This document shows, in pieces, positions 1-49,366 of a stretch of DNA of 49,366 nucleotides (position 1 is its first letter; every line of letters starts with the position of its first letter). Origin of the DNA: Secundilactobacillus angelensis (lineage in GTDB: Bacteria > Bacillota > Bacilli > Lactobacillales > Lactobacillaceae). The stretch is taken from the NCBI RefSeq assembly GCF_012641075.1, contig NZ_JAAXLJ010000018.1:1-49366 (forward strand), given 5' to 3'. Under the pieces are notes generated by a model that was not told the origin of the DNA, searched no databases, and saw only the letters and a list, made by a program, of their open reading frames with translations. Position numbers and translations under genes: made by a program.

Positions 1-34
1 CCTCCTAGTTAGCGATGTGATTTATAGTATCAAA

Positions 35-82
35 AAAATGTAGGAAAACCGACAATTTCTCGCCGCCATTTTCCTACATTTT
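35..82. other. 14-bp perfect inverted repeat, possible terminator
   Basis: AAAATGTAGGAAAA (35-48) is repeated as its exact complement at 69-82 around a 20-base loop. On the minus strand the stem is followed by a seven-T run, so it could be a terminator for leftward transcription, but no leftward gene ends next to it. The rest of 1-326 contains no gene I can support; it includes a short CCTAAC/GTTAGG inverted repeat near 197-220. Confidence 0.45.
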
Positions 83-326
83 ATAACCGCCCTTTACAAC
101 GTGAGCATATCAAAAATTTGTTTATAATAGGATTTTATTGATTACCTCATTTTGTGGACAGCATGCATTAATTCTGTGATAACTTTGGATGTGGACCTAA
201 CTGTTAGAAAACTTGTTAGGACTTGAAAGAATGCCTTAGTCGACTTTTCTTCCAATTGTTCACTCATATGTACAATCAACTATGATATACTCCAAACATA
301 CTACTTAGGAGGAATATAATACATTA

Positions 327-752
327 ATGAAAAAGACAGGATTGGTCGCAGTCACCGCTGCAGTGTTAATGGGAACATTCGCAACGTTCAGTACAACTGA
401 AACCGCCCAGGCAGCAACTTGGCACAAGAACGTACCATCAGCCATTCGGGGGACGTGGAAGGAAAAGGGTGGCGATTTGAATTACAAGTTCAAGATCACC
501 TCAAGTACTTTTAAATTAAGTGCGCGCCTTGGCGATCCACAAACTGCTAACAAGGTGATGTATCACCATTCAAAAGGCAGCAGCTACTATTACCTCAGAG
601 GCCATGAAACGGCTTATACCAGCGGGAGAGAACTGCTTTACTACAAGGTCAAGAAGACCGGCAACCACATTAAGATCTTGAATTACTTGACGTCGCTTGA
701 TGGTTCTAGTTATAAGAGCTCTCGATATATGCCATTTAGTTTTTACAAGTAG
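327..752 (+). CDS. small secreted protein, WHKG-family paralogue 1
   Basis: The 141-residue product has a Sec signal peptide (MKK, hydrophobic stretch to about residue 23, then a TAQAA cleavage region). The mature part is basic and rich in Tyr, Ser and Lys and starts with TWHKNVPSAIRGTW. The same opening (A[ST]WHKxxPxx[LI][RQ]GT) occurs in the products at 3438-3827 and 7417-7824, so these are three paralogues within 8 kb. The start is fixed by AGGAGG at 307-312. No enzymatic motif is visible; the size and composition suggest a small secreted beta-rich domain, which is inference. A terminator follows, so the gene is probably monocistronic. Confidence 0.85.
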   Translation: MKKTGLVAVTAAVLMGTFATFSTTETAQAATWHKNVPSAIRGTWKEKGGDLNYKFKITSSTFKLSARLGDPQTANKVMYHHSKGSSYYYLRGHETAYTSGRELLYYKVKKTGNHIKILNYLTSLDGSSYKSSRYMPFSFYK

Positions 753-763
753 AATAATGATTT

Positions 764-799
764 TGGACGAAGCTGAAGTGGTGGCTTGGTCCATTTTTT
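764..799 (+). terminator. Rho-independent terminator of the gene ending at 752
   Basis: TGGACGAAGC (764-773) pairs with GCTTGGTCCA (784-793) with one mismatch and is followed by six T. Confidence 0.7.
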
Positions 800-825
800 A
801 TTAAACAAAACGTGATTTTTGTCAT

Positions 826-874
826 AAAAAATCCTGTAGGTAAATCCCATCCCAGGGATTTGCATACAGGATTT
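826..874 (-). terminator. terminator of the racemase/opine dehydrogenase operon
   Basis: AAATCCTGTA (829-838) and TACAGGATTT (865-874) are perfect complements, with an inner AAATCCC/GGGATTT stem. Read leftward, the hairpin ends in a T run and lies just past the stop codon at 878. Confidence 0.85.
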
Positions 875-877
875 GCT

Positions 878-1639
878 TTAATAGTAACCATAGTAAGGCG
901 TTTGTACCACTGCTGAAAATACCCAATTAATCAATGTAATGAAGTCAAAAACTGGTAAGCCAACTGCACTTTGAATTGCGGACGCGTAAGGTGGCAAGTC
1001 GCTGCATTCCAACAGAATCGCGCCAATTTCTGGATGATCAGCAATCAAGTTTGTACTGACATTAATGAGTTGCTGGGTTAAACCCGCGTTATCTAAGACG
1101 GGCTCGCCATAGCGAATCGGATGGAATTTGGACAAAGAGCCGACATCCTGAATCACACAATATTCCTTGCTGGCATGGGATTTGTTTAAGAATTCTTCCG
1201 TGGCATTTTCGTAACTTGCTACGAAGACACCGACTTTCTGATCGGTTTTCAGACCAAATTTGATGATGGGCAATTGAGCTAAACTGGACAGGAAGACGGG
1301 AACGTTCACCGCGTTTTTGACTTCATCCTGGAAGTTTGCGAAGTAACCACAGGCGCCAACGATTGCGCGAACACCGCGTTTTTCAAGCTTTTGGGCTGCT
1401 TTGATGACGGTGTCTTTGATCTTTGAATTACCCGTAAATAAATCCTCAATCTCAACATCAATCACTTCGTATTCAACCGGGAAATCGAATGTTGTGGCAT
1501 TCACAACGTTACCGGGAAGCTTAGGATAATTTAAGTTTACGGCAATGATCCCCATTGCGTTACCAGCCACAGGTGTAATTAAGGGTGCCTGTTTCTGGTT
1601 CAATCGTTGGTCGTTATTGAGTACGGCTCGATAATGCAT
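878..1639 (-). CDS. aspartate/glutamate racemase superfamily protein
   Basis: This 253-residue cytosolic protein has the two-cysteine layout of the Asp/Glu racemase superfamily. The first Cys is in a GACGYF context (about residue 97) and the second in LLECSDLPPYA (about residue 211). Such enzymes epimerise amino acids without PLP by using the two thiols as acid and base. The substrate cannot be read from sequence; the superfamily also contains hydantoin racemases and maleate isomerases. It starts 18 bases after the opine-dehydrogenase-like gene, behind GGGAGGTG, and has no promoter of its own, so it belongs to the T-box operon. Its placement suggests that it makes or removes a D-amino acid linked to the dehydrogenase reaction, which is inference. 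Confidence 0.8.
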   Translation of the reverse strand: MHYRAVLNNDQRLNQKQAPLITPVAGNAMGIIAVNLNYPKLPGNVVNATTFDFPVEYEVIDVEIEDLFTGNSKIKDTVIKAAQKLEKRGVRAIVGACGYFANFQDEVKNAVNVPVFLSSLAQLPIIKFGLKTDQKVGVFVASYENATEEFLNKSHASKEYCVIQDVGSLSKFHPIRYGEPVLDNAGLTQQLINVSTNLIADHPEIGAILLECSDLPPYASAIQSAVGLPVFDFITLINWVFSAVVQTPYYGYY

Positions 1640-1657
1640 TGCGACACCTCCCGTATG

Positions 1658-2875
1658 CTAAGCTAAAGCACCAGTATTCAAATAGTCTAACAGTTGTTGT
1701 TTATCAAGTTGACCAATACCAAGTTCGTTGAGGGTCACACCAGTCTTGTAGAAATCTGTCCCAACCATTGCCGAAGCAAGCGTAATCATGCTGTCGATGA
1801 CACGGGTGTCAACGTTGAATTTTTTACCCAGCTCGTGGTAGATGTGGCAGCCGACAGGGACGTCTTCGGTAATGTAGCGGTCGTGGATATCGAATGGACC
1901 AGTACCAATCGCCATTGGATATTGCTCGTCAAACGGTACCGCGGCACCGTCACCCATGTATTCTGGTCCAAGAATGTTTGAACGTGAGAAGAAGACTTCT
2001 TTGTCAAAGTGCGCAACATCGACACCAATCGCATGGGCCAGTTTAACTTCTTCGGAATAAAATGCGTACTGTACTTCTGAAATCGATTCACAATAGGCGT
2101 ATGAGTAAATGGAGTACTTGGATTTATCGTTGCCACCAAACACGCGACCAAAGTTTTCCATGACACCGACGCCGAGTAATGTACCCGGACAGTGGAGAAC
2201 CGGATTAACGTTGCTGAAACCAATGTCTAGAACGGTCTTTCCACTAGCTGGACCGTCACCGAAAGTCACGGAATCAAAACAGCCTAAATGCGCTGAGCTT
2301 TCCAGAAACTTTTCTTGATCGGTTGTGGGTAAGGCAGCACCACGAAGAGAAATTGCACGATAACGGAGTAATACTCGAGTAGTGTCAATACCGGCTTCTT
2401 TAATGATCCGGGTACCGTATGGTGCACTTGACCAGCCACCAACAATCACTTCCTTAGTGCTACCTAATTCACGCATCTTCTTACGCAATTTAAGCGAGCC
2501 GAAGTTATCAGGAATGATATGAATGATCATACCATCTTGTAATAGCGGAACTAACTTTTCAAAGAAGGCATCGTGACCAACGGACGGAATCGCAACGATG
2601 ACAAGGTTGGCACCGTCTAATACTTTTTCAAGATCCGTAGAAACTAAATCGAATTTAGCGGTTCCTGAACGTGTAAAATTGTATTTATTCCACTGCTTGC
2701 CTTCGAGTGTGATACCGGTACGATCAAGGTTCGCAAGTGAAGTCTTGGCAAACTCTGGTAGATCATAGAGGCGTACTTGATTGCCTCCAAGTTTACAGTC
2801 TGCGGCAACTGAGCGGCCGACCGCGCCTGCACCTAAAACGGCAACGACATCATTTGATAAATCATGTTCTGGCAT
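1658..2875 (-). CDS. NAD/NADP octopine/nopaline (opine) dehydrogenase family protein
   Basis: The 405-residue protein opens with a Rossmann motif, AVLGAGAVGRSVA (about residues 12-24). In the C-terminal half NVNPVLHCPGTLL carries the histidine typical of the octopine dehydrogenase domain, and DIHDRYITEDVPVG follows further on. Characterised family members reductively condense an amino acid with a 2-oxo acid using NAD(P)H. The open frame extends upstream to 3046, but that part runs through the T-box. The ATG at 2875 has AAAGGAGATT in front and places the nucleotide-binding fold at the N-terminus, so I use it. First gene of a two-gene operon with the racemase-like gene. The amino-acid substrate is unknown; T-box control points to the amino acid read by the leader. 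Confidence 0.85.
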   Translation of the reverse strand: MPEHDLSNDVVAVLGAGAVGRSVAADCKLGGNQVRLYDLPEFAKTSLANLDRTGITLEGKQWNKYNFTRSGTAKFDLVSTDLEKVLDGANLVIVAIPSVGHDAFFEKLVPLLQDGMIIHIIPDNFGSLKLRKKMRELGSTKEVIVGGWSSAPYGTRIIKEAGIDTTRVLLRYRAISLRGAALPTTDQEKFLESSAHLGCFDSVTFGDGPASGKTVLDIGFSNVNPVLHCPGTLLGVGVMENFGRVFGGNDKSKYSIYSYAYCESISEVQYAFYSEEVKLAHAIGVDVAHFDKEVFFSRSNILGPEYMGDGAAVPFDEQYPMAIGTGPFDIHDRYITEDVPVGCHIYHELGKKFNVDTRVIDSMITLASAMVGTDFYKTGVTLNELGIGQLDKQQLLDYLNTGALA

Positions 2876-2904
2876 TATAAAATCTCCTTTAATCTTTATT
2901 ACAC

Positions 2905-3153
2905 AAAAAATCCCCACAGTCTTAAAGTTAATAAGACTGTGGGGCGAACTAGCCGCGGTACCACCCACATAGGCACTCATATGCAAAATACATACGTCAC
3001 GATAACGAGTGGAAGACGTAACGTGCTCACGAAAGCGCTCACACATTAAACAGCAATACCAAGACCATATTCATCTAGTCTGTGACGTTACATTTCACCA
3101 AATCGTAACTCTCTAAGGGACACTTGCTAGACTACTCATCTTTTGTGTTTCGT
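2905..3153 (-). promoter_or_regulatory. T-box riboswitch upstream of the opine dehydrogenase operon
   Basis: Read leftward, the leader contains the Stem I GATGAGTAG element near its 5' end, an AGAGAG bulge, a GGTG loop motif, and GAATATGG (3072-3065) on the 3' side of Stem I where the specifier lies. The canonical T-box sequence GGGTGGTACCGCGG is at 2966-2953. A terminator follows (CCCCACAGTCTTA/TAAGACTGTGGGG, 2944-2912, then a T run). The antiterminator would form from the T-box and the 5' arm of that terminator. ATG inside GAATATGG (Met) is my preferred specifier; TAT (Tyr) overlaps it and is not excluded without folding. Confidence 0.92.
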
Positions 3154-3160
3154 TGGAGAA

Positions 3161-3189
3161 AGAATAGCATCAACAAAAACGGAAGTCAA
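3161..3189 (-). promoter_or_regulatory. sigma-A promoter of the T-box operon
   Basis: TTGACT (3189-3184) and TATTCT (3166-3161) are spaced by 17 bases just upstream of the T-box leader. Confidence 0.8.
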
Positions 3190-3409
3190 CCGAAATATTA
3201 AAATTAAATTAATATTCATATTGGGCTTGCTTTTCACCAGAGGCAAAATATAAGCTCCTAATCCTGTTCTTAAAGGATAATATCGGGTATATGAAACTAT
3301 ATTGGGGAAATAAAATAATTGGAAATGTATTATAAAATAATGTGTAATTTTGTAAGAGGTACAACGAATATTCGTGAGAACAGCACGAATTCGACCTGAA
3401 GTGAAAATA

Positions 3410-3435
3410 AAAAGCAGATCATCTGATCTGCTTTT
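3410..3435 (-). terminator. terminator of the small secreted protein gene at 3438
   Basis: AAAAGCAGATCA and TGATCTGCTTTT form a 12-bp perfect stem with a 2-base loop directly after the stop codon. Leftward it ends in a T-rich stretch. Confidence 0.8.
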
Positions 3436-3437
3436 GG

Positions 3438-3827
3438 TTAACGGTAGTAACTAGTCCCATATCCCTTTTTCAGGTAGGTTGAAAAGACAATATGGTGTTT
3501 CGATACCCACTTAAAATAGCGAGTTTGGTTCTTTTTGGAATAAATTGGTTCATAGCCGACTATCTTGTAGTCATGATGACCAAGGTAACGATAATGGGTG
3601 CGATTCAAAAAGTCTGGATCATTACCGTAACTGTGAGTATAATTCTTGCCATTCTTTAGTTTGAAAGAGACTCTAAAAGCTTTATTATACTTAGTCTTCC
3701 ACGTTCCTTGGAGCGCTTTTGGCATTCCCTTATGCCAAGAAGCTGCTTGCGCCGTGTTCACGGATACACCAGTACCACCAGCTAAGCCAATTCCAACGGC
3801 AAGTGTGGTTATAATCGATTTTTTCAT
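3438..3827 (-). CDS. small secreted protein, WHKG-family paralogue 2
   Basis: The 129-residue protein has a signal peptide (MKKSIITTLAVGIGLAGG, cleavage near NTAQAA) and a mature domain starting SWHKGMPKALQGTW, matching the products at 327 and 7417. The rest is rich in Lys, Tyr and His with no catalytic motif. A longer reading to 3854 exists, but GGGGAGGAC sits just before the ATG at 3827 and the signal peptide begins there. It points opposite to the other two copies and has its own terminator, so the three are dispersed single genes and not a tandem array. Function unknown. Confidence 0.85.
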   Translation of the reverse strand: MKKSIITTLAVGIGLAGGTGVSVNTAQAASWHKGMPKALQGTWKTKYNKAFRVSFKLKNGKNYTHSYGNDPDFLNRTHYRYLGHHDYKIVGYEPIYSKKNQTRYFKWVSKHHIVFSTYLKKGYGTSYYR

Positions 3828-3944
3828 GTAAAGTCCTCCCCTGATACGTTTCATAATACACTTATCAATCTATTAGTAAACGGGTAATATCGTTATTAAT
3901 ATCCCAATAGTAACAATGGTGTCCCAGACGGCAAATTCATTTGA

Positions 3945-5357
3945 CTAGTTTCCGTTCACCAGCTCATCCTGCAACTCAGCCAACTTAGTCGTCATATAAA
4001 CGTGGTAAGTATCCGGATTGGTCAGTCGTTTGGTTTCATCAGGCAGTTCGGCAATGGCTTGTTTGCTGAAAGTTTGAATGTCCAGTGGATTTGAAGCGTG
4101 TTGGTTTAAGTCCACAGGCTGCAATAATGGCACGGCATCAAAGTCGTTTAACTTCTGTACCTTGTTGACACTCAGTGGGTTACTATCATACGCATTCAGT
4201 TCGTGCTGGTCAGCAACCGGTTCGTCGATGAGGGCAATGAGGTCCGCAAACGCATCGTTGGTGTTATGGCGATAGAGCCGATAGACCTGTTTTTGACCCG
4301 GAATCGTCACTTTTTCGCGACTGTCACTGATTTTGATTTTGGGGATGAGTTTGCCATCTTCTTCAATCGCGGCTAATTTATAAACGCCACTTAGCACGGG
4401 TGAAGATGAACTGGTAATCAACTTTTCGCCAACCCCGAAGTTGTCGATTGGTGCGCCTTGATGAAGTAATGATTCGATGATGTTTTCATCTAGCGCATTG
4501 GAGATCGTGATTTTGGCTTTAGGGAAGCCAGCATCATCTAATAGCTTTCTAGCTTGACGTGACAGGGAGGCGATGTCACCGGAATCAATTCGGATGCCCA
4601 CAGGTTCATGCCCTTTGGCACGTAACTCCTTGAATACAGTAATTGCATTGGGAACGCCAGAGCTGAGCACATCGTAGGTATCCACTAGTAGGGCACTGTT
4701 GTCAGGGTAGTATTTGGCCCATTGACGAAAAGCAGTGAGCTCGTCCGGATAAGCTTCAATCCAGCTGTGTGCCATGGTGCCGGCAACCGGAACATTGAAC
4801 AATTTACCAGCCAACACGTTGGAAGTACTGGCAGCACCGCCAATGACTGCTGCGCGGGCACCATAGATCGCGCTATCTGGGCCTTGCGCACGGCGAGCAC
4901 CAAATTCCATGATGGGTCGGTCACCAGCAGCAAAGGTTATTCGACGGGCCTTGGTCGCAATAAGTGATTCGTGATTTAAAATGGTCAGCAGCAGCGTTTC
5001 TAACAACTGTGCTTGAGCAATTGGACCTTCCACAGTCATTAACGATTCTCGTGGGAAAACGGGCGTCCCTTCAGGAATTGCTCGCAAATGACAATCGAAT
5101 TTAAAGTTAGCTAAGAAGTCCAAAAAGTCGTCACCCCAGAGATGAAGACTACGGAAATAATCAATATCTTCTGGTGTAAATGAGAATGGTAGGGCATCGA
5201 TAATTTGCTGCAAGCCAGCGGTAATGACGAAACTGCCTTGATCTGGTACTTTCCGGAAGAAAATGTCAAAAGTCGCTCGGGTCTCGAGCATGTCTTTTTG
5301 AAAACCGTTTGCCATTGAAAATTCGTAAAGATCTGTTAACAAAGAAAGATTACGCAT
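3945..5357 (-). CDS. pncB: nicotinate phosphoribosyltransferase
   Basis: This 470-residue cytosolic enzyme converts nicotinate and phosphoribosyl pyrophosphate, with ATP, to nicotinate mononucleotide, the first step of NAD salvage. The N-terminus LLTDLYEFSMANGF is characteristic of the family; the middle contains the EFGARRAQGPD segment, and GIRIDSGDIASLSRQARKLLDDAG is the phosphoribosyl-binding region. The length fits the Gram-positive type. It is divergent from niaR; the intergenic region holds a GGTGTC/GACACC palindrome that is probably the NiaR operator, so repression when niacin is plentiful is expected. Confidence 0.95.
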   Translation of the reverse strand: MRNLSLLTDLYEFSMANGFQKDMLETRATFDIFFRKVPDQGSFVITAGLQQIIDALPFSFTPEDIDYFRSLHLWGDDFLDFLANFKFDCHLRAIPEGTPVFPRESLMTVEGPIAQAQLLETLLLTILNHESLIATKARRITFAAGDRPIMEFGARRAQGPDSAIYGARAAVIGGAASTSNVLAGKLFNVPVAGTMAHSWIEAYPDELTAFRQWAKYYPDNSALLVDTYDVLSSGVPNAITVFKELRAKGHEPVGIRIDSGDIASLSRQARKLLDDAGFPKAKITISNALDENIIESLLHQGAPIDNFGVGEKLITSSSSPVLSGVYKLAAIEEDGKLIPKIKISDSREKVTIPGQKQVYRLYRHNTNDAFADLIALIDEPVADQHELNAYDSNPLSVNKVQKLNDFDAVPLLQPVDLNQHASNPLDIQTFSKQAIAELPDETKRLTNPDTYHVYMTTKLAELQDELVNGN

Positions 5358-5388
5358 GACTCATCGTCCATTCTTTTCATGTTTGATT

Positions 5389-5402
5389 GGTGTCTTGACA
5401 CC
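5389..5402. promoter_or_regulatory. probable NiaR operator between pncB and niaR
   Basis: GGTGTCTTGACACC is a perfect 6+2+6 palindrome between the divergent genes. On the plus strand its TTGACA (5396-5401) can act as the -35 of a promoter with TATATC at 5418-5423 (spacer 16) that would drive niaR. On the minus strand it lies in the pncB leader. This placement fits control of both genes; assignment to NiaR rests on context and the palindrome. Confidence 0.6.
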
Positions 5403-5547
5403 CCATGAAATAATGTCTATATCTTAGCATATATCAGTGAAAAGGTTTAATTGAATTTTCACGAAATGTTCTCTTTGGTCTAATTTTCTGGTAGGATTAT
5501 GAATATAAGATAAAGTGGTATATCAATTATTAAAAGTAGGCGGCAGT

Positions 5548-6069
5548 ATGACAAATGCAGAACGACGATCACAGATTCAATCAGTTTTATCAACCAGTTT
5601 GTCACCAATAAGTGCAAGCAAACTCGCACGTCGATTTCACGTTAGTCGCCAAACAATTGTGGGGGACGTTTCCCTGTTAAGAGCAGGTGGAGAAGGTATT
5701 GTTGCCACGGTGAGAGGTTATGAATATCAGTACAATGCTGTTCATGAAGTGGTATTGGTTTGTCGCCATACGCCAATTGGGAGTGCCGATGAGATGCAGC
5801 GAATCATTAAAGCTGGTGGTGTGATTGAAGACGTCGTGGTGGATCATCCGCTCTGTGGACAAATTCGAGCAAATTTACAGGTGAGAGACAAGGCTGACGT
5901 GAACCTATTTATGGCGAAAATCAAACAACAAAAGGCCCATTTGTTGTCGGAATTAACGGATGGCGTGCACACTCACACTATTGCGTATGACACGCCCGAG
6001 CAATTGGTGGCGATTCAAGCCTCATTAAGAGAAGCTGGCTATCTTTATGAAGATGGTCCAAATACCTGA
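5548..6069 (+). CDS. niaR: niacin-responsive transcriptional repressor NiaR (HTH + 3H domain)
   Basis: The 173-residue protein has an N-terminal helix-turn-helix (about residues 5-45, ISASKLARRFHVSRQTIVGDVSLLR) and a C-terminal 3H domain. The 3H domain has conserved histidines in CRHTPIG (74), DHPLCG (100) and HTHT (141-143), which bind metal and nicotinic acid in the family. NiaR proteins repress NAD salvage and niacin uptake genes when niacin is available. The frame opens at a GTG at 5515, but the ATG at 5548 starts the domain at the usual place and gives a normal family length. It lies divergent from pncB, its likely target. Confidence 0.9.
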   Translation: MTNAERRSQIQSVLSTSLSPISASKLARRFHVSRQTIVGDVSLLRAGGEGIVATVRGYEYQYNAVHEVVLVCRHTPIGSADEMQRIIKAGGVIEDVVVDHPLCGQIRANLQVRDKADVNLFMAKIKQQKAHLLSELTDGVHTHTIAYDTPEQLVAIQASLREAGYLYEDGPNT

Positions 6070-6125
6070 CTGCCAAAAATGCAGGTAGAAACTCATTAAC
6101 ACTAAGACGAAAGAATGGAGACAAC

Positions 6126-6485
6126 ATGACGCAAATTAAAGGTAATCCAATATTAGAAAAAGAAGCTGAAAAAAATCAGACGCTCAACGTTCAACGGGAG
6201 AAAGCGTTAACTCAGGAACTTGAAAAGGTGCGCTCGGAGCTGGCATATGTGAAAACAGAGGAGTTCAATAAGGACTTAAAAGCCTACCACGTCGACTTAT
6301 ACGAACGAGCACGGAAGGAAGATGGCACCGTTGATCCCAATTTAACGGCGTTCGTTGATCGCTTTTTAGATAAAGTTACCCAAAATTTGGATTACGATGA
6401 AATGTTACTGCTCAGAGATTGTGTTGTTAGTGCGTTTGAAGCTGGCGGTAAAGGCATGCAGCAGGATTGGACCCAATTTCAATAA
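6126..6485 (+). CDS. hypothetical protein, charged coiled-coil N-terminus
   Basis: I do not recognise this 119-residue protein. The first 50 residues are highly charged and helical (Glu/Lys/Gln-rich, heptad-like spacing), which suggests a coiled coil. The C-terminal half is acidic with a single Cys (LLLRDCVVSAFEAGG). There is no signal peptide or membrane segment. It starts 56 bases after niaR with TGGAG before the ATG and no obvious terminator between them, so it may be co-transcribed with niaR. Confidence 0.7.
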   Translation: MTQIKGNPILEKEAEKNQTLNVQREKALTQELEKVRSELAYVKTEEFNKDLKAYHVDLYERARKEDGTVDPNLTAFVDRFLDKVTQNLDYDEMLLLRDCVVSAFEAGGKGMQQDWTQFQ

Positions 6486-6526
6486 AGTGATTGATAAGTC
6501 TTATTCATTAAAATCTCATTTTATCG

Positions 6527-6556
6527 TTGACATTGTTTTTGAGTTGCTTGTACAAT
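6527..6556 (+). promoter_or_regulatory. sigma-A promoter of the second T-box leader
   Basis: TTGACA (6527-6532) and TACAAT (6551-6556) with an 18-base spacer, immediately upstream of the T-box leader. Confidence 0.75.
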
Positions 6557-6563
6557 AACCGGT

Positions 6564-6865
6564 AACAATTTAACAAATCAATTAGACATAAGATGAGTAG
6601 AGCTGAAAGCTACTTTTAGAGAGCCACGTTGATGGAAAGCGGTAGTAGTTTAAGTTTGAATATGGTCTTAACGACAGTCTTTATCATCGAGCATTAGTTA
6701 GATGATGACGGGTACTCCCGATACAGAGTGAGGGTATTAAAATCATTTTTGTACCCGAAGCGTATGTCATTTGCGTGAATGATGTAAATTGAGGTGGTAC
6801 CATGGAAAAGCACTTTCACCCTTAGTTAGAGATTGAAATCTGATGAGGGAGAAAGTGCTTTTTGT
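6564..6865 (+). promoter_or_regulatory. T-box riboswitch upstream of the methionine sulfoxide reductase gene
   Basis: The leader shows Stem I (AAGATGAGTAG, AGAGAG, GTTG loop) and GAATATGG at 6658-6665 on the 3' side of Stem I, followed by TCTTA that pairs with TAAGA at the base. The T-box GAGGTGGTACCATGG is at 6791-6805. The terminator hairpin is AAGCACTTTC (6808-6817) with GAAAGTGCTT (6851-6860) and then T5. The GAATATGG segment and its flanks match the leader at 2905-3153, so the two probably share a specifier: ATG (Met) is preferred, TAT (Tyr) is the alternative. Confidence 0.92.
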
Positions 6866-6897
6866 CTCTCTATTGGAGTCATAAGGAGGAATGAATT

Positions 6898-7350
6898 ATG
6901 GGTAAGAAGCAAGAAAATTACGAGTTATTGGTTGAACAGGCAAAGAGTTTATTGGATGGTGAAACGGATCTTGTGGCTAATATGAGCAATTTAGTCTCGC
7001 TGCTATTCCACGAAATACCAAATTTAAATGGCACGACTTATTACCGATTCAAGAATAATGAGTTAATTCTAGGGCCCTTCCAAGGTAAGCCTGCTTGTAT
7101 GCACATTCCAGTTGGAAAAGGAGTTTGCGGAACCGTTGCTCAAACCAAGCGGACGGAGATCGTTGAAAATATTCACAATTTTGCTGGTCACATTGCTTGC
7201 GATAGTGCGTCGAAATCAGAAATTGTCGTACCGGTGTTTAAGGATGATCAGTTTTGGGGTGTTTTGGACTTAGACAGTCCTGAATACAGTACGTTTGATG
7301 AAACGGATGGCGAGTATCTTAGTCAGATTGCACCACTGATTTTTAATTAA
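6898..7350 (+). CDS. msrC: free L-methionine (R)-S-oxide reductase (GAF-domain fRMsr)
   Basis: The 150-residue protein is a single GAF domain with the fRMsr signature: LGPFQGKPACMHIPVGKGVCG gives Cys67 and Cys77, and HIACDSASKSEIVVP gives Cys101. The family reduces free methionine-R-sulfoxide to methionine through a cysteine thiol/disulfide cycle recharged by thioredoxin. The start is fixed by AAGGAGGAATGAATTATG. It is the only gene behind the T-box leader ending at 6865. A methionine-recycling enzyme under a T-box supports methionine as the sensed amino acid. Confidence 0.88.
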   Translation: MGKKQENYELLVEQAKSLLDGETDLVANMSNLVSLLFHEIPNLNGTTYYRFKNNELILGPFQGKPACMHIPVGKGVCGTVAQTKRTEIVENIHNFAGHIACDSASKSEIVVPVFKDDQFWGVLDLDSPEYSTFDETDGEYLSQIAPLIFN

Positions 7351-7416
7351 AGTTAACGTAGATGTTTAATTTGTCAGTTAGCAATATAATCATTTCAGAA
7401 AGGGGAGAACTTTGAA

Positions 7417-7824
7417 ATGAAAAAATGGTTTTTAGGGATTGTAACAGCTTTAGCACTCGTGTTTGGTGTATCAGCCACGACAACCGCCAATGCGTCTAGT
7501 TGGCATAAGGGGACACCATCAAGTTTGAGAGGAACTTATTTTTACAAATATCATGATGGTGTTCGGGGCACGGATATCTATAAGATTACTAAATCCAGCG
7601 TCTACTATACGCCAACTGGCGCACCGACCTCGAAGACAACTGGTATAAAGTATGAAAAAGTCGGCAAATATTATCGAATCAAGGGGACTACGCATGCCTA
7701 TGGGCGAAAGTTTGGTTATGATGAGGTTTTCTATAAGAAAGGGCACAGTATGAAGGCGCTTGGCTATAGTCAATACAAGCATGGTGGCTTTAGTAAAGAC
7801 CACTATATTTTCTATAAGCAGTAG
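7417..7824 (+). CDS. small secreted protein, WHKG-family paralogue 3
   Basis: The 135-residue protein has a signal peptide (MKKWFLGIVTALALVFG, cleavage near TANASS) and a mature part starting SWHKGTPSSLRGTY, as in the products at 327 and 3438. The remainder is Tyr-, Lys- and Gly-rich with alternating short hydrophobic stretches, suggesting a small beta-structure. No catalytic residues can be named. It starts 66 bases after msrC behind AAGGGGAG and ends at its own terminator; read-through from the T-box unit is possible because I see no terminator between them. Confidence 0.85.
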   Translation: MKKWFLGIVTALALVFGVSATTTANASSWHKGTPSSLRGTYFYKYHDGVRGTDIYKITKSSVYYTPTGAPTSKTTGIKYEKVGKYYRIKGTTHAYGRKFGYDEVFYKKGHSMKALGYSQYKHGGFSKDHYIFYKQ

Positions 7825-7851
7825 GAATGGCGAAGGTTTGAAGCCAATAAT

Positions 7852-7888
7852 AATGCCAAGAGATGAATTTTATTCTCTTGGCATTTTT
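7852..7888 (+). terminator. Rho-independent terminator
   Basis: AATGCCAAGAGA (7852-7863) and TCTCTTGGCATT (7874-7885) form a 12-bp perfect stem ending in T5. Confidence 0.85.
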
Positions 7889-8038
7889 GCTATGTTTTTG
7901 AACCGTGTTCTAAAAATATCGACATACAACACACACACGACTATATCCCTTTTTTTGAGCAAAATTAATTTCACGTAAACAGAAGAGAAACGATTAGCAT
8001 TCAGAATCACGGTTTCTCAGTCAGAATTTAATCTTTAT

Positions 8039-8083
8039 AAAAAAGGAGAGGCTCAATTCGTTGGTGAATTGAGCCTCTCCTTT
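8039..8083 (-). terminator. terminator of the HAD phosphatase unit
   Basis: An 18-bp perfect stem (8042-8059 with 8066-8083, core GGAGAGGCTCAATTC) with a T run on the minus strand. Confidence 0.85.
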
Positions 8084-8128
8084 GCTTTCCAAAGAATTAC
8101 GATTCATTAATTTCCAAAATGTTAACGA

Positions 8129-8761
8129 TTAATTCAGTAACTTTTTCTCCAAATCCGCCACCGATCCATAAATATCCGCGTTCACCGCTTTGAGTGCATC
8201 TAATTGAACACTGGGTGACCAAGCGGCTGAGAAGCAGTGGATACCAGCGGCTTGGGAAGCCTTGATATCACTGGTGGCATCACCAACGTAGGCTAGTTCT
8301 TCGGGTGCAATCTGTTGCGTTGCCACAAGACGTTTAAGGTTATCAGTCTTAATGTTGCGTACTGGCGAGCCCACCAGAATAGGTTCAAAGTAGCCGGTGA
8401 GCCCCAGCATTTTCAACGAGATATCACACGCCTGCTGGCCCTTGCCAGTGAGCAGCGAAATTTGGATGCCATGGCTGGCTAAGTCTTTGAGTAAATCTAC
8501 GATCCCTGGAAACGGCTGCCGTAAATCCTCATGGGCTTGCTGATAGGCATCGTAAAAGTAATCTGACGCGGTATCTAATGGTACATCTGGCAGCAAACTA
8601 CGCAGCATACCTTGCTCATTCGTCCCAAAAGTGTCGAAAATCTGCTGATCGTCAATCTTTTCACCGGTAAAATGCTCAACCGTGCTGCGAAAGGACTTCA
8701 AGATCACCGGAAAAGTGTTCGCCAAAGTGCCGTCTAAGTCGAAACTGATCATACGATACAT
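8129..8761 (-). CDS. HAD-superfamily phosphatase (phosphoglycolate-phosphatase-like)
   Basis: The 210-residue cytosolic protein carries the HAD motifs in order: ISFDLDGTLANT (motif I, catalytic Asp pair), SLLTGKG (motif II), Lys near NIKTDNLK (motif III) and YVGDATSDIKASQAAG (motif IV). The helical cap between motifs I and II is of the small-molecule phosphatase type, so a sugar phosphate or 2-phosphoglycolate is the likely substrate class; the exact one is unknown. The open frame reaches a TTG at 8830, but motif I sits at the N-terminus only from the ATG at 8761. It follows the methyltransferase gene on the same strand and probably shares its transcript. Confidence 0.85.
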   Translation of the reverse strand: MYRMISFDLDGTLANTFPVILKSFRSTVEHFTGEKIDDQQIFDTFGTNEQGMLRSLLPDVPLDTASDYFYDAYQQAHEDLRQPFPGIVDLLKDLASHGIQISLLTGKGQQACDISLKMLGLTGYFEPILVGSPVRNIKTDNLKRLVATQQIAPEELAYVGDATSDIKASQAAGIHCFSAAWSPSVQLDALKAVNADIYGSVADLEKKLLN

Positions 8762-8849
8762 TATCTTCACCCAACTTTCTAAATGGTTTAATTTCATTTT
8801 CAGTATTGCACGCTGGTCGACTGGGTTCAAGGTGTAGTGGAAGCCTTGG

Positions 8850-9536
8850 TTATTTTCTGGCGCGTAAAATTCTCGTCATCATGATGCCATACATGCCGTT
8901 GATGCCGGCATTAGAGACCGTGAGTTCACTCACACCGAGCTGCTGCAAGGTCCGCTGGTACTGAGCAATGTGTTCAATATCAATAATGATGATTTCACCG
9001 CCTGGCTTTAAAACGCGATAAGCCTCACTGATGGCTTTCGCGCGGGCGGATGCCGGTTTGACGTTATGAATCGCCACACTGGCCACCACAAAATTGAAGG
9101 TTTCGTCATTGAAAGGCAGATCAGTCATATTAGCGGTAGTGAGTTGACTGACACCGGTTAAGTCTTGCGCGTCAATGAGCTGTTGTGTATTTGCCAAAGC
9201 GTTGTTTAATTGGTCATTTTGGTTCCAGATATCGATACCGGTTACTTTTCCAGGTGCCTTTAATTTCTTAGCGATTTCCATCAGAAACGCGCCGTGACCG
9301 GTGCCAAGATCTAAAACTTGCGCGTTAGGCTGCAAATCCATTTGGCTGACTACTCGCACGATGATCTTGTATTTCCCAACCAGTGAAGTATACAGATACA
9401 GGCCGCCTGATACTAAGAGAATAAGGGGGAAAATTAAGTTGATCAACTCATGTGAGGACAGCGCGGCGACTAGGGCAACCAGGCCAAAACTAATCAGCAA
9501 AAGGGGAACTAACGGGGCATCTAAACCTTTTTTCAA
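8850..9536 (-). CDS. membrane-anchored class I SAM-dependent methyltransferase
   Basis: The 228-residue protein begins with two hydrophobic helices (about residues 7-27 and 32-51), followed by a methyltransferase fold. Motif I is VLDLGTGHGAFL, the acidic residue after beta-2 is in VTGIDIW, and LPFNDETFNFVVAS and VLKPGGEIIIIDIEH follow. The anchor places the catalytic domain at the inner membrane face. The acceptor is unknown; quinone or lipid methyltransferases are possible. Translation appears to start at TTG (9536) with AGGAGG upstream. First gene of a probable unit with the HAD phosphatase. Confidence 0.8.
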   Translation of the reverse strand: MKKGLDAPLVPLLLISFGLVALVAALSSHELINLIFPLILLVSGGLYLYTSLVGKYKIIVRVVSQMDLQPNAQVLDLGTGHGAFLMEIAKKLKAPGKVTGIDIWNQNDQLNNALANTQQLIDAQDLTGVSQLTTANMTDLPFNDETFNFVVASVAIHNVKPASARAKAISEAYRVLKPGGEIIIIDIEHIAQYQRTLQQLGVSELTVSNAGINGMYGIMMTRILRARK

Positions 9537-9721
9537 TGTTTTCGCCTCCTTTATTGTTATAGGAAATTTAATTTAGTATACCCGACTATCGGTTGTGACG
9601 AAAGTCCGGTTAGCGTACAAAAGAGGCGCAAGCTAAGTCTTTGCGCCTCTTGGTTAAATTGATTTTTAATTATGCTGCGCCATTAAGAAAATGACGGTAG
9701 CCACGGTAACGCAATTGAAAG

Positions 9722-10909
9722 TTACTTGCCACCACTTAGAAAATGGTCAATGGCTTCGTTGGCTGAATGTCGATCAGTCTGTTTGACTGTTGAAATTGGG
9801 ATTCCGGCTTCACCACTCAAGGCAAGTAGGATATCGAAGAACGGTGGTTTGATCCCCAATTCATCCAAATCATCCAGTGAAATGGTATAACGGATTGAAG
9901 CTTCGTCGTTGTGTTCAACCTTTTGTACCCAGTGAGGCTCACGAATGTTTTCACGGCCTAATGCAACTAGGTCAAAGCCCGAATCTGTGGCTTTGGCGGC
10001 ATCAGCGGGCGTTTGAACGTCTCCGACGACGATCATTGGAATCTTTCCCTGCAAATGGTCTTTGATGGTTTCATTTAATGGTGTCGTGATGGTTTTATCC
10101 GTCAAAGACTTCCGCCAAACGTCGCTCATTGAAACATGGAGGTAGTCAATTGGCTGATCCTTTAAGACATCGACAAACTTCAAAGTATCCTCAAAGGTGA
10201 TGCCTGGTTTTTCAATTTCTTCAGGGGAAATTCTGTAGCCCACGATAAATGGTTTATCGGCGTATTTATCGACCGCTTCATTAACTGTTTTGATGACTGC
10301 TAGCGGGAACTTCATCCGCTTTTCCAGCGTGCCACCCCATTCGTCGGTCCGCTGATTTGAGTTAGGGGAGAAGAATTGTTGAATCAAATAAGTGTTAGCA
10401 CCATGAATTTCTACGCCATCAAATCCTGCTTGAATAGCCCGACGAGTCGCTTCACCAAAATCAACAATGGTTTGTTTAACTTCATCTGCTGAAAGTTCCC
10501 GAGGCTGTTCGGATCCGGCACGTGCGGCTGCAATCGCACTGGCACTGACAGGTCGTTTACCTCGAAGGATGGCCGTTGAACTCATCCGACCGGCACTGAA
10601 AATCTGTAGCACAGCTTTAGTCCCGTTTTGTTGGATGGCCGAAGCAAGCCGGTGTAGGTCCGGAATGAACTTGTCATCATCGACACTCAGCTGACCTTCA
10701 AATCCTTTACCTTCTTCGTTAATGTAAGCGACGGCCGTGATATAAAGACCAACGCCACCGGTATGCTTACGGTAGTAGTTAACCTCATCGCTAGTAACAT
10801 GGCCGTCATGGAACGCCATGCACTCAGTTAAAGGTGGAATGACCACGCGGTTCTTCAATGTGATGTCCTTGTTTGGAAACGTAAAAGTGTTCAAAAATGA
10901 ATATGCCAT
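9722..10909 (-). CDS. old-yellow-enzyme family NADH:flavin oxidoreductase
   Basis: The 395-residue FMN-dependent (beta/alpha)8-barrel protein has the N-terminal NRVVIPPLTECMA with a Cys at the position that tunes FMN in YqjM-like enzymes. Substrate-binding residues are in EIHGANTYLIQQFFSP (His-Asn pair), and the FMN phosphate site is near VVGDVQTP and LVALGREN. There is no Fe-S cluster cysteine set and no second FAD domain, so it is a stand-alone ene-reductase. It probably reduces an activated C=C bond with NAD(P)H. The start at 10909 has GGAGGG before it. It lies downstream of the flavoprotein/SDR/MFS operon, separated by a terminator and its own promoter, and probably serves the same pathway (inference). 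Confidence 0.88.
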   Translation of the reverse strand: MAYSFLNTFTFPNKDITLKNRVVIPPLTECMAFHDGHVTSDEVNYYRKHTGGVGLYITAVAYINEEGKGFEGQLSVDDDKFIPDLHRLASAIQQNGTKAVLQIFSAGRMSSTAILRGKRPVSASAIAAARAGSEQPRELSADEVKQTIVDFGEATRRAIQAGFDGVEIHGANTYLIQQFFSPNSNQRTDEWGGTLEKRMKFPLAVIKTVNEAVDKYADKPFIVGYRISPEEIEKPGITFEDTLKFVDVLKDQPIDYLHVSMSDVWRKSLTDKTITTPLNETIKDHLQGKIPMIVVGDVQTPADAAKATDSGFDLVALGRENIREPHWVQKVEHNDEASIRYTISLDDLDELGIKPPFFDILLALSGEAGIPISTVKQTDRHSANEAIDHFLSGGK

Positions 10910-10936
10910 TATTAATCCCTCCATTCATTTGTGATT

Positions 10937-10945
10937 ATTATAACA
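10937..10945 (-). promoter_or_regulatory. extended -10 promoter of the OYE gene
   Basis: TGTTATAAT on the minus strand gives a consensus TATAAT with a TGn extension about 30 bases before the start codon; no good -35 is seen. Confidence 0.55.
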
Positions 10946-11036
10946 TATAAAAGGGGTAATGATATGCTATAAAAACGGGTTTCAATTATTTAATTTAAAA
11001 AGATTGTGAATATATAAATATGATGGTTGAGGTAAC

Positions 11037-11070
11037 AAAAAAGCCGATAGTGTTTGACCAATATCGGTTT
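11037..11070 (-). terminator. terminator of the flavoprotein/SDR/MFS operon
   Basis: CCGATA/TATCGG stem extended by A-T pairs, with a T6 run on the minus strand, shortly after the MFS stop codon. Confidence 0.7.
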
Positions 11071-11086
11071 TTCATTTGAAATAGCT

Positions 11087-12289
11087 TTAATTTTCTGCAA
11101 CTAGTGAGTTATCCACCAGGTTCTTTTGAAATTTAACGATTAGGCAGATAATGCCGAGTACTAATGCCAGCACACCACTGACTGAGAAGACGTTCAAGCC
11201 CATCTTGCTAAATAGACTAGTTAGCGGATTTACAACGAATGGACTGACAACACCGCCAATTGAGTAGATGGCAACGTAGACACCTAACGCCATGGAAACA
11301 CTAGTTTTTCCGACCGCAATTGAAATCAGATAAGGGAACTGACCCATTGCGATACTCATCGCGGCACCAACGACGAAGCTGCCAATGAATGCAATAAGTA
11401 ATGAATGACCATAGCCAATCAAGAAGTAGGAAAAACCGTAGAGGATGAATGAAAGAGCAATCGAAGAATATTTGAAATGTTTCCCAATCATTCCAACAAA
11501 GAACCCGCAGATCATCCCACCAATCAATGAAACAGTTGAAGTCAACGCTGCTTGAGATGTGGCACCCAAATGTTGTTTAACAACGAATAGTGCGATGTTG
11601 TTATTGAGGACGTTGTTCAATAACATGATACAAAATGACCAGAAGGCACAGTAGAATACGTATTTATTCAGCTTGATTTTGCCTTCGCCAGTATCAACTT
11701 CACCGTTATTAACTGGTAGCGGATGAAGGGGCACCATGAGGACGACAACAATCAAAACTAGCAATGAGAAAATATAAATCCAGTAGTTGCTGACCCAAGT
11801 GCTTGAAGCGGCTAATTGACCGCCACCCATGATGAAGATGATGCCACCAATGTTAGTAAAAGTGGTGGATAGACCCATGGTGGATTGACGTTCAGTTTCT
11901 GGTAACATGGTGGAAATTAAGACTTGTGCCAAGTTAGTACACATCCCTTGTCCGAGACCTACCAAACATGAACAAATTAGCAGAAAGGTGAAACTATCAT
12001 GAAAGGCTAATGGTAAGAAGCCGCCAATCACGATGAAAATAATAGCACTTAAGGTGAGCGTCTTTAAATTCAACTTCGTAGCAGTTAGGCGGCCCACCAA
12101 TAGACCAGCTAGCATCATAAACAAATTAGGTAATGAAGTTAGCATTTGAACACTGGTGTTGTTCAGTGTGAAAAATTTTGCAATTGCTGCATAGGAAGGG
12201 GTGATGGCAAGTGATGCCATTCCCATTGTTGCAACGGTTAGAACACCAATTCTAGTTTTTGAAATATATGTTTTACTCGGAGTATCCAT
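11087..12289 (-). CDS. MFS transporter, last gene of the reductive operon
   Basis: The 400-residue integral membrane protein has about 12 hydrophobic helices, a GLLVGRLTATKLNLK loop between helices 2 and 3 (MFS motif A position) and a long cytoplasmic loop near residues 195-215. Major facilitator carriers use the proton or another gradient. The last gene of a four-gene operon: its ATG overlaps the stop of the upstream flavoprotein by one base (TAATG), so it is translationally coupled. The natural reading is uptake of the substrate processed by the neighbouring reductases, or export of the product; the substrate is unknown. Confidence 0.85.
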   Translation of the reverse strand: MDTPSKTYISKTRIGVLTVATMGMASLAITPSYAAIAKFFTLNNTSVQMLTSLPNLFMMLAGLLVGRLTATKLNLKTLTLSAIIFIVIGGFLPLAFHDSFTFLLICSCLVGLGQGMCTNLAQVLISTMLPETERQSTMGLSTTFTNIGGIIFIMGGGQLAASSTWVSNYWIYIFSLLVLIVVVLMVPLHPLPVNNGEVDTGEGKIKLNKYVFYCAFWSFCIMLLNNVLNNNIALFVVKQHLGATSQAALTSTVSLIGGMICGFFVGMIGKHFKYSSIALSFILYGFSYFLIGYGHSLLIAFIGSFVVGAAMSIAMGQFPYLISIAVGKTSVSMALGVYVAIYSIGGVVSPFVVNPLTSLFSKMGLNVFSVSGVLALVLGIICLIVKFQKNLVDNSLVAEN

Positions 12290-13737
12290 TATGAACCTCT
12301 CCTTTTAGTTATTGTTAAAACAGCATTTCTTCCTGAAAAGGTGGCGTATCCTGCTGTACTACCGGGTAATGTTACGGCGTACGTATCACCAACAAGCATG
12401 CCCGCAGCGTCGTTACCAGCGGCGTAAAGTCCCGTTAGTGGATAGCCATGATCATTCAGCACTTCGTTGTCGTTATTGACCCGAATGCCACCTAGAGCAC
12501 AGGCCATACCGACACCAAGTTCCACTGCGTAGTACGGGCCTTGTTTTAAGGGAGTGAGATATTGCTTATCCTTACCGAAATCAGTGTCAGCTTGATTGTT
12601 AACCAGGCTGTTATACCGTTGAACAGTTTCGGCAAGGTCTGGAAGATTCAGCATTTCAGCAAGCTGTTCGACTGTGTCTGCTTTCGTTAAGTACTTTCGG
12701 TGAGCGTTCAAGTCTCTATCAATTTCGACTTTAAGCTGATCCAATTTATCCGGAGAAACGGGGGAGTTACCAATTTCCTTGTAGAGTCCCTGGTTAGTCA
12801 AATGGTCAACTGTGCCTTGGTCCAAAATTGAGAAAGTTCGTGACTGAGTCAGAATCGCGCTCCCAGCATGGCACATATTATCGTTAACATCTTCATTAAC
12901 AAAGCGTTCACCACGTTCATTTACCCAGAGAATTGCTTCTTGAGTCGCAGCAGCGGCCAGTTGTGATGCCATGTGAGTGAATGGGGGATTTTGCTTATCA
13001 TAAATCGCACCGCCACCATACTGAATCGCCCCAATTTGATAGTGCTCAGCACCAGCTTTCCATGCCATCTGCATACCATCACCAGTAGATTTGCCATCGC
13101 TGACGGCAAAGAGACGGTCGGAAAATGGTGTGCGTAATTTAACTAATTCAGGGTTATCAACGTAGCCACCGGTTGCCAGCAAGATATTAGCCGTTTCGAT
13201 GTCGCGAAACTGACCAGTAGCTTGATTTTGAACTGATAAACCGGCTACATGACCGTTTTTTTGTAAAATCTGATCTGCTTTGATACTCATGGCAAATTCA
13301 ATATTCGCGTCAACCGCTTTTTGATACAACGTTTGAACTGCAGCGTGACCTCCACCGGTAAAGGTATGGATAGTTGGCCAACTTTTTCCTTGGACACCAA
13401 CCTTGGAAAATTCAACACCCTGCTCATGCAGCCAGTCGATTGTTGGACCACTGTTATCAATTAACTTTTTGAGGTGTGGGGCGCTCGCTTCATAATGAGA
13501 ATAGTTAAGCTCATCTTGTAAGAGCTCAGTCTTGTCAATAGTGATACCAGCTTGTTTTTGCAAGTAACTATCAACGCCCATGGCGCCCTCAACATAGTTA
13601 CCATCACCGCCAATGCTTCGACCTTTTTCAATCACCAGAGTATCTAGGCTATTTTCAGCGGCCGTAACAGCAGCTGCTAAACCTGATAGACCCGCGCCAA
13701 CAATAACAAGATCGTATTTTGTTTGTTTAGGGAACAT
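12289..13737 (-). CDS. fumarate-reductase/succinate-dehydrogenase-like flavoprotein 2
   Basis: The 482-residue protein has an N-terminal FAD-binding fold (DLVIVGAGLSGLAAAVTAAE, about residues 9-28), the ILLATGGYVDNPE segment, and a C-terminal FAD/active-site region (GMACALGGIRVN, LTGLYAAGNDAAGM, LPGSTAGYATFSGRNA). There is no N-terminal FMN-binding domain and no signal peptide, so it is a soluble cytosolic enzyme. Relatives reduce C=C bonds or oxidise ring systems (fumarate, urocanate, hydroxycinnamate, ketosteroid, tetrahydrodaidzein reductases). It starts 13 bases after the SDR gene behind AGGAGG. Electron donor and substrate are not readable. Confidence 0.85.
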   Translation of the reverse strand: MFPKQTKYDLVIVGAGLSGLAAAVTAAENSLDTLVIEKGRSIGGDGNYVEGAMGVDSYLQKQAGITIDKTELLQDELNYSHYEASAPHLKKLIDNSGPTIDWLHEQGVEFSKVGVQGKSWPTIHTFTGGGHAAVQTLYQKAVDANIEFAMSIKADQILQKNGHVAGLSVQNQATGQFRDIETANILLATGGYVDNPELVKLRTPFSDRLFAVSDGKSTGDGMQMAWKAGAEHYQIGAIQYGGGAIYDKQNPPFTHMASQLAAAATQEAILWVNERGERFVNEDVNDNMCHAGSAILTQSRTFSILDQGTVDHLTNQGLYKEIGNSPVSPDKLDQLKVEIDRDLNAHRKYLTKADTVEQLAEMLNLPDLAETVQRYNSLVNNQADTDFGKDKQYLTPLKQGPYYAVELGVGMACALGGIRVNNDNEVLNDHGYPLTGLYAAGNDAAGMLVGDTYAVTLPGSTAGYATFSGRNAVLTITKRRGS

Positions 13738-13750
13738 AATTGACCTCCTG

Positions 13751-14491
13751 CTATTTCAAGCCAACTGAAACGCCGCCATCACTTAAGATTGTTTGACCAG
13801 TCATGAAGGTTGCTTCACTTGCAACAAAGACAAATAATTTTGCCACTTCATCAGCAGTTTCGTAACGTTTCATTGGAACAGTTGGCAAAATCTTATCGAG
13901 AAAGCCGCCGTCATTGAGTGGGGTCTTCGTCAATCCAGGAGCGACGCAATTGACCCGAATCTTCTTGTCAGCATAGTCAACAGCAGCAGCTTGAGTCATT
14001 CCCATAATGCCGTTTTTAGCTGCATTATAGGCGCCCATTCCACCTGGATTATAGACACTGCCCAAGGCACCAGTATTGACGATTGAACCGTATCCTTGTT
14101 TCAGGAACAGTTGAATTTCTGCGCGCATGCAAAGGAAGGTCCCACGCAAATCGAGGTTGATCGTTTTGTCGAAATCGTCATCCGTTAATTCCGCAAATGG
14201 TTTAAGAACACCGCCACCAGCATTATTAATCACGTAGTCTAATTTGCCATATTGAGTAATGACCTGGTCGAGTCCTTTTTGAATACTTTCGTCATCCATG
14301 ACATTCATTACTAAACCGGAGATGTTGCCGCTGTATTTTTGATTTAATTCAGTTGCAGCGTCAACGACCTTTGGATTGTAGTCAGTTAAAATAACGTCAG
14401 CGTCATGCTCAGCAAATGATTCACTGATTGCGTAGCCAATCCCTTGTGCAGCGCCAGTAACTAAAGCAGTTTTACCTTTTAAATTTAACAT
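13751..14491 (-). CDS. short-chain dehydrogenase/reductase (classical SDR)
   Basis: This 246-residue cytosolic NAD(P)-dependent oxidoreductase is a complete classical SDR: cofactor motif TGAAQGIG (12-19), NNAGGG, catalytic Ser in VNTGALGSVYNPGG, YNAAK catalytic Tyr/Lys, and PGLTKTPLND. The Asp after beta-2 (LTDYNP) favours NAD(H) over NADP(H). It interconverts an alcohol and a ketone on an unknown substrate. The gene lies between two flavoproteins, its ATG overlapping the stop of the upstream one (TAATG), which ties the three activities into one pathway. Confidence 0.9.
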   Translation of the reverse strand: MLNLKGKTALVTGAAQGIGYAISESFAEHDADVILTDYNPKVVDAATELNQKYSGNISGLVMNVMDDESIQKGLDQVITQYGKLDYVINNAGGGVLKPFAELTDDDFDKTINLDLRGTFLCMRAEIQLFLKQGYGSIVNTGALGSVYNPGGMGAYNAAKNGIMGMTQAAAVDYADKKIRVNCVAPGLTKTPLNDGGFLDKILPTVPMKRYETADEVAKLFVFVASEATFMTGQTILSDGGVSVGLK

Positions 14492-15987
14492 TATAATGCC
14501 TCCATTTTTGTTTGTTTTAAGCTCTTAATTGATTCTTCACCAGCAATCCAACCAGATACAAATGCGAAGCCGTTAGCGATGCCTTCATAACTTGGATAAC
14601 CATCAGAATATAGGCCGTTAACGTTGTTGCCGACAATATAGAGATCCTTTATTGGGGTACCGTCTTCTCTGACAGGTTCACAGTTTCGGTTGACATTAAC
14701 ACCATCCAAAGTCCCTAAAATTGCACAGTGTTCAACGATTGCGTAGAAGGGACCGCTTTCAACATTGAATAGAAGCTCATCGGTTGGTTTCAAGAATACA
14801 TCGTCATCTTGAACGTCAATAGCGTGGTTGTAAGCATCAACACTCCGTTGCAGAGCGGGTAATGATAGGTTAAGTTTTTCCGAAAGTTCTGATAATGAGT
14901 TGGCCTTAACCACTTCACCGGTCTTTTCAGCATCATCGAAATCTTGCTGGATATTCGGTAAAGGACCGACAGTGGTTCGAGGAGTTTCACCAACTTCACA
15001 GAACTGGCGTTCGAATGTATCTTTCAGATTGACCTGTTGAGTTTTAAAAGTATCGATTGTTTTTTGATCAACCAGCACATAGTATTTACCACCAACGTTG
15101 TGTGCTGCATTTGCCCACATTGCGAAGTCGTATACGATATCTTCATTCACAAATCGATTGGCGGTTTGGTCTAACCAGAATAAGGGGAGGTTAGTGAGTG
15201 TCTCAACACTGCTGTCTCGCCTCATTGGGTTGATTTGGAGACTTGGGGCACATCCGTGAGCGAATAAGACTGGTGTGTGATTAGTGTCAGCACCAAGTTT
15301 CTTAGCCAACTTAATTCCGGTACCATCAGCTTTTCGTTCACCCAAGTTTAGTAAGTTTTTCGAGTCCGCATACTTTTCAGCCATCATGTTTGGATCACCA
15401 CAATAGCCACCATCAGCAAAGATCACTTTTTGGGTGCTAATGCGAGTCCTTTCACCATTTTTATCTTCCACAATAACCGCTTTTAACCCATTTTCATAAT
15501 CAAGATCAACGGCAGCGGTTTCAGTTAAGACTGTGTTACCTGCTTCAACAAACTTAGCTGGCAATTGATCCCAATTATTCATCTTGTCTTTGAAATTGTT
15601 GAATTTATGATAAACCAGCGGATCGTTTAAATGCGCTTCTTGTTCACTTTGTTCAACCGTAACGGAGAGTCCCATTTCTGTCATGCGATCAATGTTTGCA
15701 CCAGACTTTTTGAGAAATCGGGATAACAATTCACCGTTAACAAAATAATGATTGTACTCGGTTAAGCCCTCGAAAGCTTGCTGATAATCATAAGTGACGC
15801 CTTTGGCAATTTGTTGTTTGGAGTTGATGGCGAAAACACCATGTGCACCAAATTTACCTGCACCACCGACTTTGTCTCCCCGTTCGAGCAAAATAAAGGG
15901 GATCTTTTGCTTGTAAAGCTCAAAACTAGCTGAAATTCCAGCAGAACCTGAACCAACAACTACAACACTCGTTGATAACGCTTTCAT
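14491..15987 (-). CDS. fumarate-reductase-like flavoprotein 1
   Basis: The 498-residue FAD-dependent oxidoreductase has N-terminal SVVVVGSGSAGISASFEL (about residues 7-24), ILLERGDKVGGAG, a central VIFADGGYCGDP, and the C-terminal DLYIVGNNVNGLYSDGYPSYEGIANGFAF. It is the same family as the product at 12289-13737 but clearly diverged, so this is not a recent duplication. It lacks an FMN domain and a signal peptide. The frame opens at a TTG at 16005; the ATG at 15987 has AGAAGGTG upstream and is preferred. First gene of the operon, about 100 bases downstream of the LysR gene on the same strand. Confidence 0.85.
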   Translation of the reverse strand: MKALSTSVVVVGSGSAGISASFELYKQKIPFILLERGDKVGGAGKFGAHGVFAINSKQQIAKGVTYDYQQAFEGLTEYNHYFVNGELLSRFLKKSGANIDRMTEMGLSVTVEQSEQEAHLNDPLVYHKFNNFKDKMNNWDQLPAKFVEAGNTVLTETAAVDLDYENGLKAVIVEDKNGERTRISTQKVIFADGGYCGDPNMMAEKYADSKNLLNLGERKADGTGIKLAKKLGADTNHTPVLFAHGCAPSLQINPMRRDSSVETLTNLPLFWLDQTANRFVNEDIVYDFAMWANAAHNVGGKYYVLVDQKTIDTFKTQQVNLKDTFERQFCEVGETPRTTVGPLPNIQQDFDDAEKTGEVVKANSLSELSEKLNLSLPALQRSVDAYNHAIDVQDDDVFLKPTDELLFNVESGPFYAIVEHCAILGTLDGVNVNRNCEPVREDGTPIKDLYIVGNNVNGLYSDGYPSYEGIANGFAFVSGWIAGEESIKSLKQTKMEAL

Positions 15988-16086
15988 AATTTTGCACCTT
16001 CTCAAATAAATTTAAGTTCCTTACAGCTTTAATTGTAATATGATTCACAAGAAGGCGCTAATATTAAAAAGTTTTCAGTAACAACC

Positions 16087-16953
16087 TTAAGTTATTGATT
16101 TCACAATTAGCTTTAATAATGCCTGTGGAGCATGTGATTCGGTGGCAATGACAACTTGGAATGCCTGTTTCAAATGAGCAGGGGTGTATCTGTAGATATT
16201 TTCACAATTTTCGGGCATATGAAAATTTTCTGGGACCATGGCAAAGCCACCCTTAAAGTTAACATTCAAGCAAGCTGCCGCAAAACTATTAATGTTAACT
16301 GTCTCTGAATAGTTCCAACCATCTTTGGCGTAGGCGTTGATCATGGCGGTTTGAATATCTGAAATACCCGTGGATTGCCAATTCTGCAAATAGAGTTTTG
16401 AATTTTGAGCCAAACGTTTTAAATTATTCTTATTCTGGGTGACTTCTTCCTTGTTAAAAATTAAGTCGAAATTAATTGTTTTTAACGGAAAAATTTTCAC
16501 CTTATCATTATTTGCAAAGGCCAGCTGAAAGCCAATCAAAATATCGTAGTAACCCTTGATTAATCGATTGATACTGGTATCTAAGAGTTCTTCGTCAAAG
16601 CTGTAGTGGGTTGACTTAGGCAACTGTTCAACAAATTCAACGGCATCGGCAGCCAGTCCTTGTAGAAAGTGAATACGGACCAATTTCTCGGGGTGAATAT
16701 CAGGGTGATACCAAATTTCGTTATAGGCGTTGATCACGCCTACCGCACGTGCGTAAAACAGTTCACCAACTGGCGTCAAAGAATTCTGTCCAGCTTTCCG
16801 GTTCAGCAGTTTATGTCCCAGTTCGTCTTCTAGTTTACGAATAGCCGAGCTGACAGCTGTTTCTGAGACATAATTACGTTTTGCGGCGGAGATGAAACCG
16901 CCAGTTTGAACAACATCGATGAAGTATTTAACAGGCATTAAGTTGTAGTTCAT
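16087..16953 (-). CDS. LysR-family transcriptional regulator
   Basis: The 288-residue protein has an N-terminal winged HTH (MPVKYFIDVVQTGGFISAAKRNYVSETAVSSAIRKLEDELG, about residues 6-47) and a periplasmic-binding-like effector domain. It points the same way as the reductive operon and lies directly before it, an arrangement different from the usual divergent LysR layout. It is the only regulator in the island and presumably activates the operon in response to its substrate (inference). The C-terminal domain is shorter than in many LysR proteins. Confidence 0.9.
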   Translation of the reverse strand: MNYNLMPVKYFIDVVQTGGFISAAKRNYVSETAVSSAIRKLEDELGHKLLNRKAGQNSLTPVGELFYARAVGVINAYNEIWYHPDIHPEKLVRIHFLQGLAADAVEFVEQLPKSTHYSFDEELLDTSINRLIKGYYDILIGFQLAFANNDKVKIFPLKTINFDLIFNKEEVTQNKNNLKRLAQNSKLYLQNWQSTGISDIQTAMINAYAKDGWNYSETVNINSFAAACLNVNFKGGFAMVPENFHMPENCENIYRYTPAHLKQAFQVVIATESHAPQALLKLIVKSIT

Positions 16954-17079
16954 GGGTGAGCACCTACTTTTTCGTAATATTATTTATTATAATCCAGATT
17001 TGGTTCGCAAAATATCGGATATTATGTTTCTGCCATCGCAAAGTTAAATCGGGCAAATTTGAATTCTTAAATATTGTTT

Positions 17080-17109
17080 AAAGACCAATTCGTAATCAAT
17101 TGGTCTTTT
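17080..17109. repeat. orphan terminator-like hairpin upstream of the first surface protein
   Basis: AAAGACCAATT (17080-17090) and AATTGGTCTTT (17098-17108) form an 11-bp perfect stem with T-rich ends on both strands, in the region between the leftward LysR gene and the rightward surface protein gene. No recognised gene ends here. Its arms share AAGACCAATT with the terminator at 30689-30724. Confidence 0.6.
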
Positions 17110-17143
17110 CATTAGTTTCAGCTTATCAATGGTTAAGTATTTA

Positions 17144-17172
17144 TTGAACAAAGTGTGTTCTCATGTTAAACT
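17144..17172 (+). promoter_or_regulatory. promoter of surface protein 1
   Basis: TTGAAC (17144-17149), 17-base spacer, TAAACT (17167-17172) preceded by TGT (extended -10). Confidence 0.7.
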
Positions 17173-17237
17173 AAAGGGGTAGAGGTCACTATCCTCAGGT
17201 CTATATGTCCGTCTTTTGGGTTTGTAGGAGGGATACG

Positions 17238-20200
17238 ATGGATAAAAAAATTCATTATAAGCTTTATAAGGCAGGAAAATTTTGGGTGTCTGCAGCACTC
17301 ATGAGTGTTTCTATTATAGGGGCAATGGTTATCACTCAACCAACATTGGCAAAGGCTGACTCTATTCCACAGACTTCACAGGAAGTGAGTCAAACCGCTA
17401 CCGAGGGTACTAACCAGGATGCAACGAATAGCAGTGCCGTTGAAAGTGATTCCGATGTTTCGACTTCGGCAACACAACAAGCAGCCAGTTCGAATACCGC
17501 GGAGGCTAATAAGGCAGTCACATTAAGTCAAAATTCGGCAATTGAAACGTCTGAAAATGAAAGCGCTTCACAACCCGCAACGGAAGCAAAACAAGCCGTT
17601 GCAGCTGCGTCAGAACATCCAGTTGATGTTACGGACACGGCTCCGGTTTCAGTCAAAACGGAGGCTGCACAGAGTGAAACGCAAATTGGTGGTAATGCCG
17701 TCTTCTCAGTGGATGTTAACATTACTGGAATTAAAACAGAATTGAACAATGCCAAACTCGTAGTGGGCTTACCGACTGGCACAAAACCAGCCGATACCTT
17801 AGACCATTATGCCATCAATGATGTTACACCGGTTGCGGATGTGGACACAAATTCGTTAACGTATGATTTTGGCACGATCAACTCTGGTATTCATCAGATT
17901 GTGATTTATAACCTCAATACTGATAAAACGATTCTGAAGAAAGATGATGAACTAAAATTTACCACGGTCTTAACCGCAGATGATCAAACGACCGTTACTG
18001 GTGAGGCAGCGACGAAGATCACGGCAACGGATGCCACTTCTGAAACTTCGATTGCCTCAACCATCACCGGGCCAGATGGGACCGTTAAAAAATACGCTGC
18101 CAGTGGCGATAATATTGACTGGTCAATTGCTGGTCAAGTTTACACCGCTCAAGCGGGGGTTGAGTTGCTTGATCCTGACACACCATTGACTTTGACGTAT
18201 ACCGTCGACAAAAATTTAATTTTCAAAGACGTCACCAATGGCAGTGGTATTGAACTACCAGCACCGAACATAGTCACCAACGCTGACGGCAGTACCACTT
18301 TAACCTGGACGTTTAAACCGGGGACGCTCGCGGAACAGGCGGCACAAAACATTAAGTATGGTGTCAAAGTTAGCACTCAAGTCAAGCCTGATACATTGAG
18401 TTTTACGACCGTCACAAACGTTCCTGAACTTAGCTATACAACCATTACTGGCACTAAGGTGGATAAAAAAGCTAATCTGCCTGCCGCTTCGGTATTGGTG
18501 ACGAACAATAACCCTGAAAGTTATACCAAGGTGGGTAGTATCTTCATGATGGGGCAAATTTCAACTGCCGATGGGAATGGTGGTTACGATACGACTCAAA
18601 ATGTTACAACTAATTTAGATCCGGTGGTTGTTGCTGAAGACAACCCTGTTCTGAAATGGCTTGACATGGCCAATGAAGGCTATTTGGGAATACTGAATCA
18701 AGACACACTACATGAACTGTATGGCGATTATAACTACTATGCTATTGTACAGAATATTAATAAGGGCGAAGTACTGCAGTCGATTTATCTAAGTCCTGCG
18801 AAGTACCTGCCGAACATGACTTACTACAGTGACTATGGTATGCAGGATCTTAAAGTGGCACCAACGGTAACATTGGCGGTTCAATATGCAGGTGAAACCA
18901 GTTACCAATCACTTGCCGATAACTTAGCGATAGATGGATCAGAGAACGTGACCCGAGCGGAAATGATTCAGATGGGGCTTGATCCAGATAAGGATATTCA
19001 GCGGGTTTGGCTGTACTATCATAAAGACGGTCAGGGCGAGTTGCCAACCATCAACGCTGAAGATTTGACTGGCGATAATGCTTGGACGACCAATGCGGAT
19101 GGTACCCAAACTTCAAATTTACCAGCAGGTTCATATGCGCCACTGGGAATTTATGAACCGGTTCACTTCACCACAACGGTTAAGCCGGATTTCACGGGGA
19201 CGTTGTCACATGATTTCTTACCACAGTTTATTGTTCTGAAAAAGAATGCTGCGGAAGAAGATTATCCAGCACAATTCTATTTCCTTCAGACCGCTGATAA
19301 GGACTCAGGCCGAATCGAAACAAATGACCGGTTTGGCTTTTTAGCAAGTACCGTTGAAGTCACTTCAGAGCCGAAGGGGACTGCACAGATTGTGACGGCA
19401 AGTGTGCTGCTGGATGGGAAACCAGTTGGCTCACAACTAATTGCAGGGGAACATCAAGTCACGATTAATGCGCAATTAACATCAGATTCTCAAAGTCGAT
19501 TGGTGACTTCAGATGCATTCACGTCGTATACGCTATTGCCTAAAGGGGTCACATTAGGCACTCAAGATGCCAATGGCTTTATTAACGCTACGTTGGTTGA
19601 CCCTGATTATCAAGGAACAGGCCAACAACTGGTTAAATTAGTAAGTTCTGAACAAGGCTATTTGAACCCTGGTAGTACGGTCAGTGTCGGCTTTAACGTC
19701 GATATCAGTAGTACGGCGGATCCAACCCTGACCTTTGGTGTCACCTTTATGTCACCTGAAAAGGACATTCAAGTCCCAACATCAGTTAACGAGCAAAATG
19801 AACTCGCAGTGCTTGGAACGGATGCTTATGACTTTGATGGAAATGGTGATACAACGCAGGCAACGGTTTCCGCAAATGCCGTTTATAAACTATTGAAGTC
19901 AAGTACAGTTCACGTTATTGGGACGGTCACGAATGGAAGCACGATGGGGATTACCACGGATGCATACTCTGGTGACACGGTCACGGTTTCACTATTGACT
20001 AAGCCAGATACCGATGCTGATTTGCAAAATCTCAGTCTAGTAGACTGGTTACCAACACCGGGTGACACTGGGCTAACCACGAGTGATTCGCGGGGGTCCA
20101 CATTTACGCCAAGCTTGACTGGACCAATTACTCTACCGAGTGGTTGGAACGATAAAGTCACGGTTAAATATTCAACTGACCTTGCAAATGGAGTTGATCC

Positions 20201-20831
20201 AAGTGTTGCAACCTGGCAGAATGCTGATCAAATTAGTGATTGGTCAAAGGTTAGCGGCTTCTGGATTTATCTAGATCCATCAGCTGGCATCACTGTACCG
20301 GGTGGTCAACAGGTGATTACCTACAAGCTGGCTGTTCCATCCAAAACTGAGAAGGGATTAGTTGCTTATAACACTTTCTATATGAGTGCTAATCAGCTGA
20401 GCGCCACTGAACCGCAGCTCGTGGAAATCAAGACGTTAGGTGACAAACCAGAGAATCCTGAAAACCCAGGTAACCCTGGCAATGATACGCCACCAACTAA
20501 TACGCCAGAAACTCCACCAACCACGACACCAGAGACGCCACCGACAACTACCCCAGAAACGCCACAAAATACGGAGGAACCTGGTCAACCAGGAGTAGTA
20601 CCGGAAGAGACCCAGAAGGTAACGCCAAAGCAGGAAGTTTCTGAGGGTGAAGCGAAGACTACCGAAACCTTCCAAAAGACAGGTACCGAAAGTCAAACTA
20701 ATAATGCCAAAACCACCGCAGCATTGCCGCAAACCAACGATACACAAAGTACCTTTGCTAGTTTGGTCGGTATGTTGATGGTCAGCATCCTTGGCGCATT
20801 TGGAATTAAGCTTCGGAAACGACACGAATAG
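17238..20831 (+). CDS. sortase-anchored surface protein 1 (KxYKxGKxW signal, LPQTN)
   Basis: The 1197-residue cell-wall protein has a KxYKxGKxW-type signal peptide (KLYKAGKFW, about residues 8-16, cleavage near residue 40) and a Ser/Thr/Gln-rich segment to about residue 150. A long series of beta-rich domains of unrecognised type follows (about 150-1070), then a Pro/Thr wall-spanning repeat (PETPPTTT units, about 1085-1115). The C-terminus has LPQTN (about 1163), a hydrophobic helix and a KLRKRHE tail. The motif has Asn in place of the usual Gly. A longer start at 17205 exists, but GTAGGAGGG precedes the ATG at 17238 and the signal begins there. Adhesion is the likely role (inference); I recognise no defined binding domain. 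Confidence 0.9.
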   Translation: MDKKIHYKLYKAGKFWVSAALMSVSIIGAMVITQPTLAKADSIPQTSQEVSQTATEGTNQDATNSSAVESDSDVSTSATQQAASSNTAEANKAVTLSQNSAIETSENESASQPATEAKQAVAAASEHPVDVTDTAPVSVKTEAAQSETQIGGNAVFSVDVNITGIKTELNNAKLVVGLPTGTKPADTLDHYAINDVTPVADVDTNSLTYDFGTINSGIHQIVIYNLNTDKTILKKDDELKFTTVLTADDQTTVTGEAATKITATDATSETSIASTITGPDGTVKKYAASGDNIDWSIAGQVYTAQAGVELLDPDTPLTLTYTVDKNLIFKDVTNGSGIELPAPNIVTNADGSTTLTWTFKPGTLAEQAAQNIKYGVKVSTQVKPDTLSFTTVTNVPELSYTTITGTKVDKKANLPAASVLVTNNNPESYTKVGSIFMMGQISTADGNGGYDTTQNVTTNLDPVVVAEDNPVLKWLDMANEGYLGILNQDTLHELYGDYNYYAIVQNINKGEVLQSIYLSPAKYLPNMTYYSDYGMQDLKVAPTVTLAVQYAGETSYQSLADNLAIDGSENVTRAEMIQMGLDPDKDIQRVWLYYHKDGQGELPTINAEDLTGDNAWTTNADGTQTSNLPAGSYAPLGIYEPVHFTTTVKPDFTGTLSHDFLPQFIVLKKNAAEEDYPAQFYFLQTADKDSGRIETNDRFGFLASTVEVTSEPKGTAQIVTASVLLDGKPVGSQLIAGEHQVTINAQLTSDSQSRLVTSDAFTSYTLLPKGVTLGTQDANGFINATLVDPDYQGTGQQLVKLVSSEQGYLNPGSTVSVGFNVDISSTADPTLTFGVTFMSPEKDIQVPTSVNEQNELAVLGTDAYDFDGNGDTTQATVSANAVYKLLKSSTVHVIGTVTNGSTMGITTDAYSGDTVTVSLLTKPDTDADLQNLSLVDWLPTPGDTGLTTSDSRGSTFTPSLTGPITLPSGWNDKVTVKYSTDLANGVDPSVATWQNADQISDWSKVSGFWIYLDPSAGITVPGGQQVITYKLAVPSKTEKGLVAYNTFYMSANQLSATEPQLVEIKTLGDKPENPENPGNPGNDTPPTNTPETPPTTTPETPPTTTPETPQNTEEPGQPGVVPEETQKVTPKQEVSEGEAKTTETFQKTGTESQTNNAKTTAALPQTNDTQSTFASLVGMLMVSILGAFGIKLRKRHE

Positions 20832-20858
20832 AGTCATCATTTTACTGAGAAATCTTTG

Positions 20859-20888
20859 ACACAGCTGGTATTCGGCTGTGTTTTTTTT
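20859..20888 (+). terminator. terminator of surface protein 1
   Basis: ACACAGC (20859-20865) and GCTGTGT (20875-20881) followed by an eight-T run. Confidence 0.9.
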
Positions 20889-20959
20889 ATACGTGTAATT
20901 AGCGGGATGAAAAAGAAGTAATCTGCTAACTATAAGAACAGCATTGCGCTGGATTAATG

Positions 20960-21019
20960 TTGACATCGTGTCACTATCTGTTATACTAATCTTACAAATT
21001 AAGTGACACGGTGTCACTT
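20960..21019 (+). promoter_or_regulatory. hrtRBA promoter with two HrtR operators
   Basis: TTGACA (20960-20965), 16-base spacer, TATACT (20982-20987). Operator 1, TGACATCGTGTCA (20961-20973), overlaps the -35. Operator 2, AAGTGACACGGTGTCACTT (21001-21019), is a perfect 19-base palindrome just downstream of the start site. Both have the GACAC-N-GTGTC core (or a close variant) known from lactococcal HrtR sites. Confidence 0.85.
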
Positions 21020-21042
21020 GCGTTAGAAAGTGGGATTAATTC

Positions 21043-21555
21043 ATGGTTTCATCAACTTTTAAAAATTTACCAGCAGAAAAGCAAAGTCGGATTCGCCAGG
21101 CTTTGCTGACTGAATTTTCGCAGTATCCCTTAGCTGAAGCTCAAGTTGCGCGGATCGTGAAGAATGCAAATATCGCTCGCGGTGCTTTTTACAAGTATTT
21201 CGAAGATTTAACGGATGCTTACAATTATGAGTTTGGGATTGCGATGATCGATATTCATCGGACGATGCCAGAGCAGCCAACAGCTGATAATATCAACGCA
21301 TACGTGGACTCAATCCGAAGATTCATTAGCGAAACGGAGGAGAGGGGATATCGTCAATTGGTTAAACTGCATTATCAATACAATGAAGGATTTTTGGGCA
21401 GTAGGCCAACGGTGATACACGAAGATGGGAGCGGTCCAATACAGTGGGCAATGACAGTCCTTTATCACCAAACAGTCCGAGATATTGTCTTGGATCCAAC
21501 CAGTATGGATCCGCGGATTGAACAGTTGCGCACGATTCTAAAAAAAGTAAACTAG
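21043..21555 (+). CDS. hrtR: haem-sensing TetR-family repressor HrtR
   Basis: The 170-residue protein has an N-terminal TetR HTH (AEAQVARIVKNANIARGAFYKYFEDL, about residues 31-56) and a helical ligand domain. His72 (MIDIHRTM) is at the same number as one haem-ligating histidine of Lactococcus lactis HrtR, and His142 (VLYHQTV) is a good candidate for the second ligand (His149 in L. lactis). The family represses hrtBA until haem binds. The gene order R-B-A and the operator core also match. It precedes the permease gene and should be autoregulated by the twin operators. Confidence 0.88.
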   Translation: MVSSTFKNLPAEKQSRIRQALLTEFSQYPLAEAQVARIVKNANIARGAFYKYFEDLTDAYNYEFGIAMIDIHRTMPEQPTADNINAYVDSIRRFISETEERGYRQLVKLHYQYNEGFLGSRPTVIHEDGSGPIQWAMTVLYHQTVRDIVLDPTSMDPRIEQLRTILKKVN

Positions 21556-21572
21556 TGAAGGGGCATTACTCA

Positions 21573-22628
21573 ATGTTTTTAGCACTCAAAGAAATCAAAA
21601 AAGAAAAGGTCAGGTCGGCATTGATCATCTCCATGATTGTCTTGATTGGGTATTTAATTTTTATGCTGACGAGTTTAGCTCTCGGCTTGGCCCAGCAAAA
21701 TACGGATGCCATCAATTCATGGGATGCTAAGCGAATCACGTTAAACAGTAACGCTAATGTGGATATGCGACAGTCGTTTTTGACTAAAAAGCAGGTCGGT
21801 AATCTCAGTAAGCAGGAAGCTTTAATTGGGGAAACTTCGGCAGTGGCCAAGGCTGACTCGCATAAGCAATTGTCAGCGATATTTATTGGACTGAATGCCA
21901 GTCAATTTATTTATCAAAATCTGGATGTGACTGCTGGCCGTAAAGTCCACGATAATCATGAAGTAGTGGTCGATACAGCTTTTAAAACTGAAGGCTACAA
22001 ACTGGGCAGCACTTTTAAACTTAATGATGATAACCGAAATTATAAGATTGTTGGTTTCACTCAAAATGCGAAGTTAAATATCGCGCCAGTAGTCTATGGT
22101 CAAATGAGTGATTGGCGAACTCTCCGAAATATCACCGCAGGGCCAATCGGTTCAGCAGTCATTTCTCAAAATGCGAACTATAACAACGATACCAGTGGCG
22201 CCAAAACTTACTCCAAGCAACACGTTATTGACAAACTGCCTGGCTATCAAGCACAGAACATGACGTTTCTAATGATGATTGGCTTTTTGATGGTGATCTC
22301 ACTCATAATTATTGCCGTATTTCTGTATATTTTGACATTACAGAAACTTCCTAATTACGCCGTGTTACGTGCACAGGGAGTACCAAGCAAAATGTTGGTA
22401 GGAGCTACGTTGTCACAGTCAGTTTTGCTTGTGATTGGCGGTTTGGTGGTTGCAACCGCACTGACCGTGGTGACTGCATGGGTTATCCCTAGTTGTGTTC
22501 CGATTGCTTTTGACGTCCCAGCTTTGAGTGGGGTGGGTATCGGTTTAATTGTGATGGCGATGATCGGTAGCTTGATTCCAATCAAGTCCGTACTTAATGT
22601 TGACCCAGTGTCCGTGATAGGAGGTTAA
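21573..22628 (+). CDS. hrtB: haem-efflux ABC transporter permease HrtB
   Basis: The 351-residue MacB/FtsX-type permease has a first membrane helix near residues 14-36, a large extracytoplasmic domain (about 40-225) and three C-terminal helices (about 230-345) with the FtsX-like region. With HrtA it exports excess haem from the membrane. A GTG at 21555 overlaps the hrtR stop, but AAGGGG lies properly before the ATG at 21573. Middle gene of the hrtRBA operon. Confidence 0.85.
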   Translation: MFLALKEIKKEKVRSALIISMIVLIGYLIFMLTSLALGLAQQNTDAINSWDAKRITLNSNANVDMRQSFLTKKQVGNLSKQEALIGETSAVAKADSHKQLSAIFIGLNASQFIYQNLDVTAGRKVHDNHEVVVDTAFKTEGYKLGSTFKLNDDNRNYKIVGFTQNAKLNIAPVVYGQMSDWRTLRNITAGPIGSAVISQNANYNNDTSGAKTYSKQHVIDKLPGYQAQNMTFLMMIGFLMVISLIIIAVFLYILTLQKLPNYAVLRAQGVPSKMLVGATLSQSVLLVIGGLVVATALTVVTAWVIPSCVPIAFDVPALSGVGIGLIVMAMIGSLIPIKSVLNVDPVSVIGG

Positions 22629-22632
22629 AGTA

Positions 22633-23319
22633 ATGAGTTCATTTTCCGTAAAAAATGTCAATCAAATTTTTGGCACAGGTACTGCTCAAGTTCAGGCTTT
22701 ACATGATGTGAACTTTGAAGCCGAACCGGGTACTTTAAGCTTAATTATGGGACCTTCTGGATCTGGAAAAAGCACTTTTTTGACGATTGCGGGTGGGCTA
22801 TTGACCCCAACTTCAGGAACGGTGGAGGTCAATGGTATCAGCTATACTGATCGTTCTAAAAAGGAACGTGATGCATTGAGGCTTGATTCCATTGGGTTCG
22901 TTTTACAAGCCTACCACTTGCTGCCTTACCTCACCGTGGCCGATCAGTTTAAGCTAGTTGACAAGGTGAAACCTAAAGAAAATTTATCTAAAGCTGAGCT
23001 GGATAGTGTCCTTGATACATTAGGTATCAAAAAATTATTAAATAAATATCCTGGGGAATTGTCAGGTGGCCAGCAGCAACGAGTGGCTATTGCCCGAGCA
23101 CTTTATCCCAACCCAGCCATTATCTTGGCTGACGAACCCACGGCGGCGTTGGATAGTCCACGAGTTGCAATCGTTGGTGGTCTGCTGAAAGACCTGGCCG
23201 TGCAACATCATAAAGCCGTTGTGGTGGTAACTCATGATGAGCGATTGCTGGATTCAGCTGATCATCTGTATGAGATAAGGGATGGGTATTTGACAAAGAA
23301 GAAAATGGTTAAGCCGTGA
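22633..23319 (+). CDS. hrtA: haem-efflux ABC transporter ATPase HrtA
   Basis: This 228-residue ATPase belongs to the MacB/LolD-like class: Walker A GPSGSGKST (about 39-47), Q-loop VLQAYHLL, signature LSGGQQQRVAIARAL, Walker B IILADEPTAALD, and the switch His in VVVTHDERLL. It powers HrtB. It starts 4 bases after the hrtB stop, with AGGAGG inside the hrtB end. Known partners protect lactic acid bacteria from haem toxicity, which fits an organism that takes up but does not synthesise haem. Confidence 0.88.
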   Translation: MSSFSVKNVNQIFGTGTAQVQALHDVNFEAEPGTLSLIMGPSGSGKSTFLTIAGGLLTPTSGTVEVNGISYTDRSKKERDALRLDSIGFVLQAYHLLPYLTVADQFKLVDKVKPKENLSKAELDSVLDTLGIKKLLNKYPGELSGGQQQRVAIARALYPNPAIILADEPTAALDSPRVAIVGGLLKDLAVQHHKAVVVVTHDERLLDSADHLYEIRDGYLTKKKMVKP

Positions 23320-23381
23320 AGTTAACGTTGATGATTTGGGTAAATGAATTGTAGGGCTAATGAGGTTAATTAAGCTAGAAA

Positions 23382-23431
23382 AGCGCCATTCCAATAAGAA
23401 TGTACTCGTACACTCTCATTGGAATGGCGCT
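23382..23431. terminator. bidirectional terminator between hrtA and the HigA-like gene
   Basis: AGCGCCATTCCAAT (23382-23395) and ATTGGAATGGCGCT (23418-23431) form a 14-bp perfect stem, with T4 on the minus strand and a GTGTTTG tract on the plus strand. Confidence 0.75.
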
Positions 23432-23441
23432 GTGTTTGTCT

Positions 23442-23720
23442 CTACTGGCACCTACTGAATTTTGTTGCACTTCGTTGATAATCAGCATCTAGTTTTAATA
23501 ACAACTCAGCGGATAACCCAGAGCTACATTCAATTTGCTGAGCCATCATCGTGGTTAAATGCCGTTTATGGGAGAGCAATTCTAACATCCGTTGCGTACT
23601 GATACCAAGCTGTTGTGCCATTTTGTCAAAGCCAATTTGATAGAAGGGCATTATTGCTTGTAATGAGTCAGAGTGCGCAGTTTCATGATAATAGCGTGTT
23701 AGGTTGATTCGGTTTAACAT
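23442..23720 (-). CDS. HigA-like HTH antidote protein A (orphan)
   Basis: The 92-residue protein is a small XRE/HigA-type helix-turn-helix: a short N-terminal arm (YYHETAHSDSLQAIMPFYQIG), then HTH FDKMAQQLGISTQRMLELLSHKRHL and the typical HigA tail (QQIECSSGLSAELLLKLDADYQ). HigA antidotes normally pair with a HigB mRNA interferase; no HigB is next to it. AAAGGAGG fixes the ATG at 23720. A close paralogue lies at 25963-26223. It could be an orphan antitoxin or a repurposed regulator. Confidence 0.8.
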   Translation of the reverse strand: MLNRINLTRYYHETAHSDSLQAIMPFYQIGFDKMAQQLGISTQRMLELLSHKRHLTTMMAQQIECSSGLSAELLLKLDADYQRSATKFSRCQ

Positions 23721-23768
23721 GTTCTGAGCCTCCTTTGAATATGGCACGAATTCTCATCTAAATAAAAG

Positions 23769-23803
23769 ATTATAGTATGGTACGACTGCAATAATTTTAT
23801 TGC
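23769..23803 (-). promoter_or_regulatory. promoter and palindrome upstream of HigA-like gene A
   Basis: TATAAT on the minus strand (23774-23769) lies 14 bases downstream, in reading direction, of the perfect palindrome GCAATAATTTTATTGC (23788-23803), which is placed to overlap the RNA polymerase site; probable autoregulatory operator. The adjoining stretch 23804-24010 shows no gene. Confidence 0.5.
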
Positions 23804-24012
23804 CATCATAATATCACTCCCTAATGTCATTTTCCATAATGTCGAACCATGTTAAAGAGTGGGTTTGTTGAAAGCTGTAATAATGACTCTTTTAATCTGT
23901 TAAGGTCACAGCTGTACATTAATGAACGTATAATTCACAAGTGTTAGGGGTATTTTATTAGCAAGTTACAAATCGCCAAACTATTAAGATAATTAAAAAA
24001 TAATGAGTAGAA

Positions 24013-24032
24013 TTAAGTGCAATAGCACCTAA
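24013..24032. promoter_or_regulatory. palindromic element upstream of the SDR gene, copy 1
   Basis: TTAAGTGCAATAGCACCTAA is a near-perfect palindrome about 50 bases before the SDR start. The same element with its right flank recurs at 26512-26530. Likely operator for one of the two nearby MarR paralogues. Confidence 0.55.
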
Positions 24033-24082
24033 TTTGTGTTACCATTCACTTGATATTAAAAGCTTCAAGGGGGGCTAAGATC

Positions 24083-24802
24083 ATGAAACTTGCGAATCAT
24101 CATATTTTAATTACTGGTGGCACTGCGGGTATCGGTTTTGCGTTGTCCCAAAAGTTTGTTGAACTAGGTAATACCGTATTAGTTGTGGATAGCAATGAGG
24201 AAAAACTTGATGAAGTTAAAAGTATATTACCGGATTTGGTAACGTTTAGAGCTGACTTAAGTGATGCTGATGAGCGCCGACGACTGGCGAAGTGGGTTCA
24301 GTCAAACTTCTGGCAATTAGATGTGTTGATTAATAACGCAGGAATTCAGCGGGGGATAGATCTTAAAAGATTTGAAAATCTGCAGTCATGGGACTGGTAC
24401 CATCACGAGTTAGCAATGAATTTTGAGGCACCGTTGCACTTAACGTTACTTCTATTAGCGCTAATTACCAGACATAAAGAAAGCGCTATCATGAATGTGT
24501 CATCTGGTTTGACAATGACAACCGGTGCCCGCACACCTATTTTTACGGCATCAAAAAAAGCCGTGCATGGATTTACCCAGAGTCTGCGGCTTCAGCTAGA
24601 AAATTCTAATACCAGTGTGTTTGAAATTTTGCCGCCGTCTTTTGATAACGATATCGGCAGTCGTAGTGATCAGACTTTCGGCAGTGAGTTAGACAATTTT
24701 GTCTCAGCAGTGATGGATCAGCTTGAGGATGGTTATCCCGAGATCACTTTTGATACTTCTTGGACTGAATATGCTCGATTAAGAAATAATCTCAAATTTT
24801 AA
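24083..24802 (+). CDS. SDR-fold protein lacking the catalytic tyrosine (DltE-like)
   Basis: The 239-residue SDR-fold protein has the cofactor motif TGGTAGIG (11-18), NNAGIQRG and an active-site Ser in MNVSSG. The YxxxK position reads FTASK: Phe154 replaces the catalytic Tyr while Lys158 remains (codon ttt at 24542). The overall pattern resembles the DltE/YvrD-like SDR group. Without the Tyr, ordinary alcohol/ketone chemistry should be weak or altered. GGGGGG precedes the ATG at 24083. The stop is 3 bases from the end of the convergent MarR gene. Confidence 0.8.
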   Translation: MKLANHHILITGGTAGIGFALSQKFVELGNTVLVVDSNEEKLDEVKSILPDLVTFRADLSDADERRRLAKWVQSNFWQLDVLINNAGIQRGIDLKRFENLQSWDWYHHELAMNFEAPLHLTLLLLALITRHKESAIMNVSSGLTMTTGARTPIFTASKKAVHGFTQSLRLQLENSNTSVFEILPPSFDNDIGSRSDQTFGSELDNFVSAVMDQLEDGYPEITFDTSWTEYARLRNNLKF

Positions 24803-24804
24803 AG

Positions 24805-25245
24805 TCACTCAGGTTTATGCTCAATCAGTTGTCGTAACTGGATGACGGTCTGATAGGCCCTTTTTTGATCAGGCTCTAGTTCTGTTAATAATGAGGCGTT
24901 CAAGTGATTGATATGCCGTTCAATACCACGGTTGATAGTTGATCCTTCCTCGGTTAAAAATAATTGGGTCACTCGTTTATCCACTGGACTGGTTGATTTT
25001 CTAACGAGTCCTTTTTTGATGAGTTGGTTTACCGCCCGAGTGATCGAACTAGGATTGAGATGAACAAGTTGGTTAAAATCATGTTGGGAAATACCCGGGT
25101 TGGCACCGATCTTCATGACATAGAAATAATTGGATGAATTGACTTCAAAGGGTGCCAATACATTGTTGATATGGTTGGTAATTGCTAAGTTTAATTGTGC
25201 AATTTGTTGAACAAGATCAATTTCTGATAAATTGCCCTGGGTCAC
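24805..25245 (-). CDS. MarR-family regulator A
   Basis: The 146-residue winged-helix protein has DNA-binding helices in PGISQHDFNQLVHLNPSSITRAVNQLIKKGLV (about residues 50-81) and the MarR wing basic motif SPVDKRVTQLFLTEEG. The protein at 26578-27024 aligns over its whole length. The frame opens with TTG at 25260; the GTG at 25245 has AAGGTG upstream and matches the start of the paralogue, so it is preferred. Divergent from the CMD-family gene, which is its likely target. Confidence 0.85.
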   Translation of the reverse strand: MTQGNLSEIDLVQQIAQLNLAITNHINNVLAPFEVNSSNYFYVMKIGANPGISQHDFNQLVHLNPSSITRAVNQLIKKGLVRKSTSPVDKRVTQLFLTEEGSTINRGIERHINHLNASLLTELEPDQKRAYQTVIQLRQLIEHKPE

Positions 25246-25274
25246 TGAAAACACCTTCAATTCTCTAATATGGA

Positions 25275-25288
25275 TATCTCTTTAGATA
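25275..25288. promoter_or_regulatory. palindrome between MarR A and the CMD gene
   Basis: TATCTCTTTAGATA (5+4+5) lies 30 bases before the MarR A start; candidate MarR operator. A TGGTAGAAT extended -10 for the rightward gene is further right, near 25370. Confidence 0.4.
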
Positions 25289-25401
25289 CAGTATACCAAA
25301 GTTACGCGGTTTTGAATCTAACGGAATCATGTCTAGTGGTCTGCCGATATCTGTCTGAAAGCGTTTTATGGTAGAATGGTAGGGAATAGGAGGTATCTAA
25401 A

Positions 25402-25749
25402 ATGACAGTTAATTACAATGATGAAATGAACGCACTTAACGCGTCGTACAAACAGGTTTTTTCTTCAGTGGGAGAGGCTGGTACCGGCTTCCGTCAGTTA
25501 CACGCGGACGCTGTAGCTGATGGCGTGTTAGATTCTAAAACCAAAGAACTGATGGCGGTGGCCGTTGCAATATCGATTCGCTGCGAAGGCTGCATTACCG
25601 ACCACGTCTACAATGCAGTGAAAGCAGGCGCAACCGAGGAGGAAATCAACGAAACGGTCAAAGTTGCCATGATGATGAGTGGCGGTCCTGGTGTGATTTA
25701 CGGTGGTAAGGCTTTAGCAGCAGCGAAAACGTTCTTAGCTGCTAAGTAA
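25402..25749 (+). CDS. carboxymuconolactone decarboxylase (AhpD-like) family protein
   Basis: The 115-residue all-helical protein carries the CMD/AhpD CxxC-xxxH motif: Cys61, Cys64 and His68 in RCEGCITDHVYNAVKAGATEEEI. With this motif, family members act as peroxidase partners or disulfide reductases, not as true decarboxylases. AGGAGG precedes the ATG. Divergent from a MarR regulator, a pairing common for oxidant- or electrophile-inducible genes (established for the family; inference here). Confidence 0.88.
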   Translation: MTVNYNDEMNALNASYKQVFSSVGEAGTGFRQLHADAVADGVLDSKTKELMAVAVAISIRCEGCITDHVYNAVKAGATEEEINETVKVAMMMSGGPGVIYGGKALAAAKTFLAAK

Positions 25750-25880
25750 TCTAAAAGAGGTTGTGGATGATGCCGATTTAGTAAGTATCTGAATCAAAAT
25801 TTCGCTAATAATTGGACATTTATTCAATACTTCAGCCTAGTTTAACTATGATCCACCATTCAGATTCCAGTCATTTAACA

Positions 25881-25928
25881 TAAATAATGCCAACTCCCGA
25901 AACAGTCCTTGGGAGCTGGCATTATTTA
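25881..25928. terminator. bidirectional terminator-like hairpin
   Basis: TAAATAATGCCA-A-CTCCC (25881-25898) pairs with GGGAGCTGGCATTATTTA (25911-25928), one mismatch, between the convergent CMD and HigA-like B genes. Confidence 0.65.
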
Positions 25929-25962
25929 CGTTAAGTTCTGGAATCTAACGAGTTTTATCACA

Positions 25963-26223
25963 CTAGAAATAATTTCGCTGATAATCGGCGTCAATTTTCA
26001 ACAATAAGTCCGCAGACATTCCGCAGAGATTTTCAATCTGCTGTATCTCTTTAGGTGCGAGACTATTCTTGTGCGCTAGCAGCTTCAAAATCTGCGGCGT
26101 ACTGATGCCTAGTTGCTGCGCAATCTTTTCCGAGCTGATCTGGTAGAAGGGCAGCACGTCATGAAGAGAATCTACGGCAGCTACTTCGTGATAATAATGA
26201 GGAAGTGCAAATCGTTTTAACAT
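25963..26223 (-). CDS. HigA-like HTH antidote protein B (orphan)
   Basis: The 86-residue protein aligns end to end with HigA-like A: YYHEVAAVDSLHDVLPFYQIS, then HTH SEKIAQQLGISTPQILKLLAHKNSL, then IENLCGMSADLLLKIDADYQ. GGGAGG precedes the ATG at 26223. It follows a 57-residue ORF by 28 bases on the same strand. No HigB-type toxin is adjacent. The conserved DSL..PFYQI arm replaces the usual HigA HPG-EIL arm. Confidence 0.8.
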   Translation of the reverse strand: MLKRFALPHYYHEVAAVDSLHDVLPFYQISSEKIAQQLGISTPQILKLLAHKNSLAPKEIQQIENLCGMSADLLLKIDADYQRNYF

Positions 26224-26251
26224 ATTCCAACCTCCCAAATCCAACTTTCAA

Positions 26252-26425
26252 TTATTTAGAATCTGTTGTCAATGAGTTATAGTAAGTGGTCAAGTCATCC
26301 TTATAATCAAATGTTTTCTTGTCTACATAACCTGAGAGGGCTTCACCAACTGATTGCGGTGATCCTTTTCGAGCAGCTTCAATGGCTTTTTTCTGTTGCT
26401 TTTTGCGAATACGATTATTTGTCAT
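26252..26425 (-). CDS. small basic hypothetical protein, operon with HigA-like B
   Basis: I do not recognise this 57-residue protein (MTNNRIRKKQQKKAIEAARK opening). It has a strongly basic N-terminus, an acidic and Tyr-containing C-terminus, and no membrane segment. AGGAAAGG lies before the ATG at 26425; a longer reading to 26449 is less likely. It precedes HigA-like B in the position where a partner protein would be expected, but it shows no HigB features. Confidence 0.6.
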   Translation of the reverse strand: MTNNRIRKKQQKKAIEAARKGSPQSVGEALSGYVDKKTFDYKDDLTTYYNSLTTDSK

Positions 26426-26511
26426 GAGCCTTTCCTCTATGTCGATCATTGGTAAGCGCTGGGTGAATGCAAATAAATAAGTATTTCAATCAACAAAATA
26501 GTAGCACAAGC

Positions 26512-26530
26512 TAAGTGCAATTGCACCTAA
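26512..26530. promoter_or_regulatory. palindromic element, copy 2
   Basis: TAAGTGCAATTGCACCTAA, with right flank TTTGTACTACTTTTCACTTGA, closely matches the element at 24013-24032 and its flank. It lies between the MarR B stop and the start of the leftward 57-residue ORF, so it can control the ORF/HigA-like B unit. Confidence 0.55.
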
Positions 26531-26577
26531 TTTGTACTACTTTTCACTTGAATCTTGAAGTTTGTTTGAGTGGCTTG

Positions 26578-27024
26578 CTACAGCTTTTCAGGGTGTTGTG
26601 CTTCAATTGATTGACGTAACTTCACGATATGATTGAAGACCGTGTCGCTATCTGGCGCAAGGCGCGTCATTAATTCAGTGTTAAGCTGTTGCATATACTG
26701 TTTGATACCGCGATTGAGCCGTATCCCTTTTTCAGTTAAATAGAGCTGGGTCACCCGTTTATCCTTCGGGTCGATGGATTGTTTGATCAAGCCTTTTTTG
26801 GTCAGCTGATTGATCGCCCGAGTAATCGTGCTGTGGTTTAAATGGACTAAATGATTGAAATCACTTTTACTGATTCCTGGGTTTTCAGCAACTTTCATCA
26901 CATAGAAGTAATTCGACGCGTTAACTTCATAGGGTGCCAGCTTTTCGGTCACTTGGTTGGTAATCACCATGTTCAGAAGAGCGACCTGCTGAGCGAGGTC
27001 GGCACCAGAAGCTTTGTGAGTCAT
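26578..27024 (-). CDS. MarR-family regulator B
   Basis: The 148-residue winged-helix regulator is paralogous to MarR A. Shared blocks include ASNYFYVMKVAENPGIS, LVHLNHSTITRAINQLTKKGLI and the wing DPKDKRVTQLYLTEKG. AAGGTGAACGTT precedes the ATG at 27024; the upstream ATG at 27054 is less likely. A palindrome on its own -10 region suggests autoregulation. Confidence 0.87.
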   Translation of the reverse strand: MTHKASGADLAQQVALLNMVITNQVTEKLAPYEVNASNYFYVMKVAENPGISKSDFNHLVHLNHSTITRAINQLTKKGLIKQSIDPKDKRVTQLYLTEKGIRLNRGIKQYMQQLNTELMTRLAPDSDTVFNHIVKLRQSIEAQHPEKL

Positions 27025-27073
27025 AACGTTCACCTTCAAAGTTTTAAATGGCATAGGGGGTTAACTAACTTCA

Positions 27074-27088
27074 CTGTTATTATAACAG
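27074..27088 (-). promoter_or_regulatory. MarR B promoter with operator palindrome
   Basis: CTGTTATTATAACAG is a perfect 15-base palindrome containing, on the minus strand, TGTTATAAT (extended -10). Confidence 0.65.
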
Positions 27089-27214
27089 GTAACTTGGGGA
27101 TTATGTGGTTTAAGAGAAAAGCGTTACATATTGGTGATTTTGTCTAAAGTTTTCAGCAACGTAAAGGGTAGGCAGAATAGAAATAGTCAAACTCTCGCTG
27201 ATTTGGGCGCCTTA

Positions 27215-27223
27215 TGCTATAAT
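27215..27223 (+). promoter_or_regulatory. extended -10 promoter of the antisense RNA
   Basis: TGCTATAAT on the plus strand, consensus -10 with TGn extension, about 6 bases before the predicted antitoxin RNA. Confidence 0.6.
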
Positions 27224-27228
27224 ATAAG

Positions 27229-27360
27229 CATAAAAAAGAGGACTGGCGTTGTAGCACCAATCCCCTTGCAAACCGCTTCAAAGGCGGTGGCTAGTGACAG
27301 ACAACTATAAGAAGTCAGCTATCAACTCGCCAAAGTTAACAGGGGTGGCTTCTTATTTAC
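27229..27360 (+). ncRNA. predicted antisense antitoxin RNA of a type I TA locus
   Basis: An RNA from the promoter at 27215-27223 would run into the hairpin AAGAAGTCA (27309-27317) / TGGCTTCTT (27346-27354), followed by ATTT. It has no ORF and is fully complementary to the 3' untranslated part and last codon of the toxin message from the opposite strand, the convergent arrangement of TxpA/RatA-type systems. Exact ends are inferred. Confidence 0.55.
27232..27265 (-). terminator. terminator of the toxin transcript
   Basis: On the minus strand GGGGATTGGTG pairs with CGCCAGTCCTC (with G-U pairs) and is followed by six T. Confidence 0.65.
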
Positions 27361-27502
27361 GGTTTCTCCGGTCGATCAGTATCGTTAACGTTGCAAAAGC
27401 AATCATCAACGATAATGCGTCAAAAACTGACACAGTCTGAATCTTTCGTAGATTTTGTAAATCATAGGCATCATCTACTTTCGTATTGACGCCACCACCC
27501 AT
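27353..27502 (-). CDS. putative holin-like type I toxin
   Basis: The 49-residue ORF has a charged N-terminal 20 residues, one hydrophobic helix (SVFDALSLMIAFATLTILI, about residues 25-43) and a basic tail DRRNRK. The F-[DE]-A-L-x-L-M-I-x-F pattern is typical of Gram-positive holin-like toxins of the TxpA/BsrG group. The ATG at 27502 lacks a strong Shine-Dalgarno; an internal GTG before SVFDAL is an alternative start. It has a consensus promoter upstream, a hairpin in its 5' leader (ACAGCATATC/GATATACTGT) and a convergent antisense RNA. Expected to act at the membrane. Confidence 0.7.
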   Translation of the reverse strand: MGGGVNTKVDDAYDLQNLRKIQTVSVFDALSLMIAFATLTILIDRRNRK

Positions 27503-27571
27503 GAAACTCTTTGCCCTAACAGTATATCATAAGATATGCTGTTTTTTATTTGTCTAAAATTATGGCGACAG

Positions 27572-27600
27572 ATTATATAAATCGTGATATATTGCGTCAA
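27572..27600 (-). promoter_or_regulatory. strong sigma-A promoter of the toxin
   Basis: TTGACG (27600-27595), 17-base spacer, TATAAT (27577-27572). Confidence 0.8.
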
Positions 27601-27613
27601 CTCAACATATTGC

Positions 27614-28294
27614 CTAATTATCCGAAGAATTAACTTCCCAAGCTAACCGCTGCAGTGCTTTTTGATTCGCAATCCGGTACCCCCGCCGATCTTTTTGGAG
27701 GTAGCCAGCTTTCACAAAGTCGGCGATGACGAACAGTAAATGGCGGTATGACACACCCAGGTACTCAGCGACCTGGGTGTGCTTTTCGTTGTAGTAGCCG
27801 TTGTGTTCGGTAAGCAAAATGAAGGCCCCCAGTCGCTGTGACAGGGTGAAACCCTGATTCCTCGACGCCGTCTTAATATTGCGGGCATTTTTATGCGACA
27901 GGTAAATGCAGACGTGTTGTAAAAAGGTGGGGTCGGCTAATAGTTGGGCACGGTATTTTTCCATGGGCAATGCCAGGCAGTAACAGTCATCGATCACTTG
28001 GACGCCGAAGGGCTCGTTTTTGGCGTCCAGCATTTCCATTTCCCCGATAAAACATGGCGGGGTGAAGAAGTCGATGAGGGTGTCCTTACCATTAGCCAGC
28101 GAATCATAAAGCTTGGCTTTCCCCTTGACTAAATAAAATAAATATGCTGGTTGAATGCCATTTTTCACGATGTATTCCTGAGTTTTGAAGTGCAGTAATT
28201 CCGCGTGCTGCGCCAGGTCAGAGCCGAATAGGGACTCATAATGGCACTGGGTCATGAACTGCTGTTTCAAGTCATCGTCAACAATTTTTTCCAT
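27614..28294 (-). CDS. Crp/Fnr-family regulator, YeiL-like
   Basis: The 226-residue protein has an N-terminal cyclic-nucleotide-binding-like beta-roll (about 20-125, with FIGEMEMLD in the C-helix-facing loop) and a C-terminal winged HTH (VAEYLGVSYRHLLFVIADFVKAGYLQ). Cysteines are present but do not form an Fnr-type N-terminal cluster. The layout with a ribonucleoside hydrolase and nucleoside transporter mirrors the E. coli yeiL-rihB-nupX neighbourhood. AGGAG precedes the ATG at 28294. Divergent from rihB, so it probably controls nucleoside use. Confidence 0.85.
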   Translation of the reverse strand: MEKIVDDDLKQQFMTQCHYESLFGSDLAQHAELLHFKTQEYIVKNGIQPAYLFYLVKGKAKLYDSLANGKDTLIDFFTPPCFIGEMEMLDAKNEPFGVQVIDDCYCLALPMEKYRAQLLADPTFLQHVCIYLSHKNARNIKTASRNQGFTLSQRLGAFILLTEHNGYYNEKHTQVAEYLGVSYRHLLFVIADFVKAGYLQKDRRGYRIANQKALQRLAWEVNSSDN

Positions 28295-28308
28295 TTTTTC
28301 TCCTAGTG

Positions 28309-28354
28309 TGAGATTTCTCATACTTAGTGTATCAATTCACAGGCCATAATTCAA
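28309..28354 (-). promoter_or_regulatory. promoter and operator of the YeiL-like regulator
   Basis: TTGAAT (28354-28349), 17-base spacer, TACACT (28331-28326). A perfect TGAGATTTCTCA palindrome (28309-28320) lies at the predicted start site, a form typical of Crp/Fnr-type sites, suggesting autoregulation. Confidence 0.6.
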
Positions 28355-28361
28355 TCCGTAA

Positions 28362-28387
28362 GTAAGGGCTTACATCAAGACCCTTAC
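28362..28387. promoter_or_regulatory. inverted repeat upstream of the nucleoside hydrolase gene
   Basis: GTAAGGG (28362-28368) and CCCTTAC (28381-28387) flank a 12-base spacer, 28 bases before the rihB-like start; candidate regulator site or leader hairpin. Confidence 0.45.
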
Positions 28388-28414
28388 ATTTAAACTCTAG
28401 GAGGAATTTTTACC

Positions 28415-29347
28415 ATGACTGCAAGAAAGATTATTCTCGACTGTGATCCAGGTCACGATGACGCCATTACCATGATGATGGCGTACGCACATCCAGATAT
28501 CGATTTATTAGGTATTACGATTGTTGCCGGTAACCAAACTTTGAAGAAGACCGTTCATAACGGTTTAAACGTCGCTCAATTATTAGATATGGACGTTAAA
28601 CTTTACCCAGGGATGCCTCAGCCACTTGTCCGCGAACAAGTCGTTGCCGGTAATGTCCATGGTAAGACCGGTTTAGATGGTCCAACTTTTGAAGAATTAA
28701 AGCGGAGTGCTGAAAAGGAAAACGGTGTTCAATTCATCATCGATACCTTATTAGCTAGCGCCGGTGATATTACCTTGGTTCCTACTGGTCCATTGACTAA
28801 CATCGCAACTGCTATGCGGATGGAACCGCTGATCATCCCTAAGATTAAAGAAATCGTCTTAATGGGTGGCGCATACGGTACTGGTAACTTCACGCCTTCA
28901 GCTGAATTTAACATCTTCGCTGATCCAGAAGCTGCTCACGTGGTCTTCAAGTCAGGTCGTCCAATCGTCATGATGGGCTTAGACTTAACGAACCAAACCA
29001 TTTGTACCCCTGACGTGATCGAACGGATGGAAGCCATTGGCAACAAAGCCGGTAAGTTATTCGGTGATTTGATGCGTTTTACCTTGAAGACCCAGTTTGA
29101 AGAATTTGGTCTTGAAGCCGGTCCAATCCATGACGCTACCACTGTTGGTTACTTAATTGATCCATCACTGTTTGAGATGCAGGACATGTACGTCACCGTT
29201 GATATCAACCGTGGACCATGTTACGGCCGGACAGTTTGCGATGAATTAAACGTTTTGAAGCAAACGCCAAACGCCAAGGTAGGTAAGGGAATCGACCGTA
29301 AAGGGTTCTTCGACTTAGTTGCTGAATGTATCAAAACTTACAAATAA
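28415..29347 (+). CDS. rihB: pyrimidine-type ribonucleoside hydrolase
   Basis: The 310-residue member of the IU-nucleoside hydrolase family has the N-terminal calcium-binding signature DCDPGHDDA (9-17), [10 protein letters not shown], the [11 protein letters not shown] ribose-binding segment and the late catalytic His/Asp in [12 protein letters not shown]. It cleaves ribonucleosides to base and ribose. AGGAGG precedes the ATG. The first gene of a unit with the NupC-type transporter 19 bases downstream; the pair takes up and splits nucleosides. Base preference (uridine/cytidine) is inferred from the yeiL-like context. Confidence 0.88.
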
Positions 29348-29366
29348 TCGAGAGGGGTACATTAAG

Positions 29367-30590
29367 ATGTATGTCCTGATTAACCTGGTAGGGCTGGTTG
29401 TTTTCTTAGTGATCGGCTTCCTATTTTCAAAGAAGAAAAGCGATATTCGCTGGCGTTCAATTGCCATTATGTTACTGATAAACTTAGCTTTATCCTGGTT
29501 CTTCACTAGTTTCGCAGCTGGCCGAGACGCCGTTAAAGCAGCGGCGGATGGTTTCAACTGGCTGGTGGAAGTTTCCTACCAAGGAATCGTCTTCGCACTG
29601 CCAAACTGGGTCACCCCAGCCTTTGGCGGTTCAGCAAAGTCGATGAACTTTGTTACCAGTGCCTTACTGCCCGTATTGATGATCGTTCCAGTGTTTGATA
29701 TTTTAACCTACTTTGGCGTTTTGCCTTGGATCATCAAATGGGTCGGCCGTGGCTTATCCTACGTCACTGGTCAACCAAGATTCGAATCATTTTTCGCCAT
29801 TGAAATGATGTTCTTGGGTAACACCGAAGTCCTGGCTATTTCGGGTCGTCAATTACGCCAAATGCGTGCCACCCGGAACGTTACGTTAGCCATGATGTCC
29901 ATGAGCTGCGTGACTGCTTCGATCCTTGGGGCCTACACGCAGATGGTTCCCGGTCAGTTCGTATTGACCGCCGTGCCAATCAACGTTATCAACGCGATCA
30001 TTGTGACTAACTTACTGAATCCAGTGAAGGTCGCGCCAGAAGAGGATATTATTGCCACCGTTGGTTCCGAAGACGAGGGTAAAAAGGAACCGTTCTTCTC
30101 TTACCTGGGTGATTCAATCCTTGGTGCCGGCCGCTTGATTTTGATCATTACGGCTAATGTTATTGCCTTCGTTGCACTAGCTGCCTTGGCAGATAAGATT
30201 TTAGGCTTGATCTGGGCGCCGCTTTCCTTAGAGCATATCGTGGGTGTTATCATGTTCCCGTTTGCTTGGCTGCTCGGTTTCCCAGTTCACGATGCTTGGA
30301 TCTTATCCCAAGACATGGGCTTGAAGTTAGTGACTAACGAATTCGTTGTCATGGGTAAAGTCGCTGGGAACGTGATTAATGGCTACACGCCTCATTTACG
30401 TGCCGTGTTGACCGTCTTCTTGACTTCCTTTGCTAACTTTGGGACCACCGGTATGATCATCGGTGCCTTCAAGGGATTAGTGGACAAGGAAAAGAACGAT
30501 TTAGTTGCCAAAAATGTTGGTTACATGTTACTTTCAGGTATTCTCGTATCACTATTATCAGCTGGCTTCGTCGGCCTGTTCGTGTGGTAA
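29367..30590 (+). CDS. nucleoside transporter, NupC/CNT-like
   Basis: The 407-residue membrane protein has about 10 helices. The pattern includes FGGSAKSMNF, the family-typical MMFLGNTEVLAIS, TASILGAYTQMVPGQF and TSFANFGTTGMIIGAF. CNT carriers import nucleosides with H+ or Na+. An ATG at 29319 lies inside the hydrolase gene; GAGAGGGG precedes the ATG at 29367, which starts directly with the first membrane helix. Co-transcribed with rihB. Confidence 0.88.
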   Translation: MYVLINLVGLVVFLVIGFLFSKKKSDIRWRSIAIMLLINLALSWFFTSFAAGRDAVKAAADGFNWLVEVSYQGIVFALPNWVTPAFGGSAKSMNFVTSALLPVLMIVPVFDILTYFGVLPWIIKWVGRGLSYVTGQPRFESFFAIEMMFLGNTEVLAISGRQLRQMRATRNVTLAMMSMSCVTASILGAYTQMVPGQFVLTAVPINVINAIIVTNLLNPVKVAPEEDIIATVGSEDEGKKEPFFSYLGDSILGAGRLILIITANVIAFVALAALADKILGLIWAPLSLEHIVGVIMFPFAWLLGFPVHDAWILSQDMGLKLVTNEFVVMGKVAGNVINGYTPHLRAVLTVFLTSFANFGTTGMIIGAFKGLVDKEKNDLVAKNVGYMLLSGILVSLLSAGFVGLFVW

Positions 30591-30688
30591 TCGAAAACCG
30601 TATCTTGCAATTCTGAAGCAAATTGCACAACTTGATGCATAGGCGTGTGTAATCAATGGTGAATAATCAGTGATGCTATTTACAGCAA

Positions 30689-30724
30689 AAAGAAGACCAA
30701 TTCATTTATGAATTGGTCTTCTTT
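30689..30724. terminator. bidirectional terminator between the transporter and surface protein 2
   Basis: AAAGAAGACCAATTCAT (30689-30705) and ATGAATTGGTCTTCTTT (30708-30724) form a 17-bp perfect stem with T-rich tails both ways. Confidence 0.85.
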
Positions 30725-30788
30725 CGAGTTTTTAGCTAATCAAGTTAACAAAATAATTCTGGAGGGAGTGGGCATTTACTTTACTGCG

Positions 30789-33700
30789 TTATTTTTCGTC
30801 AGTTCGTTTTCTTCTAATTCCAAACAAGCCCAGTAAACTAAGCATCATCAAACCAAGAAGACTCGTCGTTGCAACTTCTTGTGATTGTTCATTAGTTTGT
30901 GGCAATTGACCACTTGCTGTGTTTTCAGCAGTTGATTGGCCAGAAGTGGTAGTTGATTCTGACAACTGAGTAGTTGTTGCCTGACCCGTTGCAGATGATG
31001 CACCGGTAGAAACGGTCGAGTTAGTGGCCGTCATATTGTGGCCGGTTGCCTGGTTCCCAACCTGAGTTGTACCAGTTTCATTTTGTGGCGTCGTGGCTGT
31101 ACCGTTATCTGAACCTTCTGCTGGTACGTTTTCCGGCTGTGTTGTGCTGTCAGTAGGCAAGGTTTCGTTACCAGTCTGAGGAATGTTGTCCGCATCGCCG
31201 GTATTATCGTTGTTACCAGGCTGACCAGTACTACCACCGTTAGTGCTATTAGCAGTATAGGTCACGTAACCGGCATCACCAGGCTTTGCCTTAGGAGCGT
31301 TAACGGTAATGGTGCCATCTGGATTAACAGTAGCAACTACCGTTGATTTATCAGCAGTGTAACCATCAATTGGTGGCACGTTTACAGTGACTGTTTCACC
31401 GACTTGACCTGTGACGTTGTCAACCGTTTGAGGGCCTAGGTTGCTTGGAATCGAAACGTTGCCGGTAATTTGATTACCTGTATAAACTACGGTAATATCC
31501 TTTGCATTTGCAGGTTTAACATCAGTGATCATCGGTGAATCGGCAGCTACACTAGCGATGTTAGGTGTGTAGCCTGTGACTGTTGGTGATTCAAGCGCTG
31601 TGTACCAGTCCATTGGTGTGTAAGCGTCAGTTGGGTCACCAGTTACCGCACCAACTGGTCGTGTCCAAGTCACAGTTTGAACAACATCAGGTGATACTGT
31701 GTTGCCATGACTATCGACAAAATGGATGGTCCGAGTTGTTTGTACTGTTTGAATGATTTGCTTTTCGGCTAACGGCACCGTGATTGTTTGATCCTTGGTA
31801 GTATCCGTATCAAAATGATGGTTTGCAACACCAATAAGGTTATCAAATGTGGTTTGACCGTATTGACCATCGATTGCGTACCCATCAGGGATCAAGGCTA
31901 AAATCGCTGGCACATCATAGTTGACTGGATCACCTGATTGTCCGGTGGTAGTCCACGTTTTATCACCAACTTTAACGATCACTGTTTGCTGGTCACCGGT
32001 GTAAGTGACAGTGACATCATCAGTATTTGCTGGTGCATCAGAATTAGTCAGCTTCAATTCTGTGACATTTGGGTTGTCTGCAGTGTAACCGCTAACTGTT
32101 GGTGCAGTTAAACTAGTGTACCAACCCATTGGTGAGTATGAATCAATGGGTTCACCAGTTACCGCATCTACCGGCTGAACCCAGGTTACGGTTTGAACAA
32201 CGTCCGGCGAAACTGTATCACCATTTTGATTGACGAAATGAATGGTTCGAGTTGTATTTTCTGATTGATAGGTTAGCGCATGTGTCAGTAAGATAGTGTA
32301 ACTTTGATCCTTAGTTGTGTCATGATCAAAATTAGCTGGGGCATATGCTTTCAACAGGTCGCTCAGTTTTGTATATGATCCTTCAATGGTATAGCCCTTA
32401 GGAATCAGTGCGGTAATTTTCGCTTCATCATAGTTAACTGCACTGTCTGATGGTCCAGTAGTTGTCCAAACTTGATTGCCGACTTTAACGTTCAATGTTT
32501 GGGTGTCTGCCTTGTAGGTAACAAAGTTGGCATCATCAGTCTGAGCATCAGGTGTATTGACCGTAATCGTACCATTTGGATTGATTGTAGCAACCACTGT
32601 GGTCTTGTCAGGCGTGTAACCGTCCAAAGTAGGGACGGTTACCTGAACAGTATCGCCGACCTTACCAGTAACACCTTTTACTGTTTGAGCACCTTTATTA
32701 GAAGGTACGGAAACATCGGCGGTAACTGGATTGCCAGTATATGTGACATATCCAGCATCACCAGTTTGAGCATCAGGCGTAACAACGGTGATTGAACCAT
32801 CAGAATTGACATTTGCCGTTACCGTTGATTTGTCTGAAGTGTAACCTTGCATACTTGGCACGGAAACTGTGACTGTTTTACCAACTGTTCCGGAGACATT
32901 GGCAACAATTTTATCACCCTTATTAGTGGGGATTGTAACAGCAGCTTTCACTGAGTCACCAACATAATTTAAGGCAATGTTATTTTCACCACCTGAAGCC
33001 AGTGTAATGAATTGTGAAGTGGAAAGGTGGTAGCCCTGTACAACTGGTACTGCATACGCAACGGAGACGGCGTTACCTGCATTGTCAGTGGTTGGTGCAG
33101 TTGTACCAGGTTGATAAAATGCAATAACCTGACCCGTTGTGCCGTTGATGCCTGATTGCGCAACATCAGGCATGTTGCTGGTGATGTTCAACTTGGCGTC
33201 AGCAGGGACATAGGTGTAGTTATTGATCGTGACACTGTAGGCAGCTTTTGAAGAAGCCGTTGCAGCGGTGACACCAAGGACGTAGTTTTGACCAATTTGA
33301 TCATCGCCAATTGTCTTGGTGAAGGTTTTGACAATCGTGCCGTCAGCGCCGCCTTCACGAACATTCGTTACTAACTGTTTGTTATCAACGGTGTATTTAA
33401 CATCGAAAGTGTAGGTTAAACTCCCAGTTGAAGTGCCGGCAGGTCGAACGATTCCGGTGTCGTATACGCCACCAGTGGCTTGACTACTGTCGGATCCGGC
33501 TTGATAAATGACCCAATCGTTGTGTGGATTCTGATACTTGATACCGTCCGAAGTAGATGGTGAGGCGCCGATAGCGTCAGTTGAGATAATATAGCTAGTA
33601 GTCCCTGGAACATTTTGAACTAAGCCCATCTTGCCACCCGTCTGCCCCTTGGTTAATGCATCAGAGGTAGAGACAGGTTGAAATGACACCGCTGTACCAT

Positions 33701-34388
33701 CACCGCCGAGCCAGTTGCCCATAGTAGCAGCATCCCATTTAATATTGACGGTAGCGTTCAAACTAAAATCGGTATTGAAATCGACAGCATCCTTAGCTAC
33801 AACCGCGCCGTTATTAACGTGATTTTTGGTAGTCGGGTCAGTCAAGTCTGTGGTATCACTGCTAATTGTTGGCAGAATTTTACCATCACTACCGCCCGTG
33901 ACAAAACTGGTGGAAACTTTATCGCCAGTGACCACACTAGGCGAGGTATTAGTATGTCCTGTGTTGGCAGGATCAGTAGAAGCTGTATTTGATTGATCGG
34001 TAGTTGTGACGATTGAATTTGTCGTTTGCGTAGCTACTTCTGGCGCAGGTTCAGGTGTTGGTTCTGCTAATGCGGCTGTTTGAGCAGTTGTACTGGTGGA
34101 TTGTGGTTGCTCAGTAGCTGTAGTTGGGGTACTTGTCGACGAATTTCCAGCGTTGGAATCTGAAGAGTCCGTTGTTCCGTTCGACTGAGTTGTTGGCACA
34201 GTTTGACTAGTTGTTGAGACTGGATCACTATCTGTTCCAGCCGCATGAGCAGTAGTGCTGGTTGCAAATGAGATTCCGGCCAGAGTTGCGAGCGTCATAC
34301 CCATTGCAACCCACTCTGTACCTTTCTTGTAGAGTTTTACACGATGTTTTTTTTCGATAAATGGTGATTTTAAGTTATTTTTTGACAT
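30789..34388 (-). CDS. sortase-anchored surface protein 2 (lectin-like domain, Mub-like repeats, LPQTN)
   Basis: The 1199-residue protein has a KxYKxGxxW-type signal (KLYKKGTEW, 18-26; cleavage near 49) and a Ser/Thr/Gln-rich linker to about 150. An L-type-lectin-like domain follows (about 155-400: INNGAVVAKDAVDFNTDFS-type strands and HNDWVIY). Then come three roughly 70-residue repeats (about 480-625 and 970-1045, each with GYT.DKSTV.A..N.DG.ITV) and two Mub-like repeats (about 625-970: TTRTIHFV, VSPDVVQTVTW, WYT.L..PTV.GYT). LPQTN, a hydrophobic helix and an RRKR tail end the protein. GGAGTGG precedes the ATG at 34388. Likely an adhesin for glycans or mucin (inference). Confidence 0.9.
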   Translation of the reverse strand: MSKNNLKSPFIEKKHRVKLYKKGTEWVAMGMTLATLAGISFATSTTAHAAGTDSDPVSTTSQTVPTTQSNGTTDSSDSNAGNSSTSTPTTATEQPQSTSTTAQTAALAEPTPEPAPEVATQTTNSIVTTTDQSNTASTDPANTGHTNTSPSVVTGDKVSTSFVTGGSDGKILPTISSDTTDLTDPTTKNHVNNGAVVAKDAVDFNTDFSLNATVNIKWDAATMGNWLGGDGTAVSFQPVSTSDALTKGQTGGKMGLVQNVPGTTSYIISTDAIGASPSTSDGIKYQNPHNDWVIYQAGSDSSQATGGVYDTGIVRPAGTSTGSLTYTFDVKYTVDNKQLVTNVREGGADGTIVKTFTKTIGDDQIGQNYVLGVTAATASSKAAYSVTINNYTYVPADAKLNITSNMPDVAQSGINGTTGQVIAFYQPGTTAPTTDNAGNAVSVAYAVPVVQGYHLSTSQFITLASGGENNIALNYVGDSVKAAVTIPTNKGDKIVANVSGTVGKTVTVSVPSMQGYTSDKSTVTANVNSDGSITVVTPDAQTGDAGYVTYTGNPVTADVSVPSNKGAQTVKGVTGKVGDTVQVTVPTLDGYTPDKTTVVATINPNGTITVNTPDAQTDDANFVTYKADTQTLNVKVGNQVWTTTGPSDSAVNYDEAKITALIPKGYTIEGSYTKLSDLLKAYAPANFDHDTTKDQSYTILLTHALTYQSENTTRTIHFVNQNGDTVSPDVVQTVTWVQPVDAVTGEPIDSYSPMGWYTSLTAPTVSGYTADNPNVTELKLTNSDAPANTDDVTVTYTGDQQTVIVKVGDKTWTTTGQSGDPVNYDVPAILALIPDGYAIDGQYGQTTFDNLIGVANHHFDTDTTKDQTITVPLAEKQIIQTVQTTRTIHFVDSHGNTVSPDVVQTVTWTRPVGAVTGDPTDAYTPMDWYTALESPTVTGYTPNIASVAADSPMITDVKPANAKDITVVYTGNQITGNVSIPSNLGPQTVDNVTGQVGETVTVNVPPIDGYTADKSTVVATVNPDGTITVNAPKAKPGDAGYVTYTANSTNGGSTGQPGNNDNTGDADNIPQTGNETLPTDSTTQPENVPAEGSDNGTATTPQNETGTTQVGNQATGHNMTATNSTVSTGASSATGQATTTQLSESTTTSGQSTAENTASGQLPQTNEQSQEVATTSLLGLMMLSLLGLFGIRRKRTDEK

Positions 34389-34457
34389 GGTAAATAGCCC
34401 ACTCCTTTTTACATAATCCCTAGTTACGATAACAAATAGATAATACTTACCCTCCAA

Positions 34458-34911
34458 CTTTTATAATATCATGTAACTTATAGAAAGTAACTAAAAAAGG
34501 ACTAAAATTATTGGAATTTCTTTCCAGCTTTATACAACAGCGATGTAAAGTTGAATTTTGCTGATATATAGTAGGCGAGCGGCATCAAGAAAACGATGAT
34601 CTGGTGCCAAGCGGCCCGGTATTATCTATTGACATCATCAGGCTATGATTACTCGGCAAATAAGCAACAATATCGTTTAAATTCGCCGTCATTCATCTAA
34701 CTAATCTCAACCATTATTAATGACAACAGTTTGAAAATACATTGAAATTGGCATCATGAGGGATGTAAAGATAAAGATTTTACATCTCAAAATATTGTTG
34801 ACAAATTGAAGCAATTTTGATGGTTATTTCTTAAAAGGTATGGTAAATTTAGCTTGTAATTTGTTCCTAATGTGTTGATAACTTGGACTCCTGAGGGGAG
34901 GATATTCAACT
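34458..34911. other. intergenic region between two divergent surface protein genes
   Basis: No gene is supported in this 454-base AT-rich region. On the plus strand TTGACA (34798-34803) lacks a good -10 at the right distance; TTGATG (34817-34822) with TATGGT (34839-34844) is the better candidate for surface protein 3. A minus-strand TATTAT near 34470 may be the -10 for surface protein 2. Confidence 0.4.
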
Positions 34912-37900
34912 ATGACAGAGAAGGCGAAAAAGGCAGCACAAAAGCTGCAGTGGGATGAACGGGAAATTAAGGTGCGAAGAAAACTCTATAAATCCGGCAA
35001 AATCTGGCTGGCAGCTAGTTTAGCTTCTGCAGTATTGGGAGCAACGATGATTGGCAGTGAATTGTCAGCGAATGCCGACACTGCTGAACCAGTCAGTCAT
35101 ACGCAAACCCAAGCAGATTCAGAGATTCAAGGTAAAACGGTGACGCTAGGGACTTCAACGAATGAGGATCAAACGACAGGTGCGCCGTTAAAATCTCAGG
35201 CAGAAACTGCACCACAGTCTGAACAATCGAGTACTGTTAATGCCGTGAATTCTGACAAAAGTGGTCAGGTTCAAAACACCGACACTGACTCTACAGGAGG
35301 TACTGTTGGTACAAACATTGGGGTGACAAAAGCTGACAGCTCCGCAACCACGGATTCAATTAATTTGGGGAATGCGGATGCCGAAACCATAAGCAATGCA
35401 AAAGAAACGGCTTCGAAAATCTATCAGCAAACTGGTAAAGCGCAACAAATTACGGCAGTTGCTGCCGAAGCGACTGGAACGATTGGAACCAGCCCATATC
35501 AACTTAGTGATGATGGTGCCCTGACTATCCAGGCTGGGGAGCTTACTCAGGGCGTCTATACCATTGGTTCAGATAACGTTAATTCCATTCAGACCATCAG
35601 TGTTGGCGATGACGTTATCGCAAAATTGGATGGGGCATATGGTGCACTCTTTGGTAATCTGCCGAATGTCACTGCCATTGATGTTCATAACTTAGATATT
35701 AGTGGTGCAACCGGTTTTGGCGGCTGGTTTACAAATAATACTAAATTACAGCAGATTAACGTTACGGGCTGGGACACTAGTCATTCAACTGTGTTTGCCA
35801 ACATGTTTTTTAATAATCAAGCTTTGAACGGTGTTGATCTGAGCAGTTTTGATACCAGTAACGCGGTTGATATGCATAGCATGTTTCAAAGTTCGGGCAT
35901 TCGAACAATTGATCTGAGCAAATTTGATATGTCTAAGGCGACCAATATTACCGATATGCTGCAAGGTACCACCAACCTTTGGCAAATTAAACTGGGACCA
36001 AAAGTTAATTTAACGGGTACTGGGTTGGTGGATGCACCAGCTGCGGGTACCAAAATAGTTGACGGTGACAACACTTATACCACGGCAGCCCCACTCTGGC
36101 AGGCAGTTGGTGGCGGGACCGTCAATGCGCCTGAAGGTGAACGGCTATCTGCCGCTGATTTGATTAAAAAGTATAATGGCGACGGTACGGCACCGACAGA
36201 GACGTATGTCTGGGCACAAGATTTAAACAATACCATCAATCTGATTGATGCCACCAATGGACAAAAGCTTGACACCACCACGGTGAGTGGCGAGTATGGT
36301 GCGTCACTTGATCTTAGCACGTCACTGCCGGTTGGCTATCACTACGCAACGGGTTCTGAACTAGGTACGTACACTCAGCCAGTGGCACCGACGATTGGTA
36401 AAAATGATGCCGCAATTGATGTTTACGTTGTTGTTGATCCAAAGATTACGGTTAACTTCGTTGATGACGATGCGCAGGATACAGTTGTTCAAACCGCAGA
36501 GCAGAGTGGTCAATTAGGCACGGTAAGCGATTATGATTCGGCAACGGATCTCGCCGCACTGGAGCAAAAGGGCTATGAATATGTGAGTGATGATCTGCCT
36601 GATGGAGGACTGAGCTTTAACGCACAAACAGCCTCGTACACGGTTCATGTGAAACATAAACTCACTACGGTAAAAGGGACGGATTCAACAGCCACAGCCA
36701 ATCAGCAAAAGGCAATTTCAGTCATTATCGATGAATCAACTATTGGGACACCACTTACACCTGAGCAAGTCAAACCAGAAGGCGACACAACGCAAACATT
36801 GATATATGTCCGTGATGTGGTGATTGATGAGGCTAAAAAGGCGGCTGGAGCACCGGCCAGCGAATACACGAGTTATGGAAATTGGTACACAAACCAAAAA
36901 CTGACACCGGTGGTTTCAGCAGAAGTTGAAGGCTATTCGCCATTGGCCTTCGTTGTTGATTTAGAGACACAGTGGGATGAAACTCGGACAATTAATCAAA
37001 TTCTAGCTGATTTTGCTGCTCAGTCTCCTGGTAGTGCCACGGTGACGCTGCATAATTCCTACCGAATCAATCAATATCCAATTGCGATTCAATACGTTGA
37101 TCAGACGACGGGTCAAACGGTTGGCACGGTTGAAAAACTCCGTGGTGACTATGGCACACAGTTGGTCTACCCAGCAATTGCACCTAGTGGTTATGTCTTG
37201 GTTCCCGGACAAGACGAAATTGTGAATAATAAAGTGACGATCACGTTTGGTCCAGATGTCACAGCATTGACAATTAAGGTGACACCGGAGATCACGAATC
37301 AATTGGCCACGGTGACTTATCAAACCGAATCGGGTACCACGGTTGCTCTCGAAACGTTTAACGGCGATTCCGGCAGTGAAATTGCCTTTGATACAAGTGA
37401 TTATGTGGCGCAAAATTTGAGTGCGTATGAGATTAAGACAGATGCGACCACAGCAGGGGCAACTTACGATAAACTATCTGATTCCGTTCAGAATTTTAAG
37501 GTCGTAGTTGCCTTGAAACCAATTTCGACTTTGATAACACCTACTGGCATTGACGGGCAGCCAATCGAAGGTGCAACGGCTGTTGCGATTACCGGTCAGC
37601 CTGGTGCTGATATAACAACAATTCCTGATGTTGATGGTTACACGGCCATACCAGATCAAACGTTGCGATTCCCACAAATCAACAACGACGTCACCAAAGT
37701 GTATTACGTTGCCAATAATCTGTTCGCTAACGTGCAGTTTGTTGATGAGAATGGCAGCCAACTGGCCAATCTTTCGGTGAGTGGCATTAAGAATGGGTTG
37801 CTGGATCACGCTAACGTCGCAACGGTAACACAACAGATTCTCAAACAAGGGTATAACTTGATTAGTGACGGTACGGTCGGTGGCAGTTTTGACGGCACCA

Positions 37901-38664
37901 CCGATCAGATATTCACCGTTAAGCTTGCCAAATTGGCTGATGTGCAGACCACACAAACTGCGACAATCAAGTTTGTGAGTGACGAACCTAATAACTTTGG
38001 GACACTCATTATGACAGGTGACAGCGGGTCGGGCATTGATCACCATAATATTGCGACGGTCATTCAACAAATTCTGAACCAAGGCTTTAATCTGGCACAT
38101 GATGGTAGCGTGGGTGCGCTATTTGATAGCGATCCAAATGAGAATCAGATGTTTACTGTTTCATTTGATAAAATCGCAGATAAACCGCAGACAGACACTT
38201 CAACACCTGGACAGCCCATTGGTGGGGGCGGTACAACCCCTGAGGGACCAAATGGTGGTATCGACAATCCTGGAGGCCCTGGTGAAGGTAGTGTGACACC
38301 GCCAACAGGACCAATTGGCAGCGAGACTAATATCCCAGAAGGACCAAATACCAGCAATCCAACGCCGCCAACGACGACGCCAAGCAATCCGGTGGGTGAC
38401 ACCGTACCAACCATGAACAATAATGATACTGAGGGCGATTCAACGACCTCGAGTAACGACGCGTCTGTTACCAGTCAGAAAGTGACCGTTCCTAAAGCAC
38501 AAGTAAACAGCGATGGGCAGTCGGAGAAACAGGGACTGGAAAATCAGCATGTCACTCTGCCGCAAACGGATGAAAATAGCAGGTCTGATGCGGTCATGGG
38601 GATCGGTTTGCTAACGATGGTAATGGGGCTGGTTGGCATTAAATTAAAGCGTAAAAATGAGTAA
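34912..38664 (+). CDS. sortase-anchored surface protein 3 (BspA-like repeats, LPQTD)
   Basis: The 1250-residue protein has a long N-terminal extension to a KxYKxGKxW signal (KLYKSGKIW, 24-32; cleavage near SANA, 55) and a low-complexity Ser/Thr/Gln region to about 200. BspA/DUF285-type leucine-rich repeats follow (about 245-365: WDTSHSTVFANMF, LSSFDTSNAVDMHSMF, LSKFDMSKATNITDML). A run of MucBP-like beta domains (about 435-1090) and a Pro/Gly-rich linker come next. LPQTD (about 1216), a helix and KLKRKNE end the protein. GGGGAGG precedes the ATG. The sorting motif has Asp where Gly is usual. Probable adhesin. Confidence 0.9.
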   Translation: MTEKAKKAAQKLQWDEREIKVRRKLYKSGKIWLAASLASAVLGATMIGSELSANADTAEPVSHTQTQADSEIQGKTVTLGTSTNEDQTTGAPLKSQAETAPQSEQSSTVNAVNSDKSGQVQNTDTDSTGGTVGTNIGVTKADSSATTDSINLGNADAETISNAKETASKIYQQTGKAQQITAVAAEATGTIGTSPYQLSDDGALTIQAGELTQGVYTIGSDNVNSIQTISVGDDVIAKLDGAYGALFGNLPNVTAIDVHNLDISGATGFGGWFTNNTKLQQINVTGWDTSHSTVFANMFFNNQALNGVDLSSFDTSNAVDMHSMFQSSGIRTIDLSKFDMSKATNITDMLQGTTNLWQIKLGPKVNLTGTGLVDAPAAGTKIVDGDNTYTTAAPLWQAVGGGTVNAPEGERLSAADLIKKYNGDGTAPTETYVWAQDLNNTINLIDATNGQKLDTTTVSGEYGASLDLSTSLPVGYHYATGSELGTYTQPVAPTIGKNDAAIDVYVVVDPKITVNFVDDDAQDTVVQTAEQSGQLGTVSDYDSATDLAALEQKGYEYVSDDLPDGGLSFNAQTASYTVHVKHKLTTVKGTDSTATANQQKAISVIIDESTIGTPLTPEQVKPEGDTTQTLIYVRDVVIDEAKKAAGAPASEYTSYGNWYTNQKLTPVVSAEVEGYSPLAFVVDLETQWDETRTINQILADFAAQSPGSATVTLHNSYRINQYPIAIQYVDQTTGQTVGTVEKLRGDYGTQLVYPAIAPSGYVLVPGQDEIVNNKVTITFGPDVTALTIKVTPEITNQLATVTYQTESGTTVALETFNGDSGSEIAFDTSDYVAQNLSAYEIKTDATTAGATYDKLSDSVQNFKVVVALKPISTLITPTGIDGQPIEGATAVAITGQPGADITTIPDVDGYTAIPDQTLRFPQINNDVTKVYYVANNLFANVQFVDENGSQLANLSVSGIKNGLLDHANVATVTQQILKQGYNLISDGTVGGSFDGTTDQIFTVKLAKLADVQTTQTATIKFVSDEPNNFGTLIMTGDSGSGIDHHNIATVIQQILNQGFNLAHDGSVGALFDSDPNENQMFTVSFDKIADKPQTDTSTPGQPIGGGGTTPEGPNGGIDNPGGPGEGSVTPPTGPIGSETNIPEGPNTSNPTPPTTTPSNPVGDTVPTMNNNDTEGDSTTSSNDASVTSQKVTVPKAQVNSDGQSEKQGLENQHVTLPQTDENSRSDAVMGIGLLTMVMGLVGIKLKRKNE

Positions 38665-38754
38665 ACAGGCTGTAATTTCAAAGTACTTTTGACTTAAAAG
38701 AGTTGTACCATCGCCAATTAGTGGTATATTAATATTGATAGTAATTTATCAAGC

Positions 38755-38794
38755 AGTAAGTGGCTGTGGTCTTTCGGGATCACAGCCATTTACT
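38755..38794 (+). terminator. terminator-like hairpin after surface protein 3
   Basis: AGTAAGTGGCTGTGGTC (38755-38771) pairs with GATCACAGCCATTTACT (38778-38794) with two wobbles; the T run is weak. Confidence 0.6.
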
Positions 38795-38872
38795 ATTTAA
38801 TGAAGTCTTTTGATTGAAATCAGCTATGAGATCGTCAATAATGAGGTTATCAAAACGAAAAGAGGTCACATC

Positions 38873-39160
38873 ATGAAAGTCATTAACGTTGAGTTAGCAG
38901 TTAAACCGGGGCAGCAGGCAGCTTACGAAGCCTTTATCGACAAGTTGGTTCAAGGTTCACGCCATGAAGCTGGCAACGTCAGCTACGATCACTTTAAGAA
39001 ACTTGGCAGCGATACGGATTATGAAATTATCGAGCATTGGCAGGATGCGGATGCGGTTGCTTTTCACAATGATACACCACACTTTCAGGCGTTTTTGAGT
39101 GGCGTTGGTGATTTTCTGACGGCTGACCCAGTTATTATCCGGATGGATTATAATGAATGA
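38873..39160 (+). CDS. antibiotic biosynthesis monooxygenase (ABM/YgiN-like) domain protein
   Basis: The 95-residue single-domain dimeric alpha-beta barrel protein has MKVINVELAVKPGQQAAYEAFID, GNVSYDHFKKLGSDTDYEIIEHW and the HNDTPHFQAFLSGV stretch, typical of small quinol-oxidising or putative monooxygenase members. The biological substrate is unknown. AGAGGTCAC precedes the ATG at 38873; the upstream ATG at 38810 overlaps a region with no domain match. Single gene with its own terminator. Confidence 0.85.
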   Translation: MKVINVELAVKPGQQAAYEAFIDKLVQGSRHEAGNVSYDHFKKLGSDTDYEIIEHWQDADAVAFHNDTPHFQAFLSGVGDFLTADPVIIRMDYNE

Positions 39161-39171
39161 TTGAAATGAGC

Positions 39172-39206
39172 ATGACTCCAATCGAAAGTGATTGGGGTCA
39201 TTTTTT
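39172..39206 (+). terminator. Rho-independent terminator
   Basis: ATGACTCCAATC (39172-39183) and GATTGGGGTCAT (39190-39201) with a T6 run. Confidence 0.9.
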
Positions 39207-39214
39207 ATCTGTTC

Positions 39215-39294
39215 CTATTTAGAAAATAATCTAAATAGTTTAACACTTATGTACAATACTGTGATATAATCTATTTAGAAAACAATCAAAATAG
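39215..39294 (+). promoter_or_regulatory. sdpRI promoter flanked by twin operators
   Basis: Operator 1 is CTATTTAGA-N6-TCTAAATAG (39215-39238, perfect). Operator 2 is CTATTTAGA-N6-TCAAAATAG (39271-39294, one mismatch). Between them lie TTAACA (39240-39245) and TGATATAAT (39262-39270, extended -10). The placement fits autorepression by the ArsR-type protein. Confidence 0.8.
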
Positions 39295-39309
39295 ATTGGA
39301 GTGATGCGC

Positions 39310-39591
39310 ATGGCAATGAGTGACACGCTAAAGGCAATTTCAGATCCGGTACGCCGACAAATTTTGGAATTGTTGAAGACGAAGCCGTATGCGGCAGGTG
39401 AAATTGCGGCTCATTTTGATTTAAAGCAGGCCACGGTTTCCTACCATTTAAAGTTACTTAAACAGGCAGGGTTGATTACGGAACGAAAAGAGAAAAACTA
39501 TATCTACTACGACTTGAACGCTAGTGTTTTCGAAGATGTGCTGACGTGGATCTACAGCTTAGGCAAAGGGGGTAACGACGATGAAAGGTAA
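39310..39591 (+). CDS. sdpR: ArsR/SdpR-family autorepressor
   Basis: The 93-residue winged HTH protein (SDTLKAISDPVRRQILELLKTKPYAAGEIAAHFDLKQATVSYHLKLLKQAGLI) has no metal-binding Cys pair, which fits the SdpR group and not metal-sensing ArsR. In Bacillus subtilis SdpR represses sdpRI until SdpI senses the SdpC toxin. The downstream gene is an SdpI-family protein, overlapping by 11 bases. Several starts are possible (GTG 39301 to ATG 39310); I use 39310 given GGAG at 39297-39300. Confidence 0.85.
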   Translation: MAMSDTLKAISDPVRRQILELLKTKPYAAGEIAAHFDLKQATVSYHLKLLKQAGLITERKEKNYIYYDLNASVFEDVLTWIYSLGKGGNDDER

Positions 39592-40201
39592 ATGGAAGAC
39601 GTTATTAGTGACGAGTTTGGTGATTCTGGCACCAATTATATACGGTGTGAGTGTCTACAATCGGCTACCAGCCAGAATGGTGACGCACTGGGGATTCAAT
39701 AATCAGCCTAACGGATGGATGGTAAAACCATTGTTGGTCTTTGGGTTGCCTTGTTTAATGCTGCTGATTCATTTGGTGGCGGTGGGTGCAACATACTACG
39801 CTGGTGCAAAGGGGCGGCCGGCACCACGGATGGAGCGGGTCGTTGCTTGGATTTTCCCCGTCATTACAATCGTTGCGTACACGATCACGATCCGGTATGG
39901 ATTAGGAGAGGCTGTTGACATTCGTTTGTGGACGGTGATCATGGTGGCCGCTATTCTGATTTTTATTGGCAATTATCTGCCGACAGTTCCACCCGAAAGT
40001 GTGAACAAGAGTGGTTTTCATTTGAGTAAGTCCAGTTCCCAGAGCGACTTACGGTCAATCGGGTACTGTCTGGTGCTGTTTGGCGTTTTGACGCTGTTAA
40101 GCCTGTTTTTCCCAGCAATTTTGACGGTGATTGTGTTGGTTCTCTTCATTATTAGTCTGTTAGGTTTGATGCTGGTTAGTTATCGTAAATCTGCCAAGTA
40201 A
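39581..40201 (+). CDS. sdpI: SdpI-family immunity/signalling membrane protein
   Basis: The 206-residue protein has an N-terminal helix followed by the DUF1648 signature (YNRLPARMVTHWGFNNQPNGW) and five further hydrophobic helices; the C-terminal SdpI domain ends in LMLVSYRKSAK. In B. subtilis SdpI gives immunity to the SdpC killing factor and sequesters SdpR. No sdpABC toxin operon is present in this window, so the pair is a stand-alone sensor/immunity unit here. Translationally coupled to sdpR. Confidence 0.85.
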   Translation: MKGKWKTLLVTSLVILAPIIYGVSVYNRLPARMVTHWGFNNQPNGWMVKPLLVFGLPCLMLLIHLVAVGATYYAGAKGRPAPRMERVVAWIFPVITIVAYTITIRYGLGEAVDIRLWTVIMVAAILIFIGNYLPTVPPESVNKSGFHLSKSSSQSDLRSIGYCLVLFGVLTLLSLFFPAILTVIVLVLFIISLLGLMLVSYRKSAK

Positions 40202-40225
40202 TGATTGAAATACATTTTCACACCA

Positions 40226-40266
40226 AAAAGCAGCTCGTCTTAGGGATAGGGAGGCGGGCTACTTTT
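40226..40266 (+). terminator. terminator of sdpRI
   Basis: AAAAGCAGCTCGTCT (40226-40240) pairs with AGGCGGGCTACTTTT (40252-40266) with one mismatch and two wobbles. The following 40267-40543 shows no gene. Confidence 0.7.
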
Positions 40267-40543
40267 ATATCGTCTCAGCGAGAATGCTGAAAGATCACGA
40301 TTCAGTCAATGCTCCAAACTGGGACAGTAGCTTGGAAACGTCAACTAGCCAATCTGTGCTAGAAACAGTTTAACGTTAGAGGTCACTGCTGGGGGGAGTA
40401 ACACAGATTAGCGAGAATGATTAGAGAAGCAGCAGGCAAGAGCTGTCTCTAAGTAACCAATCCGCTGAATTGATTACGCTTGCATTTTATCAACTTTTAA
40501 TTCGAACTACAAATAAAAGCACTTGAATTTATCAAGCAAATTT

Positions 40544-40572
40544 TTGGACTTCTCTTGAAAACAAAGTACAAT
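40544..40572 (+). promoter_or_regulatory. promoter of the matrixin-like gene
   Basis: TTGGAC (40544-40549), 17-base spacer, TACAAT (40567-40572). Confidence 0.65.
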
Positions 40573-40641
40573 ATGATTTGCCAGAGATATACAGTGATGT
40601 ACTCAAAACTATCTGGCAACTTCAGAGAGAAAGTGAAAATT

Positions 40642-41329
40642 ATGCTTAAAAAAATATTTATCACAATCGTTGTGTTGATGCTGTCAGTATTGAGTTTTAG
40701 CAGGGTTGCCCTCGGGGCGTCTCCCTGTCGTCAATCCATGGCGGTTTGAAACTAATCAAGCTACGGTACAAATCAAAGTTGGCACGTATTATTCACAAGT
40801 GTGGACTCGGGCAATCAATGCTTGGAATTCAAAAAAGGTTTTCACGTTTAAGATTGTAAAGGGACCTGCTCAAATTACGATCTTACCAGCTCAAAGCAAT
40901 GAGGCGTCACTCATCAAACAGAACTTTGTGGGCGTGGCGTACGTTAATCACGATAATACAAAACGCATTACTAGCGTTCAACTGCATTTGGTCAATTCCT
41001 TGCTAAAGAGCAATGGTTATACGACCAGCCAGCGGGTGAATGTAGCTGAGCACGAATTGGGTCATGCAATGGGCCTGGCTCACAATCCCAGCAAACAAAG
41101 CGTGATGTATAAAACCACGCGGTATGTGAGCATTCAGCCGATTGATGTCAAGAACGCTAAAGACCTGTATAGTATTCCAGCAAGTCAGTACTTCATTAAC
41201 TTACCAGCAACGACTTCAACCACAGCCAACAAAGACGTGATTGCTAATGGTGCAGGTGATCGGCTGTTTAAATCACCGTTTGAAACACGATCAGTTCAGG
41301 CATTGGTCGACCCAAGCACCATTTACTAA
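40642..41329 (+). pseudogene. secreted matrixin-like zinc metalloprotease, frameshifted
   Basis: The first part (from ATG 40642) encodes a signal peptide, MLKKIFITIVVLMLSVLSF...VALGA, then stops at 40749 in its frame. The next frame encodes the mature protease: PWRFETNQATVQIKVG, then the metzincin zinc motif AEHELGHAMGLAH (three His and the catalytic Glu) and a downstream Met-turn candidate SVMY. Removing one C from the CCC at 40723-40725 joins them as VALGA-SPVVNPWRFE, with an ideal signal-peptidase site. It is therefore either a single-base disruption or a sequencing error. A downstream in-frame start would give a protein without a signal. Confidence 0.8.
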
Positions 41330-41368
41330 ATAGCGGTGACGAAATTGCGACTGGTAAGTTGCAGTTCA

Positions 41369-41396
41369 AGGGACTCGATAGGCGAGTCCTTTTTTT
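41369..41396 (+). terminator. Rho-independent terminator
   Basis: GGACTCG (41371-41377) and CGAGTCC (41383-41389) followed by seven T. Confidence 0.9.
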
Positions 41397-41469
41397 GTGT
41401 CTGTGACTGTCAGCATCCAGTCTCAAAATGCTATACTAAAAATACAAATTATGCGAAGGAGGAGTGAAT

Positions 41470-41715
41470 TTGGCTCAAAAAACATTAGCAGACTTCGAAA
41501 AAGACATTCCGGCAGTGGCCGAATTATTGGCAGAAACACCAAAAATGCAACAATTCTTTAACGATCTAACGCCCGGTTATCAAAGAGAGTGGGCACGGTT
41601 TATTTTCGGTGCTAAAGCTGAAGCGACGAAGAACCGGCATATTGAAGTGATGAAGACAGTTTTTAAAGCGGGTTATAAGTCTAAACGAGCATACGATTCA
41701 CGCTCAAAAGAATAG
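41470..41715 (+). CDS. YdeI/OmpD-associated-family protein
   Basis: The 81-residue protein is the C-terminal YdeI-type module (LTPGYQREWARFIFGAKAEATKNRHIEVM), a short form of a family found in many Firmicutes, with no assigned activity; related longer proteins are linked to bacteriocin or antimicrobial-peptide tolerance. The GTG at 41464 is too close to AGGAGG; the TTG at 41470 (LAQKTL) has correct spacing. Single gene with its own terminator. Confidence 0.75.
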   Translation: MAQKTLADFEKDIPAVAELLAETPKMQQFFNDLTPGYQREWARFIFGAKAEATKNRHIEVMKTVFKAGYKSKRAYDSRSKE

Positions 41716-41722
41716 GTTGACG

Positions 41723-41754
41723 ACGAACTTCGGTGTAATCGGAGTTCGTTTTTT
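41723..41754 (+). terminator. Rho-independent terminator
   Basis: ACGAACTTCGG and CGGAGTTCGT stem followed by six T. Confidence 0.85.
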
Positions 41755-41755
41755 A

Positions 41756-41806
41756 TTGCTTTTCTATAAAGGTGAGTATATACTCACTAGTGAGTAATCA
41801 ATCACT
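41756..41806 (+). promoter_or_regulatory. promoter and operators of the ABC exporter/TetR operon
   Basis: TTGCTT (41756-41761), 17-base spacer, TATACT (41779-41784). The perfect palindrome GTGAGTATATACTCAC (41772-41787) covers the -10. A second, weaker AGTGA-N8-TCACT site is at 41789-41806. Probable binding sites of the TetR protein at 43709. Confidence 0.75.
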
Positions 41807-41828
41807 TACCGTGAATGGAGGATTCAAA

Positions 41829-42554
41829 ATGACGGAAGCAATTATTGATTTAAAACACTTAGTCAAAAAATTTGGCAAGCAAACGGTTTTAAAAGACGTC
41901 AATTTAACGGTGTTACCTAAGCAAATCGTTGGCTTGATTGGACCTTCTGGTGCAGGTAAATCCACTGTTATCAAAACGGCATTAGGAATGGAAGTAGCCG
42001 ATGGCGGCAGTGCCACAATTTTCGGTCAGGTTATGCCTAACCGAGAACTGTTGTCGCGGATTGGCTATATGGCACAGACTGATGCCCTTTATGATTCGCT
42101 ATCAGGGCGGGAAAATCTTAAGTTTTTTGCGCAAATGAAAGGGATCAAGAATACTGAAATTGCCTCCTCCATTGACCATGTGTCAAGAGTGGTTGACTTG
42201 CAAGACGATTTGGATAAGCGAGTCAGTGGCTATTCTGGCGGTATGATGCGGCGTTTATCGCTGTCAATTGCGCTGCTAGGCAGTCCTGAACTCTTAGTGT
42301 TAGACGAGCCCACCGTGGGTATTGATCCAGCGTTACGTCGACAAATTTGGCAAGAGCTTGGCCGAATCCGTGACGAAGGTCGGAGTATCCTAATCACCAC
42401 TCATGTGATGGATGAAGCAGAGTTAACGGATCAGGTCGCGTTATTACTGGGTGGGAAAGTGATTGCTTTCGATGAACCGGTGGTACTTAAAGCCCAATAC
42501 CAAGTGAATTCAATTGAAGATGTATTCTTAAAGGCAGAAGGTGAACTACAATGA
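41829..42554 (+). CDS. ABC-2 exporter ATPase
   Basis: The 241-residue ATPase has Walker A GPSGAGKST (about 37-45), Q-loop YMAQTDALY, signature YSGGMMRRLSLSIAL, Walker B LLVLDEPTVGID and switch His in ITTHVMDEA: the drug/antimicrobial exporter class (CcmA/DrrA-like). GGAGG precedes the ATG at 41829. It is the first gene of a three-gene operon with the permease, whose ATG overlaps its stop (ATGA), and the TetR repressor. Confidence 0.9.
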   Translation: MTEAIIDLKHLVKKFGKQTVLKDVNLTVLPKQIVGLIGPSGAGKSTVIKTALGMEVADGGSATIFGQVMPNRELLSRIGYMAQTDALYDSLSGRENLKFFAQMKGIKNTEIASSIDHVSRVVDLQDDLDKRVSGYSGGMMRRLSLSIALLGSPELLVLDEPTVGIDPALRRQIWQELGRIRDEGRSILITTHVMDEAELTDQVALLLGGKVIAFDEPVVLKAQYQVNSIEDVFLKAEGELQ

Positions 42555-43696
42555 GAACATTTGCGATTACGAAACGCGTCTTAACTGAAATGATTCGTGA
42601 TAAGCGATCATTAGCCTTGATGTTTCTGGCACCAATCTTAGTTTTATGGTTGATGAGTGTGATTTTTACTGCGAATTCAACGACTAATGTTGAGGTAGGG
42701 ACAGTAGGTGTCACTTCTAGCGTTTCTAATAATTTAGATCAAATTAAACACGTTGCGGTCCATCACTACACAAGTCAAGCCGATGCCAAAAAAGCGATGA
42801 AGGCAGACAAAATCGATGCCGTTATTCATCAAAAAGGCAATGACTATAGCCTAACCTATGCCAACACTGACTCCAGTAAAACAGCAGCGGTAAAAATGGC
42901 TTTTAAATCAGCTTTAACACAAACAAATGTTAATCAAATGAAGAACCAATTGGGCGCTGCACAGACCACCATCAAGAAACTACAAGCAACATTGCCGGTA
43001 CCGGTTCAAAAGCAACTACGAAGCCAAATGCCGACACAGAAGAAGGCGGCTACCCCGCAAATCACTAATCACTATGTTTATGGTGACTCAAGCACGGGCT
43101 TTTTTGATAAAATGCTACCGATTCTAATGGGTTTCTTCGTATTCTTCTTTGTATTCCTGATTTCTGGAATGGCGCTCCTAAAGGAACGAACCAGTGGGAC
43201 ACTATCGCGGTTGTTAGCAACACCAGTCAGACGTTCAGAAATCGTCTTTGGGTATATGGCCAGCTATGGTATTTTAGCAATCTTCCAAACGATTCTGATT
43301 GTTATGGCGACAATTTGGTTGTTGGGAGTTGAAGTGGTGGGCAACGTTCTCAGCATCATTGTAATCAATTTGATTTTAGCGCTGGTTGCTCTGGCATTTG
43401 GCATTCTAATCTCAACCTTTGCGAATTCTGAATTCCAAATGATGCAATTCATCCCGGTTTTAATCATCCCGCAAATCTTTTTCTCTGGGATCATTCCGAT
43501 GGATTCCATGGCCAGTTGGATTCAAGATATTTCTTACATCATTCCGATTAAGTATTCCGGTGACGCGGTATCTGGCATCATGATGCAGGGTAAGGGCCTG
43601 TTCTCGTTTGGCCTTGACATTGGTGTGTTGCTTATCTTCTTGGTTGTGCTAACCATTTTAAATGTACGTGGTCTCAGACGCTATCGTAAAGTTTAG
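42551..43696 (+). CDS. ABC-2 type permease (YhgE/drug exporter-like)
   Basis: The 381-residue protein has one N-terminal helix (about 20-40), a large extracytoplasmic domain (about 45-190) and five C-terminal helices (about 200-370) with the ABC-2 signature near LLKERTSGTLSRLLATPVRRSEIVFGYM. It forms the membrane channel for the preceding ATPase. Substrate unknown; a hydrophobic toxin or drug is likely given the TetR control. Confidence 0.88.
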   Translation: MRTFAITKRVLTEMIRDKRSLALMFLAPILVLWLMSVIFTANSTTNVEVGTVGVTSSVSNNLDQIKHVAVHHYTSQADAKKAMKADKIDAVIHQKGNDYSLTYANTDSSKTAAVKMAFKSALTQTNVNQMKNQLGAAQTTIKKLQATLPVPVQKQLRSQMPTQKKAATPQITNHYVYGDSSTGFFDKMLPILMGFFVFFFVFLISGMALLKERTSGTLSRLLATPVRRSEIVFGYMASYGILAIFQTILIVMATIWLLGVEVVGNVLSIIVINLILALVALAFGILISTFANSEFQMMQFIPVLIIPQIFFSGIIPMDSMASWIQDISYIIPIKYSGDAVSGIMMQGKGLFSFGLDIGVLLIFLVVLTILNVRGLRRYRKV

Positions 43697-43708
43697 GAGG
43701 GAAGCGGC

Positions 43709-44353
43709 TTGAAAAAGAAAATTTCTGCCAGTTACCGTGACTGGTTAAATGAGCAAGAAATGCCAAAAGGTAAGCGCTCGGCGATGCTGTCTGCGTTGGA
43801 ATTATTCTCCAAACAAGGATACGATGGCACTTCGACCATGGCTATTGCAAAAAATGCAGGAATCAGTCAAGCAACGATTTTTAAGTATTTCAAGACTAAG
43901 GATGACTTGCTACGAGCAATTTTAAAACCAATGATCAATCATTTATTACCTGAGTATCGGGAGGATTTCTTGTCGAATATTCCAGAAGCAACAACCTTAC
44001 GACAAGCGGTGCATTTTCTTTTGACTGATCGTTATGCCTTTCTTAAAAAGAATAAGGAAGTTGCGCTGATTTTTCTGACACAAGTGTTGACCAACGCAGA
44101 TACGCGCAACATGTTTCGAACTTTTATGGGTGAGACCGCACCGATGTTCATTGATTATATCTACGGGACACTGAAAAAAACTGGTCAATTACGAGATGAC
44201 TTAACACCGGCTGCAGTGTTACGCACCATTGCTGGTCAAGTACTCAGTTACTTTATCCAGCGGGAAGTCTTGCTGCCGGATGTTACTGCCGATGAAGATG
44301 CTGATTTACAGTTAGCTGAAGATCTGATTGTCCGGGCACTGAGTACGGATTAA
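43709..44353 (+). CDS. TetR-family repressor of the ABC-2 exporter operon
   Basis: The 214-residue protein has an HTH at about residues 23-68 (KRSAMLSALELFSKQGYDGTSTMAIAKNAGISQATIFKYFKTKDDLL) and a helical ligand-binding domain. It starts at TTG with AGGAGGG upstream, 12 bases after the permease stop. As the last gene of the operon it probably binds the palindromes at 41772-41806 and is released by the exported compound. Confidence 0.88.
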   Translation: MKKKISASYRDWLNEQEMPKGKRSAMLSALELFSKQGYDGTSTMAIAKNAGISQATIFKYFKTKDDLLRAILKPMINHLLPEYREDFLSNIPEATTLRQAVHFLLTDRYAFLKKNKEVALIFLTQVLTNADTRNMFRTFMGETAPMFIDYIYGTLKKTGQLRDDLTPAAVLRTIAGQVLSYFIQREVLLPDVTADEDADLQLAEDLIVRALSTD

Positions 44354-44427
44354 AAGTAACAGACAATAAACTCGTAATTATTAGACAGCGGGAAACGATA
44401 TAACTTCATCAACTTGTTGCACAATCC

Positions 44428-44456
44428 TTGTAATCAATCGTTACATTTTGTATACT
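44428..44456 (+). promoter_or_regulatory. promoter of the ATPase/TOPRIM cassette
   Basis: TTGTAA (44428-44433), 17-base spacer, TATACT (44451-44456), 44 bases before the ATG. Confidence 0.65.
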
Positions 44457-44499
44457 AAAGCCAACAATCAGCATAAAATATACTAAATGGGGAGTTAAA

Positions 44500-45903
44500 A
44501 TGAGAAAACAAGTTAGCTATTTCGATTTTCCTTATCATCTCCAAGAAGTGACGATTGAAAATGTTAAGAATGTGAAATATGGCAAAATTAACTTCACGAA
44601 TAAAGACCAGCCACTTAATACGGTTGGTATTTACGGCGCTAATGGCTCTGGTAAAACGACCTTTGTGGACGCAATGACGTTGGTAAAAGCAATTATTGAG
44701 TCATCAGTAGTTCCGCAATCTGAGGACGTATACCATAGTTTAGTTGACTTAGTGCCACTTGATGAAGGGAGTTCCTCAGTTATTTCCGTTGTGATTGCTG
44801 GTGAAGAAGCGGACGTAACGTATCAGGTGACCTTTAGCACAAAACAGTCAAGGTTATGGATTGACGAAGAAAGGATTTACTATAAGCGCAATGTTCTCCG
44901 GGCTAAAACTCGACTTCTGTTTCACTACAAACAGGGTGCTAAATTAAGCGCTGCTATTGATTTGCCATTACTTGATTTGACTAAGAGTGTTCAAAGCACA
45001 GTTGCTAAGCCAAAGAATCAAATCAAACTTGGAATTGTTAGCGGAATAGCGCAACCTAAAGGCAGCTCACTGTTTTTCAATGATCAGATGGTCACAATTG
45101 TTCAGGATGAAAAGATATTTGGCCCTGAATTACACTATGTACAGGAAATATTTAATACGTTTGCGTTGAATCTATCCATTTACTCAAGCAAAATTTCCGG
45201 CCAAATCTATTCAGATATTAGCCTGCCACTCAGCTTCTCTGTTGAAGGCGGCTTTGGCATGACGGAGATTCCAATGGATGGTAAACACGAAATTGAACCA
45301 AGCACGTATAAATTTAGTCAGAAAATCTTCGAGCAAATTAATCAAATGCTACCAGTATTGATTCCGCAGCTCACCATCTCGCTGGTCAAAAAGGATACGG
45401 TTGTCACCAAAGATCAGAAGGAAATGAACGTGGTGGAGTTGATGGCAGAGCGTGACGGGAAAGAATATCCATTACGTTATGAGTCCGATGGTATTAAGAA
45501 AATCATTTCTATATTGAGTACACTGATCAATGTTTATAATACACCGCGGGCAATTGCCATCATCGATGAACTAGATGCCGGTATTTTTGAATATTTACTA
45601 GGAGAAATCGTCGATGTTATTGCTGAAAATGCAAAGGGGTTGCTGATTTTTACTTCTCACAATCTGCGCCCGCTTGAAGTGTTAGATTATAAGAAAATCG
45701 TCTTTACATCAACTAATCCTGCAAATCGTTATATCACGATTAAAAATATTAAACCAACGAACAATCTTCGTGACACGTACATTCGTGCCATTCAGCTAGG
45801 CGGGATGGATGAGTCTGTCTTTGAAAAAGTCAATCCAACCAAGATTAAGCGTGCATTTCGCAGTGCTAGAAAAGTAGAAGAGGAATCATACAATGGTGAG
45901 TAA
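44500..45903 (+). CDS. AAA15-family ATPase (SMC/ABC-like), candidate anti-phage protein
   Basis: The 467-residue protein has N-terminal Walker A VGIYGANGSGKTT (about 42-54), a SDGIKKIISIL signature-like segment (about 328), Walker B AIAIIDELDAG (about 349) and a switch His in IFTSHNLRPLEVL (about 386). These are features of the AAA15/OLD-like ATPases (COG1106). The middle has no long coiled coil. GGGGAG precedes the ATG. The next gene overlaps by 11 bases and encodes a TOPRIM-like protein. This pairing occurs in PARIS (AriA/AriB), RloAB and AbiL-type systems, so phage defence is the leading hypothesis; direct evidence is absent. Confidence 0.8.
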   Translation: MRKQVSYFDFPYHLQEVTIENVKNVKYGKINFTNKDQPLNTVGIYGANGSGKTTFVDAMTLVKAIIESSVVPQSEDVYHSLVDLVPLDEGSSSVISVVIAGEEADVTYQVTFSTKQSRLWIDEERIYYKRNVLRAKTRLLFHYKQGAKLSAAIDLPLLDLTKSVQSTVAKPKNQIKLGIVSGIAQPKGSSLFFNDQMVTIVQDEKIFGPELHYVQEIFNTFALNLSIYSSKISGQIYSDISLPLSFSVEGGFGMTEIPMDGKHEIEPSTYKFSQKIFEQINQMLPVLIPQLTISLVKKDTVVTKDQKEMNVVELMAERDGKEYPLRYESDGIKKIISILSTLINVYNTPRAIAIIDELDAGIFEYLLGEIVDVIAENAKGLLIFTSHNLRPLEVLDYKKIVFTSTNPANRYITIKNIKPTNNLRDTYIRAIQLGGMDESVFEKVNPTKIKRAFRSARKVEEESYNGE

Positions 45904-46612
45904 TCATACAGCTAAAGTTGTTATCTTAATGGTCGAAGGCGAAAATGACGAAATTTTACTAGAGCAATATATTGATGAGATACTGCAAAATAAGCAAACT
46001 GATTATCACTTTGAGGTCACTGTTGGTGATGTCTTAGGAAACAATCAGCACTGGGCTAATGCCGAGAATATTGTCCTAACCAAAATTAAAGAAGTAATGA
46101 ATACTCAGAAATACAAGAAATCTGATGTTGCTGCAGTGTTCCACGTAGTAGATGTAGATGGTAGTTTCATCAAACACGGACACTTCTTAGTAAACGAACA
46201 ATTAAAGCAGCTTAATAGAAGCCATGAATACGCGGTTGAAGATGAACTGGTATACTCCGAAAGTAGTGATATGAAGGAAAATAACCGTAAGTCGTGGCAA
46301 CTTAAACATGGTCGTTTGAGGACGCTGTCAACTCGAACAGAAATCTGGTCTATTCCTTATAGCCTAATCTTTTTCTCTATTACTTCAGAGCATGTTTTAA
46401 GTGGAGAAATCAAATATGATCAAGAAGCAAAGCTCGATGTCATTGATGCGTTCTTAAATCAGCATCCAACGGTGACAAACTTCATAGACTTTCTTGAAGA
46501 TCAAAAACTGATCACAAAAGCAAATCCATGGTCGGTTCTTGAGAAATCAACTGGGTTTAAGCGACTTACCAATAAAAATTGTGTGATTGATTCACTTAAA
46601 GTGTTGGAATGA
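45893..46612 (+). CDS. TOPRIM-like protein, partner of the AAA15 ATPase
   Basis: The 239-residue protein opens with VVILMVEGENDEILLEQYI (Glu15 in the TOPRIM-type VEG motif) and has VFHVVDVDG with Asp87 and Asp89 spaced as the DxD metal-binding motif. Acidic residues in VEDELVYSES follow. The C-terminal half is unlike anything I know. This fits a DUF4435/AriB- or RloB-like metal-dependent nuclease effector held by an ATPase. Overlap with the ATPase gene (start 45893, stop 45903) implies coupling. Function is inferred from motifs and context. Confidence 0.7.
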   Translation: MVSNHTAKVVILMVEGENDEILLEQYIDEILQNKQTDYHFEVTVGDVLGNNQHWANAENIVLTKIKEVMNTQKYKKSDVAAVFHVVDVDGSFIKHGHFLVNEQLKQLNRSHEYAVEDELVYSESSDMKENNRKSWQLKHGRLRTLSTRTEIWSIPYSLIFFSITSEHVLSGEIKYDQEAKLDVIDAFLNQHPTVTNFIDFLEDQKLITKANPWSVLEKSTGFKRLTNKNCVIDSLKVLE

Positions 46613-46613
46613 C

Positions 46614-46648
46614 AATGACACCTCCAAACTGCAATTGGGGGTGTCATT
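46614..46648 (+). terminator. terminator-like hairpin after the cassette
   Basis: AATGACACCTCC (46614-46625) and GGGGGTGTCATT (46637-46648) pair with one wobble; short T tract. Confidence 0.6.
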
Positions 46649-46711
46649 TAAATTAGATAAAGTTTTTACGTTATAAGGTGGAAAATGCTTTTTTCACAAA
46701 AACGACCCCAC

Positions 46712-46759
46712 AAAAAAAGGCCAACCAAGTCTGCCCCGATTTCTCGAAGCCTGGTTAGC
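46712..46759 (-). terminator. terminator downstream of the 55-residue ORF
   Basis: On the minus strand GCTAACCAGGC pairs with ACTTGGTTGGC (with wobbles), followed by seven T. Confidence 0.6.
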
Positions 46760-46823
46760 ACTAATGATGGTAGTTTAGCATGGCTGCCTAAGTGCGTCAA
46801 ATCAGCAAAAGGCCGTGGCATAA

Positions 46824-46991
46824 TTAAAGCTTAGAAAGTTTTCGTAGTATTTCCTGTACCGTTGGATTTTCAAACACCTCAGCTGCTAATGCGTCAATAA
46901 TTTGTTTCTTCTCTGTCGCTGAAAGATGGATGGGCTGGATATTTAAATCTGCATGTTCAATACTAAATCTCACGTTCGTATTCTCCATCAT
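46824..46991 (-). CDS. small hypothetical protein, 55 residues
   Basis: This short ORF (MMENTNVRFSIEHADLNIQP opening, ending ILRKLSKL) has a good Shine-Dalgarno (GGGG five bases before the ATG) and a terminator on the same strand at 46712-46759. Its second half (SATEKKQIIDALAAEVFENPTVQEILRKL) looks like two amphipathic helices. I do not recognise it. It lies convergent to the ATPase/TOPRIM cassette. Confidence 0.55.
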   Translation of the reverse strand: MMENTNVRFSIEHADLNIQPIHLSATEKKQIIDALAAEVFENPTVQEILRKLSKL

Positions 46992-47183
46992 AATTACCCC
47001 AGTGTGTTGGTATCATCGGATCTGATTGAAACAGTTGCAGAGTACGTCATCGCACATGGCGGGCGTTGATTCGACAATTTCCAATAATATAGTCTTTAGT
47101 TTACTGCAGGTCAACTTGAACCACATCCCTTTGAAATTCCACCATCATGTTATACGATAAAACACAGAGAGGGGCGACTAACC

Positions 47184-47414
47184 ATGGCAATGATTACTGT
47201 TCATGTCAGTCATTCAGAAAAGGAATGGCTGCAGGACATGGCTGATTTCTACGGCATCACACTGTCAGACTTGATTAAGAAATACTCGATGGAACAACTT
47301 GAAGACAAATACGAAAGGCAGGTTGCAAAGGTCGCGTATAAGCGCTATCAAGCAAGTGACAAAGAAACACATTCAATGGAAGAAGTTTTCCGTCAATTTG
47401 GAGGAGACCTATAG
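47184..47414 (+). CDS. RelB-like antitoxin (DUF6290 type), toxin partner degraded
   Basis: The 76-residue protein has an N-terminal ribbon-helix-helix (MAMITVHVSHSEKEWLQDMADFYGITLSDLIKKYSMEQ) and an acidic C-terminal tail (KETHSMEEVFRQFGGDL) that would wrap a toxin, the usual RelB-type layout. GAGGGG precedes the ATG. Directly behind it, in the same frame, remains only the tail of a RelE-like toxin, so this is an orphan antitoxin. Confidence 0.8.
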   Translation: MAMITVHVSHSEKEWLQDMADFYGITLSDLIKKYSMEQLEDKYERQVAKVAYKRYQASDKETHSMEEVFRQFGGDL

Positions 47415-47492
47415 GCTGAAATTTCCAAAGATGCGGTTGTATTGATGTTTTCTGTAGGACATCGTCATGGCTTTGCAAGTAAGCGAGATTGA
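47415..47492 (+). pseudogene. C-terminal remnant of a RelE-family toxin
   Basis: The 25 codons after the antitoxin stop read AEISKDAVVLMFSVGHRHGF..., matching the C-terminal strand and VGHR motif of RelE/ParE-type toxins. The N-terminal two-thirds is missing and no start remains, which is best explained by an internal deletion that fused the antitoxin end to the toxin tail. Confidence 0.65.
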
Positions 47493-47541
47493 TATTACAA
47501 TGGTATAATTGATCTTGAAAAAGAATTAATCTTTTATCTAT

Positions 47542-47595
47542 AGTCAATAATTTTCAGTCAAATTGTTGACTTGATTTAAAACAAGTATCTATACT
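47542..47595 (+). promoter_or_regulatory. promoter with operator-like repeat
   Basis: TTGACT (47566-47571), 18-base spacer, TATACT (47590-47595). The imperfect palindrome AGTCAATAATTT/AAATTGTTGACT (47542-47571) overlaps the -35. Confidence 0.6.
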
Positions 47596-47640
47596 TATCG
47601 TAGTTAATTATATAGAACGTTTTTGAATGGAGGGGTCAGT

Positions 47641-47844
47641 ATGGAATATGGAAATACATTGTTTGCAATGCCCTCACTTATAAGAGGGGCTGCACGCGTT
47701 TTGGACTTAGGTTCAACCATGGATAGTTATAATACTTCTGATAATGACCTAGAGTCAGACTATGAGGCCCTAAAGCAAGATTGGATGAGTGTTGGTGCTG
47801 ACTTATATGGAGCGTTAGATGACTACAAGCATGAGCAAGAGTGA
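47641..47844 (+). CDS. small acidic hypothetical protein paired with DUF2335 protein
   Basis: The 67-residue acidic protein (GAARVLDLGSTMDSYNTSDN and ALKQDWMSVGADLYGALDDY segments) has no membrane segment and is not recognised. GGAGGGG precedes the ATG at 47641. Its stop overlaps the GTG start of the next gene, so the two are coupled and likely work together. Confidence 0.7.
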   Translation: MEYGNTLFAMPSLIRGAARVLDLGSTMDSYNTSDNDLESDYEALKQDWMSVGADLYGALDDYKHEQE

Positions 47845-48365
47845 CACTCATAAGGAAAAAACCAGGAAATGACGCAAACCTTGACTTAAAGTCTGACCAG
47901 AATCAAACTGCGGAAAAACTACTTCGTGAGATATCAGAAACCTCTGATGTAAAAGAAAGACAGCGTTTAGTAGGCCAACTGAGTAATTTAAAAATGACAA
48001 TACAACGATCAACTTTTTCTGGACCACTACCACCACCTTCGCAATTAAGCCAGTATGAAGAAATTTTACCTGGTTCTGCTGATAGGATTTTAAAGATGGC
48101 TGAGAATCAGGCACTTCACAGACAAAACTTGGAAACAACAGTTGTGAAGTCAAATTCGCGTGACAGTTTATTAGGAGTGATTTTTGGCTTCATTTTAGGC
48201 GTTATGATAATTGGCGGCGGAATTTTCTTAGCGATTAAGGGTGATAGTTATGGTCCTTGGCTAACTTTAGCTGGTGCGACTGGTTTAATTGGTGTGTTTG
48301 TTTATGGCACGAGGTCATCCCGAAAAGAACGGGTTGAAAAAGATAAAGCACGTAAGGAAAAGTAA
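47841..48365 (+). CDS. DUF2335 membrane protein
   Basis: The 174-residue protein has a charged N-terminal part with the DUF2335 signature (FSGPLPPPSQLSQYEEILPGSADRILKMAENQALHRQ, about 60-96), two membrane helices (about 107-130 and 137-157) and a basic tail RSSRKERVEKDKARKEK. Known family members are small predicted membrane proteins of unknown role, common in accessory DNA. Translation starts at GTG 47841, overlapping the preceding stop. Confidence 0.8.
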   Translation: MTLIRKKPGNDANLDLKSDQNQTAEKLLREISETSDVKERQRLVGQLSNLKMTIQRSTFSGPLPPPSQLSQYEEILPGSADRILKMAENQALHRQNLETTVVKSNSRDSLLGVIFGFILGVMIIGGGIFLAIKGDSYGPWLTLAGATGLIGVFVYGTRSSRKERVEKDKARKEK

Positions 48366-48396
48366 AAGAGCTCCCTTTAAAGCGGGGAGCTCTTTT
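48364..48396 (+). terminator. Rho-independent terminator
   Basis: AAAAGAGCTCCC (48364-48375) and GGGGAGCTCTTTT (48384-48396) form a strong stem overlapping the stop codon. Confidence 0.9.
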
Positions 48397-48598
48397 ACAT
48401 GTTGTTTTAAAGTGGAGTGCAGCACTGTTGATTGAAGGTTTCAGATTATGCAAAAAGCATGTTGTGATTTTTCCTCATTTTTTTTAAATTTTAAAGGCAA
48501 ATTAACGTGTTCTTTGAAATTTCTGTTATCAGTAACTTGGACATATATTAGTGTATAGTAACTGTAGATGTACTAAAATAACCCATGAGGTGGCTGAC

Positions 48599-48889
48599 AT
48601 GTTCAAACCGAAAAATAAAAGTGCGCGGATAAACGTACAAGTGGATAAGAAAACTAAAGAAGAAGCTCAGAGAATCTATGCTGCACTTGGGCTCAATCTG
48701 AGCACGGCAGTCAATATGTTCTTAGCGCAAACGGTCATCAACAATTCATGGCCACTCGATAAGCCGACTCTGATTCCAGACGATGTTGATGAAGCCCGTA
48801 CCGATGCACTGCATAACCGTAATTTGACTCAATTCGACTCAATTCAACAGTTGAAAGATCATATTAATACCGACCGCGACACCCACTAA
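48599..48889 (+). CDS. RelB/DinJ-family antitoxin, no toxin adjacent
   Basis: The 96-residue protein has the RelB/DinJ ribbon-helix-helix (SARINVQVDKKTKEEAQRIYAALGLNLSTAVNMFLAQTV, about 8-46) and a C-terminal toxin-binding tail (DDVDEARTDALHNRNLTQFDSIQQLKDHI). GAGGTGG precedes the ATG at 48599; the upstream ATG at 48551 is unsupported. In intact systems a RelE/YafQ toxin follows; here the next ORF is a membrane protein, so this is an orphan or a pair with an unconventional partner. Confidence 0.85.
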   Translation: MFKPKNKSARINVQVDKKTKEEAQRIYAALGLNLSTAVNMFLAQTVINNSWPLDKPTLIPDDVDEARTDALHNRNLTQFDSIQQLKDHINTDRDTH

Positions 48890-48913
48890 ATCTCTGAAAG
48901 CTGATGACGACTA

Positions 48914-49147
48914 ATGAAAACTGCAAAAGTATGGATTGCCCCATACGACAAATGGAACAGAATTAATGACAGGTTTAATTCTGTTGCGTTCATTCTAATG
49001 ATGATCACCATCTTTTTCCACCCACTTTGGCTGTCGCTGATAACGGGTATTGCTTGGGGTATCAGCAGTGGAATATTCTTCATTCTGCTTTGGCTGAATG
49101 AGCGCAAGAAACATCAGCTTGCTGAAGCCGCTATGAGGGAAAAATAA
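48914..49147 (+). CDS. small two-helix membrane protein after RelB
   Basis: The 77-residue protein has a short charged N-terminus (MKTAKVWIAPYDKWNRIND), two hydrophobic segments (about 23-42 and 44-62) and a charged tail. It has no similarity I can name and no Shine-Dalgarno of note. It lies 24 bases after the antitoxin stop on the same strand and ends at a terminator, so it is probably co-transcribed. Confidence 0.6.
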   Translation: MKTAKVWIAPYDKWNRINDRFNSVAFILMMITIFFHPLWLSLITGIAWGISSGIFFILLWLNERKKHQLAEAAMREK

Positions 49148-49172
49148 TATAGTAATGCATAATTGTGAAAGT

Positions 49173-49208
49173 AAAGTCTTCTGACCTACATTGGTTGGAA
49201 GACTTTTT
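49173..49208 (+). terminator. terminator of the RelB/membrane protein unit
   Basis: AAAGTCTTC and GAAGACTTT flank a partly paired loop, followed by T5. Confidence 0.8.
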
Positions 49209-49220
49209 GTTTACAATACG

Positions 49221-49257
49221 AAAAAGGCCAGCCAACGTACAAGTACATTGACCAGCC
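49221..49257 (-). terminator. leftward terminator at the window edge
   Basis: GGCCAGCCAACGTAC (49226-49240) pairs with GTACATTGACCAGCC (49243-49257) with wobbles; T5 on the minus strand. It would end a leftward gene lying to the right of the window. Confidence 0.6.
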
Positions 49258-49267
49258 CTCTTAATAA

Positions 49268-49366
49268 GGCTCTTCGTCAAGTAGAGTTGATTTAGCTTTA
49301 TAAGAGTACTTGGACCTTAATTGGTCTAAGTACTTTTTTAGTTTACAGTATTTTTAGAAAGTGGTC
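49268..49366. mobile_element. possible insertion sequence end (ISL3-like)
   Basis: GGCTCTTCGTCAAGTAGAGT, starting at 49268, resembles ISL3-family terminal repeats (GGCTCTT.GTCAA pattern, from memory), and a terminator-like hairpin (AGTACTTGGACC/GGTCTAAGTACT, T6, 49305-49339) follows, as at transposase gene ends. No transposase coding sequence falls inside the window. Confidence 0.3.

Follow-up and report, generated by a model that had tools for sequence, protein, structure and literature searches.

The operon studied here places genes of the opine dehydrogenase and Asp/Glu racemase families behind a T-box leader, which raises the question of which amino acid this leader senses, and what the two enzymes might do with it. 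To our knowledge, the roles of opine enzymes beyond Agrobacterium and marine invertebrates are largely open. Since a T-box reveals which amino acid is sensed, it can offer something rare for an orphan opine dehydrogenase and racemase: a predicted substrate that can be tested directly. The operon lies in a stretch of 49,366 nucleotides from Secundilactobacillus angelensis, which we call the window (Table 1).

Table 1. Positions in the window of the operon, its leader elements and a second T-box unit
Feature	Positions	Strand	Basis
Two-cysteine Asp/Glu/hydantoin racemase-family protein (PRK07475), 253 aa, Cys97 and Cys212	878..1639	-	PF01177, NCBIfam
Opine (octopine/nopaline) dehydrogenase-family protein, 405 aa	1658..2875	-	PF02317
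Intrinsic terminator hairpin and T run	2905..2944	-	hairpin 2944-2912, 13 pairs
T-box leader RF00230, Stem I to T-box	2937..3152	-	68.5 bits, E 1.1e-14
T-box motif GGGTGGTACCGCGG	2953..2966	-	sequence; UGGU at 2963-2960
Specifier AUG (Met), loop GAA-U-AUG-G	3066..3068	-	leader alignment
Promoter-like TTGACT-17-TATTCT, TG before second hexamer (extended -10)	3161..3189	-	consensus match alone
Second Met T-box GAATATGG, separate transcription unit	6576..6826	+	70.2 bits
GAF-domain protein behind second Met T-box	6898..7350	+	Pfam GAF

The leader and its specifier

An earlier note on this DNA had claimed a promoter, a T-box leader and a terminator ahead of a two-gene operon. The leader and terminator are indeed present, and the terminator's fold is stable relative to expectation (z -4.9). 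The promoter-like sequence is also there, but it is weak evidence, because the region contains four such sites, compared to 2.2 (sd 1.4) in shuffles. The leader's score is below the gathering score of RF00230 (93 bits), so it was missed by a scan of the whole window at that threshold, and it ranks 30th among the 41 T-box matches of the genome. Of five homologous leaders, four score between 96 and 118 bits and one (at locus L033) scores 65.3. Given these homologs and the motif GGGTGGTACCGCGG, we consider the T-box assignment firm. The UGGU within the motif is complementary to an A73-CCA tRNA end, and the four listed tRNA genes of this genome with a CAT anticodon, in which elongator, initiator and Ile2 tRNAs are pooled, have an A after the acceptor stem.

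Of the two specifiers proposed in the note, Met and Tyr, only Met withstood comparison of the leaders. We aligned six leaders, which belong to orthologous operons of five Lactobacillaceae genomes and one Enterococcus megaplasmid. The sequence GAANATGG is unchanged in all six, and the loop has the consensus GAA-N-AUG-G. The overlapping frame that would specify Tyr reads TAT, GAT, GAT, GAT, AAT and AAT, while the ATG is invariant. Moreover, in this genome's tyrS T-box the corresponding loop reads GAA-T-TAC-A, with TAC at the specifier offset. Since AUG is kept in every leader and tyrS has TAC in its place, the leader is, judging from these alignments, a methionine T-box, and is predicted to respond to charging. 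Folding Stem I from a single sequence was uninformative as specifier evidence for the window's leader, whose minimum-energy fold lacked the canonical stem (z 0.39); in single-sequence folds of the L102 and L033 leaders, the base helix starts directly 3' of the AUG.

The operon presumably belongs to a larger methionine regulon, predicted to include the second Met T-box in the window. The GAF-domain protein behind that T-box has no NCBIfam match at E 1e-20, and we take it to be probably a free methionine-(R)-sulfoxide reductase. Met T-boxes in this genome precede metE-metF and two MetN/MetQ-type transporters as well as the GAF protein, and another precedes genes for a D-2-hydroxyacid dehydrogenase, a cystine-type ABC transporter and an M20 amidohydrolase. 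This set fits a program that draws methionine from several sources. The Met T-box leaders reported for lactobacilli, upstream of metE-metF, yxjH, metQ and metNP, share with the operon's leader the RNA family, the ATG specifier and the occurrence in Lactobacillaceae, as far as the cited portions of these papers go (PMC6004538, PMC2494555). In the same portions, RNA-seq in L. paracasei is described in which the Met/Cys T-box genes, except metQ1 and metQ2, shift between methionine- and cysteine-deficient media. However, these known leaders sit before methionine synthesis and transport genes, unlike that of the opine operon, and neither opines nor racemases are mentioned in the main texts of the two papers.

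The two enzymes

The note had read the operon's products as an octopine/nopaline dehydrogenase-like enzyme and a two-cysteine Asp/Glu-racemase-like enzyme, and both readings are borne out at the level of family, with racemase activity being predicted. The dehydrogenase matches PF02317 with E 1.5e-27 (96.9 bits; cut-off 30). Its best solved relative, although a distant one, is the N-(1-D-carboxyethyl)-L-norvaline dehydrogenase of Arthrobacter sp. 1C (CENDH; PDB 1bg6; profile match with E 4.2e-28), for which we know of neither methionine control nor a racemase partner. CENDH residues N198, H202, R292, Y293 and D297 align to N224, H228, R333, Y334 and D338 of the operon's enzyme, and all five are identical in 17/17 sequences (including the window's and one partial sequence). 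Among them, H202 and D297, aligned to H228 and D338, are presumably the catalytic pair of CENDH. A His-Asp relay and an Arg sensor have been described for OcDH (PMC2924402). The family match and the conserved active-site residues together support the opine-type chemistry suggested earlier. By contrast, position 263 differs between groups, being Glu in 8/8 Lactobacillales sequences versus Pro in eight of nine others. An AlphaFold model, based on four sequences, was too poor for use in active-site analysis (pLDDT 54) and was set aside. According to a review, CENDH preferred (S)-methionine (PMC6033044), and the Arthrobacter enzyme acts reversibly on N2-(1-D-carboxyethyl)-L-methionine, a compound later found as methiopine, according to the part of PMC4575208 drawn on here.

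The racemase-family protein matches PF01177 (E 2.1e-8; 34.6 bits, cut-off 31) and NCBIfam NF005679/PRK07475 (251.7 bits, cut-off 231), and its two cysteines are kept in all 12 family sequences, the window's included. Its model structure is usable (pLDDT 72.5), and Foldseek matches it to arylmalonate decarboxylase, aspartate racemase and hydantoin racemase (best E 2.7e-8). The protein has its fold in common with arylmalonate decarboxylase and with the aspartate, hydantoin and allantoin racemases of PF01177, and these racemases also have two conserved cysteines, of which only one is present in arylmalonate decarboxylase. However, the listed solved members of this type are 11-18% identical to it.

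Related loci in other Bacillota

Conserved neighbors in other lactobacilli, a matter raised in the note, were found in the form of the gene pair itself: the order of dehydrogenase and racemase genes is kept in all nine Lactobacillales loci examined. In two of these loci, a gene for a MetQ/NlpA-family protein lies directly downstream of the pair; in the other seven, inspection by eye found no linked MetQ-type gene. In Streptococcus plurextorum, the T-box is absent and the pair lies behind a box resembling that of the methionine regulator CmhR. This box, based on the consensus in the cited part of PMC5359408, has two mismatches, ends 78 nt upstream of the dehydrogenase ATG and has no second counterpart within 13,176 bases. 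By chance, 0.04 such boxes would be expected, judging from shuffles of the complete locus, of which 8 out of 200 contained one. The pair in S. plurextorum therefore appears to have an independent regulation resembling the methionine type, through a putative CmhR site. In a second streptococcus (G392, locus L058), a T-box search at E 0.001 found nothing, and no MET-box turned up even when as many as three mismatches were allowed. There, quaternary-amine-type ABC genes, encoding an OpuAC-fused permease and a ProV-like ATPase, adjoin the pair; they resemble, we presume, the ergothioneine transporter EgtUV, and may be an unrelated neighbor.

In Bacillota outside the Lactobacillales, orthologs (55-62% identity) have different company. 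MttB-family methyltransferases (PF06253) are encoded beside them in seven of nine loci, some of which also contain corrinoid-protein, BCCT and further genes. Single members of the B12-binding, pterin-binding methyltransferase, BCCT, ornithine-cyclodeaminase and proline-racemase families were confirmed, and locus L064 has a pyrrolysine mttB element. No T-box or SAM riboswitch reached its gathering score in the eight of these nine loci that were scanned (all but L066). Because MttB-type demethylases are so frequent at these loci, other N-alkyl amino acids are among the possible substrates, and this company suggests a clade of enzymes that may act on them.

Possible functions of the operon

To the explanation that we favor, we give nearly an even chance: the operon would be mobile and induced by methionine starvation, and would salvage methionine from an N-(carboxyalkyl)methionine, with the racemase fixing stereochemistry. 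Uncharged tRNA-Met would dock on the leader, with its anticodon at the AUG specifier and its A73-CCA end at the UGGU, and the tRNA-bound leader would block the terminator, so that transcription continues into both genes. The dehydrogenase would use NAD(P)+ to oxidize an imported N-(carboxyalkyl)methionine, methiopine being the natural example, and the resulting imine would break up into methionine plus a 2-oxo acid (pyruvate). The racemase would make a wrong isomer, i.e., D-methionine or an epimeric opine, usable. This scheme builds on the Met specifier, the conserved gene pair and the conserved active-site residues, which can be read directly from the sequences; from these we infer what the substrate is, that the reaction runs oxidatively and what the racemase does. 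The note's route under amino acid starvation thus keeps its T-box control, with the amino acid now being Met. Its alternative of making or breaking an N-substituted amino acid is narrowed to probable breaking, because of the logic of starvation and the company of the other Met-T-box genes.

The most substantial competitor, though an unlikely one, is that these enzymes are N-alkyl (e.g., N-methyl) amino acid dehydrogenases. The clade would then oxidize secondary amines left by the demethylation of quaternary amines, which the MttB proteins would supply, and in lactobacilli the operon would act on an N-alkyl methionine that is not carboxyalkylated, freeing either methionine or the corresponding 2-oxo acid. 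The other methyltransferase-related neighbors, the pyrrolysine mttB element and the active-site residues common to both groups of sequences are in line with this idea. However, we saw no MttB or corrinoid gene in the Lactobacillales loci (by eye, from ORF starts), we know of no N-methylated methionine that is a common nutrient, and the conserved Arg333 might be the binding site for a second carboxylate, given the Arg sensor of OcDH. It is improbable that the operon instead condenses an amino acid and a 2-oxo acid into a redox valve, osmolyte or signal needed under methionine shortage. The reactions of opine dehydrogenases can run both ways, and several of these enzymes operate in the reductive direction (PMC6033044), but using up methionine while starving for it contradicts T-box logic, and, in the cited portion of Wels et al., the specifier agreed with the established downstream function in every verified case (PMC2494555).

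We would be equally surprised by a salvage of D-methionine or a methionine hydroxy-analog in which the dehydrogenase acts on a 2-hydroxy acid or an imine rather than an opine. This would account for the constant pairing with a racemase and for the D-2-hydroxyacid dehydrogenase in a separate Met-T-box operon, but PF02317 and the five CENDH active-site residues point to C-N chemistry, and a racemase acting on D-methionine could do without a dehydrogenase. Biosynthesis of a staphylopine-like metallophore is very improbable. The staphylopine (cnt) pathway likewise pairs an opine dehydrogenase with an adjacent racemase, a likeness to which the note had drawn attention, but its gene and protein families differ. 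The note's statement that there is no nicotianamine-synthase-like gene extends to the whole genome, in which PF03059 (CntL-type) has no match, while it matches Methanosarcina in the control genome set. The dehydrogenase scores 14.3 bits against PF10100 (staphylopine dehydrogenase, CntM; cut-off 25). The racemase belongs to PF01177, whereas, in the cited part of PMC11602996, CntK has a structure very close to that of HisR, which carries the annotation diaminopimelate epimerase DapF. Moreover, the pathway consumes S-adenosylmethionine (PMC7438024), which would be odd under methionine starvation. We therefore rejected this identity, and the likeness to opine metallophore pathways did not survive.

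Returning to methionine salvage, a wider version of it is possible, although we lean somewhat against it. The Met-T-box, the opine dehydrogenase, the two-cysteine racemase and sometimes MetQ would form a horizontally moving cassette for freeing methionine from N-(carboxyalkyl)methionines. Methionine control would have been gained twice by different devices, namely an RNA switch in lactobacilli and the enterococcus, and a CmhR-type box in the streptococcus. Such a proposed methionine-controlled use of opine chemistry looks undescribed, and methiopine was found named in a single paper: a literature search joining T-box, opine dehydrogenase and Lactobacillus found nothing, one on T-boxes, methionine, racemases and lactobacilli found nothing that, by titles and the beginnings of abstracts, concerns an opine operon, and one joining opine dehydrogenase, racemase and methionine found, at the same level, just a review of a Yersinia metallophore. 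The operon suggests N-carboxyalkyl amino acids as nutrients for lactic acid bacteria, and, if this wider version holds, methionine opines would be genuine nutrients in these niches. Opine catabolism encoded by Agrobacterium Ti plasmids is under opine-responsive control, unlike the amino-acid-starvation control predicted here. Its methiopine/octopine-type branch, as described in the cited part of PMC4575208, likewise frees an amino acid from its N-carboxyethylated form, but with a flavin-containing opine dehydrogenase, whereas the operon's enzyme is of the NAD(P) type.

Operon layout and specifier of the leader

The promoter-like site, T-box, terminator, opine-dehydrogenase-family gene and racemase-family gene described in the earlier note were all located in the claimed order on the minus strand (see table). 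A default scan misses this T-box because its score falls under Rfam's gathering score. With E-values up to 0.001, 41 T-box matches were found in the window's own genome.

Features of the operon under study and other T-box leaders of the same genome with ATG in the specifier-loop strand
Feature	Position	Strand	Details
Promoter-like site	3189-3161	minus	consensus match
T-box leader L030, GAA-N-ATG-G	3152-2937	minus	Met T-box; precedes operon under study; covariance-model match, 68.5 bits, E 1.1e-14
Terminator	2944-2905	minus	hairpin and T run
Opine-dehydrogenase-family gene, 405 aa	2875-1658	minus	
Racemase-family gene, 253 aa	1639-878	minus	starts 18 bases past the dehydrogenase gene
Second Met T-box GAATATGG (L027, GAA-N-ATG-G) and GAF-domain protein	6576-7350	plus	
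Met T-box leader L015, GAA-N-ATG-G			precedes metE-metF
Met T-box leaders L012 and L029, GAA-N-ATG-G			precede two MetN/MetQ-type ABC systems
Met T-box leader L004, GAA-N-ATG-G			precedes D-2-hydroxyacid dehydrogenase operon
Leader L013, GAA-N-ATG-A			before cystathionine lyase/synthase-like gene
Leader L026, GAA-N-ATG-A			before amino acid permease

The specifier had been proposed to be that of methionine or tyrosine. The specifier-loop strand GAA-N-ATG-G is invariant in all six aligned leaders (window, L037, L102, L033, L034 and L067 of Enterococcus raffinosus), whereas the TAT of the overlapping tyrosine frame is not conserved among them. The tyrS leader of the same genome (L010, whose gene matches profile TIGR00234 with 412.7 bits) has GAA-T-TAC-A at the same offset as the window's ATG. 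TAC is likewise present in two leaders (L106, L107) before NhaC-family transporters, a family with tyrosine T-boxes according to a passage of Wels et al. (PMC2494555). Methionine is therefore retained and tyrosine rejected.

GAA-N-ATG-G is found at the specifier position in 6 of the genome's 41 leaders and, by eye, GAA-N-ATG-A in two further ones. The CAT-anticodon tRNA genes inspected in this genome have, as read by eye, an A at the discriminator position, the partner of the U in UGGU. In L. paracasei, Met/Cys T-box genes except metQ1 and metQ2 shifted expression between methionine- and cysteine-deficient media, as excerpted from PMC6004538, and part of Wels et al. states that the specifier matched function for tRNA ligases and all other verified cases (PMC2494555). 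Methionine control of the operon is well supported by sequence, and we consider it very probable.

The two enzymes and a putative methionine supply route

The dehydrogenase's best solved relative is N-(1-D-carboxyethyl)-L-norvaline dehydrogenase (CENDH) of Arthrobacter sp. 1C (PDB 1bg6; profile, E 4.2e-28). CENDH residues N198, H202, R292, Y293 and D297, which presumably include its equivalents of the octopine dehydrogenase His-Asp relay, align to N224, H228, R333, Y334 and D338, and all five are identical in 17 of 17 dehydrogenases (window included, one partial). Excerpts of the literature describe that relay (PMC2924402), place N198, R292 and Y293 among the named positions of the CENDH active-site cleft, and give methionine as the preferred substrate (both PMC6033044). 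A further excerpt states that the Arthrobacter enzyme acts reversibly on N2-(1-D-carboxyethyl)-L-methionine, which was found later in crown galls and named methiopine (PMC4575208). All 12 racemase sequences compared, the window's among them, have both cysteines. The window's protein belongs to PF01177/PRK07475, and structure comparison matches its predicted model to arylmalonate decarboxylase, aspartate racemase and hydantoin racemase.

We propose that uncharged tRNA-Met would antiterminate the leader, that the dehydrogenase would work in the oxidative direction, converting N-(carboxyalkyl)methionine to methionine and a 2-oxo acid, and that the racemase might render the other stereoisomer usable. 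It is likely that the operon's role is to supply methionine; opine cleavage is our best guess for the reaction, held tentatively at slightly short of an even chance. The reverse reaction, opine synthesis, would consume methionine while methionine is scarce. The earlier note also saw a likeness to opine metallophore pathways, which did not hold up: the genome has no PF03059 match for a nicotianamine-synthase-like gene, and the dehydrogenase does not reach the PF10100 cut-off for the staphylopine-dehydrogenase family. The T-box, dehydrogenase family and racemase family are known separately; their union and the pathway implied for methionine supply appear to be new, as no account was found in the portions of open-licence literature covered.

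Distribution, apparent mobility and other links to methionine

The dehydrogenase gene is rare. Within the family, 5 of 301 genomes carry it; the figures are 1 of 15 for the window's own genus, 4 of 50 and 1 of 13 for two other genera, 3 of 395 for the order and 11 of 398 for the phylum. These samples overlap, and the window's genome counts among the family, order, phylum and own-genus hits. Two Enterococcus raffinosus megaplasmid records encode it at 70% identity. The search for conserved neighbours suggested earlier found the racemase directly after the dehydrogenase at all nine Lactobacillales loci examined (window, L037, L102, L055, L056, L057, L067, L038, L058). A T-box was found at six of these, and was undetected at two streptococcal loci and a broken copy in genome G005. 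By eye, flanking genes are common to L037 and L102, and to L055 and L057, and are otherwise different. Because the leader accompanies the gene pair although flanks mostly differ, the unit seems mobile as a regulated cassette. In the G005 copy (L057/L035, G005:C10), the dehydrogenase is split into two fragments adjoining an open racemase frame and the leader gives no T-box match at E 0.01, so the gene and its switch are decaying in step. In a tree of the dehydrogenases, the eight from Lactobacillales group together (support 100/100), and within them the five from Lactobacillaceae form a group of their own (100/99).

Streptococcus plurextorum has no upstream T-box match at E 0.01. Here, TATAGCTAGAAACTATA sits 78 nt before the dehydrogenase ATG, with two mismatches to TATAGTTTSAAACTATA, the box of the methionine regulator CmhR as given in an excerpt of PMC5359408. 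It is the sole match in the locus's 13,176 bases, and a match arose anywhere in 8 of 200 shuffles. No CmhR box was found at the locus of the second streptococcus (G392), which counts against a strict rule. At two loci, L056 (G244) and L067 (E. raffinosus), the pair is followed by a third gene, for a lipoprotein of the MetQ/NlpA family (PF03180, E 1.4e-70 and 7e-82, respectively); both proteins fall under NCBIfam MetQ/NlpA cut-offs, as do two MetQ-like proteins behind other methionine T-boxes of the window's genome. Separately, a MarR-family gene, a ProV-like ATPase and a permease-OpuAC fusion adjoin the gene pair in the second streptococcus (L058 3627-6341); we take the latter two to resemble the ergothioneine importer EgtUV.

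Distant orthologues and neighbouring units

Orthologues with 55-62% identity (one partial) occur at nine Bacillota loci outside the Lactobacillales, one of them from Dethiosulfatibacter aminovorans; the others may be clostridial. MttB-family methyltransferases are present at seven (L039, L060, L061, L062, L063, L065, L066) and none was seen at L059. Profile matches identify a B12-binding protein at L061, BCCT and proline-racemase-family genes at L060, and an ornithine-cyclodeaminase-family gene at L059. A PRK07475-like racemase is found in two of the nine stretches examined, some of which end at contig ends. Residue 263 is Glu in 8 of 8 Lactobacillales dehydrogenases and Pro in 8 of 9 from other Bacillota, so substrates may differ between these groups. 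At L064, an mttB pyrrolysine insertion element (PYLIS_3, 6758-6855, minus, 41.3 bits) lies near the orthologue. At L062 (G941:C1:988500-1006000), the opine dehydrogenase clusters with two MttB genes, two PRK07475-like racemases, a BCCT-like transporter (by eye) and, by profile match, a pterin-binding methyltransferase and a ketopantoate-hydroxymethyltransferase-family gene; this looks like an undescribed quaternary-amine pathway.

The GAF-domain protein behind the window's second methionine T-box is probably a free methionine-(R)-sulfoxide reductase. Elsewhere in the genome (L119, G000:C1:180500-186500), a D-2-hydroxyacid dehydrogenase, a cystine-type ABC transporter and an M20 amidohydrolase lie behind a methionine T-box, perhaps another salvage operon for methionine derivatives. 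Three small secreted proteins (window 327-752, 3438-3854 and 7417-7824) flank the operon and the second T-box. They are paralogue-like by eye, with a signal peptide and then a similar WHKG-type start, and neither of the two searched against Pfam gave a match; this is a possible site of recombination. At 27363-27536 on the minus strand, the window also matches the Rfam model of rli28, a Listeria sRNA (RF01492), with 58.7 bits against a cut-off of 45.
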